Position numbers and translations under genes: made by a program. DNA of 64,000 bases, taken from positions 2,810,804 to 2,874,803 of the forward strand of contig NW_022985549.1 of assembly GCF_010093815.1 (NCBI RefSeq). The letters run 5' to 3'. The notes beneath the pieces were generated by a model. That model was not told the origin of the DNA, ran no database searches, and saw only the letters and a program-made list of their open reading frames with translations. The stretch comes from Pseudovirgaria hyperparasitica (Eukaryota > Ascomycota > Dothideomycetes > Acrospermales > Acrospermaceae). Shown piece by piece: positions 1 to 64,000 of the stretch; position 1 is the first letter of the stretch; every line of letters begins with the position of its first letter.

Positions 1-473
1 AAGAACCAAAAACTCACAATAGCAACATCCCCCCCCCCCAAAACAAGCACCCCCTGCCCCGCCGCACAATCCTCACTCCACCGCCCCACATGCGCCTTGA
101 GCACATTCCCCCCATACAAAAACGGCATCTCGCCATTCTGCTTCACCCAGACGCGGTAGCGGGCATGCGGCGCGATGACGTCCAAGGCAGTGATATGCAG
201 GCGGAATTGGCCTGTTTTTGTGAATTTGCCGAGGCAGGTGCCGAGGGAGAGGAGGGCGTGGCGGGAGATGGAGGTGGCGTGGTTGGCGAGGGATTCGCGG
301 ACGTAGTAGACGCGGCTGTGGTGGAGGCGGAAGACGTGGCGGGAGGTGGATTGGGATTGGGAGGTGGTGGTGGATTGGGAGGGAGGGGAGAGGAGGGTTT
401 TGAGGGAGGGCCCGGTGTAGGAGGCGAGTTTGGTGAAGAGGGTGCGGGTTTCGGGTTCGGTTAAGGGGCGCAT
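1..473 (-). CDS. NIP7: NIP7, 60S ribosome biogenesis factor (5' part only)
   Basis: NIP7 is a small nuclear and nucleolar factor with a C-terminal PUA domain, needed for 27S pre-rRNA processing and 60S subunit maturation. The start is the ATG at 473 (reading left), giving MRPLTEPETRTLFTKLASY. It is followed by blocks typical of the family: HVFRLHHSRVYYV, LLSLGTCLGKFTKTG, FRLHITALDVIAPHARYRVW and GEMPFLYGGNVLKAHVGRW. The first exon ends at 18 and a consensus donor GTGAGT follows at 17-12, so the rest of the PUA domain lies beyond the left edge. The last codons cross an 11-base G run (plus-strand C run at 29-39) and stay in frame. Insertions of P, S, T and Q near residues 24-35 make this N-terminal region slightly longer than usual. 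The identification is firm; the 3' exon is not visible. Confidence 0.93.
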   Translation of the reverse strand, partial: MRPLTEPETRTLFTKLASYTGPSLKTLLSPPSQSTTTSQSQSTSRHVFRLHHSRVYYVRESLANHATSISRHALLSLGTCLGKFTKTGQFRLHITALDVIAPHARYRVWVKQNGEMPFLYGGNVLKAHVGRWSEDCAAGQGVLVLGGGDVAIVSFWF

Positions 474-754
474 TTTTGAAGATTTGAGGTTGAGGTTGAG
501 GTTGTGGTTGTGGTTTGTGTATGGGAGAGATAATTGAAAGCATGGGGAGAAAATAATTCTGAAGTTGGAGTTCTGCGACAGTACCGCGCTAGGCCCGATT
601 CGGCATTTTCTGCAAGGAAAAAGCTCAGACTTTGACTTTAATCCGGGTGCGTGCTCGGAGGTGCGAAATTTCATCCCGCAGAAACGGTGCACACACACCG
701 CCTGCTATTCTACACCACCACTTCAAGTCCTCCCCTCAAATAACACGATACACC

Positions 755-2878
755 ATGGCTGTCCGGGCCACGAAACGCCGCCGTCTCTCGCCGCCCGACG
801 ACGCAAAACCCCCGAATGGCATGTCCAGGGCGGGCAAGAAGAAGACGCACGCCGCCGCCGCCGCAGACAAGGCGCTCGAGCACGGCGTGTTCGCTGGCAC
901 TACCGGCTGGGACGACGAGCAGGAGTACGAGAGCCGGCCGCGCAAGAGCAAGACGGAGCAGAGCAGCAAGCGCACGCGGTTGCCGATCAAGACGGCCGAC
1001 GGCTGGGTAGAGCAGGAGCCCGAGGACATTCCGCACGAGGCGAGCGAGGACGAGGATGAGGACGAGGATAGTTTCCTGGGGTCAGGCGAGGATGAGGACG
1101 AGTACGAGCACGAGAACGGAGAGCCGGCGGTCGAGGACGAACAGCCCCGAATCCCCATGCGGCAGCGCATCCTCCAGGCCAAGGAGGACCTGGCCAAGAT
1201 CGCGGGCCAGATCAGCGAGGACCCGGAGACGAACATCAACGCGGTGAGGCTGCTCGAGGAGTTTGCCGACGCGCCGCACGTGCCGGTGCAGAAGCTGGCG
1301 CTGGCCACCCAGCTGGCCGTCTACAAGGACCTCATCCCGAGCTACCCCATCCGGCCCGTCAAGGAGGACGAGGTCAGCTCGACAAAGGTGTCCAAGGAGG
1401 TGCGCAAGCTGCGCAGCTTCGAGCAGACCCTGCTGGCCGGCTATCACAAGTATCTCCAGCGGCTCGCCGGGATCGCAAAGGCTGGTGCGCGGGAGAGTGC
1501 TGACGCGGCGTCGCTGGTGACGGTGGCGTTTAGCTGTGCGTGCAATCTGCTGGTGTCGGTGACGCACTTTAACTTTCGTGATCTGCTGATTGGCATTGTT
1601 GTGCGCAGGCTGGGCAGGGAGCGTGTGGATGGGGACTTTCGGAAGTGTGTCGAGTGTCTGGAGACGCTGTTCAAGAATGACGAGGACGGATATGCTTCGC
1701 TCGACGCGGTCAAGGCGCTGCAGACCATGATCAAGGCGCGCCACTACAACATTCACGAAAACGTGCTCAACACCTTCCTGTCCCTGCGCCTTCTCTCGGA
1801 GCTGTCGGTCAAGGGCTCGCATCAGCGCATCGACAAGACGGACGAGTCCGCGCAGACCAAGTCCAAGTTCAAGAAGGAGTTCCGCACCAAGCGCGAGAGG
1901 AAGCTCGCGCGCGAGAACAAGGCCATCCAGAAGGAGTTTGCCGAGGCCGACGCCGCCGTCTCGCACGAGGACCGCGACAAGAACCAGTCCGAGACGCTCA
2001 AGATCGTCTTTGTCGTCTACTTCCAGATCCTGAAGAAGCGCTCGCGCAAGCTCATGGGCGCCGTGCTCGAGGGTCTCGCAAAGTACGCACACCTCATCAA
2101 CCAGGACTTCTTCGGCGACATCCTCGAGGTGCTCAAGGAGCTCATCTCCAACGCATCGCTGTACACGGACGACAACGATGACAACACCGACGACGACAAC
2201 AACAACGACGAAGAGCTCGCCTCCACAAGCGTCCGCCAAGCAGCAACCCGCTCCTCGCTCCTCTGCTGCGTCACCGCCTTCGCCCTCCTCCAAGGCCAGG
2301 ACGCCTCCTACGCAACCTCCACCCTCCACCTCGACCTCAGCTTCTTCGTCGCCCACCTCTACCGCACCCTCCTCCCCGTCTCCCTCAACCCCGACATCGA
2401 ACTCAACGCCAAATCCCTCCACCTGCCCGACCCCCACACCACCCACACCCACGCCCCCGCCCCTCCGCCCCCAGACCGCAAAGTAAACGTCCAAACCACC
2501 ACCGTCCTCCTCATCCGCTGCCTCACCTCCACCCTCCTCCCCGCCCACGCCGCCCGCTCCATCCCCGCCCAGCGCATCGCCGCCTTCACGAAACACCTCC
2601 TCATCGCCGCCTGCCAGCTCCCCGAGAAGAGCGCCCTCGCCATGCTCGGCTTGCTCACTCTCGTTACGAAGACGCACGGCAAGAAAGTGGCTGCGCTGTG
2701 GCGCACCGAGGAGAGGCGTGGCGACGGCGTGTTTGACCCGCTGTGTGAGCGGCCCGAGGCGAGTAATCCGTTTGCGAGCACGGCGTGGGAGGGCGAGGTG
2801 TTGAGGGTGCATTTTAGTCCTGCGGTGAGGGAGGCGTATAGGGAGGTTGAGAGGGGGGTTAGGGAGGCTGTGAGGTAG
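755..2878 (+). CDS. NOC3: NOC3, nucleolar complex protein 3
   Basis: Single exon, 707 aa from the ATG at 755; an upstream in-frame extension to 632 has no family support. NOC3 works with NOC2 in intranuclear transport of pre-60S particles, and the yeast protein also acts in replication initiation. The order is a basic nuclear-targeting N-terminus (ATKRRRLSP, residues 4-12), an acidic stretch at about residues 98-130, the NOC3 N-terminal domain beginning near PMRQRILQAKEDLAKIAGQI, and a C-terminal CBF/Mak21-type domain. That last domain contains VVYFQILKK and, near the end, PLCERPEASNPFASTAWEGE. An Asp/Asn-rich insert near residue 475 (DDNDDNTDDDNNNDE) looks like a lineage-specific linker. Codon use is strongly C/G-ending, which creates long antisense shadow ORFs. 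NIP7 lies divergently upstream with only 281 bp between the two starts, so the two ribosome-biogenesis genes probably share a promoter. Confidence 0.93.
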   Translation: MAVRATKRRRLSPPDDAKPPNGMSRAGKKKTHAAAAADKALEHGVFAGTTGWDDEQEYESRPRKSKTEQSSKRTRLPIKTADGWVEQEPEDIPHEASEDEDEDEDSFLGSGEDEDEYEHENGEPAVEDEQPRIPMRQRILQAKEDLAKIAGQISEDPETNINAVRLLEEFADAPHVPVQKLALATQLAVYKDLIPSYPIRPVKEDEVSSTKVSKEVRKLRSFEQTLLAGYHKYLQRLAGIAKAGARESADAASLVTVAFSCACNLLVSVTHFNFRDLLIGIVVRRLGRERVDGDFRKCVECLETLFKNDEDGYASLDAVKALQTMIKARHYNIHENVLNTFLSLRLLSELSVKGSHQRIDKTDESAQTKSKFKKEFRTKRERKLARENKAIQKEFAEADAAVSHEDRDKNQSETLKIVFVVYFQILKKRSRKLMGAVLEGLAKYAHLINQDFFGDILEVLKELISNASLYTDDNDDNTDDDNNNDEELASTSVRQAATRSSLLCCVTAFALLQGQDASYATSTLHLDLSFFVAHLYRTLLPVSLNPDIELNAKSLHLPDPHTTHTHAPAPPPPDRKVNVQTTTVLLIRCLTSTLLPAHAARSIPAQRIAAFTKHLLIAACQLPEKSALAMLGLLTLVTKTHGKKVAALWRTEERRGDGVFDPLCERPEASNPFASTAWEGEVLRVHFSPAVREAYREVERGVREAVR

Positions 2879-2882
2879 GGTT

Positions 2883-2943
2883 TGGGTTAGGGGTGGGATG
2901 GGATGGGATGGAAGGAGGGAAAGGGAAGGGAAGGGAAGGGAGC
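2883..2943 (+). repeat. G-rich simple repeats just after NOC3
   Basis: Directly after the NOC3 stop lie GGGTTAGGGGTGGG, then GGGAT units (about 2895-2911), then GGGAA units (about 2918-2940). Both parts fit the pattern of four G-triplets with 1-3 nt loops, so they could form quadruplexes in the NOC3 3' UTR RNA. The rest of the 525 bp gap up to CEM1 shows no further gene. Confidence 0.6.
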
Positions 2944-3308
2944 GGGTGGATGTGGAGGTGCTGTTTGTGGTAGTGATTAAAAGAGCATGTAGATGTTGGT
3001 TGTGTTGTAGCAATGCATATAGGCATGTGTCGCGCTCTGACGCCACGTTCTTCTCGTTTATAACTTACGTCGAGAACTACATCAGCAACACGGCATCTCA
3101 ATCCTTGCCCAACATGTTCATTATTCTAAATATCTGCCTTCTCTATCCCTACTAGCGAACGCCTGATTGTTTTGGCGTCTGGACGTTTGAAATGCTCCTA
3201 TGGAACTCCTGGGGTGTTACATATGTACAAGACACCAAGACCAGACTAGTCCCAAAACAGCTATATAGCTATACACCCCCGCTCCCTATCCATCCATCTA
3301 TCCGCCCA

Positions 3309-3316
3309 TATAAAAA
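3309..3316 (+). promoter_or_regulatory. TATA-like element of CEM1
   Basis: TATAAAAA lies 88 nt upstream of the CEM1 ATG in a C/T- and A/C-rich leader without upstream ATGs in good context. The one ATG at 3399 overlaps the true start out of frame. Confidence 0.45.
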
Positions 3317-3403
3317 CCTACACCCAAACTTGACCACAAACAAACCAAAACAAACAACCTCCATCCCAACCCATCACCACAAACCTCCCGAAAAAAACAT
3401 GCA

Positions 3404-5070
3404 ATGCGCAGAGTCGTCATCACAGGCCTCGGCGCAGTAACACCCCTCGGCGTCGGTACATCTCTCCCCTAATCTCCCTCCCTCCCTCCTCTCCTTCTCA
3501 ACCCCAACTAACACAACCCAAGGCATAACCCACACCTGGCCACGCCTCCTCCGCAGCAAAAGCGGCGTCCTCTCCACGCACGCCCTCGGCCCCAAGTTCA
3601 GCGCCCTGCCAAGCCAAGTCGCAGGCCTCGTTCCCGCGGGCCGCAAGGACGACGGTGGATGGACGGCGGACGAGTGGGTTGTGACGGCGGGGGAGCGGCG
3701 GCGGATGGCGCTGTTTGCGCAGTATGGGATGGCGGCGAGTGAGATGGCGATGCGGGATGCGGGGTGGGTGCCGTGGCGGGAGGGGGATTTGGCTGCTACG
3801 GTGAGTTTTTGGGCTGAGGGGGGACTTTTGGGAAGGGGAGAGAGGGATGTGTATGTGAGAGAGAGAGAGAGAGAGAACGTGCTGATTTTGAGGGCGTGGG
3901 ATAGGGCGTTTGTTTGGGGTCTGGGATTGGGAGTTTTGAGGATGTGTATGAGACTAGTGTGGCGTTTGAGAAGGGGGTGAGTATCTTGGTGTGTGGGTGG
4001 GTGGTGGCTGATGTGTGCGGCAGGGGTATCATAAGGTGTCGCCGTTGTTTGTGCCGCGACTGCTGATTAATTTGGCGGCTGGGCATGTTTCGATGAGGTA
4101 TGGCTTGAGGGTGGGTTTGGATGCGGATTCCATGTGTGTTTGTTGACTGACTGACTGACTGACTGGAAAGGGACCGAATCATGCGGTGACGACGGCGTGC
4201 ACGACTGGTGCACATTGTATTGGCGATGCGGCGCGCTTGATCAGTTATGGCGATGCAGATGTTATGATAGCTGGGGGTGCGGAGTCTTGCATTCATCCCT
4301 TGGCGATAGCAGGCTTTGCGCGCGCGAGGAGTCTGGCTACGGACTGGAACGACCGTCCGAGTGAGGCGTCCAGGCCTTTTGACAAAGACCGCGCTGGCTT
4401 TGTGATAGGGGAAGGGGCTGGCGTGATGGTTCTCGAAGTATGTCCGGGCAGTGTCAGTCGTGCGGTGTCATGCTAATACCAATCGACAGGAGTTAGAACA
4501 CGCAAAAGCACGAGGTGCAAGAGTCTATGCTGAGCTGAAAGGCTATGGACTGTCCTCAGATGCATACCACATGACCGCACCGCGTGCGGATGGCGATGGT
4601 CCCCTTCTGGCCATGAAGGCAGCGCTGAGAAATGCCAGCATCACTCCTGAGGCTGTCGACTACGTCAACGCCCACGCAACGTCTACCAAACTAGGCGATG
4701 CCGCAGAGAACAGAGCTATCAAGAACCTGCTCCTCGGCGAACATGGCAAGCGAAACGCCTCTGCCATCAACATCAGCAGCACAAAAGGGGCTATTGGACA
4801 CCTGCTCGGAGCCGCGGGAGCTGTGGAAGCAATCTTCTCTGTGCTCGCCATACACGAGGTGAGTCGCGTGTGCTTGACGCGCATCTGTACTGACTGAGGC
4901 AGAATACACTCCCACCCACACTTAATCTGGATACCATCGACGCAGAGGAGGGATTCGACTGCAACTATGTCCCGAATGAGGCCCAGCAGCACAAGGTTGA
5001 TGTAGCACTCACCAACAGCTTTGGCTTTGGAGGGACAAATGCCAGTCTGTGTTTCAGTAGATACCAATGA
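3404..5070 (+). CDS. CEM1: Mitochondrial 3-oxoacyl-ACP synthase (type II FAS, KAS II-like)
   Basis: Condensing enzyme of mitochondrial type II fatty acid synthesis, which supplies the octanoyl precursor of lipoate. Seven exons: 3404-3455, 3523-3800, 3905-3976, 4024-4110, 4171-4437, 4490-4858 and 4903-5070, giving 430 aa. The start [18 protein letters not shown] is the thiolase-fold N-terminus. Nucleophile Cys lies in TTACTTGAH, and the two catalytic His lie in VNAHATST and GAIGHLLGA. The C-terminal FGFGGTN gate motif follows. No long presequence precedes MRRVV; an ATG five bases upstream is in another frame. Mitochondrial targeting is therefore assumed from the family. Intron 2 holds a (GA)n run at about 3857-3876 and intron 4 holds five GACT units. 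Every join is supported by conserved protein on both sides. Confidence 0.93.
3857..3876 (+). repeat. (GA)n microsatellite in CEM1 intron 2
   Basis: About ten GA units in the intron between exons 2 and 3 of CEM1. It is non-coding and likely length-variable. Confidence 0.7.
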
Positions 5071-5235
5071 ATTCCAAACACTCATACTTGTTCCATCCTG
5101 CATCTCGACCTGCTCGGGCTCGGCCGCTTGTCATGCAGCCTCGCCAAAGTCTCCGCCGCTATTCGTCTATCAACCCCACTTGGTAAACAAGCCCGCGATA
5201 GTGCCCTTCCTTAGCCCCACGCCAATAGACCCCTC

Positions 5236-5242
5236 TATAAAA
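5236..5242 (+). promoter_or_regulatory. TATA box of the NicO transporter gene
   Basis: TATAAAA at 126-132 nt before the ATG of the nickel transporter gene. The gap between the CEM1 stop and this ATG is only 297 bp, so the element fits the next gene's promoter. No metal-responsive site was recognised. Confidence 0.45.
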
Positions 5243-5367
5243 CGTGCTTCATCCCAACCACTGACTATCCACAAAGGTCGAAACGCCCACCATTATTTGG
5301 TGTTTTCCTTTCATACACTCTTTACATGGCAGGCCATTTTGTGCGTTGATCTCCGCGAGTAGTGACT

Positions 5368-7007
5368 ATGGCGACGACAGACATCTCAGTCGCTCCTCTC
5401 CACGAGGAGCCGGACACATTAGAGCACCCTAATGAGCGCCAGACTCTGCTCAAGTCCTTCTCAGACAAAGCAGCGGTATACCATGACAGAGTCCCATATC
5501 TGCGGAAGCTCCCGTTCAATGCATTAGCCATAATCCTGTTCATCGCATTTGTGAATGCGGTTGTCTGGGTTGCCGTCGGGATTGTTCTTGTCAGTACCAT
5601 ATATAGCCGTGCATATCATGATTCTACGCTGACACCATACACAGCACTTCAATGCGTATGTCCACCTCCCATCACGCCTCACACCCACTTGAAGATGCAA
5701 CTCATAACAACCCAACAGCGGCCTCGCATCCACCGCCGTCCTGGCCTACACCCTAGGCCTCCGCCACGCCCTCGACGCAGACCACATCTCCGTATCTCGC
5801 CCTCCCTCCCTTCCCCCCCTTTAGCTCCCATCACTAACACACCCCCCCAGGCCATCGACCTCATGACACGTCGGCTCATCGCCTCGGGCCAGCGCCCCGT
5901 CACCGTCGGCATGTTCTTCTCGCTCGGCCACTCGACCATCGTGATCGTCACCTCCATCGTCGTCGCCGCCACCGCCGCCGCCATCTCCTCCCGCTTCGAC
6001 AACTTCACCCGCGTCGGCAACATCATCGGCACCAGCGTCTCCGCCGCCTTCCTCCTCCTCCTCGGCGCCATGAACGTCTGGATCCTCGTCCGTCTCCGCA
6101 GGCGCCTGATCGCTCTCATCTACCCCTCCTCCACCACCACCTCCTCCTCCACCACCTCCCCAAACAACCCCGACGCCAAACCCCTCACCGCAGGCCTCCT
6201 CTTCACCCTCTTCCACCGCCTCTTCAAACTCATCGACCAGCCCTGGAAAATGTACCCGCTAGGCATCCTCTTCGGCCTCGGCTTCGACACCTCCTCCGAA
6301 GTGGCCCTGCTCGGCATCTCCTCCATCCAAGCCGCCGCCGGCACCTCCATCTGGCTCATCCTGATCTTCCCCCTCCTCTTCACCGCAGGCATGTGTCTGC
6401 TCGACACCGCCGACGGCGCCGCAATGATGAGCGTGTACACGAGCAGCGCGCTCGCCCGCGACGCAATTGCGGTGCTGTACTACAGCATTGTCCTCACGCT
6501 TGTGACTGTTGTTGTGGCGCTCGTGATTGGCGTGATTCAGGTGTTGAGTTTGGTGGCGAATGTGGCGGAGCCCGAGGGTGGGTTTTGGGATGGTGTGGCG
6601 GTGGCGGGCGAGTATTATGATGTTATTGGTGTGTTTTGCTGCTCTTGTTTTGCCTCCTCCTTCTTCTTTTTCTTCTCCCCCTCTCCCGGACTCCCGCCCA
6701 GACTAACAAAAATCCCCCACTCCCAGGCGGCGCCATATGCGGCTCCTTCATCGTCTTCGGCGTGCTCAGCGTGCTCCTCTACAAGCCCTGGCGCCGCCAC
6801 ATCGACCGCAAGATGCTGCTCCATCAGCGGCGTCTAGATGCGAGCAGAGATGACGACAACCCCAACAACAACAACGACGACGACGACGCCGTAAACGAGG
6901 CGCCCGGCCAAGCTGCTGACTCGAAGACCAAGTCCCGCGTTCATGTCACGCAGGACGAGGATGGGGAGGGTGCGGGTGTTGGGGGGAGTGTGAGGGGGGT
7001 TGTTTGA
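5368..7007 (+). CDS. NicO-family nickel/cobalt transporter
   Basis: Plasma-membrane Ni2+/Co2+ permease of the NiCoT family (fungal Nic1 type), which in fungi mainly supplies urease. Exons: 5368-5589, 5645-5655, 5719-5791, 5851-6628, 6727-7007; 454 aa. The ATG at 5368 is used (the in-frame codon at 5362 is GTG). The signature helix appears only after splicing: TLGLRHALDADHISAIDLMTR contains the RHAxDADHI motif. A second family signature follows in GMFFSLGHSTIVIV, then LGFDTSSEV and LFTAGMCLLDTADGAAM. Exon 2 is an 11-nt microexon (CACTTCAATGC), and without it the frame is lost just before the signature helix. The C-terminal tail is hydrophilic and Asn/Asp-rich (DDNPNNNNDDDDAV). Substrate choice between Ni and Co cannot be read from sequence. 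Confidence 0.92.
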
Positions 7008-7772
7008 GGGGGCGCGGATGTGGGTGTGGGTATAGGTTGGTGGATGGGGGTTTGGATGTGGTGTAGATTGATGGATGGATGAATGGTGGACTCGGAAGAC
7101 TCTATGGCTGCCGAATACATACACTATAGACGCATATAGTCTGGTATATAAAGTATCTCTGACTACATCGTAGTGTGGAAATCGGGAGATTGGAATTGGG
7201 AGTACTCGTCATCAGCATACTGAGTATGGCATAGCAACAATAACCGCGCCCGTAATCACACAAATATACAAAAGCCTATTTAACTAGCTATCTAAGCTGA
7301 GCCAGATACATACAGCGCTGTCTAAGCCCAAGCAGCCATACAGCTATCTAAGCCCCTGTGTCTACCATTCTCAGGTCGTATGTAGTGCGGTGGTGCATAA
7401 GTGTAGTTGCTGATTATGAATGAGACCGAAAAAAAACTGCTATTCAAGATATATCGCGGATGATTTTTTTGGGATTCAATGGAGCACGCATTTACTTAGA
7501 CCCCCCCCCCCCCCTACCTTTAAGAAGCGGTGCGGTGAAGGATAGCGTGAAGTGGTGGTATGGGTAGATACAGTCGAGGCTAGGTACCGAACATAGCAGT
7601 GCAGAAAGCACACGTCTTCCGAAACACAACATGATATATACATGTACATATATACAATAACTACTGCACACACACAAAAGAAGTCGTGCTCCAAGTCTAC
7701 CGCCTACTTCCCATATACAACCCAGCTCCCCATCTGCACACTGACTCCCCCCAGCCCCCGCAAGTCCACTCA
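7008..7772. other. Intergenic between convergent genes, with a C14 run
   Basis: 3' flanks of the NicO gene and of the orphan gene to its right. It contains a run of 14 C at 7501-7514 and a TATATAAA string at 7145-7152 with no coding sequence downstream. No credible gene was seen on either strand. Confidence 0.6.
7501..7514 (+). repeat. Homopolymer C14
   Basis: Fourteen consecutive C in the intergenic DNA between the NicO gene and the large orphan. Confidence 0.75.
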
Positions 7773-10700
7773 CTACGCCTCCCTAAACGCCCTAGCACGC
7801 ATACGGCCCCAGTCCTGCTCATCGAAGCGCGCCTCCCTCGCACCATACAACAGCCTGCCCGCATCCGGCTCTCTCAGCTCAGCGCGCCAGTCGCAAAGCT
7901 CGTCGTCTGTGATTTCGACCGGCCAATCGACCCAGTCCCACACCAGGTTCTTGTAGAACTGCTTTGCGGCCAGGCTAGCGGCGCGTCCGGGGCGGTGGTT
8001 GAAGCGGCGCGTCAGGTTGGCGATCAGCTCGTTGGTGTCTGGGTCGGCGGAGTCGAGGGCGAGTATGTAGGGCTGGTCCTGCTTCAAGGATGGGAGAAGG
8101 TCAGGGTCGTCGTGGGTTAGAGATGTGCCGATGAGGGCAATGATGTCTGTTGAGAGGACGGGCTCGTGGAGGGCGTGTCCGCTGATGCCTGCGGGGGCTT
8201 CGCCGGCGAGGATGTCAATGCTGGCTGGGAGCATGCCTTGGACTTTCGTTGGAAATAGCGCGCTGCTCTGGGCCCGGGACTTCGGTGGGACCTTTTTCGG
8301 TTCCCTGGCAGGCGTGTCGGCTGAGTTGAGGGTATTCCAATATGCTCTTGGTCTGACGCACCCCCCTGAATGGGTGATGAGGGCTTGACATAGCATGATA
8401 CCAAGATCTGCATTACGTCGCTTCTGCAACCTTGAGAGGATCTTGACATGAGAACGCCAGTGTCTGAAGAGATGTACAAGGTCTTCCTCCGCAATCCACT
8501 CGCGGGTCGCATGCGTGTGACGGCTCATGATGTCCTTGAAATGACGTGGCCAGCGGTTTTCGTAGCGCATGACTCGGAGAAGTAAATGGCGATGCTTGTA
8601 CATGGAACTCAGCATTCTGTAGTCGAACATCAAATCCGACCTTTCGCATAGAAGCAACACGCTGCGGAAGCCGCGTAAGTTGCCACTTTCAGCATGTGCT
8701 TTCATCCAGCAACTCATGATGCTAGTATCAAAAGGACAATGCGCAGTCCATTTGGAGACAAAGACTTCTCGTAACAGGCTGGCCGCAAGATGTGGTTTTC
8801 TACGGTTGATGAGTTCGTGAGCAGCGCTGAGAGTGATGTAGTGGTTGACTGCAAGCCCCTTGGATTGATTGAAGTGGTAGTATTCGAACACCTTCCGGCG
8901 GATCATCTCTGGGTCGGAGCGGGTGGTAAAGATGCGATGCGCAAGTAGCCGGCGTATGGCGATATCAACCACGATGCCTTGCTGACGGGCTCGGGCCATG
9001 ATAGATTCGGCCAAAGTAGAGTCATCTGGCGTTTCCTTCAAGCACGCAGCGATAGTCAAGTCCAGTATAGGGCCAGTCAGTGGTTTGTGTTTTGCTAACC
9101 GCCCTTCGAACGCTGTCCGAACTTTGGAATACTCCCCGTGAGCATACCACTGGTGGATTTGGGTCCAATAAGCAGCTGGTGAAGCTGATTGAGTACGAAT
9201 TGAAAGCGCCAGAGGCGTCGTAAATTCTTCATGCTCCTTCGCGCTCATCTTGGACGCTTCGAAGTCTCGAACTTGACTCCACATGCTCCCCAATTGTGCA
9301 GATAGCAGCCCTGGAGCGTTTCTGTGTAGTAGCTCTGTCATCTCGGCCAAGGTGACAGAGTCTGGTCGGTGGAGCTGCTGGTGTATCCGAAGGAGATCCC
9401 CTGCAAGTTTAGGAGTTACCATGAAGTCCGTTTTGACGCTGTGGAAGTAGGCCAAAATATTTGGGATGTCCGGCCCGCGTCTCTCTTTCAGAGCAGAATC
9501 AACAAGAGTCCTCAGCAGCTCCTCGTTGGGCTTCAGCATGTGTTGTGCGATTCTGCTCTTGACCCAGGAAAATGCCTCGTCGAACGTACGGGTTGAGAGA
9601 TAGACAGAAACGAGAGGATGCAAGGCATCCATCTGTCCTTCGGCATCAAGAATCTCAAGGCTATTCAGAGTGTCCAAGATAGGACTCAAGGCGTACCAAT
9701 TCTGTCGATCCGCTGCTTCTGCGAGCGCTTCCAATGCTTTGTTACTGCGAACAGAGGTTGGTCCCATTCCTGCGCCATGCCGAGCTTGAACTTGTATCGC
9801 TGAGAACATTAGGGAAATGCCTTTGCTGAGGTTCGTGGTAGCCGCCATCATCCCGTACACATCTTTCACGACGTTGATGTTCTTAGTGGTGCTCCAGCAC
9901 TTCTTCAGAATGGAAACGTAAGCATTCTCCAGAACCCGTTCTCCATTGCTGATGCCTACTTTATCCAGTCTTGTGTGAACAAGTATACCATGATCGAGCG
10001 CGCTGCAAAGACGTGCAATTCTGCTGATGGCGTGCTCTACAGGACGAACTACGGCAATTGAATAACATACTCTCTCGATCAAGCCTGGATCGATTGGAAG
10101 CAATGACTCGTACTTTGCAGAAAGCCGTTCGACCGTGTGATGGTTATCAGACTGCGAAAGGAGGATAAGATGTATGTTACCCTGATCTATGCCGTCCTGC
10201 TTGTCGAGGATAGCAACTAGTTGACTTGTCATCTTCCACTTCCCGCTTTCGAGCGCTTCCGTCAGGACTCGCAGAACCTGAGGCTCTATGGACGGAACAC
10301 TCCCTCTGATACGTTTCAACATATCAACCATTCGCCTGGTCTTCTCGCGCACTGATACGTCGGACTCTACAACTTGGCGAAACCGCGACTCGCATAGACG
10401 GGTCCATTGTTCTTTGTGGGTATCGACCTTTGTCACGATGTCGATGATAGCCTGGCATAGAGTGACCGGGATGCTACCCTCGATGATTCTGTTGAATGCC
10501 TCTTCCAAGGACTTTCCGGTTGATGCTGTCTTTCTACGCCGATCCTTTCTTGAAAGCCATACGTACTTGATTAGCTCAAGAGCTTCACGTTCGTATGGAT
10601 TATCTCGGAGAGCACCAGTAAACCGCACCAGGCTTGGGGTCTCGGCCAACGGTTCGGATGTGTCCACATAGTACTGTAACAGCTCTTGACTGTGTTCCTC

Positions 10701-11999
10701 TAGGGAAGCCAAGCACACCTCGTCTAGCTGGCCCCATGATTTCAACCTGTCACGCAATCTCTTGAGGTGGTTCGTGTGTGTGGACCTGGCGATCATCCGC
10801 AGGAGATCCTGACCAATGGTTGTTACCGTCTTACTTGTGATTTGGGTGGTGTCTTCCGTCAGCTCGAGGAATGTCTCTACAAGCTCTTTACTAGGGTAAG
10901 TTTCAAGGATGTGAGAAGACGGAAGTAGGTGGCCAAAATTAGGCTGCAATTGCACTTTAGATGTCACTGCTTGAAATTCTGTTTGGTTATCTTCAAGGGA
11001 GGCGGAGCTAAGTCTCTGGTGTGGCTGACCTGTGCGGAGCTCGTGGTATAACAAAAATTTCTCGAGGGCTGAGCTGTGCGTAGGCGCACGATCAATGGCT
11101 GCTGGTAATGCAGCACTATTTACAGTTGCAATTGCAGCTGGTCTTGTATGTAGGCTCCCCCACATACTCTGTGACTTTGCGGATAAGGGGACAGCCATTG
11201 CAGGGATATCACTAGCTTTCGTGGCATCAGAGAACAGCGGTGGCATTTTGAGTATATCAGCCTCCTTCAATGTTCCAGCCCATGGTGTCTGATATGGTCC
11301 AGGATCTCTCGGTGCATCAGGAGGGAGGTAAAAGAGTGAAGTCAGGTCCATCGACACCGGATTGATTTGCTGTGAATCCAAATGCAACGAACGCGGGTAC
11401 ACCGATGACGAAGATAGGCTCGCATACTTATTGTAGAGTCGATGACAGGAGTCTCGACAATTCAATCCTCCCGGGGACAGCTTCAATTGATGCCTCCCAC
11501 CCAGCCCGCTTACGCGTCGATTTTGCATTCTCGACATCATCCTTCGGATTTCATCCTTCCATTTGACTCTTTTGGTATGCTCGTTCACCTCTTTACGTGC
11601 CCGTTTCGTCGTCGTCTCGCCTCGTGGCGCACTTGTATGTAGCTTCCTCCGCCCACTCCTCGTATCGCCGCTCTTCGTTATGTGGTATCCTTCCTGTTCG
11701 TCGATCTCAACAGCCGGTCTCTTGTACGGCTTATGGATCCTCTGTTCCAGTACTCCAGTTCCGCCTAATTGTTTCATCTCTTCCCCTGTCAACGCGCTTC
11801 GATGCACTAACCTCCGCCCCCGCACGCTCTTGAGCTTCTTCCCATTGTCGACAACTTTTTGCAACGTGCATATTCTCCGTCGCCTTTCTTCGTATAGCAA
11901 TAGACTGACGCCGGCGGTAGTGCCGAGGCTGCCATACAGAGCGGCATCGCGCAGGAATTTGAGCGTTTCTGTGGATGGTGCGCGTAGTATTGGGGGCAT
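7773..11999 (-). CDS. Large uncharacterised protein, probably mitochondrial helical-repeat (PPR-like)
   Basis: Uninterrupted frame. From the ATG at 11999 (MPPILRAPSTETLKFLRDA) it gives 1408 aa; the frame stays open up to 12206, adding 69 residues, so the start is uncertain. I prefer 11999 because the short hydrophobic segment AALYGSLGTTAGVSLLLYEE at about residues 17-36 followed by ERRRRI looks like a membrane or targeting N-terminus. The middle and C-terminal parts are runs of amphipathic helix pairs, for example LEALAEAADRQNWYALSPIL and TPKLAGDLLRIHQQLHRPD, with spacing like PPR or TPR arrays. The end is acidic and Trp-containing (WDWVDWPVEITDDELCDW). I cannot assign a function. Fungal PPR proteins of this size usually act on mitochondrial RNA, but that is inference. 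Confidence 0.75.
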   Translation of the reverse strand: MPPILRAPSTETLKFLRDAALYGSLGTTAGVSLLLYEERRRRICTLQKVVDNGKKLKSVRGRRLVHRSALTGEEMKQLGGTGVLEQRIHKPYKRPAVEIDEQEGYHITKSGDTRSGRRKLHTSAPRGETTTKRARKEVNEHTKRVKWKDEIRRMMSRMQNRRVSGLGGRHQLKLSPGGLNCRDSCHRLYNKYASLSSSSVYPRSLHLDSQQINPVSMDLTSLFYLPPDAPRDPGPYQTPWAGTLKEADILKMPPLFSDATKASDIPAMAVPLSAKSQSMWGSLHTRPAAIATVNSAALPAAIDRAPTHSSALEKFLLYHELRTGQPHQRLSSASLEDNQTEFQAVTSKVQLQPNFGHLLPSSHILETYPSKELVETFLELTEDTTQITSKTVTTIGQDLLRMIARSTHTNHLKRLRDRLKSWGQLDEVCLASLEEHSQELLQYYVDTSEPLAETPSLVRFTGALRDNPYEREALELIKYVWLSRKDRRRKTASTGKSLEEAFNRIIEGSIPVTLCQAIIDIVTKVDTHKEQWTRLCESRFRQVVESDVSVREKTRRMVDMLKRIRGSVPSIEPQVLRVLTEALESGKWKMTSQLVAILDKQDGIDQGNIHLILLSQSDNHHTVERLSAKYESLLPIDPGLIERVCYSIAVVRPVEHAISRIARLCSALDHGILVHTRLDKVGISNGERVLENAYVSILKKCWSTTKNINVVKDVYGMMAATTNLSKGISLMFSAIQVQARHGAGMGPTSVRSNKALEALAEAADRQNWYALSPILDTLNSLEILDAEGQMDALHPLVSVYLSTRTFDEAFSWVKSRIAQHMLKPNEELLRTLVDSALKERRGPDIPNILAYFHSVKTDFMVTPKLAGDLLRIHQQLHRPDSVTLAEMTELLHRNAPGLLSAQLGSMWSQVRDFEASKMSAKEHEEFTTPLALSIRTQSASPAAYWTQIHQWYAHGEYSKVRTAFEGRLAKHKPLTGPILDLTIAACLKETPDDSTLAESIMARARQQGIVVDIAIRRLLAHRIFTTRSDPEMIRRKVFEYYHFNQSKGLAVNHYITLSAAHELINRRKPHLAASLLREVFVSKWTAHCPFDTSIMSCWMKAHAESGNLRGFRSVLLLCERSDLMFDYRMLSSMYKHRHLLLRVMRYENRWPRHFKDIMSRHTHATREWIAEEDLVHLFRHWRSHVKILSRLQKRRNADLGIMLCQALITHSGGCVRPRAYWNTLNSADTPAREPKKVPPKSRAQSSALFPTKVQGMLPASIDILAGEAPAGISGHALHEPVLSTDIIALIGTSLTHDDPDLLPSLKQDQPYILALDSADPDTNELIANLTRRFNHRPGRAASLAAKQFYKNLVWDWVDWPVEITDDELCDWRAELREPDAGRLLYGAREARFDEQDWGRMRARAFREA

Positions 12000-12426
12000 G
12001 CTGCCGGTGGTCACCACGACAATCCAATCAAGGGGTGCTCCTGGCGGGTGTGCATCGCGAGGACGTTTAACTGAAGAATTGCGATGTACACATATGTGAG
12101 AGGGGTGGCCGAGGGTCAATGATTGGATTTGTATCGGAGATGCAGAAGAAGTTCGCCGGAGTTGGAGTGTAGCATGAATGCAGACTAGCTTGTTTCTTAG
12201 CGTCATGGATTGATGAGTCTGGATGCCTTAAGACACATGTCAGGTCTCAGACACACATCCTCGAGCAATATTATCCAAGGCAACCTTCTACGGACTAATC
12301 TTGTTTACAGGTTTTTGCTTTCCTCAAGAGAAGATATGTTCAGAATGCAAACGCAAGCCGCCAACGCCGACGCCTAAACAGCAACATAGGTAGGAACAGA
12401 CGACCATATTAACTATTGAACAGTCC

Positions 12427-13938
12427 CTATATTCCTTCCATCTCGCCCAAAAATTCCTCGCTATCAGCGATTCTCTCCTCGGGTCTCGCATCTTTGACCA
12501 CTTTTCTCTTTTTCTTCTTGTCTTTCTCAGTCCCATCTCGGTCTCCTCGGTCTATCCCTGACAGATTCTGACTGCCTGACAACCTCTGCGCAGCAAATTG
12601 TTCCATATAGCTCGCCCCTAAGCTACTCGGGTAACCAACACTGCCTGTATCCATCGCATCGACACCACTTCCACTGATGCCCCCAACGTATGAACTAGGT
12701 GGGCCTTCGCTGCTTTTGGGCAGCCCACCTGCTACCTCGTATTTCGGATCGGTTGCAAAGACTGGGCTGAAGACCTGGTTGACAGATGTGCTGAAACTGT
12801 CCGTGTAGGCTGGGACCTGGCGAATCGCTAGGGAAGATGGGGCAGGCAATGGCGAAAACGTAGATTTTTTTGGGGGGCCGACTAAGTACATATCTGCATC
12901 TGAGACAAATTCCTTACGCTCTGTTATGGGTGACCAATCGAAGTGTTGTGGTGAAATCACTGGAGATGATGTCTTTGGGGCATCCTTCAGAATGGTCGTT
13001 GAGAAAGACAGGTCAGAGGCATCTTCGTGAAGAACGCCACCCACTGCAATGACGTAGTCGATAGGATCTTCGTCTGAGAGTGGAAGACGTGCTTTCTCAG
13101 GAACCCAGACGTACACAGAAGAACCGTCCTTGTCCGTGATGGCCATATTTGGTGCTGCTGAGCCCTCATCGTCGTCTGTTGGCGTGACTGGAGTGTCGTT
13201 CTGCGGTTCATCCGACGGCCGTACAATGCTATCATCAATGCTGAGGGACACTCGTTTTCTCTTATTTTTCGATGACCGTCCGTTCCGTAGTGCTGACTTG
13301 CGAGTGAGCAGAGGATTCGCTATCGGAACAGACACAGATCTTTCGAGCTTCGAAGGATTGACCTTCAAAATTTCATCGATATGTTTCGTCGTCGGTACCT
13401 CTGGCGACGAATTGCTGCGGGTTGCTTCGAGGAGCGGAAGGAAATGCGGAGTGAAGAAACCGGCTAACTCCATTTCTCGATCGTCGTGTGGAGAACGATC
13501 GTCGTGAATCGCTCGGTCGTGAAAATGTTGTACAGGGGAAGAACCGGGTCGTCGTTGGGATGTATCAACTGGGGCTCTGTGAGGCACATCGCGTACTTCT
13601 TGTTGTGGTTCCTCACTTGCTAATAACTTAGTAGTGTCAAGTTCTGGTTGAACTACCACTTCACGACAGGATTGTTGGGCGGATAAGCGCTGCTTTAGCA
13701 GATTCTCGGAGAATTGGTCGAAGCTTCGTTGCACATCGGTTATGAAAGAGACCACTTGCTCATCAAGCTGTTGACGCTTCGCCTCAAGCTCTTCCAGGAT
13801 CGACGAGACATCCGTATCATCCGCAAATGTAAGTAATTTGTCCGAGACCTGGATATAATTCATGGCGCGGGGTTCTCTCTGCGTAACACTGGTTGGTGTC
13901 CTTCCGGAGCTATCCATTGCCATGTCTGAGAAGGTCAT
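12427..13938 (-). CDS. Uncharacterised 503-aa protein, coiled-coil N-terminus and basic C-terminus
   Basis: Single exon from the ATG at 13938. A second ATG six codons in (MAMDSSGR...) is an alternative start. Residues about 30-85 form a predicted coiled coil (SSILEELEAKRQQLDEQVV, then FITDVQRSFDQFSENLL). The middle is Ser/Pro/Thr-rich and low in complexity. Around residue 210-240 lies a basic block with SKNKRKRVSLS, and near the end KDKKKKRKVVKD, both resembling nuclear localisation signals. The last residues are acidic (ERIADSEEFLGEMEGI). I do not recognise a domain. The architecture suggests a nuclear scaffold or complex subunit, but this is not a family assignment. It is transcribed in the same direction as the large orphan downstream, with a 427-bp gap to that gene's chosen start. 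Confidence 0.75.
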   Translation of the reverse strand: MTFSDMAMDSSGRTPTSVTQREPRAMNYIQVSDKLLTFADDTDVSSILEELEAKRQQLDEQVVSFITDVQRSFDQFSENLLKQRLSAQQSCREVVVQPELDTTKLLASEEPQQEVRDVPHRAPVDTSQRRPGSSPVQHFHDRAIHDDRSPHDDREMELAGFFTPHFLPLLEATRSNSSPEVPTTKHIDEILKVNPSKLERSVSVPIANPLLTRKSALRNGRSSKNKRKRVSLSIDDSIVRPSDEPQNDTPVTPTDDDEGSAAPNMAITDKDGSSVYVWVPEKARLPLSDEDPIDYVIAVGGVLHEDASDLSFSTTILKDAPKTSSPVISPQHFDWSPITERKEFVSDADMYLVGPPKKSTFSPLPAPSSLAIRQVPAYTDSFSTSVNQVFSPVFATDPKYEVAGGLPKSSEGPPSSYVGGISGSGVDAMDTGSVGYPSSLGASYMEQFAAQRLSGSQNLSGIDRGDRDGTEKDKKKKRKVVKDARPEERIADSEEFLGEMEGI

Positions 13939-14786
13939 GAAGACGCTTCCGAACTTTCTGTTTTATAGGTATATACTACGTCCTGTGGGGTAGCCTTTTA
14001 GTAATGGACAGTGGTGTCAGTCCGCTTTAGAGTCTCCCTTTGGGTGTGTTGCTATCAACTCGTTCTCTAGCATCGTCCAGCCTTCAAGCTTAAATGACCA
14101 AACCTGCTGACTGGCGTCGGACAGACCCCGAGGTCCTGGTGCAAAGCAATTGCTATACTATTGCAATATTACTGGACGAGTGTTCCGAACCTGAAATTCG
14201 TGCGTTGAATGCGTTCGGAGAAAGAACCAGACCTCGTGACGGGCTTTGCCAGATAAATGGCCGGGATGCAGCTGCAAAGGTGGAGTAAGGATTGAAATAC
14301 TCCTCTTAAGCGCGTAGACTCGTCTTGAAACCTGATGCTCACAGTAACGACAGACAGGGAGACGAAGATTGAGTCGGGCGACTTGTTACTAAGGGTTGTC
14401 CAGCTCGCAATAGATTGTTCGCAGTCCAAACCTGCTTCGTGAATGGTGATGGATGCACAGATGGCTCCGCGCAACAATCGGTTAAGTTGTGAATAGAATG
14501 CGAGTCAAATTGGTTGTGGTGCAGGCTTCGCATGGCAATTCGACAGACAATATGCAGATGTGCGAACCTGGCCTGGCAGTGGCGATCGGATGGATCTTAC
14601 CGCACGGTTCAGCAGTCGCGAGTCGTTGATTCGCGAATCTCACGCGCTTCGTTGAGCAAGCAAGGGGCCGTGCAGGCCAAATTTAGGTGTAGTAACATGA
14701 ATCAATCGAACGGATAAGCAAGGCAAAAAAGTTAGTACGCATAGGGTGATGCCGGTATTACTTATTGGTTTGCACATCCAGACCCG

Positions 14787-14855
14787 GCCACGTCCACGTT
14801 TACATAAGGTTGGGCGGTGTGGTACATGTGAGTGTACGTGGACGTGGACGTGGGC
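14787..14855. repeat. Inverted repeats of CCACGTCCACGT with three GTGGAC units
   Basis: The left arm GGCCACGTCCACGTTTAC (14787-14804) is matched in inverse by GTACGTGGACGTGGACGTGG at about 14834-14853, with a loop of about 30 nt. Another GCACGTGG lies near 14894. The block lies about 0.85 kb upstream of the start at 13938 and about 0.3 kb beyond the 3' end of CPA1. It could be a cluster of ACGTG-core binding sites. The rest of 13939-15154 shows no gene. Confidence 0.55.
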
Positions 14856-15154
14856 GATAAGGCCCGCATGAGTAACACTCGGGAGTCATGAGGTGCACGT
14901 GGTCAAAATCGGCTGTTCTCGGACTAGGACTCCTCGTGCGAGCATATTGGAAGCTCAATGAGCCGTCACGGCATAAACTCAGAACATGTCGTCAATAGTG
15001 ATTTGGTTTCTTGTGTCCAATTTCTGGTAGTACTTTCAAGCTATCACAACGCCATAAGACGCCCAGCGCATTTCCTATGCTAACACCAATGTCAATCTGC
15101 TTTACCTCCCAAACAACCTACACAACAAATGACCGGACAGCATGGTCAGATGGC

Positions 15155-16617
15155 CTAGGCTGCAGCTGCAGCGGCTTGGGGAGCATTCTCTACTTGTCCA
15201 GCGCCGTAGCCCTTCCATTCAGTCAGGCTGGGGTGCACGCCAACACGTTCCTTGCTCAGCAGATCAACGAGGAGACGATCGGGCTTGTTACCCTGTGCGC
15301 CGAACACCGCTTGGCCTTGCTTATACTTGGCCACGCTCTCCATGTATCGGTCGAACAGATAAGCCGAGTCAAGTGGTCCTCCCTTGGCTTCGGGGTGGAA
15401 CTGGGCAGAGAAGATTGGCCGAGAAGTGTGGATGATTCCTTCGTTTGAAGAGTCGTTCAAGTTGACAAAGTATTCCTTGTATTCCTTTGGAAGCGTGGTT
15501 GCATCGACAGCGTACCCGTGGTTCTGCGAAGTGATATGGCACTTTCCGGTGGTGAGGTCCAGGGCTGGGATGTTGTGTGCGCGGTTGCCATACTTCAGTT
15601 TGATGGTTTTTGCTCCAGCAGCCAGAGCAAGGAGCTGGTGGCCCATGCAGATCCCCATGATCGGAACTTGGGAGCTGTCAATCAACTTCCGGAGGTGGTA
15701 GACAGTCTCTTGACAATGGGTCGGGTCACCAGGCCCGTTCGAGATGAACACGCCATCAAAGTGGTGAGCTACCTTATGAATAGGGTAGTTGTATGGGAAG
15801 CAAGTAACTGAGGCGCCACGAGACACGAGAGATCGCAAAATGTTCTCCTTCACACCACAGTCGATGAGGGCAACGTGGTATTCTCCATTTGCAGCATTGA
15901 CATGGAATGGCGCCTTGGTCGAAACACGGCGGACGAGGTTGATAGCCTCCGGGTCAATATAGGCTTCATCTTCGTCTGCATCATATTCCTCGCCAACGGA
16001 GATACGGGCAAGAGAAGAACCTTGTTCTCGCAGGTAAGTCACGATAGCTCGAGTGTCCACACCAGAGATAGCGGGCACACCCTCACGAGCACACCACTCA
16101 GCAAGTGACTCAACAGCAGTCCAATGAGAATGACGTTCCGCAAAATCCGCAACTACAACACCGGCAGCTTGAATGTTAGGCGATTCGAAGTATCGTAGGA
16201 GACCATGGCTATCTCGAGCCGCGGACGGGACCCCGTAGTTTCCAATTAATGGCTGGGTGAAGACGAGAATTTGTCCACGGTATGAAGGGTCAGTCATCGA
16301 CTCTGGGTATCCGACTAAGGAGGTGGTGAACACGGCTTCGCCCGAGATATTGGACTTGGCTCCAAAGGATTTGCCGTGGTAGATCGGGCCATTCTACCAA
16401 GTTAAGATACAGTCTAATGTGCGTGTGGATTCTGACATACCTTGATTGTGAAAGTGGCTCGTTCATGGGATACTGCTGTAGGTTTGCGGTTAGGAACTGG
16501 AGGATCTCGTGCAGTATTGTTCTGGATGGTTGCCAAAAACCGAGCATGCGCGCTGCTTGTGAGGGATCGGGGAGCGAAAGCCCTCGTTGAAGAGGCTTTG
16601 AGCATTCCTGAAAACAT
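15155..16617 (-). CDS. CPA1: Carbamoyl-phosphate synthase, arginine-specific small (glutaminase) subunit
   Basis: Hydrolyses glutamine and passes ammonia to the large subunit to make carbamoyl phosphate for arginine synthesis. Two exons: 16617-16441 (59 codons) and 16393-15155, separated by a 47-nt intron; 471 aa. The N-terminus ([20 protein letters not shown], rich in Ser, Arg and Ala) is a typical mitochondrial presequence. The CPSase small-chain N-terminal domain includes [18 protein letters not shown]. The class I glutaminase domain has its nucleophile Cys in [14 protein letters not shown] and the catalytic His and Glu in [12 protein letters not shown]. The orthologue is called arg-2 in Neurospora. 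The leader carries the attenuator uORF at 16981-16682, whose stop is 64 nt before this ATG. Identification is very secure. Confidence 0.96.
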
Positions 16618-16681
16618 TTTTGACGTGTACTTGGGATGCCGTAGGGATATTTTGTATGGCTTGCTGGTTTTGCTGTGAGGC

Positions 16682-16981
16682 TCAGTTTACTGACGCCTTC
16701 CACAGGTGATCTGATAGGTATGAGTGAGCGATGGCATCATACACATTCGACAGCGAGTATACCTGAGATGTAGTCCTGTACAAGTAATAATTAGCCAATG
16801 GGTCCAAAAGAGTGAACATCACAAGTGACGAGAGAATGGACAATGGTTGAGATGAAATTTCAGTATCGCTATCAGTCCAAAGCATTGGCGGTGTGTAGCG
16901 ACATAGCGTCGGTTGGCGCGAGATAAGAAAAAACAAGCAGAGGACACGTACCTGGGAAGTGAAGAGGGTCTGAAAGTGCAT
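16682..16981 (-). CDS. Arginine attenuator peptide (AAP) uORF of CPA1, split over three exons
   Basis: In fungi this peptide stalls the ribosome at its own stop codon when arginine is high, reducing CPA1 translation. Here it is 23 aa from three exons. Exon 1 is 16981-16952 (MHFQTLFTSQ), exon 2 is the 13-nt 16775-16763 (DYIS plus one base), and exon 3 is 16710-16682 (DHLWKASVN, stop TGA). Intron 1 (16951-16776) runs GTACGT...CTAAT...ACAG. Intron 2 (16762-16711, 52 nt) runs GTATAC...CTCAC...TCAG. The product has the family pattern F-T-S-Q-D-Y-x-S-D-H-L-W-[KR]-A. The Asp at position 11 equals Asp12 of the Neurospora peptide, whose change to Asn is known to abolish regulation. Phases fit exactly (72 nt in all). 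The unspliced leader is also open over the whole interval. Confidence 0.92.
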   Translation of the reverse strand: MHFQTLFTSQVRVLCLFFLISRQPTLCRYTPPMLWTDSDTEISSQPLSILSSLVMFTLLDPLANYYLYRTTSQVYSLSNVYDAIAHSYLSDHLWKASVN

Positions 16982-17761
16982 AAAGGCTTCTTTGCTTGTC
17001 CTCAGACTGTTCAGTGTTCGAATTGAAGAGAGCAATCTGTATAGGAGAGTATAGCAGCGGGGCGAGCGGAGGCGGTGAAAACTCTTTGCGAAGAGATGTG
17101 GTTTGGAAGAAGACGAGACGAGTCACCCAAGGAGGGCTGCATACATAATTAGCTATTATTTTTTTCGAGCAGCGCGCAGGAGGCGCTGAGACGCCCAGCG
17201 AATTGGGCTGCCCCAGACCCCCGCCCAGCCCCCATTTAGCAGTGCCCAGAACGCTGGAGCCGGCCTGTTGTCCCCCACCGATGACGCACCCCCATCATTC
17301 GATGCAAAATCTGTCTCCGATCTTTCACCTATGTAAAGATTCTCGCAAGTAATTGGCCTCGATCGTGACAAGCACGACAGCACATCATGTATCATGTCAT
17401 TTTGTACACTACACAGTCAAAATTCCAGTCATTATATCAACGCAACTCAATAGCAAACCTGTCAATTCAAGCAAACTATGTATATGCCACGCCGCGCTTC
17501 TAGTAGCACAGCTGCCCTGATGATCCCAATGTCATATCGTGATACGACGAGTGGGCCGTCTGGCCTCCGTAGAGATCAATATTATGATACAGAAGTCCAT
17601 GCAAGACAAAACGCCTCCTCATCAAGCCTCTATTTGATACTTGCTCTACCTAGTGTCCAAATGGTATACGCAACTTCCTGGTATATCGTCATCATTTTGA
17701 AACATAACGCCCCAAACTGCCAATGTGAACGCCTGTTGCAAACCAAAGATCGCTACGTGGA
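16982..17761. other. CPA1 5' region and intergenic
   Basis: Holds the upstream promoter and leader of CPA1 and the 3' flank of the TMEM184-like gene. No recognised gene or RNA. There is a T run near 17159-17165. No Gcn4/CPC1-type TGACTC site was clearly seen in a quick reading of both strands. Confidence 0.45.
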
Positions 17762-19408
17762 TTACCGAGCTTGGCCCACTCCGCCAAACACATTCCAGTC
17801 GTTAGATTGTGGATGATGTGGTTGTCCTGGACCCGACAGCGTGACTTGCTCGTACCCCGAATTCGACTCGTACGAGAAAGTTCTTTGTGGTTGGGCTGGT
17901 CGATATGTTGCTGATGCTGGAGTTGGATTCGAAGGTAGGCTGTCTGGGTGCGTTGTATTCGAATACACGCCGGTGTAAGGATTTGTTGGTTGCGCCTGCG
18001 CATGAGATAATAATCCTGCATTGTCGTCTTCTCGCCCTTGCAGACCTCCATACGTCCGTTGCTCCTTGTATGATTCGTAGCCCGTGTTACTCGGGTGGTA
18101 TAAGCTGTTGGCAGGCTCCCCATTGCCTGCAAACGTGATGCCTGTGTATTGTGGCTCGCTGCCGTTCAGATTACCGAGATGGGTGCCTTTTTGGTAACTG
18201 ACATCGTGATGGCGCTTGCGAGCACCAACAAAGAGCCACCTGAAGCCCCGTCCAGTCGACTTGACGAGATCCCACGGGTTAAATGCGTCCAGGAGAGCTT
18301 TTATGCCCAGTGGGCCGCCCTGATAAGAGCTTTTCGGTGCAGATTCAGAGGTGCCGTCGGTAAAGGTGTCGTCGGTCTTGTGCGATAGGTCATATTCTTT
18401 CCAAGAAAAGGACCAGATATGCAGCACAGCGAACAAAGCCATTTCAATACAAAGCAGCATGCTGGGAATTCCTACTTTGATGTCGGGATAATCGATTGTG
18501 TCGCTTGGTTTCCAAGCGCCAGAACTGACCAGAAAGTTGATGACAATAGTCTGCCAGAAACTGAAGAAAATGACTAGCTTGATGGACAGGATTTTGAGTA
18601 ACGGTCGATGATCCGCGATGTCCGGTTTCAGCTGGTAGTAAAACTGAATCAAGGCGTACATCGCTATAGTGACTGCAACTCCTTCAAACACCATGACCCA
18701 GACATGCGCGAATGCTGGATTCAGGGATGATTCGCAATATCGGCCCCCGACTTGAGTGACGACTGAGACGACGGTAAAGAAAACCCGGATGAAACAATAT
18801 TGGAAGACACTGACCCAAATTACCTGCTCATGTCAATATGGAACTGACACAACCGCGAGAAGCTCGACTCACATTGAACCACGTCAGACCACTCTTCGGG
18901 ACACGGAATGGCCCTTTCTCTTGCCCTCCAGTGCACTTTTGAACCCATGTCAAAGGAAATAGCCAGTTCTTGGGTGTAATCGACCGGAAATACTCCTTCT
19001 GATCGTGTAGATTTGGGGCTAGGTAGTTGCACAGCAGGGCGAAAAAGCTGGCTATGGCAAATGCTTCATAACAGTCTCGAAGCACCTCGAAGTATATCGC
19101 ATGTCGATAGAACAGGTATGAAAGGAACGATACGGTCGCGTAGATAGGTATCATGAACAGAATGCGGATTATACTATAGTTTGGTCAGTAAAAGCTATCA
19201 AGCCACACATTTGAGCTACATACTGTCTTTGCTCGGTTGGTACGGAGTAATGCCAGGCATGTTGCATCATGAGCCATAGTGCTACCACAACGGCTATCAA
19301 ACCAAAGACGGCGGAAACAATCAAGCCAATGTGGTGAAATTTTACTGAGTTGAACAGCGGTGTCTCCTCGATTATTTCATCGGTCAAAGTTGTGTTGCAT
19401 GTTGGCAT
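17762..19408 (-). CDS. TMEM184 / OST-alpha (LAZ1-like) membrane protein
   Basis: Seven-helix integral membrane protein of the organic solute transporter alpha/TMEM184 family (former DUF300). The molecular role in fungi is not established; relatives are linked to vacuolar and endosomal functions. Exons: 19408-19224, 19173-18873, 18823-17762; 515 aa. An extracytoplasmic N-terminus (MPTCNTTLTDEIIE) precedes TM1 (HIGLIVSAVFGLIAVVVALW). After splicing comes the family block RHIIRILFMIPIYATVSFLSY with YLFYRHAIYFEVLRDCYEAF. Further helices include FAHVWVMVFEGVAVTIAMYA and LKILSIKLVIFFSFWQTIVI. The C-terminal third is a soluble Ser/Pro/Tyr-rich tail with NPYTGVYSNTTHPDS, likely regulatory. All joins are in phase. 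Confidence 0.88.
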
Positions 19409-21219
19409 GATGGCATGTGTGAGCTGAGAGCTCCGTTTGCTTCGCGGTGAAAGATGAAGACAGGTGGTGTGGTTGATACTTTGGTATCGCTGGTATTCGT
19501 CTTATTTTTTTCTGTCTGGAATCCTGCCTGAAGAAGTCTTTCGTCAGTCACACAGTGTAGTAAGAGAACAAAGAAGGGTCCCAGGTCCTATACGTACTGT
19601 GTTCGTAGGCGCACAGGAGACAATGGCTCAGCTAGAATGCAATAATGTAGATATGCGATCCTGCGCGACAGACTTCAAAGCGAAAAAACAGACAAAAAGA
19701 ACCAGCAGACGATGTCGCAAGAAGAAGAAACGTGGATGGGTGGTCGTGTTTGAGAGGAACAGGTATACCTAGTCAGCGCTTCGCACAGCCCCTCGAGAGG
19801 CTGCGCAATGATCTCAGTCTGCTGGACGGCGGGAATGCGGCAACCAATTGATCCTTGGGATGCGACGCGATGCGCGGCAGTTTGCCACAACACGTGTGCA
19901 GCAATCACATTCAAAGGTGCAAAGATCACCGGCAATCTTTTCACCGACACCTACGTATATTTATAGGGCTGCATTGAAGGACAATGGAAATTGATGGTCC
20001 TACCCTGCATCCCGGCTCCAGGATTTGATGCTGCCAAGAAACGCCACCCAAAGCTTCCCTGCGCTTCGGAGTGTGCCCGAGCTGAAACGTGCTGCTTGGC
20101 TTCTGACTTCAAGATTTCTTGGAAAAGGCTTCGACCGTGAGAGTTTTCTACATCATCAGAATTTCAGCTAGCCTATCAACTTCCATTATCACACTGCAAT
20201 CCAGGGCTATCGATCTTTATTGGCGCGCTCTCCCACTACACAGCTTACGGGCCTCTGCTTACCCCGACACGCAGATTAGTGCTGAAAATAGCTCAATCAA
20301 GACCCCATACACTGCTTGGCACTCATGTCTACTTTCAAAGAGCGGCTCTTCTGTCACTCAATATATCTTTCTCTGAAGCACTCCGTACGAGCATATCACG
20401 AAGTCAGTAATACCGGGTGTAGACCAAAATCTATCTGAGAAAATTATAATTAGCTTGGTATATGCGAGCAGATTCCAGGTCAACATATCCGGATCTATCT
20501 ACAAATGATTTTTTCCAGGATACATGCTACAGCCAAACATCAGTACGGTCCCCTCTGGCCCGGAACAGATACCTAGAGAGCGAACAAATACAGGACGTTC
20601 ATCAGGCGTGCTTTAAACACGATTACGGTCTAACTGACGACCTGTCGTTCAGCACCAAGGGAACTTATTATATCCTACTGTACTCAATCCCACGTAACAG
20701 ACACTCAAGGCTTGTTCCAGATCGTTCTGTGATGTGCTGAATTCTGCAGTGAATATTCGGGACTTGGTCATATGAGCCGCCTCTGGCAACAATCTTGCTC
20801 CACTTCGGATATGACGTTTCGAACGCAAACGCACGCCAGATGGCACTCATAGCCAAGGATCTTAGCTGCCCCTAATCTGAAAATCTATTTGCAAGGAAGA
20901 TCTACACTTGTGTGCACGTCTAAGAGAATGAGCAAAGTTATAGAATTCACACAGCTTACATTACTATATGACCACCAGGAGCTTTACTCGGCAACATGTC
21001 CATTGGTGGTATTCCAGACGCTTGGCTTGTGCATGTGCACATCATAGATTCGCGCAGAGGCTCTTGGACGATGAGGCGTATTCAATGCGCCTTCAAGATT
21101 ACAAACAATTCTTTGGTACGACTGTTGTAGACAGGTAACAATGCATACGACATTCCAGACTACTGACTGCAAGATGTACTCCACAGACCATTACAACGAG
21201 AAATCACCCAGTCAATGTA
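19409..21219. other. 1.8-kb intergenic region
   Basis: Promoter side of the TMEM184-like gene and 3' side of the first P450 gene. Short ORFs on both strands (for example 19950-19675 minus and 20119-20376 plus) have no recognisable domain and no clear splice partners. AT content is higher than in the first 7 kb. No transposon ends or RNA genes were recognised. Confidence 0.5.
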
Positions 21220-23030
21220 CTATTCCTCTGACCTTGTAGCTTCGACTTCTGGCTTCTTCCGCTTCCTAAACTCCAGCACGCCTTCCTGTTTTGGAAAGAT
21301 GAATTCATGGGCTGCAACATTGGCAGGCCTCTCAGTGCCCACCGGAAGCCTCCAGTCATAGTCCATAAGAAGTCTTACCAATATGGTCTTGATCTCCAGG
21401 CTTGCGAAGAATCTGCCGGGGCAAGCGAACTTGCCCTTGCCGAAATTCAAGATGTTTTCCTCAGTCGTTGCGAACTGGTGTAGGTGTCCCTGACCTTCTT
21501 GCGATCGTAGATCGAAATACCTCCAGGGTTGGAATTCTTCTGGGTCTGGCGTAACTAAAGGATCGTTCTGGATGGCATTAACTGGCATGGTAATATGAGC
21601 TCCCTTCGGAAGAACCATTCCGTCTGAGAGTATATGGTCGCGTTGCATGATACGGTGGTATGAGAGGAGTGTAGGCGGGTTGTGTCGTTGAGATTCCCGC
21701 ATCAACGAATCAAGGCGTTTTAGCTTGTAGAAGCTGGTCTTATCCCAGCTCATACAATCGCCTTTCTCTTTGACAACAGAATCAATCTCTTCAAGAAGAA
21801 TTGGTATACACTCCGGATGAGCGGCTAGATCATACAGCACATGGACAGCATTCATCTGAGACGTGTGGATTGATGCAAGCGATATAACGACTTCAAGGTG
21901 TGCCAGATCTTGCGGTTTGGATTCAGCCTCGGACGCTATTTCGATCATCCAGGATAGCAATGACATCTGCTTCTCTGTTTGGTAGCCTTTACGCCAGGCA
22001 GCTTGACGCTCTTTGATTTCCGGTGTCAACAACCGCTTGGCTCGACGTATGTAGTTATTTGCGCGCCACACTGAGGGAAGGAACCAGGAGACAATGCCGT
22101 GGAGAAACCGTGGGAACATCCGAAGGATTACCAAGGATATGAAGGCTGATGTCTACAATCAATAATCTGCCTTCATGCTTAGGATTCGATCTATACCTAC
22201 TGTTCTCTGTGAACTCAGTCGAAATCTCGAGCCATTCTTCGCTGCGACACAGTGGGACCCCTAGAAAGACCCGTGCACTGACACGGGCGACAAGCCGAAG
22301 AATGCTATGATAAGGTTTTATTTGCACCCATTCCCCTGAGTCTGTAAGAATGAGCTCAGTGTAATGACTAGCGATGTCTTACCATTGCTTTCAGGTATCT
22401 CCATATTGATTGCATATTCCAGTTCTTCCTGCATAGGACGAGCCAGTCTATTCAGATTCGGAGTGAGTTTCTCCTGTAGAGTTCTGAAGTGGAGATTATT
22501 TTTCAGAATGATATTCATGTTAGTGTGACTTCCCGATAAATTGAACGCATGGGCCGCTGTTGGACTGGCAATGTCTATAGGGAGGGAGCGCAACTCTTTG
22601 ACATATCTCGGCGGAAGAACCAGCATATCCACGTCAGCTCTGGTGAATTTCCAGATACGGTTGGGAAACTGATAAAGTCAGCCTATAGTATCTAAGTAGT
22701 CTGTGTGCATGAACGGACTTTCTTATAGCCGCCGTTCAAGATTTCGGCTGCTCTTCTGAAAAAGTTCCAAGAGGACCAAATCTGCGGCTCCCATGCCGAA
22801 CGGACACTGTAGAGAGGGACTTCATTATCGTTGGCTGAGATCGTCACAACGGAACTGAGGCTCGTAATCCCTATGATCAGTAAAACAGCAATTGTTGCAA
22901 CCTGATATGGGTGTTCAAGTGCGTATTGTACTCCTAGTCTTAAAGGCTTTTGTAGAGACTCGATTTTGACAGCGTCTGGAATCCTACTGAAGAGATATGG
23001 TGCGTAGCCTACTGCTTTAGGGTGATCCAT
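21220..23030 (-). CDS. Cytochrome P450 (ent-kaurene-oxidase-like group)
   Basis: Haem-thiolate monooxygenase on the ER membrane. Exons: 23030-22719, 22668-22383, 22341-22201, 22145-21220; 554 aa. A hydrophobic anchor sits near residues 41-60 (YQVATIAVLLIIGITSLSSV). The I-helix region is ISLASIHTSQMNAVHVLYDL, where the usual Ala/Gly-Gly-x-Asp/Glu-Thr-Thr is replaced by SIHTSQ, as in the CYP68/CYP503-like fungal enzymes. The K-helix ExxR is MRESQR, the PERF region is FQPWRYFDLR, and the haem loop is NFGKGKFACPGRFFASLEIK with Cys ligand. Close relatives often oxidise terpenoids, but no terpene synthase is present here. The C-terminus is basic and charged (RKRKKPEVEATRSEE). Confidence 0.88.
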
Positions 23031-24209
23031 CTCGACAAGCTTAACAGAAGGTAAGGAATGCGTACTACAGGATTCGGAGCCTAAATGCTCAGGTGTAGTA
23101 TATCACGATCAAGATCCTATACTAAAGTTGTAAATCAGATACTTGATATCTCGGTCACAATCTGACCGGCAGTAGGCCCTAAGGGTGTGACAGTATCAAT
23201 ATCAGGAGTTTCAATCAAGAGTCTGATCTGACCAGGTCATTGATGTCACCTTCCTCCCCAGACCTACCCGTATTCCCAACATCCAATGGCTACCTGGTAG
23301 TTACAAAGAAGAGCTGTTTAGCCCATGCTCTGATAGCAGCATTTGTGGCTGCACTTCTACACGTTCTATTGGTGCGCTCCCCACGTTTATGGCAGCAAGT
23401 GTAGGTCAATGGACAGAGATTGCGTACTGCGACTAGGTGCTTGCATGCGTAAAGCATATATCAAACACGGAGACTGGTTACGCTTCGCCAATCCACTGCG
23501 GCCATAGTCCCTGCGAAGAGCTGGGTTCCACGTTCGGACTTCATTCCGTATCTACATAGCAGATGCCTTATACTCCAGGTCTGTCGTTCATGCTGACTGC
23601 ATTTCTTGATCGACAGGCTTATCTCGTCAACCTCGCAGCTGTGAAAGCGGGTGGTTTATCCCGCCTTGGCACGCGGAGAGGTAAGCTCCTGTAGCTGTTG
23701 TGAAACCTCGCCTACATGCCAAAGGTTCACGTATCCATGGGTCTTTAACAGGGGTTCATACATGCCCCGGAATCAGAGGAAATATGTGCGCGAGTCAGCT
23801 GTAAATACGCGCAACAGAGAGCAATTTGGTCACCGGTCACGCCTATCCATCATTCATAGCCCGTGTTCTTTCGTATACAGAGACACTCGCGTGAGGCCGT
23901 TGTACCACCTGCAACTTGCTTGTTTGAAGTGTTGTGAAACAATCACTCGGCGTGTAAAAACGAAAGTGGCACAGTACCGCCACACCGGTCACTTGGTATC
24001 CTGACTCGGTATGGCCTCGCGACCACCTCGTACCTAGTTCGTCGAGGTAAGGGCGATCATGGCCGTGGATCAATGGATACCGTTAGCCGTATGCTCAAGT
24101 CGTGCACTTTGAAGCCTTATGACCTCAATCGCTCGAAGCTCCCTGAATACTCGAACTCTGTGGTCAGACTGTCATCAATTTCTGTTCGCGACTTATCTCA
24201 AAGCTCGAT
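23031..24209. other. Intergenic between divergent P450 and GST genes
   Basis: About 1.2 kb between the P450 start on the minus strand and the GST start on the plus strand, so a shared bidirectional promoter is possible. Near 23155-23230 several degenerate TGATATC/TCTGATC-type strings occur. No coding sequence was recognised; the ORF at 23651-24004 has no family features. Confidence 0.45.
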
Positions 24210-25080
24210 ATGGCTAAGAATCTCATTCTCTACAATGCTGGTTAGTACTCGTTCTAAAGTGACATAGATGGTGCTAATCTCAGCTTCCGAACAATAGAAG
24301 GAGGGCCCAATCCGTTCAAGGTAGGATCATGCAAAGAGTAAATTTCTCGATACTCAACATTGTCATGCAGGTGATGATTATTCTCGAAGAATTGGGAGTA
24401 CCGTACGAAGAGTCATTCGTACCCTATAGTGAATTGAAGAAAGAGAAGTACGAGAGCATCAACCCTAATGGTCGTGTGCCATCTTTGGTCGATCCCAACA
24501 CGGGCCTGACTATCTGGGAATCTGGTGCGATCTGTGAGTATCTTCTGGAAACCTACGACAAGGATTTCAAAATCTCCCATCCAGAGAGCCCGGAGAAGTG
24601 GGCCGAGAAACAATGGCTATTCTACCAGGTCTCAGGCCAAGGTCCTTATTGGGGACAAGCTGCATGGTGAGTGTCGGACTTCTTTCACTTCGAGTATATC
24701 TAAGCAGGTCTCACAGGTTCAACATATACCATCCGGAGAAGATTCGCTCAGTACAGGACCGTTACATGAACGAAACGAAACGTATCATTGCTGTGATCGA
24801 CAAGCATCTCGCATCCAGACCAGAAGGTTCGACTTCGCATCCTGTTCTCGTTGGGGACAAAGTGACCTATGCGGACCTTTTCTTTGTCATGTGGCACAAT
24901 TCGCTCCCTTACATATTCATGGGCTTCCCAGATGAGTTCAACGAAGATGACTACCCTGCACATAAGAAGTGGCTCGCGGGCTTGAAAGAGCGAGATTCAG
25001 TAAAGAAGGCATGCAAGGCTCAGATGGAGGCTATCACTGCTGCCCAAGCGAAGGCTAAAGCAAAGACTGACGCTGAGTGA
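24210..25080 (+). CDS. Glutathione S-transferase, Ure2-like fungal class
   Basis: Conjugates or reduces electrophiles with glutathione in the cytosol. Exons: 24210-24240, 24301-24320, 24371-24666, 24717-25080; 236 aa. The N-terminal thioredoxin-like domain reads MAKNLILYNAGGPNPFKVMI, then ILEELGVPYEESFV and INPNGRVPSLVDPNTGLTIW followed by ESGAICEYLLETYD. That contains the cis-Pro (RVPSL) and the E-S-G glutathione-binding pair. The helical C-terminal domain has KWLFYQVSGQGPYWGQAAWF-like family text (here EKQWLFYQVSGQGPYWGQA) and VTYADLFFVMWH. The second exon is only 20 nt. The gene is convergent with the laccase, 324 bp away. Confidence 0.9.
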
Positions 25081-25404
25081 AGCGGTACGCTTATGTCCTT
25101 CTATTATGGGTGTCCTTGGAAGCTAAGAATATATTGGCAATTGCACTTGTTGGTCATGAAATGCAGTTGCGAAGCTAGAAAGACATTCTTGACTCTCAAA
25201 GGGGGACTTTAAGCTTGCGTTATATAGTTTACCGGACCTCTGGTATCACTCATAGCTTCTACGTACCGAAATTCATACTTGACAATGGTCATAAGATATC
25301 CATGACGAGCATCCTGTCTGCACAGATCAATGGTGTATGATTCAATTTATCAAGCCACCTATGCAACCTTTAATTCTTTCACTAAGATACGAAAAGTGTT
25401 TAGC

Positions 25405-27334
25405 CTAAAATAGCCTCAAGCCAGAATCCGGTTGATCGACTAAATGTGTTCTTGCATATTCGCGCCATATGACGCAAACATCATGCACACTGCTAGGTAC
25501 TGTCTGTTGCTCGATCTGTTTCTTGCCATAAGCGATGTTGACGTACATGCCTAGCGCCAGATGCGTGAAAATGTGGCAGTGGAATGGCCAGATTCCTGGA
25601 TTATCCAACCGAAATTGAATGACCAGATAGCTTGGCGTGATGGTTCCGTTCAGCATGTTATTAGTGCTGTATGCTGCCAACATCTGATGAGTATCCCGTC
25701 GAAGTGGATTATCTGTCCGTACGGACCCATTCCAGGTTCCAATACCTTCTGCCAGTATCGAGAAATCGTGGCCATGCAAATGCATAGGATGTGGACGTGG
25801 CCAAAAGTTACGCATGACGATTCTCAAAGACGTGTTGTAGCTGAAGTCGTCAAGAACAGATTGCGGAGGAGCTTGAGCTAAGCTGAAGACCGGATCTGCA
25901 GCCTGCTCTAGTAACGCATTGTTGAAGTCAGCACGAAATGTTCGATTGTTAGTAAAAAATAACCTGGTGCCAGTAGCGTTGGCCCCGAAGGTAAAGTCGT
26001 AGTGCTGCGTGTAGGAAGGCGTAGTCTCTGGGCTATCATGTTCGAAGGGGGTTGCCTTGTTCAATTCGGTCTTGTTACATCAGCGATAAGTCGACTGTCA
26101 CTTACAGGGTAGCTTACAGTGTTACATGCATTGAGAGTGCGGTTTGTCGGTGTACTCGAGGGCTCAACACTACAATCTGCACCTTCGTAGTATATGGCAG
26201 CAAGTGCGAAAGGCTGTTTGACTGTAGAACAACTTCTGTCTGCGGTTGCACGCATCCAATAGCTGTCCCCAGGCTCCCCAGTACCATTGACTAGCACTTC
26301 TACTCTCTGACCTGGCGATAGGCTGACAACATCCGTAACAAACGGATCGACTTGAACGAAGTCAAGAGCGACAACTGTCAACATGTGTCCGTCAATAGAA
26401 AAGTGTTCGAAAGGCTCTGCACCTGAGTTCACTATACGAAGTAAATGAATCTTTCCGCTGCGAAATCGGTCGAAGGTCGAAACTTTCACTGCCGAAGAAC
26501 ACGTGAGATTTGTTTTCGAGCAATCGAATGGCCTGGTTACAATTATTCGCTGGACGTGTCCCCATGGAGAATGACAACATACATCTTGCCATTTATCAGA
26601 TTATTATCGCTTTGAACAACTCTCGCCTGCATTGTCGCGTCGATTAATTCACGGTAATCTCTATGATATCGCTCACTCTGTCTTCGATCAGATATGGGAT
26701 TAGAAGGATAAACCTGGCTTACTATCATGACAAGACCTATATCTATATCGTAATCGAAGTTTGAAGGTCCGTCAATAATTATACCTCCAAATAAACCACC
26801 AACCAACTGTCCTGAGAAATGAGAGTGCCACCAGCTACTTCCTACCCGATCTGCTATAAAGCGGTAGGTGAAAGACTCTCCAGGAGGAATTGGACACATG
26901 GATACTGAGGGTACACCATCCATGAATATGGAGTCCTTTTGAAGGAGACCATGCCAATGAATAGCTGTGCCCGTCTCCGGGCCTGTAATGCGATTGTTGA
27001 CTTTGACTACAAAGACATCACCTAGGTTTGCTCGTATCGTTGGTCCAGGAAAATGACCATTCACTAGCAGGAGGCTAGCGTTGACGCCATCTGGTGCGGC
27101 ATATTCACGGGTAATGTTGAACGTATAGTGACGCTCACGCGCATGGTGATTGTTGGTGCGGGTATCCTGTGAGCTTTTCTGACGATAGTCGACGAGTGTT
27201 CTGGAAGTCTCTGACACCCCAGCCAAATTTAAGACCGGTGGAGGGTGGAGCAAGACATCTGATGCCAAAGTTTCTCGGGGCGAATCTCTCAAAGCTGCAC
27301 TTAGAGTGAACAACAGCAAATAGGCAAACTTCAT
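25405..27334 (-). CDS. Secreted laccase (multicopper oxidase, ascomycete type)
   Basis: Oxidises phenolic substrates with reduction of O2 to water. Exons: 27334-26583, 26532-26118, 26070-25405; 610 aa. The start at MKFAYLLLFTLSAALRDS gives a signal peptide; in-frame upstream Met codons would bury it. Copper ligands: L1 IHWHGLLQKD, L2 SWWHSHFSGQ, L3 HPMHLHGHDF, L4 FHCHIFTHLALGM (T1 Cys, axial Met). The join between exons 1 and 2 restores LINGKMPFDC, the usual LINGxG/C region. Many N-glycosylation sequons are present (NITR, NASL, NGTG, NRTF, NTSL, NGSV, NGTI). The C-terminus ends DSGL followed by RLF, resembling the processed C-terminal plug of ascomycete laccases. Possible roles are melanin or phenolic chemistry; the substrate cannot be read. 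Confidence 0.92.
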
Positions 27335-28267
27335 CCTGCAGGGGAGTTGTAGCGATGACCAAAACATTCTATGAAAAGAGGCAGAGGAAAGACATGCAGT
27401 CTTGTAGCGGCTGAGGTACAACAGTAACACATGATTGGATGGACGGCTTAAAGCCAGGGGAACCTTTGAATCCATGCCACTGACCTCTATTTGGTTGTAC
27501 AAGGAGCGGGGATCTCTCCTGATTCAGTATGATCACCTCCTATTGCGTACCCGACCATGACTTCTAAACGTAAAAGCAAGACCAGCATACCTGTTGGTTC
27601 ATTCATGCACACAAATTTAGGCTCCCCTGATCGAACCCTTGTTGTATTTTCCCTCGAGCATTTTGCTACTGTCATTGTACTTGTCATCCAAACTCGTACC
27701 GACCGCCTTCCACAAAATACTCAGCTTGGATATGGTCGGAAAAAATCATGGAACTTGTGAAATTCCTGTTCATATACATGTCCATACACTTCGCAACATC
27801 AAGCGGGTGAAATTATTCCGTCACAACACGCGAGTGCGCTGACAGCCTGGCAATGGACAGGCCTCATCGGCCAGAGCGTGAACATCCCACGCCGATCCCA
27901 AGCCATTCCAACATTCGGCGAGAAAGTCCAGAGGCGATGATAAGCTGCAGTACGAAGTGCTGGAAGGTATCAGCAACCTATCACCGCTAGCCAGGGCTTT
28001 GTTGGACCCGGGGTATTCCGAAGCTCGTCAGAGTACCTATTTTAAGAGAGTAAACCATAGACTTGATCGAGAGAAACGAGGAAACCGTTGTCATATGTCC
28101 CTCGAGCTCGTAAAGACGCGCAAGGTAGTTTCCTGGGATGAGAAACCCGGGTCCAGGGCAGTATGATATAGCCCCTGATGCGCTCAGCTTTATATGCTCC
28201 GTCTCAGCTTTCGTAGCTTGCTCATTATGACAAAACTTTGTTAATTACAACCGTTGAAGATTTCGCT
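27335..28267. other. Intergenic between divergent laccase and SAT4-type gene
   Basis: 933 bp of promoter DNA for both neighbours. Short ORFs only, no recognised motif clusters or repeats. Confidence 0.45.
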
Positions 28268-29600
28268 ATGACACTTCTACCATTAGCTAAGAGTGAGCTT
28301 GCGGCATGTATAACAGTACTTTCACTTGCGACAATCGCGGTAGCCCTTCGCATGGTTGCGCGGTTCACAAAAAGGCTCCGTCTTGGCATTGATGACTATC
28401 TCATCATATTTTGCTGGGTAATTAACCATTCCGACCATACTGAGGCCCTACTGACATAGACATAGCTGATGGCTTCTGGATTATGCGGGTCAGGAATCTA
28501 TGCCGGCGCAACAAATCTTCACGCAAGACCGATCAAAACTCGTACCTTGGATCAATTTATCGCCGCTGCCAAGGTAAGAAGCAGGAGACCCGAAGGTCGA
28601 TGTTGGTTACTGATTCTTCCCAGATCAACTTTACGAATATCCTCCTCTGGTATCTTTGTTTCGGACTAATCAAGATTTCGGTCCTCGTTTTCTATCAACG
28701 ACTCTTTACGTTCCGGAGATTCAAGATCTTATCAAACATCTTAATAGGCATCATTGTGCTATGGATGCTGTGCGCAGAGTTGGTACGTAGACTGATCGCA
28801 GTGACAGTGGTCGGGCAAGACTGACGCCAATAGCTTTTCCTTGCCAGGAGGAAGCCTTCACTGTTTTGGAATTATACAGTGCAAATATCAGATGCCAAGA
28901 AGCCAAAAAAGATAGACTTTGAAAACTGGATGCTCGCAAACGCATGTATCAATACGTCTCTAGACATTGCTGTCCTTTGTTTTCCATTGCCGGTTATTAG
29001 AAGCCTTCATATGGGAAGAGCCAAAAAGACCTTGTTATTCTTCGTCTTCGGCTCTGGAGCATTGTGAGTTGCTACACATGCTATATGCTCTCCGGCTGCT
29101 GACTACTCTTAGCTGTGTGGTCGCCTCTGCTGTCACTCTATCATATCGAGTGAAAGCCGCAACAATAGTGACTATCTCCGACGGATCAGGTAGGAATAGC
29201 TTTGGTGATACATTACAGTAACTAAGTTGATTATTCTCTAGCACTTGTCACATGGAATGTTGTCTGGGGAAACATAGAAGTATGCTCGTCGATTGTGGCC
29301 GCTTGTCTTCCTACTCTTGCGCCTCTCTTCGAGGTCACGCAAGGCATACTGAATAGCATTCGCTCACGTCTCGCATCACTCTCGCTTAGCTGGTCACGCT
29401 CTAGGTCAGTATTGCAGGATGAGGAGTCTTTGAGGCTTAACAGGATTGCTACTGGGAGCAAAGACGTCACGTCAACCGCAGCAGCGAGTCCTCGTGGTAG
29501 AACTGTTAGTGAGAAGAGCTATGACTCCGAGAAGCCCGAGCCTCTCAGCAAACCTCAGAACAGATTCGTTATGCATGCGAATGAGTTCGATGGATACTGA
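28268..29600 (+). CDS. SAT4/Pth11-like (fungal rhodopsin-domain) integral membrane protein
   Basis: Seven-helix membrane protein of the fungal family often listed as integral membrane protein, Pth11-like or rhodopsin domain-containing. It has no CFEM domain, so it belongs to the short form. Exons: 28268-28417, 28466-28573, 28624-28782, 28834-29063, 29113-29189, 29242-29600; 360 aa. Family marks: ALRMVARFTKRLRLGIDDYL (R-x-x-x-R then DDY), LLWYLCFGLIKISVLVFYQR, a Cys and Trp in PSLFWNYTVQ, LPVIRSLHMGRAKK (basic loop), and WNVVWGNIEVCSSIVAACLP (G-x-x-E). The C-terminal tail is Ser-rich. The ATG at 28268 is used because the in-frame codon at 28238 is TTG. Family members of this kind often lie in accessory or cluster regions. 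The function is unknown. Confidence 0.87.
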
Positions 29601-30083
29601 ACTTCTATATCATTTTGAAGGATATACGTAACCTCTAGGCGAATGGAAGAATCGACCAAAGGAGCACAAAGGGTTTCTGGCATGTTTCTTGAGGAAACCT
29701 TCGAGGTTGTTTATAACACTTTCCCTACATATGACGTTAGTTTCATCTATGACTTAACCCCTGCCCATATAGTCGTTTTAGTGCAACTCTGGCCCGCGAG
29801 AGAGAGAAAGAGGGAGAAAGAGAGAACATGACTTCAGCTACCGCTCGAAAGGATCCTAGCTGCTGACGTGAGCAACGTAGTATTCATCTGGCAGTGATGT
29901 AACCAGGTAGCTCAAAGTTCTGGTGATAGCTTGGCTCGTCCGTCCATACAGCATCCCTGCAGCCCAACAGATCTCGCAAGAGTCGCTTAGGTCCATGTGC
30001 GAAGCTGAACTTATCATGATTATTATTGTTTAATCCTAATGGCTATCATGATATATCTACCCACATGTTATCAGTATCATTAG
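29601..30083. other. Intergenic before the second P450
   Basis: About 0.5 kb containing a purine run GAGAGAGAGAAAGAGGGAG around 29799-29823. No gene seen; presumably the P450 promoter. Confidence 0.4.
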
Positions 30084-31797
30084 ATGAACGATACGCCAAA
30101 TGCCGGCCCTCTGATCATGATGCCTACCCCTTCTATACTTGTTGTAGCTCTATGTGCTCTAATTCTGGTGAAGAGCTCGCCAAATTTTCATTCCAGTATA
30201 ACTAATATAACTAGTATCTATGTCATTGCATCAGGTACAATTGGTACTCAAGTCCCCTCGCTCGCCTGCCAGGTCCGCCTCTCTGGAGCGTCTCCAGACT
30301 ACCTTTCATACTGTCCTTATGGAGAGGGCGACTTGTATACGACGTATTCGACATGCACAAGAAGTGAGTAGGACTGCCGAGGATCTTTCTCTTATGAACT
30401 AATGTTGGTCGGCAGATATGGAGATGTTGTGAGAATCGCGCCAGATGAGGTATCATTTGCAAGTGGCGAAGCATGGAAAGATATATACTGCCGACGGCCC
30501 GGTCATCAACCCTTCCTCAAGAACCCGATCTGGTGGGGAGAGATGGCAGGGCGCGCAGAGTCTATTGTGAGCGTTCCCTCTTGGGATGGCCATGAGAAAC
30601 ACAGGAAGATGATTTCGCATTGCTTCAGCGACCGAGCCCTCAACGACGAAGAATCGCTGGTACAAGCTCACGTCAATCTACTGATAAATACTCTTTGTGC
30701 AAAAGTCGAAGAGTCACCAACCATGACAGCCATGGTCAATATGGTAGACTGGTACTCGTTTACAACATTCGATATCATTGGAGAGCTTTGTTTCGGTGAT
30801 CGAGAAGCCTTTGGGTGCCTGAAAAACAGCAATTATCATCCTTGGATCAAACAGATTGCAACCTATTTCAAGTACGGGTCGCTTATGGCTACAATACGCT
30901 TCTATCCTCTCCTTGCAAACATTGTACACCGTTGTATTCCCCGTCATGTGTACGATGCCCAAGAGAAAAACTATCAATGGGCGGTTAGGAAAGTCCGCGA
31001 AAGACTCAATTCAGATACTCCACAAAGGGATTTTATGAGCACAATAAGTCCTTACTTGAAAGGCTTCGGAGGCGCCCGAGATGAGAGTGGCATTAGTATG
31101 GCAGAGCTGGAAAGTAACTTCTATGTGCTAGTTAATGCTGGTAGTAGCACATGCACCACTGTACTTTGCGGAGCAACCAGCTACTTGATGAAGAGCCCTG
31201 AGGCTATGCTCACATTACGCAAAGAGCTAAGAGCACGATTCAAGAACACTTCTGAGATGACGTTCTCGAAGCTCGCTAATTTACCTTATCTCAACGCTGT
31301 CATTGAGGAGTCTCTGAGATTAGCTCCTCCTGTTGGAGGAGCACTCTCACATGTTGTACCCCCTGGCGGTGATACTGTCTGTGGTATTTGGCTACCTGGA
31401 GGTGTAAGTATTCTTGTTACTACCTTGTGTAGTCCTAGCTGATATTTTCACGTGATAGACTCAAGTTGGCGTACACCAGTGGTCAGCATTTCGAAACCCT
31501 TTGAAGTTCCACAACGCTGATGCGTTCAAACCGGAGCGCTGGCTTGCTGAGATCAAGACTGAGAATTCTCCATTTTTATCAGACGATCGTGAGACTGTAA
31601 GTGCATTCTCAGTCGGATCGTGGATGTGTATCGGTAAAAATCTCGCCATGGCCGAACTGCGTCTAATAATATCTCGGATGGTGTGGAGGTTCAACATCGC
31701 TGAAGGGAGAAATAAAGTAATATGGTCAGAGCAGAAGCAATATGTGCAGATGGAGTTGGACAACCTCGAAGTTGAGTTGTCTATGCTAGAAGAATGA
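30084..31797 (+). CDS. Cytochrome P450 (CYP65 / trichodermin-hydroxylase-like group)
   Basis: Membrane-anchored monooxygenase. Exons: 30084-30167, 30215-30363, 30416-31403, 31459-31797; 519 aa. The first intron is only 47 nt (30168-30214). Splicing it links the anchor (SILVVALCALIL) to IRYNWYSSPLARLPGPP, the expected post-anchor Pro-rich hinge. Other marks: KKYGDVVRIAPDEVSF, the I-helix NFYVLVNAGSSTCTTVLCG (A-G-S-S-T), the ExxR in AVIEESLRLAPP, FKPERW, and haem loop FSVGSWMCIGKNLAMAEL. The haem loop has Trp where Arg is commonest (FxxGxRxCxG). This is the longest open frame of the accessory block. No cyclase or synthase lies nearby, so the substrate cannot be inferred. Confidence 0.88.
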
Positions 31798-33128
31798 ATG
31801 GCGGCCTCCGACCAGATGACCAGATGCCGCTCCTTATACCTTGACTTGCCTCTCTTTGTATGCGGAGAATTCTGCTTGTGGGATACTTGAGCTTCCTGAG
31901 AATGATACTGATCTTGAGCGGGGATAAGATGTATAGGGGGTCAGGTTTGCGTAGGGAACTCTGAAGAGTTTGAGGCCCCACATCGTGCATACAGAGTGCA
32001 AACCAGTACTTCTACCGCTGAGCAATCTTAATAAAACTAGTACGGAGGGCGTATCGATCGTAGGCGTGATAAAGTTTTCGGGCATATCCAATCATAGAGT
32101 GTAGCGGAATAAACGTCCAAATAAAAGAGTAACAGATCAGAAGTGCGGCGCGGAATAGTATCGAATACATATATCTTCATGTCATTGGTGACTCGACTCA
32201 TCAATGGAAGGCTGTCTACAGGATGCTAAGTAAAAGGTATCAAAAGATTAGGAGCTTAGTAGCTGGTATGTTAGACAAGAAATGCTAGTGCTGCTCTTAA
32301 TTGTTTGTGCACAGTGCGATTTTGTCTGTCCCAGTGTAAAGGAAGGTGTTGTTCCCCAGCAATGGCTGAGGATTGCCTACTCAACAGTTTTGAGGGGTAA
32401 TATCGTGGTTCATAGGAGCGCAAAAATATCATCTTTCACTGGCTCTTTCCGGGTAGGAATATACCTAGGTGTTATTGACTTGTTGCATCCTCCGTTCGCG
32501 TGGTATTGGATGCAACATGGGAGTCAATACTTCGCTTCATCGTTCAAGTTTGTCGCGGTGTGCCTTAAAACCACGCCTAAGCAATACTCGAAAACTGGCA
32601 TGTATTGACTCAAGCCTAATAATGGGAGACCAGACGCTGAGAAAGTCTTGCTCGGAGGTTTGCCAAGGGGATCCTCGTCCCATACGTCTCAAGCAAGAAC
32701 CAATTGCTTCCCTCTATTTCTGCTCCTACAAGATGGTACATCTTCACTTTGTTTGGGCGAAAACCTGAGAATCTTATACGCTTGCTAAAACGTATAATAC
32801 GTTGCGAACTCGCATCTGGATAAGGCATTGATATGAAAGGCCTTCAGGAGACCTGGGTGGTGACATCGGAGTCGTCGCTGCTCTGTCACAAGGTTTACTG
32901 AGTATACCAGACGTGCCCAATGAATAATATTATACAGTGACAAGATAGATCGCATGCTGAGGCTGAGGCTTGTTGCTTGGAGTTTCCATCATGCCTTAGG
33001 CATCACTGCGCCAAGGTTTCGCGAACGCGTCGGACATGGAAAAATTCAAGAACTATGAACCGCTTTAGGTAGACGCAGAGCTTCAGTCCACTACGCTCCC
33101 CGCACCAAACACCTCTTTGAACACAAAC
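31798..33128. other. 1.3-kb intergenic region
   Basis: Lies between the P450 3' end and the CCT8 start. It contains only short ORFs without family features (for example 32282-32608). The last 200 bp before 33129 should hold the CCT8 promoter and marks the return to housekeeping genes. Confidence 0.45.
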
Positions 33129-34839
33129 ATGTCACTGTCAATACCAAACGCTCCTAATGCAGGGCTCTTCAAGCAAGGCTATCAGAAGTAAGTCTTCCCC
33201 TCATTCGGCTGAACATTGAATTCATAGCTAACCAAAACACAGCTACGACGCCGAAGATGGCGCTGTCATTCGCAATATCGATGCCTGTCGGACGATTGCT
33301 TCGACCGTTCAGACTTCACTAGGACCGTACGGCCGGAATAAAATTGTCATCAACCATCTGTCGAAAATGATCCTCACTTCAGATGCTGCCACAATTCTGA
33401 GGGAGTTGGATGTCGTGCACCCAGCCGCAAAGCTGATAGTTATGGCATCACAGCAACAAGAGGCAGAGATGGGCGACGCAACAAACATGGTGATTGTGCT
33501 AGCAGGCGAGCTGTTAAAGAAGGCAGAAGAGCTGCTGCGAATGGGTCTAAAGACAAGTGATATCGTACAGGGGTATGAGCGGGCACAGAACGAAGCTTTG
33601 AAGATTTTAGAGTCGCTCGAGCTGGACAAGGTTGAGGACATACGGGACCAAGAGGAGCTGGCGAAAGCGATCCGGACCGTCATCGCCTCGAAGCAGAGCG
33701 GCAGCGAAGACTTCCTCGCTGACATGGTTGCCGAAGCTGTACTAGCCGTGCTCCCCAAGAATCCTTACAACTTCAACGTCGACAACATCCGCGTTGTTAA
33801 GATCATGGGCGGGAGCCTTGAGCAGTCGAAAGTGGTCAAAGGCATGGTCTTCCCTCGTGAGCCGGACGGCAGCATCAAAAAAGCTCAGAAAGCCAAAGTC
33901 GGCGTATACTCGTGTCCCATCGATATCTCACAAACTGAAACCAAGGGTACCGTGCTCCTCAAGAACGCAAAAGAAATGCTAGATTTCACCGCCGGTGAAG
34001 AGGCTCAAATGGAAGCCATCATCAAGGAGCTCTACGATTCAGGCCTCCGTGTCGTCGTCGCTGGTACTACCGTCGGCGAGCTCGCTATGCACTACCTTAA
34101 CCGCTTCAACATCCTCGTCATTAAAGTTCTCTCCAAGTTTGAGCTGCGTCGCCTCTGCCGCGTCGTTGGCGCATCACCGCTCGCCCGCCTCGGTGCTCCG
34201 ATGCCGGATGAGATGGGCTCTGTAGATATCGTCGAAACTCTCGAGATCGGCGGCGACCGTGTCACCGTGTTCCGCCAGGAGAACGAGCAGACACGCACCG
34301 CAACACTAGTCCTACGTGGTGCAACACAGAACCACCTAGATGACGTTGAGCGCGCTGTCGACGATGGTGTCAACGTCGTAAAGGCTATCACGCGCGATCC
34401 TCGACTCGTACCCGGCGCCGGAGCTGCTGAGATGCAGCTGGTAGAGCGCATTACGGCGTTTGGCGAGAAAACTAGTGGGCTGACGCAATACTCCATCAAG
34501 AAGTATGGTGAAGCATTTGAGGTGATTCCGCGCACACTGGCCGAGTCGGCGGGTCTCGATGCAACTGAGGTGCTCTCGCGGTTGTACACAGCACATGCAG
34601 CACAAAAAGGAGGCAAGAGCGTATGGACAGCAGGTATTGATATTGAGAATGAGGATGGCACAGGTGTCCTAGATGCGCGTGAGGAGGGCATCCTGGATTT
34701 AATGGTCAGCAAGAGCTGGGCGATCAAGCTTGCTACAGAGGCGGCGAGGACGGTATTGAGTGTAGATCAGATCATTGTGGCCAGGCAAGCTGGTGGTCCG
34801 AAACCCCCAGGCCCAAACCCAAACTGGGATGAGGACTAG
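33129..34839 (+). CDS. CCT8: T-complex protein 1 subunit theta (chaperonin CCT8)
   Basis: One of eight subunits of the cytosolic TRiC/CCT ring, which folds actin, tubulin and other proteins with ATP. Exons: 33129-33187 and 33243-34839; 551 aa. The start MSLSIPNAPNAGLFKQGYQN continues in phase to YDAEDGAVIRNIDACRTIAS. The ATP-site text includes TSLGPYGRNKIVINHL and AEMGDATNMVIVLAGELL; most other CCT subunits have GDGT at the second place. Theta-specific text includes KGMVFPREPDGSI and LARLGAPMPDEMGSVD. The C-terminus reads ARQAGGPKPPGPNPNWDED, matching fungal CCT8 tails. The convergent neighbour is the lectin gene, 164 bp away. Confidence 0.95.
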
Positions 34840-35003
34840 ATGTAAATATCGAGCAGCAGAGGGTCTGATATGAGATTTGCAATCGTCTGCAGGTTTCCGA
34901 CTGCATGATAGGTCGCAGACCATAGAGGAGCATCGGATATCTTTGGTCCTCAGTACAGTAACAAATTTTATATCCCCCATGATAATCACTTTCCCCTAGG
35001 TGA

Positions 35004-36234
35004 TCAGAATCTTGAATTCCTTTGGTGAGACCTGTACGCCGTGAATCCAACATAAGCTCCTGTAACAACAAGCCCAAAGATCACAAATTTCAGAAAGAAC
35101 CACGTCCAGCTACCTCCCTGCTTGTTCTGTTTACTGTATTTACTTCCCTTATTTTTACCGCTTCCGGCATTAGTGGCTGCGTTTGATCCAGGCGGCTGAT
35201 ACAAATTCTTGGTCCATATGTTGACGATGTCGTGGTTGTCGGCCAACTCACCAGTTTCGGCAGAGAAACCTAGGTATGCTACCGGTGGAACTTTGACATC
35301 TTTGATGTCGAAACATTGCGTCCATTCATCTTCTTTCTTGTATTGTAGATCTAGACGGAGCGACTGGTCTGCGAAATATGTGAGACGAGCTTTCGTAGCC
35401 ATATTTTGGTTGTTGCGAAGACCTCTCGCCTGACATTGTGTTAATTCATGGGTCCATTGATAAGAATTTGATTGAAAGGGCTTACCGAGCATCCTGCCAG
35501 CTCATTTGATTTGCCATCATTATCCTTATCGTATTCAGTGTTACCATCACCTCTCATGGCCATGACGTAGGGAAATACTGTTCCTGGACGGTTGTTCTTA
35601 TAGGTGTCGAAGAGGATGCCTATTCCCTCAAATTTGTCCGCTGATCCAAATACTTTGCCGCCTTGGGCTCGCTGTCTCGTAAGCCACATGGCCATGCCAT
35701 CTCCATAAAGATTGCCTCCGCCGTGGATCTTAAATTCGACTGTGATCTGGACGCCATGTGAGCTGCGATGTGGTCGTCTCCGGATTATGAAGCCATACCT
35801 CCCAGTTAGTCGCAGTTAGAGGGACTCGCGAAAAAAGCCATCCTGCTCTTGAACTTCTCTCAGACGTGAGCCGAATATATTTATCTGTCCGTATCACGGT
35901 GTCACCACCAAAATCCCACCATCGGCTTTGCAGGTCTTGGTCGAGGTATGGCTGTCATATGATACGTCAGTATTACTTAGAAAAGGGGTGAGGATATGAC
36001 ACGGCTGAATTTGAGTGCAGTGAATATTAGGGGCTCCTAAACATACTGCTTCGAGACTATGTGTGCGCAACTGGAGTAGGTTAGCTAGGTTCGCATCAGC
36101 CGACTACTCTGTCTTACTGAAATAGCCTTGATATCCTCGCGGTCTGAATATCCACTTGAGCTTCCAGCAGCATCAACTCCAATAAAGGCGCTCGCAATCA
36201 GCGCAAAATTGGTCCAAAGTCGTGGGACCATCAT
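35004..36234 (-). CDS. L-type lectin cargo receptor (VIP36/ERGIC-53/Emp47-like)
   Basis: Type I membrane lectin of the early secretory pathway that binds high-mannose glycans on cargo. Exons: 36234-36118, 36070-36047, 35951-35799, 35746-35486, 35429-35004; 326 aa. Two ATGs sit side by side (36234, 36231). The signal peptide is MMVPRLWTNFALIASAFIGV. Lectin-domain marks: LRTHSLEAPYLDQDLQSRWW, WDFGGDTVIRTDKYIRLTS, GDGMAMWLTRQ, GIGILFDTYKNN (carbohydrate and Ca site), and YVMAMRGDGNTEYDKDNDG. A single TM near the end (FFLKFVIFGLVVTGAYVGF) is followed by a short basic cytosolic tail ending SHQRNSRF, which lacks an obvious C-terminal KK or FF export/retrieval signal. Exon 2 is only 24 nt. Confidence 0.9.
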
Positions 36235-36648
36235 CGTGTGCTCAGGGTCCAAGCCGACGCAGCACCCAAGGTTCAAAATGAAAATGAAACAAAAGAGAAA
36301 GTCGAAGACGCAGAGAAGATGAGGACCGTGGGCGATCACTCAATGATAAAGAAGGTAGGAACTGTGGCGTTGTAGTGCCAGGGAGGAAGTCGTCAAATGA
36401 AACTCTTGCCCGCAACGTCAAGCTGTCCTTTACAATGGTGATCAGGGTTCGGTGGTGGGCGTGGGCGTTCGGCTTGGCGCGCGTTGCTGGTCAGGTTCCA
36501 GCATCATCGTTGAAATTTACAGCTCGAGCTTCACTACAAGCTTAACATTTGCCATATCACGTCCAACTACAATCAATAACACGAGGGACCTTGAAATCTA
36601 CACACATAAATCGCACTCGTCAAGTCTCGTTCATCGCCAACTCTCAAA

Positions 36649-36971
36649 ATGGACTCCTCCGACCCAAAGACTGCCGTCATGCGCCAGATCCAGCAAGAAG
36701 CTGCTGTGACAAACGCGAGGTCGCTCGTCGAAGTGAGCAGACCAATTATCCCGAACCTCCCAAATCATGAACTAATAGTGTGCAACAGAAACTCAATGAT
36801 CATTGTTTCGAGCGCTGCGTCCCCAAGCCGTCAACATCACTATCAAAAAATGAAGAGACCTGCATGTCACAATGCATAGAAAAATACATGGCCGCATGGA
36901 ATGCTGTCAGCAAGGTATATGTCGGTAGATTGCAAAGAGATCAAGCAGCCGGAAACAGCGGCTTCGTATAG
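36649..36971 (+). CDS. TIM13: TIM13, small Tim chaperone of the mitochondrial intermembrane space
   Basis: Forms a hexamer with Tim8 that escorts hydrophobic precursors to TIM22 and SAM. Exons 36649-36732 and 36789-36971; 88 aa. Twin CX3C motif: CFERC and CMSQC with 16 residues between. Other marks: MRQIQQEAAVTNARSLVEKL and C-terminal CIEKYMAAWNAVSKVY. No presequence is present, as expected for a Mia40 substrate. It is divergent from the lectin gene, with 414 bp between starts. Confidence 0.95.
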
Positions 36972-38049
36972 GTTGTAAAGCGTTCAGAGTCGGACCGTGG
37001 ACATAAATATGTACGATAGATGGCATTGCGAAGGAATCAGGACAGTAAATCACGTACCGATATGTACAATATTAGAAGACGACATAATTGTATGTATGTA
37101 CATAGCCATTAGAAGAATTTAGAAAAGGTTGCTCAGTTATAGATCCCCATTTGATAGCCCTCCAATGTCCTCAGTTAAGCTCTCGTGTTTTACCACTGAC
37201 AACCACCGTCTCGCCCTAAAAGGACTTGATAGGCTGTCTCAACTTTGGCTTTTGTGTTTCATCATTGGACCGGAGGAGCCGAAGCAAATCCTACACCCAC
37301 TACTTGGAGCATAACCCGCCTTCCTCACCACTCTAGACAACCATGGACCTGATCGCGCCCGCACGCTCCGATTGAAAACTACTATTTAGCTATCAGCGAT
37401 CTAGGTCACTAGCGCGTGGCATAGAAACGAAGCATCTCAAGCAGAAGGGTATCGTCAACGCATGTTACCCGGGGGATCGAAGATTCTTTGGCTGGAGTAG
37501 CGGAGAGGGTACTGCCTCGCATAGTAAATGCTTGAACAAACTGTCGCTTATCGCCAAAGCTGTCCCTCGGATCTCTGTTCGAAGTCCGCAACGCGCCACA
37601 AGCTCTACAGACACCTCGAAAGGAGCCGCGGAACCCGTCTAACGCTCAGTGCTCTCTTTAATTTCCATCATGAGGAGGACTGTAGTACATCAGCGCCGAC
37701 ATCGCAAAGTCAAGAGGATAAGAACCTACCAGTTGTTCGTTGTCAAATCTCGAATGGCTGCCATGCATATCGCTAACTTGACGTCGCGCGCGAGGGGCGT
37801 GAGGAGTCCAGATTAGCGTGATGAGTGATATGATGTCAGGATCAAACCTTCGCATACTGCGCTTGATTTTATTTGCACGCGTTCAATTTGAAGGAACTCA
37901 CAGATACAAGCTATCCTAATCCAATCAGAAGGGGGTATAAGTTGGGCGACTCTCAATCTCCATTTTTTCTTTCCTTTAGGTGCACTTAGAAGATGAATCT
38001 TTAGCATATATTCGACATAAGCGCCTGTCGAACAGAACCCTATCACATC
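36972..38049. other. 1.1-kb intergenic region
   Basis: TIM13 terminator side and promoter of the TCD-type gene. No gene recognised. Short minus-strand ORFs at 37658-37855 and 37813-38046 have no domain signal. Confidence 0.45.
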
Positions 38050-39656
38050 ATGGCGTCATGGTTTACACGAGCCACGTCTAACCATACAGCTCAGCTAATA
38101 GTCACAGCTGTTGCATCTGGCTGTGTTGTTGGTTTTGCAATCGTTGGATTACAAGAGGCGAAGCGACGCTACAGAGTAGAAGATATAAAGGCCTCTATAC
38201 CAGAGCTTAGTAGCAATCACAAAGCTACGCGCGTAAGAAGGCCTTTCCAGATCTCATTGGCTAAATCTGACCCTATTCCAGCTCACTGAATATGGAGCTG
38301 CAGCCGATGTGTTTGCACCAAGCAAAGAAGATGAACGAGGCATGGCTATGGCAGTCAGGGCGAGGCAGGGTGACTGGGATGACGGTAAGGACACAGACGT
38401 GGCGTGGGAGATAATGGCTAAATATCTTTACAGATCTCATATTGGAGCAGCTTGCACGTAACCGTGTCTTTCTGAAAGATGAAGGACTAGCAAAGCTACG
38501 CTCGTGCTTCATCGTTATCGTTGGACTAGGTGGAGTAGGATCACATTGTGCAGCCTCACTCGCACGGTCCGGCGTCTCGAAGATGCGCTTGATAGATTTT
38601 GATCAAGTAACACTATCATCCCTAAATCGCCATGCTGTCGCCACTCTCGCCGATGTGGGCACTCCGAAAGTTCATTGTATTCGTCGTCGACTGGAACAGA
38701 TCACACCTTGGGTGCACTTCGATTGTCGAAATGAGTTGTTCGGCGAGGATAGTGCCGGACGGCAACTGGGTGATCTGAACGGACAGAAGCCGGATTTCGT
38801 GGTTGATGCTATTGACAACATCGGTAGCAAAGTCGCGCTCTTAAACTACTGTTTCGAAAACAATATCAAGGTCATTAGCTCGATGGGTGCCGGCTGTAAG
38901 TCCGACCCAACGCGTATCTTGATTGGGGACATCTCGGCCAGCACAGACGATCCACTGTCGAAATCAACTAGGAGACGCCTAAGAGCCAAAGGTGTCAAGG
39001 ACGGTATCAATGTTGTATTCTCCACCGAAAAGTCAGGCCCAGGGAAAGCACAGCTGATGCCTCTGGCCGAAGACGAGTTCTCAAAAGGAAGTGTTAGCGA
39101 GCTGGGTGTGCTTCCGGATTTCCGCGTGCGAATCTTACCTGTCCTGGGAACAATGCCAGCTATCTTTGGCCTCTGTGTCGCAAACCACGTCATGCTTGAA
39201 ATTACCGGTTATCCGCACGAGTATATGCCGTCAAAGAATCGCGAAGGCATGTATGATGGCATCATGGGAGCTCTACAAGGGCTAGAATCTCGCGTTGCGA
39301 AAGCACAAGATATCGAACCGACAAACCTTCGAATACCGATGACACCGGACGATGTTGGCTATCTAGTAGAAGAAGTCTACAATGGCCGAAGTGTAGTGTC
39401 AGGTCTGTCTACGAGACTGGCTCTTTCAAGATGGAACGCACCACCCAAAGGTTTTGTTGATACATCAATCGCGGGACAAAAGGTTTCCCCACTGAAACTT
39501 CGCGATCTTGTATGTATGACCAAAGAGGAAGTTGTGAAGCATGAAAAGGAAGTTCTGAAGGGTGACAAGTCACCAGAGGACCTTTGGGGCCCAGAAGTGG
39601 CAGCTAAGGTCGAAAAGCGGTTGCAAGAAGAAGCGTTATTCGAGCGGTTTCGCTAG
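38050..39656 (+). CDS. tRNA threonylcarbamoyladenosine dehydratase (TCD1/TCD2, E1-like)
   Basis: ATP-dependent enzyme that cyclises t6A37 to ct6A37 in ANN-decoding tRNAs; the yeast paralogues are on the mitochondrial outer membrane. Exons: 38050-38232, 38282-38384, 38434-39656; 502 aa. An N-terminal TM anchor (QLIVTAVASGCVVGFAIVGL) fits that location. The ThiF/MoeB fold shows the nucleotide loop IVIVGLGGVGSHCAASLARSG, the acidic end LIDFDQVTLSSLNRHAVA, and then DFVVDAIDNI and CKSDPTRI. The tail region has FVDTSIAGQKVSPLKLRDLV and ends DLWGPEVAAKVEKRLQ. Ascomycetes may have one or two copies; no paralogue lies in this window, so TCD1 against TCD2 cannot be decided. Confidence 0.92.
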
Positions 39657-40458
39657 GTGCACTTATGAAGAACGATCGAACTTACATTAGTGGTACGTAT
39701 ATGTCTATATATGTATGAAGAATGTATCATATATCTACACAGACCAAGCGAAACCAACTTTCTTGAACATGGTTATATAATCAGAATACAGGTTCACTAT
39801 ACGGCGATAGGGGATCGCGATCATGTGGTATTACTGACACCCCCATTTCCAGTGCTCAGACTCTTGACTGCTCATATTACACTTCGAGCCGTAGGTTGAA
39901 TCCTTGAACGATGTCACATCACGATGCAGCTGCGTCTATAGTCACCGAAAATAAAATTCCAGTCTCTCGAACTCGATCCGGAACGCTGGCGTTCTCACGA
40001 ACTCCGGACACCACCATGCAACAGTCGCGGCAATTGCTCAGCGAGTTATAAGAGTTTTCGCGGACAATAAAGCTCGAATATAACAGCACTACCTAGGCAG
40101 CTGCTGAAAGACCTATTATACACTCACAGAACGTGTACACATTTTTTGATAACATACCACAGACTGATTAACTACCAGGTGAGAAAGACTATTATTAATC
40201 GACGTTGATGGCAAGACCGATACCCACGAGACCAACGACGCAGAATCAAGATTTCCTGAAAGACAAGGATCTAGAATGGAAGGACTAGATTGACACATGA
40301 GACGTTGAAACCATGCCCCGATATCTCGGCTGCATGAATACTAATTTGGCAAAGATCAAGCACGGTGTTCGGTATCGTCTGAAATATCATTGAGGCGACA
40401 ATGAAAAGGCTCGCTCTATATTCTAGCACTTCTATAATAATCTAAACCGAAGTCAAAT
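39657..40458. other. Intergenic between convergent genes
   Basis: Contains the 3' flanks of the TCD-type and UbiA-type genes. Short repeats of GTATAT type near 39695-39715. No gene seen. Confidence 0.45.
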
Positions 40459-41424
40459 CTAATAAGCAAATAGGGGCAACACGAAAACAACCGACATCCA
40501 GACGTTCCAAATCAAAAACGTCACCTTATCATCCCTCACATTCCTCAGTAGCAACGTCCTCAGCGCCACAGACCAAGCCAACGAACCACTCATGCACACA
40601 CCAAACCAACCCACCCCCCAAAACATCGGACACACAAACCCCCAGACACCCATTGGCACTGCAATCGTCCATCGCGCATACCAATCACCAACTACCAACG
40701 GCATCGTCTTCCGCCCCCTCAATGCATCGCCTTCCTGGTCGTACATATCCGCCGTCTGAATTGTCGTCGCAATAACCCCCGCAACAACCATAAGCCACAA
40801 ACCCAGACAACCCGCCCCACCCTCTGCACTTCTCGCGCCCCCAATCGCAACCTCGAGCGCGCCTGAAGTAAAGCACACATAGCCCCCTGCATTAATCAGG
40901 TTCCGAATCAGCGGATCCGCATTTGCGCCGTCAAAGTTGTTGTACCATGCGCCCAATACAACGAGTCCGAGCGCCTGGCTCGCGCCACCGAGCATGAAGC
41001 GGCTACCCAGAAGCGCGAGGGTATAGCATGCCCACATGAGTCCCTTCGCGGCTGTTTGTGTGAGGCGCTTGCTAGGTAAGGGGCGCCATGGCTTGTTGAC
41101 TGCGTCTTCGGCAATGGAGGAATCAGATGATTGGTTGTTGATTGCGAAGGCTATATAGTTGAGCCAGACCCAGAAGAGTACGATGGGGGTTCGAAGGAGG
41201 ATGAAGAGCGAGGTGGGAAGTTGGATCAGGGGTTGCAGGTTGTATGAGGAGGCGGCGAGGCCGTTCGTTATGCCGAAGATGGTGCTGGGGATGATGATTG
41301 TCTTGAAATCGCTGTATGAGAAGAGCCAGAATGTGCGGAGGTGGTATGAGAGGGGAGGGGTGAGGACGGATTTGAGGATGTGGGTTGCAGTCTGCGATAT
41401 GCTCGCCTTGAAGGGGACGGCCAT
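40459..41424 (-). CDS. UbiA-family membrane prenyltransferase-like protein
   Basis: Polytopic protein of the UbiA superfamily, which transfers isoprenyl groups or, in some fungal members, acts as a terpene cyclase. Single exon, 321 aa, start MAVPFKASISQTATHILK at 41424; the longer frame to 41478 begins at TTG and is not used. The first Asp-rich region is WLNYIAFAINNQSSDSSIAED followed by AVNKPWRPLPSKRLT, and the second is TADMYDQEGDALRGRKTMP. Both match the pattern of fungal UbiA proteins. The GPW-type NKPWRPLPSKR block is the best single mark. At least seven hydrophobic segments are visible. Substrate unknown. It borders the gene-poor stretch and lies about 8.7 kb from the second P450, with core genes between. 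Confidence 0.85.
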   Translation of the reverse strand: MAVPFKASISQTATHILKSVLTPPLSYHLRTFWLFSYSDFKTIIIPSTIFGITNGLAASSYNLQPLIQLPTSLFILLRTPIVLFWVWLNYIAFAINNQSSDSSIAEDAVNKPWRPLPSKRLTQTAAKGLMWACYTLALLGSRFMLGGASQALGLVVLGAWYNNFDGANADPLIRNLINAGGYVCFTSGALEVAIGGARSAEGGAGCLGLWLMVVAGVIATTIQTADMYDQEGDALRGRKTMPLVVGDWYARWTIAVPMGVWGFVCPMFWGVGWFGVCMSGSLAWSVALRTLLLRNVRDDKVTFLIWNVWMSVVFVLPLFAY

Positions 41425-43280
41425 CCTGTACCGTGCCAGAGAGACAATGCTGTATGTTATGTCTGTTTGCGAGAACAAGCAATTGATACTGTACTACTGG
41501 AAATAGGATCTCTATATCGAGAATTCTGAAAAATATATATGTTTGTTTATCATCCCTATCCTTTCTCTGTCATCTTGCATAAGTCGTTGTGGCTGACCCA
41601 GTGTGTCAACCTGCTTAAACAGTCCGATGTGGCTTGAGGCTGAGGACTATTAACAAACAGTCTAGACCTGCCATCAACCGATTCAGGTACATTCGCTCCC
41701 ACCTAATATGAAGTTTCAGCAGAAGTAGCCCAGTTCCAGTATTGAATGGTATAAACTTATGTGAAGTTGTATCAAAAGATGTCTTGAATGAACTAAGCAC
41801 TAAAAGCATGAAAATACACTCAAAAGCCCTTTCGAAACCATCAAGATCTAAGTATAAGTAGAGCTAGTAAACACAAACAATATCCGAGTCCAGAGAGTCA
41901 TTGCTGCCCCTCGTCGGCTAAACCAATAACGGTAGCCTCATCCCTTTATTCAAGACGGGGAAGTACAACAACAAACTCTATAATTAACCCGCACTGCACA
42001 AGACCCACTTTTCACTGACTACATCTGCATCTGCATCTGCATCGCCGTCCAATGCGGCATCCCCGACGCCCAATCCATGCACACACGTCACCGCCCTTTT
42101 TCATAGTTCTCCATCCTTGCACATGCACGTCTAGTAGATACCCATGACACACCCAGAACACGTTTTTCGCGCACCCACGACCAATCCCGCTGAAAACGTG
42201 CTCAATGCAATCTGTCGATCCGGAAGCTAAAAACGCGATCTTCAGTCATGCATGGAATATGTACGGCAAGGTGTGTGCTTGCGTGGTGGGTGCGGCTGTC
42301 GTTAGATCATTACTAAAGCGCCAGCGAGGAGCGCGGACGGAGAAGTGCTCTGAGTAGTGCGTTTGTGGATGACTACATATGGTGCGTTGCGCTGAGTTGG
42401 GCGTTGTGAGGATTGTAGTCTCTTAACAACAAAACATATCATATACACATGGGTATCTGTTTGACTCCTTACATGGAGACTCGGCCGAGCTCGGGCGGAT
42501 AGTCAGATCCATTATCGGAGTCTATATATGACTAACACAGCTCATCTTCTCAGAACAGCCCTACCATATTTCCATCCTATCACCATTCCAGGACCATGTC
42601 AACAAGCGAGCAAGCTCCTCTCAACCAATCACCGAGTCAAGGCAGGAAGCAGCAGGGCAGGCCTTGCACCTACCGCAGACAAGTACACAATGACCTCACT
42701 GCCGACGAGCCTCAGCCCACCTCGCTACTAACTTCTATACCCAAGAACAGGGATGAGCCAAGATATGAGGTCAATGAGCACAAGCTCATGTAACGGCATT
42801 TGTGCAACCAAAGAGGCTGTGCTGTGTGCCGATAGTGACGCTTGGATGCGTGCATGGCCGCGCGCATGTATGTATAGAAGGATCTGCAACGGTATGTCTA
42901 TACACATTGCGCGTAATATCAGACCTGAAGTCGAGGTAGATAGTGCAGAGAATAATGAAAGAGAGATTGCCGGTGCGGTCGCGAACGTATACCTATAGCA
43001 CCATCTCATATGTTTTTTTCGGCGCACTGCTTGGGACGTTATATCATATCACAAGTTCAACTAGGCATCTGCGATCGATAGCGTGCCTAAGTCGACTAGT
43101 TTATGCCGTGCTATAGGTACGGTGCTGTGCTACCACGACACAATCAGGCTGATTTGCGAACCCCTCATTACTACACTAGCTGTGGGCAGATTGGCACGAT
43201 AGATGCATCTACTGGATCAGCTTGATTGGACCGGGACTCGGGCTACGTTTGGGGCTTATTATACGCTGGGAATAAGTTAT
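41425..43280. other. Gene-poor stretch, left part
   Basis: Promoter of the UbiA-type gene and unassigned DNA. A TCTGCA hexamer repeated about three to four times occurs at about 42025-42043. A 65-codon ORF at 42596-42793 is listed separately. Nothing else convincing. Confidence 0.4.
42596..42793 (+). CDS. Possible small protein of 65 aa
   Basis: ATG with good context (ACC before ATG) in a region with TATATATGACTAAC about 70 nt upstream. The peptide is polar: MSTSEQAPLNQSPSQGRKQQ at the start and EPRYEVNEHKLM at the end. An overlapping ORF in another frame starts at 42528. A CTACTAAC followed by ACCCAAG near 42724-42747 could be an intron branch and acceptor, which would change the product. 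No homology recognised; treat as tentative. Confidence 0.22.
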   Translation: MSTSEQAPLNQSPSQGRKQQGRPCTYRRQVHNDLTADEPQPTSLLTSIPKNRDEPRYEVNEHKLM

Positions 43281-43329
43281 CATGCGGATTAGTCCGCATG
43301 GTAGGGCTTGGGCTAACAGAGCTTATTAT
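43254..43329. promoter_or_regulatory. CGG-N6-CCG palindrome flanked by GCTTATTAT direct repeats
   Basis: CATGCGGA-TTAG-TCCGCATG (43281-43300) is a perfect 8-bp inverted repeat. It contains CGGATTAGTCCG, i.e. CGG-N6-CCG, the layout bound by some Zn2Cys6 factors (Ppr1, UaY). GCTTATTAT occurs on both sides at 43254-43262 and 43321-43329, each preceded by GGGCTA within about 15 nt. The site lies about 0.35 kb beyond the stop of the small gene. The factor and target are unknown. Confidence 0.5.
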
Positions 43330-43652
43330 GACGACGACATCGCAGTGCCGGTGGCTTTCATGATGTGTATGCTTTTTTTAATTTGTTTGCTAGTTTAAGG
43401 CGGACTTTCCAACGAACATCGACAAAGGGAATAAGAGACCACGGTAACTAAGAAAGAAACCACCCGCGGACAAAGCTTCAGTAAGGATGGCGGCAGTAAG
43501 AGCGAGCTTTGATAACACACCTGTCATGCAACATACGAAAGAAGTGACAGAAAATCCAAGCTCCAAGACCTAAGATCCAAGAAAACATACATAAGTACAG
43601 CTCACGCCATCAAGTGACTCCACTCCACAGAAATCATAAGCTCTTGTCGGAC

Positions 43653-43829
43653 TTATGGTCCGTCATAGGAGGTCTCAGGTTCCTTCGGGTCTAGCCGAGC
43701 GCGAATTCTTCGAGAACTTAATTTGCTGCTAGCCATGAAGGATGTTCTCGAGGGGCTAGGGCTAGGAGATGTGGTCTTTGGAGACCTGTCAGGGCTAGCG
43801 ATAGGCTTGGCGCTTGCAGAGCGTGCCAT
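43653..43829 (-). CDS. Small hidden gene, 58-aa basic Ser/Pro-rich protein
   Basis: First ATG downstream of a TATA box on the minus strand. The peptide begins MARSASAKPIASPDRSPKTT, continues with SPSPSPSRTS and SSRRIRARLDPKEPETS, and ends DGP. It is Ser/Pro/Arg-rich with no TM segment and no domain I recognise. It is too short for common ORF cut-offs. Supporting structure: TATAAAA at 44116-44110, about 200 nt of leader with no ATG at all outside the intron, and a consensus 5'-UTR intron (GTAAGTATG donor at 43904, CTAACTAAC branch, ACAAG/CAG acceptor at 43856 or 43853). The same frame is open upstream into the first exon but has no ATG there. Translation is unproved; it could be a spliced ncRNA. 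Confidence 0.5.
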   Translation of the reverse strand: MARSASAKPIASPDRSPKTTSPSPSPSRTSFMASSKLSSRRIRARLDPKEPETSYDGP

Positions 43830-43852
43830 GAAGTAGAACGGTATTCGTCTTG

Positions 43853-43904
43853 CTGCTTGTGTTAGTTAGAAGTTGTCGACGATAGGTACAGACAACATAC
43901 TTAC
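43853..43904 (-). other. 5'-UTR intron of the small gene, tandem acceptor
   Basis: Donor GTAAGT at 43904-43899, branch CTAACTAAC, then AAGCAG: either AG can serve, giving an intron of 49 or 52 nt. Both choices lie upstream of the ATG, so the protein is unchanged. Confidence 0.55.
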
Positions 43905-44109
43905 AATAGAGTATATTGTTCGGGTACTGAACTGTTGCTTGTGCCTCGAGACAAGTTGACTCGGACCGATCAAGCAAATGACTGCTATCAAGAGAAATTG
44001 TCTTGGAAGATATAGATGGAACGGAGGCTCAGCGAAAACGCTCGTGATGTCTGCTAAAGCCGATGACTGTCTATGAGGAACAAGAATGGGCGGGGAAGGT
44101 CGAGGTTGC

Positions 44110-44116
44110 TTTTATA
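44110..44116 (-). promoter_or_regulatory. TATA box of the small gene
   Basis: TATAAAA within ATAATATAAAAGC, read on the minus strand, about 206 nt before the 5'-UTR intron donor. A start of transcription near 44080 would give a leader of about 200 nt after splicing. Confidence 0.45.
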
Positions 44117-44129
44117 TTATAATCCCCAT

Positions 44130-47100
44130 GTCGTCCCATTCAAGTAGTAAAGGATCGGCCATCAGAGTAGACCAAGATCTCCAGCTTCGCCCTGTTGCCG
44201 TGACCGGCAGGGGTGCTGTCGCGGTGAGAGCCTCAGTCTAACAAGTTCTCGAGCTCCTGCGAACTTTAGGGCAGTGGCTGGGTCTTGCTTCGCCTGGTTG
44301 GAGTGCGCGCAGAAGTAATGTCCGCACGATAGTGAACATCGGTCCTGGTTGGCGCTAGGCGGAATCGTTCATCTTGTCATACCTCCTTTGCCGTCCAACA
44401 TGGTTACTACAACCTGATCCCAGGACGTGTGCGCTCGCACGCGTCGACCGAAGTGTGAATTTGGTAGTTGAAAGTCGCGCGGTCACAGCTAGTAGGGCGC
44501 AGCGTTCCAGTGCGAGATTCTGCCTAAACAGCAAGAGAAGAAAGGACGAATGAGGCGTTGAGTTGAGCCTGAGGCGAGAAGGCGAAAGTCAGGTATAGGT
44601 GCAAGCAGGACCAACGACGGAACGTGTTCACGTATGATTGAAGAAGAATGAAGAATGTAAGCCACATCGGGAGCGGGAAAGAGGTAACAAAGAAACTTTG
44701 CGTGCTATGCACCCCTACCTTGTCAGATGATTTTGATGCCATGCTGGTAGGGTGTGCAAACACTTACCGGTAAGCCATTCAGGGCATGCAAATATGCGCC
44801 AAGACACGCACGCCCCTGCTTTACCTAACGGACACAAAGGCACAAAGGTAAGAAAGTACAAACTACGAAGAGCGACAAGTGCTGGTAATGACGATGGATA
44901 GAGTCAATGCCCATGTCTTGCCAAAGGCCTGGCGAAGTTCATTGGAGCCTGACCTTCGAGAACTGACCTTGGGGGCCAACTGCGAGATGCACAACCGGGT
45001 GTATTATCAGCAGCAGAAGATCAGCTGTATGTGCCGTTGATAGCCAGTAGACTGGATCACACTGTACACCATACGTTGAGTAGCACACTGGTGTAGATGA
45101 GCCATGGCTGCACCTGGTATGCCCCGTGTTTGCGAGGTGATACATCGAGATACACGTTGGTGCAAGTGAGCCGGCGTTGAGAATGCAGGAATAGAGAGCC
45201 AAGAACAGAAGCGATTCACTCTGCGGTAGAGGTTGAGCTGGCAGGCTGACTCATTGGGCCTGATGGTGGCCGTCAACCATTGCTTCTCGTCCCTGAATAC
45301 CTATGGTGTGCACTATGGAGTGGCGAGAGGGCGTGGCTGCGTGTTTCGGCCTTGCGGAAGACTTTGGCGTGTGAGAGGGCCGGAGGCGTCAACGTCTGGG
45401 GTTCCTTCACAAGTACGGACGTGTCCGTTTCTGCACGTCCATTGCTGACCGGCTGTCACATAGGGTGACATGACTGGATGGAAGCAAGGCGCAGCGATTT
45501 GGGCGGTCGGGGTTGTCTGAGGGATGGAGGTAAGTGAAGAGAGAAAAAGTGAGTGAGTGGCCTCAGCTCCCTATATCCGTATTAGGAATAGTGATCTTGA
45601 AGCGTCCCGGGCCCTGCCGTCATCAGTGGAATGCTGCATAGGTAGCAGGTAATACGCTATGGACTGTCCCGCCCATATAAGATATCATATTTGCAGGTAC
45701 GTCAGATGCCAATAATAACGAGAACAGCTTCGCGACTTCAGAGTCATTGACGAGAGCACTATGGTGCGCAAGGCCTACGTCACCATCAAGCTCCATCGGT
45801 GATCCAAAGCTCATTGATGGCTATGCTGCTCTCTAAGTGCATTTCACATGCGCTTGTACCCTCATCGCTTATAATTCATAGTTTGTATGCAAGAAGGAAC
45901 AAGCGATTTGTGATCGCATGTTTCGCAGCCTGAGTGTCCATCAGCTGTACTGCTGCAGAGTGGTCTTGTTCATCGACGAATGACCATGGGACCTTATCCG
46001 TCGCCTGGATTTCAAACCGAGTGAGTACGGACAATGACGTAAATACGAGATCCAGTGGTCGTCTCTGGTACAGACAGTCTAAAATCATTGAGGCGTAGCG
46101 TGCGTAGTACAGTGGACGTCAACATCGTCATCAGGTGTTTGTTGTCGACCTCTCCAAACACTTCTTACCCAGCTTCCACGTGTATTGACGTCGAATATTT
46201 CTAGTCCTGGAACAGAAAGGAGCGGTATCAGTTCCCACTGCCATTTCAACAACAAGAACGTGTAATCGCTCCCTGGCCCTCGGTAGGGAATACTGTAAGG
46301 TCTGCGAGCTTGGGGAAGGTGAGGGGGAGGGGGGGGGGGGGGGGCTGGGACAACCTACTCATTATCAGCAGGCAGATTTCTAACATATGCCAGAAAACAG
46401 TGCTCACTTACCTGAGTATATGCTCGGTAGCTGTGAAAGAATGGATTGATGTTTATTGGCGGGGAAGATACTAACACAAAAAGTGGCGGTCGACAGGAAA
46501 TTTATCTCTTAGTCTTAGGAGCGAGATGTGTTCAAGTGGCGTCACTATGTCAAGGCTAACATATAAGCAGATATTCTATACGTTGAATGTACTGCACCTG
46601 GTATCACTCGGCGATTTGGATATGTAGTCATACTGGACGTAAAGTATGTTATATGGGATCTTTACTTGCGTACTACGCCCAAAGCTAGTGTCCAGTTGAA
46701 ATACCAGCCCGGTCCTTTTGATATGGTTCCCAAGTGATCGAGCCTTCCACAGATGTGCCTCCGCAGACCAGTTGAGAACCTGATTGACGACTCGCTGAAT
46801 TTCCCCGTGAAGCACGTACGAGCACTAAGTATTCCCCAAGATGACAGATTGTGCACCCCGGGGCGTTCACTACCAACAAATAAGATTGTCAGGTACGCAA
46901 GCGATATGACCCAGCAGACCCAATGCTTGTAGTCTGTGAGGCTCTAGCGCAGTTCGAAATAGTTGATTATGGGACTTTGTGGGAGACATGAGGCGAAGAT
47001 GTGTCAATGTACTACTGAGTCGGTGCCAAGTGGTCTATGCCGAAAGTGATCGTCTTTCCTGCCCGACCAACTGACAGACTTCAAATCTAAAGGGGCGAAA

Positions 47101-47509
47101 CTGCATGAATTGAGTTCTTATCAGCCTGTTGCAACTTGTGCAAAAGACATTGTTTAAGCTTCTTACATCAACTGATCACGTTCAACAACGACACCCGACT
47201 GCACCACCTGCATCAAAGGTGTGTAACACAAGTTTCTAGACAATGGCGAACAGAAGTGTCGTGATAGACATGAACGAGTTCGGTACTTGATTTCAGCTGG
47301 CCCTTGAAGTGTAAGATTATCAGCAGCGAGCGAGTTGAATTTCGGAACACCGGAAGGATGGCTTTGCCACCAGGAGCCTGAAAGTAGATTTAAACCTTTA
47401 TTACTCTGATAGCTGCATCAGCAAAACTGGCGAATGTTTATTTGTATTTAAATGTGAGAACAACGTCGTCGAGACTCGAGAATCTTGACGCGAAATAGCC
47501 GGTCAGCAG
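44130..47509. other. Gene-poor stretch, right part
   Basis: 3.4 kb without a convincing gene. It contains short ORFs on the minus strand (44763-44524, 45814-45623, 46088-45876, 46879-46576) with no domain recognised, and a run of 16 G at 46329-46344. Near 44741 an ATG-led frame (MASKSSDK) reaches a GTAGGG donor-like site, which could be a first exon, but no partner is secure. No rRNA, snRNA or transposon end recognised. Confidence 0.4.
46329..46344 (+). repeat. Homopolymer G16
   Basis: Sixteen consecutive G within GGGAGGGGGAG context, in non-coding DNA. Its length may be affected by sequencing error. Confidence 0.7.
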
Positions 47510-50500
47510 TCATCGCACGACGGATTGATAGGTGTCTGAGCTGGGATTTTGCGCATAGTGTAATCGTAACCAGACAGCATCAGGATTTCGACTTTCGAAA
47601 ACATCTCGAATGTCTCTCTTGGCATGCAGTAAAGGCTGCATGAGGTCGAGCGCTTCGTCGTACTTCTCATCGTCGATAGCCACGTTGCCAACGATTGATA
47701 TCAGTAAATCCACGTAAGACTTCCAGATCATCCGAGATGGGGAATCAACGTAGCCTAGCCGTAGCGTAGAATCAAGCTCAGTCGTCACAATCTTACTTGC
47801 CTCATCTCTTGCAACATTGCCGAGAAGCTGTTGGATATCGCGGTCTGAGTCGCCTGCCTTCGACCTCAGCGATCGGTTTTTGGCGATCTCTTTCCGTGGA
47901 TCCAAGCTCATTAATGATGGCCACACATCGTCAATGCGGCTTTTCATGAAATTACCCCCGTGAAGACACATCAATCCTATCACATCCAAGGTACTGGCAA
48001 CTATGAAGGCCTCGGGATCCAGTAATCGTGGAACCAGGACTGGCCATAACGTGTTTATTAGAGGAAGGAATGAGTTCTCGTGAGCTGCGAGGGCAGGAAA
48101 TGTCGTTCGTAGAAGAGAAAGTAGAGAAACTCTTAGGCTCGGAGATGAAGATGGAAGATAATGTTGCGTAAGTTTAGCAATCTTCAGAAGCAAGTTGTAT
48201 GATTTCGGGACGGGTGGTTGCGCGTCCTCATTCTGCAAACTGGGATTCTGTTCCCCCTGTTCGTCGATTCCAGTCTCGTCATTTTCCTTGTCATTTTTCC
48301 AGGCTCCTTGGGGAAAGGGCTCTGGCTTCTCTTCGTCTTCACGTGATCTTGTCAAGTGGTCGCACAGATCTCGCATGGTCTCAACGATGTCTAATGTCGT
48401 AGGTGGGTTATATTGTATCCCTGAAGATGCCTTCTTACAGCTTCCATCGATGCTCAGAGCCTGAGTCTTGACCCCTTCCTCCGACATCGCTCTGAACACA
48501 CTGAAGAGCAGTTCCACGAGCCGAGGATATCCATGAAACGATTCCAGTGCCGAGAACATTGATGAAACGAGATCTTCAAGGTACGGCAGTAAAGATGGTC
48601 CCGATAGGCGCACCATCATAAGTAGAACTTGCGGCGCTTCCGGTGATAGTTCGAACGAGTTGAGACTTAAGCCAACGGCGTTCACGAGGTAATCCACATT
48701 TTGAACTATCATATCGCTTGCTTGGTTATATTGACAAGCCCTCGCGACAATGTTCATGCACGTCAATGCGTGATGGCGTAATCTATCATTGGAAGATCCC
48801 ATTAGATGTAGGATAGGATATAATGTGTCGATGAGTTCAGGCCTGTAGGCTGGACCCTGGTCATTTGCTTGTGATGCGATCGTCTCAAGTGCTAGTGCTC
48901 TCAATCTCCAGTCCATATCCGTTTCACCGATAGACTCGGTAACAATGGACACCGCCAAAGCATATATGTTTTCTCTCGCTTCTATTAGTGCAGGAGGAAC
49001 ATCATCATCGAACTCGAGAAGATCTGATATCTCCGGCGGTGTGGAAAATATTGTGTCGATCAAGACCTTTGCTAGCCAAAAACTTGCTAACTTCACCTCA
49101 CCTTGTGCGTTATGTGCTGTCTCCAATAAGTTGAAGGTCAAGCCCAGGGATGGATCGGATCGTCCGATCTGGGCTAGGAGCTGTCTGAGTTCCAACATTC
49201 CTTGTATCTGTTCTCCAACCCTACCGAGAACGGGTCTGAACTGTGCTACAGATCCGCTTAAGGTTGTCGTCGTTGTGACTTGGCCAATGAGTTCCGGGAA
49301 GTCTGGGTTACTTTCCTGAAACGTTCTCGATTGACCGCGGACGAGAACAGTTACGCTGTCTCTGAGACTTGAAGCCAATGAGCTGTCAAAGGTGGCGACA
49401 GTAATTGCTTCTTGATGGAGTAGCTTGAAACCGGCAGATATTCTCTGTAGTACATCACGCTTTGACCTATCGTTTTGCGAAGACATCAAGCGAGGCAAAG
49501 ATACAACCCAACCATGGACAACCGTTTTAAGATGCTCCGCAGCTTCAGGGTGAGATCCAATCAATCTTTGCAAGTAAGCCCCGGCGACATTATTCGTTTC
49601 TGGATCTATCAGTGACACTAAAGTGTCCATCATCATCGTAGAGCATCCTTCCAAAGACTTGCGACAGTCTTCCAATACGATGATACAGAGTCGAGCTAGA
49701 CCATCACGAACCTCTCGACGTTCATGCTGTCGTACAGTGATTATATTCGAAAGCGCTTGCTTAATCTGGCCAGCCGATGCGCTGAGCCAAGCTGGGGTCA
49801 GTATAGAACCTCGACCATCTGATGATTTTTGAGGTAGATTGGCAGTATGAACGTCACTGAATACAAGTAAAAGAATGTTCGCAAGGCTCTCCAGGCAAGA
49901 TTGAAGTACTTTGAAAGATCGTTTCGTCTGTACGGTCGATGACAGGACTCTTGAAAGCGACGATATTATCCCAGGTAAGAAGTTTGCTAGAACGTCTTGC
50001 TGTTCCACCGCTGTTAGGAAGTTGAGAACAGCTTGAGCGGCAGCGAGTTGAATATCGCTTGATCGACCCACAACTATAGCATCAAGCGACAGCGACATGC
50101 AGTTTCCAATGCTGAGGATGTTCTCGGTTGCTATTAATGAATCCTTGGCGTTTGGAGATCGAGAAAAACTTCCAAGCAAAGCTGCCAGAGATTTTAGAGC
50201 AACCGTCTGCAGCTCTTCAGAACTGGCGTGAAGTTTAGCCGTGGTATTTGAGGTATCCCCTAAAAAGCTGAGTAGAATAAGAAGCTGTATCCCTAAGTCC
50301 TTTGGGATGTTGCGTTCCCATCCAGTAACGAGTAAAATATGTAAGCATTCCAAAGTAAGCTCGAGGGCACGCCCTGGAATAATGCGACTCGCTTTGAGTA
50401 CGTGGGAAAGAGGAAAGAAAACATATTCCGCAAGCTTTGCATCAATGTCACCGGCACCATTCCGCACGGCATTCAGCTCCTGAAGTAAGTACTCGAGAGA

Positions 50501-50740
50501 CGAGATGAGAGCTTTGATATCTGTACTTTTGCCAGCTAGAGCAAGTGCATGTTGGCTTAGCTGGATACACAGTGGCTTCAGCTGTTCTGAATGTGAGTAT
50601 ATGGAACATGCAGAAGCCTCGAGAATTAGGTACCCTTTGAAAGACTTCGGTGCGGCTGGACATAACTTCGTTGGGGACCGGATAATCAAATTGAAATTCA
50701 TCATGCTACTTATTACCACATATTCGATCCCAGTAGACAT
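47510..50740 (-). CDS. TTI1: TTI1, HEAT-repeat subunit of the TEL2-TTI1-TTI2 complex
   Basis: TTI1 with Tel2 and Tti2 helps PIKK kinases (TOR, ATM/Tel1, ATR/Mec1) fold and stay stable. Single exon, 1076 aa from the ATG at 50740. Almost the whole length is HEAT-like helix pairs. TTI1-type blocks include HSEQLKPLCIQLSQHALA near the N-terminus and DPEAFIVASTLDVIGLMCLH followed by GGNFMKSRIDDVWPSL near the C-terminus. A linker around residues 805-840 is acidic and Glu/Asn-rich. The first 50 residues (MSTGIEYVVISSMMNFNLII onward) do not look like other TTI1 starts, so the true first exon may differ. PDS5 starts divergently 317 bp away. Confidence 0.85.
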   Translation of the reverse strand: MSTGIEYVVISSMMNFNLIIRSPTKLCPAAPKSFKGYLILEASACSIYSHSEQLKPLCIQLSQHALALAGKSTDIKALISSLEYLLQELNAVRNGAGDIDAKLAEYVFFPLSHVLKASRIIPGRALELTLECLHILLVTGWERNIPKDLGIQLLILLSFLGDTSNTTAKLHASSEELQTVALKSLAALLGSFSRSPNAKDSLIATENILSIGNCMSLSLDAIVVGRSSDIQLAAAQAVLNFLTAVEQQDVLANFLPGIISSLSRVLSSTVQTKRSFKVLQSCLESLANILLLVFSDVHTANLPQKSSDGRGSILTPAWLSASAGQIKQALSNIITVRQHERREVRDGLARLCIIVLEDCRKSLEGCSTMMMDTLVSLIDPETNNVAGAYLQRLIGSHPEAAEHLKTVVHGWVVSLPRLMSSQNDRSKRDVLQRISAGFKLLHQEAITVATFDSSLASSLRDSVTVLVRGQSRTFQESNPDFPELIGQVTTTTTLSGSVAQFRPVLGRVGEQIQGMLELRQLLAQIGRSDPSLGLTFNLLETAHNAQGEVKLASFWLAKVLIDTIFSTPPEISDLLEFDDDVPPALIEARENIYALAVSIVTESIGETDMDWRLRALALETIASQANDQGPAYRPELIDTLYPILHLMGSSNDRLRHHALTCMNIVARACQYNQASDMIVQNVDYLVNAVGLSLNSFELSPEAPQVLLMMVRLSGPSLLPYLEDLVSSMFSALESFHGYPRLVELLFSVFRAMSEEGVKTQALSIDGSCKKASSGIQYNPPTTLDIVETMRDLCDHLTRSREDEEKPEPFPQGAWKNDKENDETGIDEQGEQNPSLQNEDAQPPVPKSYNLLLKIAKLTQHYLPSSSPSLRVSLLSLLRTTFPALAAHENSFLPLINTLWPVLVPRLLDPEAFIVASTLDVIGLMCLHGGNFMKSRIDDVWPSLMSLDPRKEIAKNRSLRSKAGDSDRDIQQLLGNVARDEASKIVTTELDSTLRLGYVDSPSRMIWKSYVDLLISIVGNVAIDDEKYDEALDLMQPLLHAKRDIRDVFESRNPDAVWLRLHYAQNPSSDTYQSVVR

Positions 50741-51057
50741 GTGATTCTTGTCGCGATGTGTTGTTCGAAACGATGATAGCGATTCAGCGACAGGGCAGAC
50801 AGTGATCGAGGTCGGTCTGTGCCTTAGGCTAGTCCAGATAAGTCAAACTCAAGCTGCGTGAGCGGCTAGAGGCGAACACGCGTGAATGGAACTAGAAGCA
50901 TCGCGCGGGCCTCACGATTCGTGGCTCTCCTTGAATCATTTGCAGAATCCACACATTAATTTCAACTACCATCGTACGACGAAAGCGTGGAAATAAACAA
51001 AACAGATCTGATACTCACGAATTCAACCTGCCAACGCGCTGCGCGCGCTACGCTAAC

Positions 51058-54000
51058 ATGGCTAGAACGCGGACGCGCACTCGCAAGGCGAATGTAATAG
51101 AAGAGCAGGAAGAGGAAGACTCCGTTGATGAGAGTGTTGAGAGTCCTGAAGAAGACCATGAAGAGCAGAATGAAGAAGAAGGAGAAGATTACGAGGGAGG
51201 AGGCACACAAGTACTTCAATTCAATAAGACATTGACCTGGAAAGCTGGCAGAGCCATACCAGTCGCAGACCTTCTGCGTCGCCTGCAAGAGCTGTGCACA
51301 GAGATGAGGGACATGGAGCAAGATGAAGTCGACACAGACTCTTTGCGTGCGGTATCGAAAGAGCTTGCGACCCCAAATCTGCTAGGACACAAAGATCGCG
51401 GCATAAGAGCATGGACGGCATGCGCTTTGGCGGACATCTTCAGGCTTTGTGCCCCAAATGCACCATACAACGACAGGGAACTAAAAGTAAGCCATTAGGC
51501 CGGATCGAGTATTGAATTATATTAACACAAGACAGAGCATATTCGAGCTGTTTGTAGTCACGATCATCCCTGCTCTTGCTGATCCCTCGAATCCATACGA
51601 TTCCCAGCACAAATATGTCCTTCGTTCGTTGGCAGAGGTCAAGAGCGTCGTCATACTCGCTGATATCCGAGGAACAGAGCAATTACTCACACAAATGTTC
51701 ACCGCTTGCTTCGACGTGTTGTCAGGACCGTCGAAAGCGATAAGCGGTGAAGATTTAAGCAAAAACGTAGAGCATCATATGACCATCATTCTCAGTGTTT
51801 TGGCAGATGAAACAGACGACTTGCCGACTGGAGCTATCGACGTAATCCTGGCCCAGTTCCTCAGAGCGGACCCTCGGTTGACTGGATTCTCAAATCTGAA
51901 AGTAAAGAAGTCAGAAGTCGCCGACGAAGCCCAATCCACTGCAGCGCTCAAAGAGGCTCCTGCAGCATATAACATGGCGAAGAATGTCTGCAACAACTCT
52001 GTCGACAAAATGTCGAAGTATATCACGACATATTTCAGCCAGATCATTGCCGATGCGTCCAACACTGCTTCGTTCAGAACAACGCATACCAAATCCCATA
52101 AAACCGCGAGCAGTCCATCTAGGGCTGACGATAGTCTCATGCAGGCTCGCTCAGATGAGGACATGAAAGAAATCAGTAAAGCACATCGCATGCTGAGGGA
52201 GCTGTGGAGATCGACTCCAAATATTCTCGATTCAATCATCCCTCAACTTGATGCAGAGATCGGCACAGAAGACACTGATATACGTCTTATAGTGACAGAG
52301 ACTATAGGAGATATGGTTTCGGGGATCGGAGCTGCAGGCCCTCCACCTGCTACCAGTCTAAATCCTAATGCATATCCGTCTCAGGGTTTGATAGCTGATA
52401 GTCCTAAGAGCTACAACTTCTTGACCACACCCGTATCCCTGCTTTCATTCCCGTTGAAGCATGCCTCTATTTACAACAGCTTTCTGTCAAGACGTAAAGA
52501 CAAGTCGCCCGTTGTAAGAGCCGCTGTCGCAACAGGCTTGGGGAGGATACTAATGACATCTGCTGGGGGCGTTGGATTAGAGTCGGAAGAAGTCAAGAGG
52601 CTGCTCGCTTTCTTCTCTGATCTTCTGGTCGACACCGACGAGAGAGTCAGACTGGCTGTGGTCAAAGCTATTGAGAATTTCAACTTCTGGGACATCGTCC
52701 ATAAGCTCGGCAACCTGGGTGGTATATCTACGGAGAACTCAATCCTACATAGCTTGAGCACGCGAACGAAAGATCCAAAACCAATCGTACGTGTAGAAGC
52801 TACCAAACTTCTTGCAAAAATATGGGGTGTTGCTTCTGGCGCGATTAGTGAAGGGCAAGAGCAGATGGTAGAACTCTTCGGGCCCATACCCTCTCGCATT
52901 TTCGACGCATTATACATCAATGACCCTGAGATCAACACTCTCGTCAATCGAGTCTTGCATGAATCGCTTTTGCCATTAGGCTACCCGCCAATCAAGGCAA
53001 AGGCATCCACTCAAACATCACAGTCCCAACGCTCAAACAAGGCTACTGATGAGTTGACTGAAGCAGACCTTGACAAAATTAGGGTGGAGCGTGTATTGAT
53101 TTTGATGAGAGACCTTGAGGACAAAGCTAAGACCATCATGATCGCCCGTCAGGGGCAGCAAGGCCAAATGGCCAAGTTCATGGAAAAGTTTTTAAGCACT
53201 TGCGAAGCATACAATGTAAGAAGAGCCTGTGCTCATATGAAGCCACGGACTAACTACCCCTCCAGGGTGGTGTGATGGACAAAAACGAGAAAGAGACCAA
53301 AACGGTGCTTGGACGGTTGATTGAGTGGTTCTCAAAATCTTTACCTGAGACACAGAAAGCTTCCGAGGCCTTGTGGAAATTCGCTAAAATCCACGACCGA
53401 CGGAGCTATGCGCTGATCCGCTTTGCGATGGCCGCTGAAAGTGACTATCGCAAAGTATACCGATCTATCGTAAGGCTAAGTCATCAATGTAACTATACTC
53501 GACTAACAACTTGTAGAAAGAGCTTACAAAGAAAATTCAAGATGGCAAGGATCCGTATGTCTTGGACCATTTGCTGCCCCTCGTCTACCAATCAAGCAGT
53601 CTTATCTATAATCGAAGTCATTTGCCTGCGATCATTCAGTTCTCTAGGACAAATGAGAAGAACCTTGGCGACATCGCTCACGAAGTCCTCAAGCAGATCT
53701 CGGAAAAGCACCCTGACATCTTCAAGGCCCATGTCAAAGACTTATGCAAAACTCTCGAAGGTGAAGCTCCGTCCGCCACCAGGAAGAACGGCACAGGCGC
53801 TGTACAGGATCTCAAAGCTTGTGCAGGGTTTGCGCGGAAGTTTGCCCACGAGCTACCGAAAGACCGAAAGTTTCTTCAGAGCATGATCAACTACGCGCTT
53901 TACGGCACACCTGCGAAGGCCGCGAAACATGCTGTCACGATCCTTATGGCTGTTTCAGACAAGAAAGCCATGCATGCACGTGAGGTTGCGAGTAAGTGCG

Positions 54001-55845
54001 TCGATGACTTCGAGTATGGATCTGAGCATTACCTATCGATGCTCGCTGCCCTGAGTCAGCTTGCTCTGGTCGCTTCGAAAGAGATTGAAGATCAGAGCGA
54101 CGGCGTGTTTGACGTAGCCGTCAACCATGTCCTCCTGAAAGAAGCGCCGATACCCAATAACGAGAACTCTTCATGGACTGATCAGGCAGACGAAGATTGT
54201 ACAGCCAAGATATGGGCCTTGAAGCTCCTGGTCAATCGCGTTCGAGCGGTCGAGGATGTCGGCACAGCTAGGGACATCTCAGCGCCAGTCTACAAGTTCC
54301 TGAATCAATTGGTGTCACACGGCGGGGAACTCACGAAGAGTCCTACGTTCTCTGAAGCTACCAAGAGTCGGATGCGACTGACTGCTGCCCATTTTCTTCT
54401 TAAGCTGAGCTGCATCAAACGACTAGATCCGCTCCTGAGTCTGAAGGCCTTCAATCAACTCTCTCTTGTCGCCCAGGATCCAAGCAAAAGTGTGCGAGCG
54501 GGCTTTGTCGACAAGTTGATGAAATATCTCGGTCTGCAAAAGCTCCCCAGTCGGTTCTATACCATACTCTTCTTACTTCCTTTCGAACCAGATCAAGCAT
54601 TGCAGAAGGCCGTAACAACTTGGATTAGGTCTCGCGCTCTTGCCTTCAAACGACAGAAAGATACAACCATGGAGGCTTTGTTCTCTCGTTTTCTCAGTCT
54701 GCTTGCGCATCACCCGGATTTCGCGACGGAACCGACAGATCTACTCGACTTCGTTCGCTATATAATGTTTTATCTGAAGACTGTTGCTTCACAGGAGAAC
54801 TTAGGCTTGATATATCATGTGGCGCAACGGACTAAGGCCGTACAAGATGCTATTGACATCGAGAAGACCGAAAATCTTTACATACTGTCAGATCTAGCAC
54901 AAGCTACCATTCGAACTTACCAGGACATCCAGTCTTATTCTATGCAAACCTGGCCAGGAAAGATAAAGATGCCGGGAGGTTTGTTTGCTGCTCTGCCTAG
55001 TCCTGAGCAAGCGCAAGAGATTGCGACCACGCAGTACATTCCAGAAGAGGTCATCGATGAGATCGAAGCCGTAGTGAGGGATTGTCTGAAGAACAAGAAG
55101 GTGTGTTCACGTAGGGTAATTCTTGAGCAGTCATACTAACTCGTAGCAGCGAAAACCAGAGCATCGCGACGGTGAGACCAACCGCCAAACAAAGCGCGCC
55201 AAAGCGAGCTTGGGCCCAAATACAAAAAACTTGCCTGTTCGAAAGGCTGTGAAGACTCCCAAATCAAAGAAAAAGCATGAAAAACCTGTGTCTGAGGTCC
55301 CGTCAAGCGACCGTCGCCGCAGTGGTCGTCATACTGCCAATAAGAGTTACATTGAACATAGCGACGATGAGGATGATGAGGAAATGGAAGAATGGGATCA
55401 GCATACCAGTGATTCATGTAAACGAAAGAACGAAGATGCAACTATGAGTGACCTCGAGGAAGCGGAGGAAGAAGATGAGGAGATGAGAGGAGAGGAAGCG
55501 GAAGAGGAAGGAGGAGAGGTAGAACCGGAAGAACCACAGGAGGAGGAGGAGGGATACGAAGGGAATGGGGACCACAGTGATGATATAATGGGCCAGTCCG
55601 ATGACGAGCCCGACAAAGACGATGAGGCAGACGATGAAACAAAGGATTATGATCTGCCATCGTCGCCGCCAGTAAAGAGAGCGAGCAAAGCATCCGCGTT
55701 GAAAAAGTCTAACGGGGTGAAGAGTTCGCCAGCAACATTGCCAAATGGTAAAGCGATGACAGCGAGGAACACGAGGACATCGAAGACAGAGAAGTCTACG
55801 AAGACAACAGCTACACCTACACGGCGTTCTGCAAGACGTGCATAA
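51058..55845 (+). CDS. PDS5: PDS5 (Spo76/BimD), cohesin-associated HEAT protein
   Basis: Binds cohesin on chromosomes and controls its maintenance and release. Exons: 51058-51486, 51536-53215, 53266-53469, 53517-55100, 55147-55845; 1531 aa. The N-terminus has MARTRTRTRKAN and an acidic stretch (EEQEEEDSVDESVESPEEDH). PDS5 text follows: LLRRLQELCTEMRDMEQDEV, AVSKELATPNLLGHKDRGIR, WTACALADIFRLCAPNAPY, SIFELFVVTIIPAL and RLAVVKAIENFNFWDI. The C-terminal tail after HEAT repeats is basic (KRAKASLGPNTKN), then long and acidic (DDEDDEEMEEWDQ; EEEDEEMRGEEAEEEGGEVE), then basic again (TRRSARRA). The last acceptor is a TAG/CAG tandem at 55144-55149, giving or omitting one Gln. Confidence 0.93.
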
Positions 55846-56632
55846 AAGCTAATGTACAACCTTGAGTCGCCATTCTTTGTTGGTCGTTGGTTATCGGTCA
55901 TTGTGTCCTGTACGTCTGTACATTTGTGAATTTCAAACCTCCGGTATACCGGACCTTATCGCGTTTTCAATCAAGTTAGCAAGCATGGCGTCATACGGAT
56001 GCGTTGGAATGATCAATAACTCCGGGCGTTTGTGTAGTGCCACAAGAATCATGTTGTACGCTATGATTATTAGTACGACCTGCAGTCTTTCAGGGTCGTT
56101 CATGTAGCGTAGTTTCCTGGTCTCCGGTATCATCCACAAGGCCCATGTGTGCACCTTTACGCAGCTCTGGGCAAGTATCATGAGAAGCAATAACGCAAGC
56201 GACTTTTAAGCAGTTTGCTGCATCTCGCACTATGCGCGGTACGTCCGCATTGTTTAGTCAGCCACCCCAGATTGCTTTTTAGCAACATCGTAGGTCGTAG
56301 AAATAACACCCAACGAATGATAACCTCAAGGCCGTCTTTAAGTGTACCTTGTCCACGTGCCTCGGAAAGACGTCGCTTACGGTCGGTGCTGTTGAGAAAC
56401 CTCTGGACATGGCTGTCTTGCTCAGAAACAACAAGTCTCAGTCTCGAAACGCAAAATAGACGTTACTGAAAGTGCAAAACTCAGTCGAAATGGGGATATC
56501 CTATGACTACACACAGCAAGATTTTGCCGCAGTAAGAAAACAGAATATTGCAGGCCCCCTTGACCAAATCAACCAAGGTTCAAAGATTCGTTCTAATGAC
56601 AAAAAGTCTTGGCATCCGTCGGCTGAAATTGC
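55846..56632. other. Intergenic after PDS5
   Basis: No clear gene. A 62-aa plus-strand ORF at 56472-56660 (ending EIAKEMYSYMT) has no recognised family, lacks splice partners and overlaps the tRNA-like segment. Confidence 0.4.
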
Positions 56633-56750
56633 AAAAGAAATGTACTCATACATGACTTAGGGAGGATCGAACCCAAGATCTGGTAGCAGGATTAATAATC
56701 CAGTGTTGCAAGAGCAGATTTGAGCGTGACATGATACCACCCGACCACGG
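56633..56750 (-). ncRNA. Possible Pol III tRNA-like element
   Basis: On the minus strand, TGGTCGGGTGGTATCATGTC (56747-56728) resembles a tRNA A box and D arm. CTGGATTATTAATCCTG (about 56706-56690) resembles an anticodon arm with loop TTATTAA, and GGGTTCGATCC (56674-56664) resembles a T loop/B box. A TTTCTTTT tract follows near 56640-56633. The T stem pairs only in its inner three positions, the distance from D to anticodon arm is too long, and no acceptor stem was found. It could be a decayed tRNA, a tRNA-derived SINE fragment or chance. Confidence 0.25.
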
Positions 56751-56931
56751 TAGATGATTAACTGTAAGCGGCTGAGAATTGTAAATCTTGGGGGCTTTAT
56801 ATATTACACGAAAAATGTTCTTTGGGTAGGAGGAAGAAGACGACGAAGAGCGTGTGTGTCTGTGCGCTAGAGTGACGTGGTGGTGTGAATGTTCTCTCGC
56901 GTTCACTTGTTCCGCCCAACGTGCAAACACT

Positions 56932-57931
56932 TCACAACGCACTACCTAGTTTGAGATCTGGCCCCTGGGCCATGTTGAGACCTTGAGAAGCAGATATATG
57001 GCCGGCTTCTGCCTGTGTGGCGCCATTCATTGTTTTCTTCTTCGTTTTCCGCAGAGCTAACAGTTTCCATAACAACATACTCTGAAGCCCGCTCGCGACG
57101 CAAGTCGCGATGGTCATTCTCCTAGCATGGCCAGCGCTCGTGCATACTTTCAGTAGTGTGCCCTGTGAAGGTGTCACCACTCGGGCTAGTGAGCACACTC
57201 ACGCCTCAGCGGAGACAAGGCGTTTGGTATTGGTCGCGTCGAACGAGGAAACCAGAACGGATGCAGCAATGTTGAGTTGTGAGGAACTGACGGTTACAGA
57301 CACAAATACGGCGACTACGAGAGCGGTTAGGGCGCTGATGAGGCTGGCACTCAGGGCGCCAATGTCGAACTTGCGCGTGCTGTTGATCTACAACAACGTT
57401 AGCCTGTCTGAACCAATACTACTGTCTGACGCCATAAATCGAAGGATCGTGCTTGGAGAGCTGTTTTTACAGTGTCAAGTCGCATAAAGGACGGTTTCGC
57501 GGATCCAGATATCGCGATGTTCTTCCCAGTTGACTCAACAACTGCTTGGTAATGAGACTCAATTGACCTTACGCATTCTCCATCGAGGCCGGAAGTAACT
57601 TGGATTCACAATCTCTACTCACTCGCTCTTTGTCCGCATCGTTGTCATTCATAGCATGCCCTTCATGCATCTGTCTGCCGTTCAAGATGCTCATAATCAC
57701 AAAACAAGCAGCTGTCACGCCAACAATCCCACAAGCGATTAGCCCTTTCGAGTCCTCAGGCGTGTAGTTGGCGGTTGGGAACGGCAGGAGGCTTCGTATC
57801 GATTCCACAGCGTCCGATGTATTGGCCGCTATGACAATGATGACAATACTCATACAGAGAATGAGTAAAGATATTGGGACAAGGAAAATATGGATGACTT
57901 TGAGATCGGTACGCTTAGGCTTTGGTGCCAT
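56932..57931 (-). CDS. Four-TM MARVEL-like membrane protein
   Basis: Exons: 57931-57623, 57387-57203, 57136-56932; 232 aa. TM1 about residues 15-36 (IFLVPISLLILCMSIVIIVI), TM2 about 63-84 (GLIACGIVGVTAACFVIMSI), TM3 in exon 2 (LISALTALVVAVFVSVTVSS), TM4 in exon 3 (TIATCVASGLQSMLLWKLLA). The layout, with short cytosolic ends and a basic tail (LRKTKKKT), matches MARVEL-type fungal proteins of the plasma membrane or eisosome, but no specific family is certain. The second intron acceptor was chosen as CACGAG at 57142-57137 because only this one keeps the frame into TM4; the acceptor at CACAG (57157-57153) would end the protein early after AHY. Confidence 0.72.
57137..57202 (-). other. Intron with two competing acceptors in the MARVEL-like gene
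   Basis: Donor GTGAGT at 57202. Acceptor GAG| at 57137 restores TM4. The more canonical CACAG| acceptor near 57153 leads to a stop three codons later. Alternative use would give proteins with three or four TM helices. Confidence 0.5.
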
Positions 57932-58593
57932 CTTTCATAGCAATGAGAGAAGTATGAGAATGTACATATTGCCAAAGGGCAGAAGAATGAGGTGCATATA
58001 TACATTTTTATCAAATATCAAAGTGCCAGATTGCTACGATTTGACGTGGAAACCATAGCAAAGGAGAATTAGTTTGTTCCACCAAGTTTTGCGTCGTGGT
58101 CTACCGTCACTGATTTCAGCCAGGTAGGTGACAAATAAGAAGACATGGAAATGATCTCATGCCATGAATGAATAATGACAGGGATGTCATCGTGCGCTGT
58201 CATCACTAAAGACCTCGTTGTAATATCTAATTAGTCGGGACTCAACGACTTGTCGTAGAAATTCAAAATTTCACGCGAGGGCTGGGATGAAGTGTGGCTT
58301 TCAGCTGCATTCTTTATAATTCCCTGAGCAGGCGTTCAATATGGGCCGCTAAAAGTAGACCTCAACTTCCGGATAACCTTCATACTATGAATCTCGCGCG
58401 AGGCAGTCGCAACAGTAACAGAAGCAGCCACTCTGAGGTGGTTGATAGCTTTAGATACGGCAGGCGCACGATCAGGCCCTAATGTGCATCTTCTAGCAAT
58501 CCATCCGCTTCTCGACTTCGCCGCCGACTGCAGAAGGCCTCGAGCCTACACGGACTGCTTCTTCCATCCCATCACCAATCGTCCTTCTTTATC

Positions 58594-59853
58594 ATGGCAG
58601 ACGGGAATGGTGTCCCTCAGATTCCAGGCCTTCAGCCTCCCCAAGAGATAGTCTACCACCTGCGTGAACTCATCGCCAATGTCCTCGGGCGCGGACCCAC
58701 GTCGTTCCCCGGCGCACAGCCTGTTTCCTTCGCACGCGCGCATCTACAAGAGCTGAGGAAGGAAAACTACTTCATGTGCGAAAAAACAGACGGAATAAGA
58801 TGCCTCCTTTGGCTTGATGAGGACTCGGAAGGCGGCGAGTCATGCTATCTCATCGACCGCAAGAACGACTACTACTACCTAGAGGGCGCGCATTTCCCCA
58901 GGAGTGGAGATCCGACATTCGAGAAGTTCCATCAGCAAACTCTCCTCGACGGCGAGCTGGTATATGATGCTGTAAAGACACCACAGGGTATCGAGAAACG
59001 GCTTCGATTCCTGGTCTTCGACATTCTCGTCCTCGAGAAAGAGAGCATCATGCACAAGCCACTCAGCGGGCGCCTTGGCCGTCTGCGCGACTATGTCACA
59101 AACCCATACAACGACTGGCTTAAACGCTACCCAGAGGCATTATCCACGCAGCCATTCGAACTAAAAGCAAAGGGCATGGAGTTTCCATACGCCATGGGCG
59201 TGATGTTCAACGAAAAACTACCCAACCTTGAGCATGGCAACGACGGCCTCATCTTCACATGCTGCAACACAAGCTACAAACACGGTACCGATGAAAACAT
59301 TATAAAATGGAAGCCGCCGCACGAGAATACAATCGACTTCCGCCTCGACCTCCAACAGTTCCCCATGATCGACCCTGAAGACGGCGAGGACGGCATGATC
59401 CCAGACTACGATGCCATTCCTACCTTCAGCCTTCTCATTGGCGAATCTGCCAATAAATTCTCTGAATTCGGAACCCTGCACCTCGAGCCTGATGAATGGG
59501 AGTCTATGAAGAAACTAAAGCAAGTGCTCGATGGGCGTATCATCGAATGCTGGCGCGACGACAAGGGACGATGGCGCTTCAAGCGCGAACCAGACGGTAG
59601 TCCGCGGTTCCGAGACGATAAAGACGCGCCGAATCATATCAGTACGGCGCACAAGGTGATGGCGAGTATACGAGATGGTGTCACGGAAATGGACCTACTG
59701 AAGGCGGAAACGGATATTCGGAGGGAGTGGAAGGCAAGGGCTGAGCGGAAGAAGAGGGAAGAAGAGGCTGCGAGGCATGCGCATGCTCATGCAAGAAAAC
59801 ATTCGTTGCAGAGAGAGGAGAGTGAGGCGAAGAGAATAAAGACTGAGGCATAG
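58594..59853 (+). CDS. CEG1: mRNA capping enzyme guanylyltransferase subunit
   Basis: Nuclear enzyme that transfers GMP to the 5' end of nascent mRNA with the triphosphatase Cet1 and Pol II CTD. Single exon, 419 aa. Nucleotidyltransferase motifs in order: motif I EKTDGIR with the acceptor Lys at residue 64, motif III RLRFLVFDILVLE, motif IIIa region GRLGRLRDYVT, motif IV DGLIFTC, motif V NIIKWKPPHENTIDFRLDL, and the OB-fold motif VI-like DGRIIECWRDDKGRWRFKRE with PNHISTAHKVMASIRDGVT. The C-terminus is basic and Arg/Glu-rich (RAERKKREEEAARHAHAHAR), probably coiled. Confidence 0.95.
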   Translation: MADGNGVPQIPGLQPPQEIVYHLRELIANVLGRGPTSFPGAQPVSFARAHLQELRKENYFMCEKTDGIRCLLWLDEDSEGGESCYLIDRKNDYYYLEGAHFPRSGDPTFEKFHQQTLLDGELVYDAVKTPQGIEKRLRFLVFDILVLEKESIMHKPLSGRLGRLRDYVTNPYNDWLKRYPEALSTQPFELKAKGMEFPYAMGVMFNEKLPNLEHGNDGLIFTCCNTSYKHGTDENIIKWKPPHENTIDFRLDLQQFPMIDPEDGEDGMIPDYDAIPTFSLLIGESANKFSEFGTLHLEPDEWESMKKLKQVLDGRIIECWRDDKGRWRFKREPDGSPRFRDDKDAPNHISTAHKVMASIRDGVTEMDLLKAETDIRREWKARAERKKREEEAARHAHAHARKHSLQREESEAKRIKTEA

Positions 59854-60083
59854 GCGCGGCTGGCTCGCTAGCACTACGCACAACATATGTACTAATGATA
59901 CCCCAGGCAATGTCAGAAGGCGTTTTGGAAATTTTCGACTGTTTGGATAGGCGAAATCCATATGTCGCGTAGCTCCGCAGTATTATGTACAATGCTTGAT
60001 CTGTAATTCATACAATACTTTTACACATTCCACCCTATACACCTAGACCACCCGAAACGCCGTCACTAATCACGTGCGTGTAT

Positions 60084-61248
60084 CTAGATCGGTCTTCCTA
60101 GCTGCGGCCCATCCCTCATGAACTTACTCTCCAGCATGACCTGTCCCTTCATTTCTGCTGGGCCCCCAAATACCCACAAGCCCTTCCCAAAGTCCTCATC
60201 GCCCAGTTGATCCAACCTCCACAACTCCTTCCTCATCCACCCAACAATCATCGCCAACACTTTCCCATTCACGTCCTCGTTCGCATTGAACACATTGCGC
60301 CACACCGCCGCCGCAAGCACTGCGTCGCCCCTCATGAGTCCCTCGTCATAAGATAAGATTGCGCCGCGCCATTGCGATGATAGACCCTTTAGAAACGACT
60401 GTCGTTTTGCGGAGGAGGATATGAGGTGATGCGTGATCATGCGTTTCTCAGCCATGTTGAAGAAATGGTCGATGAGGTGCTGCTGCCATGTTCCAGCGGA
60501 CGAGGTAGGAAAAAGGCGCAGGCGCGTGTGTAGGAGGTAGATATGGAGGAAGGAGACCTGAGCCCAAGTCGCGAACGTTGCGGGCAGCTTAGCATCTATG
60601 AGAGATTTAGTTCGAGCATTACTACAATCTACAGTGATGCGGATGTGTGTATAGAGGGGAGACAGAGAGATACGGACCATCAAACCACCAACTCTCCTTC
60701 CCAATCCCGACCTCCTCCCCATCCGCCAGCATTTCTGGCTCAACCCCCTGCTCCACATTCGGCATTGAGTAGTCCGCTTGCGCAGTACAGCTCTGGACTA
60801 GATTCATCGTTGCCCCGTACGCCGCATACGTCTCTGTGACATTGGGCGCAAGATGCCTTAGCCTTTGAGCCACATTTCCCTTTCTGGGCATCGCGCCCCC
60901 AATCATCGTCATATTTTCTTGAATGTACTGGAGTTGTGTGTTGTATTCTGCGCGCTGGGAATCGGTCATTCCCAGGTTTGCGAGTGAGTGGATATCGGAC
61001 TGGAGGGCGGACATGCGGGTCTTGTAGGAGTCGAAGTCTGCGAGGACACTGGATACATCGTGAGATACACTATTGGCGATCTTGGTTGCTTCTGCAAGAC
61101 GTAGAGGTGTGCTGGAGAGGTGACGTGTTGGCTATGGTTTAGTTAGTAGATTCTTCGCGTGAAGATCAGAATTATTTACCATTCTGCATATAGTCTGGCG
61201 GCTGCGCAGAGCCCGGAAACAGGCTCGGCAGGTGTTACTAGAGCTCAT
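60084..61248 (-). CDS. CBP3: CBP3, complex III assembly factor (ubiquinol-cytochrome c chaperone)
   Basis: With Cbp6 it binds the mitochondrial ribosome exit and receives newly made cytochrome b. Exons: 61248-61180, 61131-60678, 60595-60084; 344 aa. The start MSSSNTCRACFRALRSRQTI is Arg/Ser-rich and suits a mitochondrial presequence; the same frame extends further upstream. Family marks: YGATMNLVQSCTAQADYSMP, LPATFATWAQVSFLHIYLLH, WQQHLIDHFFNMAEKRM, QWRGAILSYDEGLMRGDAVL and AAAVWRNVFNANEDVNGKVL. Residues about 68-110 (SALQSDIHSLANLGMTDSQR region) form an extra helical N-terminal extension. The gene lies head to tail behind MEF2, with 223 bp between. Confidence 0.9.
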
Positions 61249-61471
61249 TGCACGTAGAAGGTCGATAAGTGGTTTAGATGCGGTGCGTTCGTCAGTAGGT
61301 GGTCTGTAATTAGTAGCTGGTCTGTAGTAGCTGGTCCATGATCTCACCATATTTTAACGCATCTCGAACTAAAAATCGCTCCGAATGAATTGTACGGAGC
61401 GGTGATTTGGCGGAGGAACCTCCGAGCATTCAAGCATCTCTACTTCTTTAGTACTACAGATATTATTACAT

Positions 61472-64000
61472 TCAAGCGCCTCGCATCTCGTTCAGTACAG
61501 CCTTTTGCCGATGTGTACTCATTCGCTCGAAACGATCCACGCTCATGACAAAGGTGCCTCTTCCACCAGTCAATGACCGTAGGCGTTTTAGGTATCCGAC
61601 CATCTCTTTTAGTGGCACTCGAGCAGTTATCTGCCGCTGTGCGTCCAGCACACCTATTCCAGACCCAAAGGAGCTACCGAAAGGATCTGGAGGTGCATAC
61701 ACCTTATTTACATCAAGTATAGGTAGGTAGTCTCGGGGTGTAGATGCAGCTGATTCACCTTCTAGCGATAACACTTGCCCTCCTCTTGCTGAACTTATGT
61801 CCTGGATGACAGAACCCATGTCAGATTCATTCATTGTGATAGTCACATTCATGACCGGCTCCATGATGATAGTGTTCTCTACAGCATTGGACTGTCGCAA
61901 GGCGTTTTTCACAGCCCGGAAAGCTGCCGTCGACACGGCCGAAAGCGTTGTGTCCGGGAAAATGTGCTGAGCCGGATCTATGTCCACAACAATTTCGACA
62001 GAGTGAACAGGATAGTGAAATTTAGGGCCTCGGGCCAGGCCCGCCTTTACGCCTGTCTGCAGACTGTTGATCAGACCACCTAAAGATATATGCTCGGGCA
62101 GACGAGGGTGGCTTTTATGAATCGGCTCTCCATCGACGTCCAAAGTCGGGTGTCTCACAACTAAGCGGTACGCCTCAGCATCGATGACAGTGATACCATC
62201 TACTGTCAAGTCGGTATCGCTGATATCGAGATGGCGTACTCTCACATCACAGACTGCCTTTGAGATGGTTCCACCGAATTCTCTATTGAGATGCTCAGTG
62301 TATGACTCCGACAACTCTGGAATCGTCTCTCTGTATCCTATTTCGATGCTGCCGACCGAAGCTTTGACCTTCATGTCATTTATAAGTCTTCCACTCGCAA
62401 TCTCAAGGTGCAGTTCGCCCATGCCTGCAAGGTGAGTCTGCCCACTTTCGGGATCCTCAGATACATTAAGGCTTGGGTCTTCCCTCAGAAGTACGGCTAA
62501 TTGCTCCGACAAATTCTTTCCCTCAGAGAGGCTTTGCGGCTCGACACTGGAAAAGAACACCGGAGGAGGTACTGTGATCGGACGAAGCTGTAGCGAGTTC
62601 AGGGGTGCTGGAGGCCCAGACTTGGAATTCATGCCACTGTAGCTTATCAGGGTATCACCAGTCCTCGCAAACTTCAGGCCAGGAATAACTCCAATCTGGC
62701 CTGCTTCAATAGATTCCAACTCTACTGCATCATTGGCGTACATTCTAAGTAGCTTATGTGCCTTTTCAATAACGTTAAGGTTCGTGTTGTATATGTTTGT
62801 ACCACGTTCAAGTGCACCTGAGTAGACCCGCACATAAACCAAAGCCCCTCTCTTAGCATCATTCACGACCTTGAAAGCCAGCGCACAACATTTAAGGTTC
62901 CGGGCAATGGGGAGTCCAGTCCCACCAGTCTTTTTCTTCTTCGGAGACTCTGTAAGCTCCGTGGTGCCGGACATCACGTGCTCCAGTGCGGTGCGTTTTC
63001 CACTCAGATTGACTTCGGCGTCGGGTCGCTCGGTTGGAGCTGGTAAAAGATCGACGACAGCATCGAGTAATGGTTGCACGCCGACATTGCGGAAGCTTGC
63101 TCCGCAGTACACAGGCACCACGCGCTGAGGCGACTGTAGAACACATCTCCTTAAGGAGGCGACAACATCTGTAGCCGGTATAGCAAGATGGTCCTCCTCG
63201 TGGTCCAGATACTTCTCGACCATCCCCTCATCGTACTCACTGAGCAGCTCGATGAGAGCAACTCGTGCGTGCTTGAGCTCCTCGGCGAGTTCCTGGGTCA
63301 TTTCAGAGAGTGGCAAAAGCTTGACAGATCTCCCGTCACTGCCTTTCTCCCACACAAGACCTTGCATGCGTATAACGTCTGCGACTCCTTGGAGCGAGCC
63401 GTTGCCATGTTCCCATATAGGTATTTGACAGACAGCTGGCCAAGTCTGTAGTCGCATGGCTATCTCCTTCACTGTCTTACCAAAAGCTGCACCTTCCCTA
63501 TCCAACTTGTTGACGAATATGAGTCTTGGGATCTGGTAGGTATCTGCTTGAATCCATACTTTTTCCGTTTGCGCCTCTACTCCAGCCACACCGTCCAGGA
63601 TACAGACAGCTCCATCCAGAATACGTAATGATCGTAGGACTTCGAAGGTGAAGTCCGCATGGCCTGGCGTATCTATGAGATTGATGTTGTGAGGCACAGA
63701 TGATTTTGGGGTCCCAGGATTGAGACTTGAATGCTTCGAATTGGATGTCACGCCAGACGGGAGTGGTGGCCAATGGAACGAGATAGCGGCGGATTGAATG
63801 GTGATTCCACGTGCTCGTTCAGCGGGTAGGAAATCTGTAACAGTAGAGCCCTCGTCTACGTCGCCTAATCTGCGAGTGTAGCCACTGTAATAGAGCATTC
63901 GCTCGGTTGTGGTCGTTTTGCCAGCATCTATATGAGCGATAATTCCAATGTTGCGAGTCCTAGAAGAAACCTCCAGTGTTTCTGGTGGGTTTGCTTCAAC
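61472..64000 (-). CDS. MEF2: MEF2, mitochondrial ribosome-recycling EF-G2 (5' end outside window)
   Basis: GTPase that with Rrf1 splits mitochondrial ribosomes after termination; it does not act in elongation. The frame is open from the right edge to the stop at 61472 (842 codons plus stop). Visible GTPase motifs: G1 [18 protein letters not shown]2 [17 protein letters not shown]3 [16 protein letters not shown]4 [14 protein letters not shown]. Domain II includes [20 protein letters not shown]. Domains III to V include [20 protein letters not shown] and the C-terminal [19 protein letters not shown]. Domain IV and the SLTGGRGTF ending match EF-G type proteins. An insert of about 16 residues after SAAISFHW is absent from bacterial EF-G. 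The presequence and first residues lie beyond the right edge. Confidence 0.93.

Follow-up and report, generated by a model that had tools for sequence, protein, structure and literature searches.

Arginine attenuator peptides (AAPs) control CPA1 from upstream open reading frames (uORFs) in fungal leaders, and the CPA1 leader of Pseudovirgaria hyperparasitica, which lies in the 64,000-nucleotide stretch of DNA that we analysed (the window), raises the question of how such a peptide could be encoded in pieces. The case matters because a strictly kept short peptide appears here to be cut by two introns, with most of its critical residues on an exon of only 13 nt. If that reading is right, a second question follows, namely whether splicing serves simply to assemble the peptide or also acts as a switch on arginine control of CPA1.

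Joining the minus-strand segments 16981-16952, 16775-16763 and 16710-16682 gives MHFQTLFTSQDYISDHLWKASVN followed by a TGA stop. On re-splicing, the exon lengths of 30, 13 and 29 nt, the coordinates, the phases (0 and 1) and the 23-residue product that an earlier note had read from this DNA were all recovered exactly. The elements of the leader and of the gene below it are the following, in the order of the transcript.

16952..16981, minus strand: uORF exon 1, 30 nt, MHFQTLFTSQ; ATG with T at -3 (GCCTTTATGC)
16776..16951, minus strand: intron 1, 176 nt, phase 0, GTACGT...CTAAT...TACAG; separates Gln10 from the key Asp11
16763..16775, minus strand: microexon GACTACATCTCAG, 13 nt; Asp11-Tyr12-Ile13-Ser14 and base 1 of Asp15
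16711..16762, minus strand: intron 2, 52 nt, phase 1; donor GTATAC (weak), branch candidates CTCAC and CTCAT, acceptor ATCAG
16682..16710, minus strand: uORF exon 3, 29 nt; final two bases of Asp15, HLWKASVN, stop TGA
16618..16681, minus strand: spacer from the uORF stop to the CPA1 start, 64 nt, no ATG
16441..16617, minus strand: CPA1 coding exon 1, 177 nt; start with A at -3 (GTCAAAAATGT)
16394..16440, minus strand: CPA1 intron, 47 nt, phase 0, GTATGT...TTAAC...TAG; junction 241 nt past the uORF stop in the mRNA
15155..16393, minus strand: CPA1 coding exon 2; whole protein 471 aa

The ATG at 16981 is the first in its open frame, and the core of the peptide ends at Trp18, where KASVN and the TGA come next, so that the reading frame closes shortly after the core. 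The uORF start has T at -3 where that of CPA1 has A, and we take it to be leaky and poorly placed. Additional ATGs lie upstream of the uORF on the minus strand, at 17146 and 17142 (MYAALLG and a 43-codon frame) and, in a scan reaching to 17300, at 17235, 17295 and 17298; a transcript that begins above them would contain further uORFs.

The product of the downstream gene matches TIGR01368, the glutamine-hydrolysing carbamoyl-phosphate synthase small subunit, with 448.6 bits (E = 1.4e-134), and the AAP itself would mark it as the arginine-specific small subunit. The sequence GTGACTC at 17120-17126 (minus strand), some 140 nt above the uORF start, is a possible Gcn4/Cpc1-type site. It was dropped as supporting evidence because the window shows no excess of such motifs (15 occurrences of RTGACTC versus 21.9 expected, and 14 of TGACTCW versus 23.6 expected). 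Scans for bacterial promoters and terminators and for tRNAs were uninformative for this locus. Elsewhere in the window, a T-complex theta gene at 33232-34839 has as its closest PDB chain 4v81_H, which we take to be a yeast chain; a 1477-codon frame at 7776-12206 (minus strand) has no Pfam match at E 0.001; and between 21220 and 31442, cytochrome P450 pieces at 21220-22152 (minus strand) and 30372-31442 (plus strand) flank a multicopper oxidase piece at 26543-27523 (minus strand).

The identity of the spliced peptide rests on comparison with a known structure. Residues 5-20 align with residues 6-21 of PDB chain 2xl1, "arginine attenuator peptide", at E = 8.7e-6, and 2xl1 is the sole match at E up to 10 among 177,635 distinct PDB chain sequences. 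The alignment pairs Asp11, Tyr12, Ile13 and Trp18 with Asp12, Tyr13, Leu14 and Trp19 of the chain, and it is Asp12, Tyr13, residue 14 and Trp19 that are named as critical for arrest by the Neurospora crassa AAP (PMC3130931). Section 3.1 of that article prints the critical residue 14 as Lys14, 2xl1 has Leu at this position, and the printed form is probably a slip. From the alignment and the residue list together, three of the four listed critical positions lie on the microexon. In yeast, the AAP causes arginine-induced stalling at the uORF stop and an Asp13Asn change abolishes arginine regulation; a mutagenic primer described in the same source places that Asp between Cys-Gln and Tyr-Ile (PMC7969011), compared with Ser-Gln and Tyr-Ile on either side of the key Asp here. 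Taken with the identities across the core and with the gene that follows, the 2xl1 match gives good support to the proposal that a CPA1 AAP is built here from three exons including a microexon, and, judged by its sequence, the peptide is an additional member of a well-known family.

Because the match depends on a choice of junctions, we asked how often such a choice would yield the core by chance. Every combination of two GT-AG introns (40-300 nt) and a middle exon of 3-33 nt was taken within a 440-nt leader, and each 36-nt span over both junctions was scored by its identities to the 12 core residues of 2xl1. A single span among the 11,156 in the leader reached 11 of 12, with exactly the junctions listed above; none scored 9 or 10, and four scored 8. 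The top two-intron score in 3000 dinucleotide shuffles was 8, attained in one shuffle, and an earlier run of 60 shuffles had peaked at 6. Across 281 other 900-nt tiles of the window, on both strands, the top score was 7 (13 tiles); this set leaves out three tiles overlapping the locus on its own strand, two of which contain the locus and score 11, the third scoring 6. When one intron or none was allowed, the leader itself gave 8 and 7, from fragments of the same peptide together with a SYLSDHLW reading. With 11 of 12 against 8 or fewer in the controls, a chance origin of the match to the AAP core is excluded on sequence grounds.

The splice signals of the two introns differ. The earlier note had credited both with standard ends and branch points, which holds for intron 1 (GTACGT, CTAAT, CAG) and for the GT-AG termini of both, but the donor and the branch site of intron 2 are weak. 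Donors were scored against a model of published donor frequencies for 2022 introns from four species of Fusarium (PMC5677156); since it was built on a different genus and assumes that positions act independently, its percentages are rough. By this measure the intron 1 donor has 6.3 bits, and of the 7360 GTs on both strands of the window 0.18% do as well; the donor of the CPA1 intron has 5.8 bits. The intron 2 donor has -1.2 bits, a score that 18% of these GTs attain and that lies in the bottom 4.8% of the Fusarium model. The sequence of the intron 2 donor, GTATAC, has neither G at +5 nor T at +6, and G at +5 is found in 93% of the published Fusarium introns (PMC5677156). Intron 1 has a standard CTRAY branch sequence, CTAAT, 14 nt from its end, and a CAG acceptor. 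The candidates in intron 2, CTCAC at 13 nt and CTCAT at 9 nt from the end, do not conform to CTRAY, and the CTCAT class accounts for about 5% or less of Fusarium branch sites (PMC5677156). Given this weak donor and branch site, intron 2 is called by peptide homology rather than by splice signals, and the weak donor makes incomplete splicing of this intron plausible. The end of intron 2 (16723-16711, minus strand) also carries codons for Ser-Tyr-Leu-Ser in frame with DHLW, and its Leu is nearer to the PDB AAP chain than is the Ile of the microexon. The idea that intron 2 contains a duplicate of the microexon is unsupported: the two sequences share 8 of 13 bases, but only 4 of the 9 that lie outside TCAG (binomial P = 0.17).

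What the leader would encode if splicing were incomplete or used other sites can be read from the alternative RNAs. Translation of the form that skips the microexon gives the tail ITCGRRQ and a stop, and translation of the form that keeps intron 2 gives DYISGILAVECV and a stop, both as the earlier note had described. Keeping intron 1 alone yields an 80-codon frame with the tail ITCGRRQ. With both introns kept, a frame of 99 codons (16981-16682) runs to the tail SYLSDHLWKASVN and the same stop as the AAP, and use of the AG at the microexon end (acceptor after 16763) produces 36 codons with that tail and that stop. These 99- and 36-codon forms contain YLSDHLWKASVN and carry AIAHS for FTSQD, which changes five core positions; the key Asp becomes Ser and, among the four listed critical residues, is the only one lost. 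Since the yeast Asp-to-Asn change loses regulation, forms with YLSDHLWKASVN would not be expected to arrest. The other AG acceptors between 16951 and 16690 lead to short tails that do not contain the core.

Isoforms were also enumerated from the ATG at 16981, allowing no more than two GT-AG introns, each of 40-300 nt, in the first 400 nt. The string DYISDHLW occurs in 3 of the 2035, and every one of the 3 splices to the microexon acceptor and lacks intron 2. One is the isoform listed above, another, through a donor 6 nt further along, has Val-Arg inserted ahead of the Asp, and the third has a 47-nt intron 1, so that the latter two differ in their intron 1 donors and in the residues preceding Asp. 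The contention that the arrest peptide exists only in fully spliced mRNA is thus borne out for the core, which needs both microexon junctions, and has to be relaxed elsewhere: the intron 1 donor can vary, and the unspliced and 36-codon forms retain YLSDHLWKASVN and the stop, though without the key Asp.

Regulated splicing as a second switch on arginine control is a possibility that finds no support here. In this scenario, the arrest-competent share of CPA1 mRNAs would depend on how far intron 2 is removed, whether that removal is inefficient or responds to arginine or stress, or on use of the acceptor after 16763. The position of the intron 2 donor in the bottom 4.8% of the published-frequency model is in keeping with it, as are the reported association of retained introns with weaker sites (PMC3925392, citing earlier work) and the requirement for both microexon junctions in all 3 of the 2035 isoforms with DYISDHLW. 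Precedents can be found in the TPP riboswitches that steer splicing around leader uORFs in fungi (PMC5882874) and in the microexon switch of Trichoderma Xlr2 (PMC11121469). However, the weak donor is the only hint of such regulation, a weak site by itself is no proof of it, and the leader offers neither an Rfam match at gathering score nor an unusual fold. Within 16300-17500, Rfam at gathering score returned nothing, and hence no known aptamer in or near the intron; the one sub-threshold hit with E no higher than 1 scores 19.2 bits, below its gathering score of 35.1, and is on the opposite strand, inside CPA1. The 300 nt from 16981 to 16682 do not fold unusually (z = 0.50), with 134 of 200 shuffles folding at least as well. 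We therefore regard the second switch as unlikely. Distinctly unlikely, in our estimate, is its fuller version, a two-layer arginine control in which regulated splicing of intron 2, by retention or by the acceptor after 16763 that yields YLSDHLWKASVN with Ser for the key Asp, would set the arrest-capable share before the arrest peptide senses arginine.

The same weak donor and branch site of intron 2 could instead be signs of a uORF in decay, in which intron 2 would be poorly spliced, most transcripts would be non-arresting, and arginine attenuation of CPA1 would be lost. A decaying peptide should show changed residues, however, and here the core is intact at 11 of 12, the phases fit and the stop comes soon after, so we consider decay very improbable. 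That the two introns were put together by chance and the leader codes otherwise, for instance through the 99-codon frame at 16981-16682 that is open across both introns to the same stop, is hardly credible, since an equally open frame turns up in 107 of 2000 shuffles of the 241-nt stretch, which makes the open frame unremarkable, and the 11 of 12 match is far beyond the controls.

The account that we favour is very probably correct: the CPA1 leader of this probably filamentous fungus appears to contain an ordinary functional AAP uORF, cut by two spliceosomal introns around a 13-nt exon and probably subject to mostly constitutive splicing. After splicing, part of the scanning ribosomes would start at the poorly placed uORF ATG. 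At high arginine, the nascent peptide would stall the ribosome at the TGA at 16684-16682, the expected site of the arrested ribosome, thereby blocking scanning to CPA1 and exposing the mRNA to nonsense-mediated decay (NMD), as in the known AAP system. At low arginine, the uORF would be bypassed or ribosomes would terminate freely. The introns would mostly be removed constitutively, each recognised by intron definition, so that the 13-nt exon is kept, and the weak intron 2 donor probably leaves that intron in some transcripts, giving a non-arresting uORF. The CPA1 junction lies 241 nt past the uORF stop, and an exon junction complex deposited downstream could therefore add to NMD. In N. crassa, an exon junction complex downstream of the uORF stop reportedly matters for NMD.

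Several elements of this account have been described in other fungi. AAP stalling at the uORF stop, the block to CPA1 and the exposure to NMD are all on record (PMC7969011, PMC7049704, PMC11550727), and in Cryptococcus ribosome occupancy of the uORF and a rise in an NMD mutant have been recorded (PMC7049704). Intron definition has been proposed for fungi, in which intron retention makes up 61% of alternative splicing events and exon skipping 3%, as species averages (PMC3925392). With intron definition, and with retention far more common than skipping, inclusion of a 13-nt exon should pose no problem, and the likely failure would be retention of intron 2.

Searches beyond the window were made with DNA patterns for the AAP core and with the CPA1 protein. 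The unspliced core pattern gave 2 matches in viral contigs and 9 in a prokaryote genome collection, all 9 in records titled as bacterial; one of the 2 viral contigs was rejected as a relative, since by eye it resembles a phage and its match falls within a long ORF but in another frame. The pattern split by intron 2 had 0 matches in viral contigs, and of 31 pattern matches between the CPA1 protein and those contigs, 0 were confirmed. The literature matches listed, as far as their text extends, contain no description of an AAP assembled from exons, which is not a claim of absence from print; the AAP and uORF portions of PMC2075485, PMC9604717, PMC10501990, PMC5487733, PMC11550727 and PMC3426882 likewise do not mention one. 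Annotation and uORF surveys based on unspliced genomic leaders would miss a split AAP, so that an apparent absence in such surveys could be a false loss. With a split AAP, nature also offers a compact way to test whether a nascent-peptide sensor is limited by how efficiently its message is spliced.

Comparison with known systems helps to place the arrangement. Like homology group 8 of the plant conserved-peptide uORFs (CHCH-type), it is a short conserved ORF interrupted by introns, which in group 8 lie at conserved positions; the peptides are unrelated, however, and the fungal version of that small ORF has no downstream main ORF (PMC2075485). Tiny internal exons are likewise found in the Trichoderma Xlr2 microexon, the 1-nt exon of Fusarium CYP621A and the 8-nt exon of a Phanerochaete P450 (PMC12940212, PMC11121469), and P450 microexons carry part of a conserved motif (PMC12940212), but those exons belong to main coding sequences, whereas the one described here sits in a leader uORF for an arrest peptide. 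In the fungal TPP riboswitch leaders of the NMT1 type, splicing of a leader intron also decides which uORF the mRNA bears (PMC5882874). In those leaders the metabolite is sensed by an aptamer that in turn directs splicing, whereas the search here turned up no known aptamer and the sensor is presumed to be the spliced peptide itself. The closest relatives are the AAPs of N. crassa arg-2 and Saccharomyces cerevisiae CPA1 (2xl1), which share the host gene, the position of the uORF in the leader, the core FTSQDY[I/L]SDHLW and the critical residues, at a peptide length of 24 in the 2xl1 chain versus 23 here. Against these AAPs, the P. hyperparasitica peptide differs in being spread over three exons, with the key Asp-Tyr-Ile on an exon of 13 nt.
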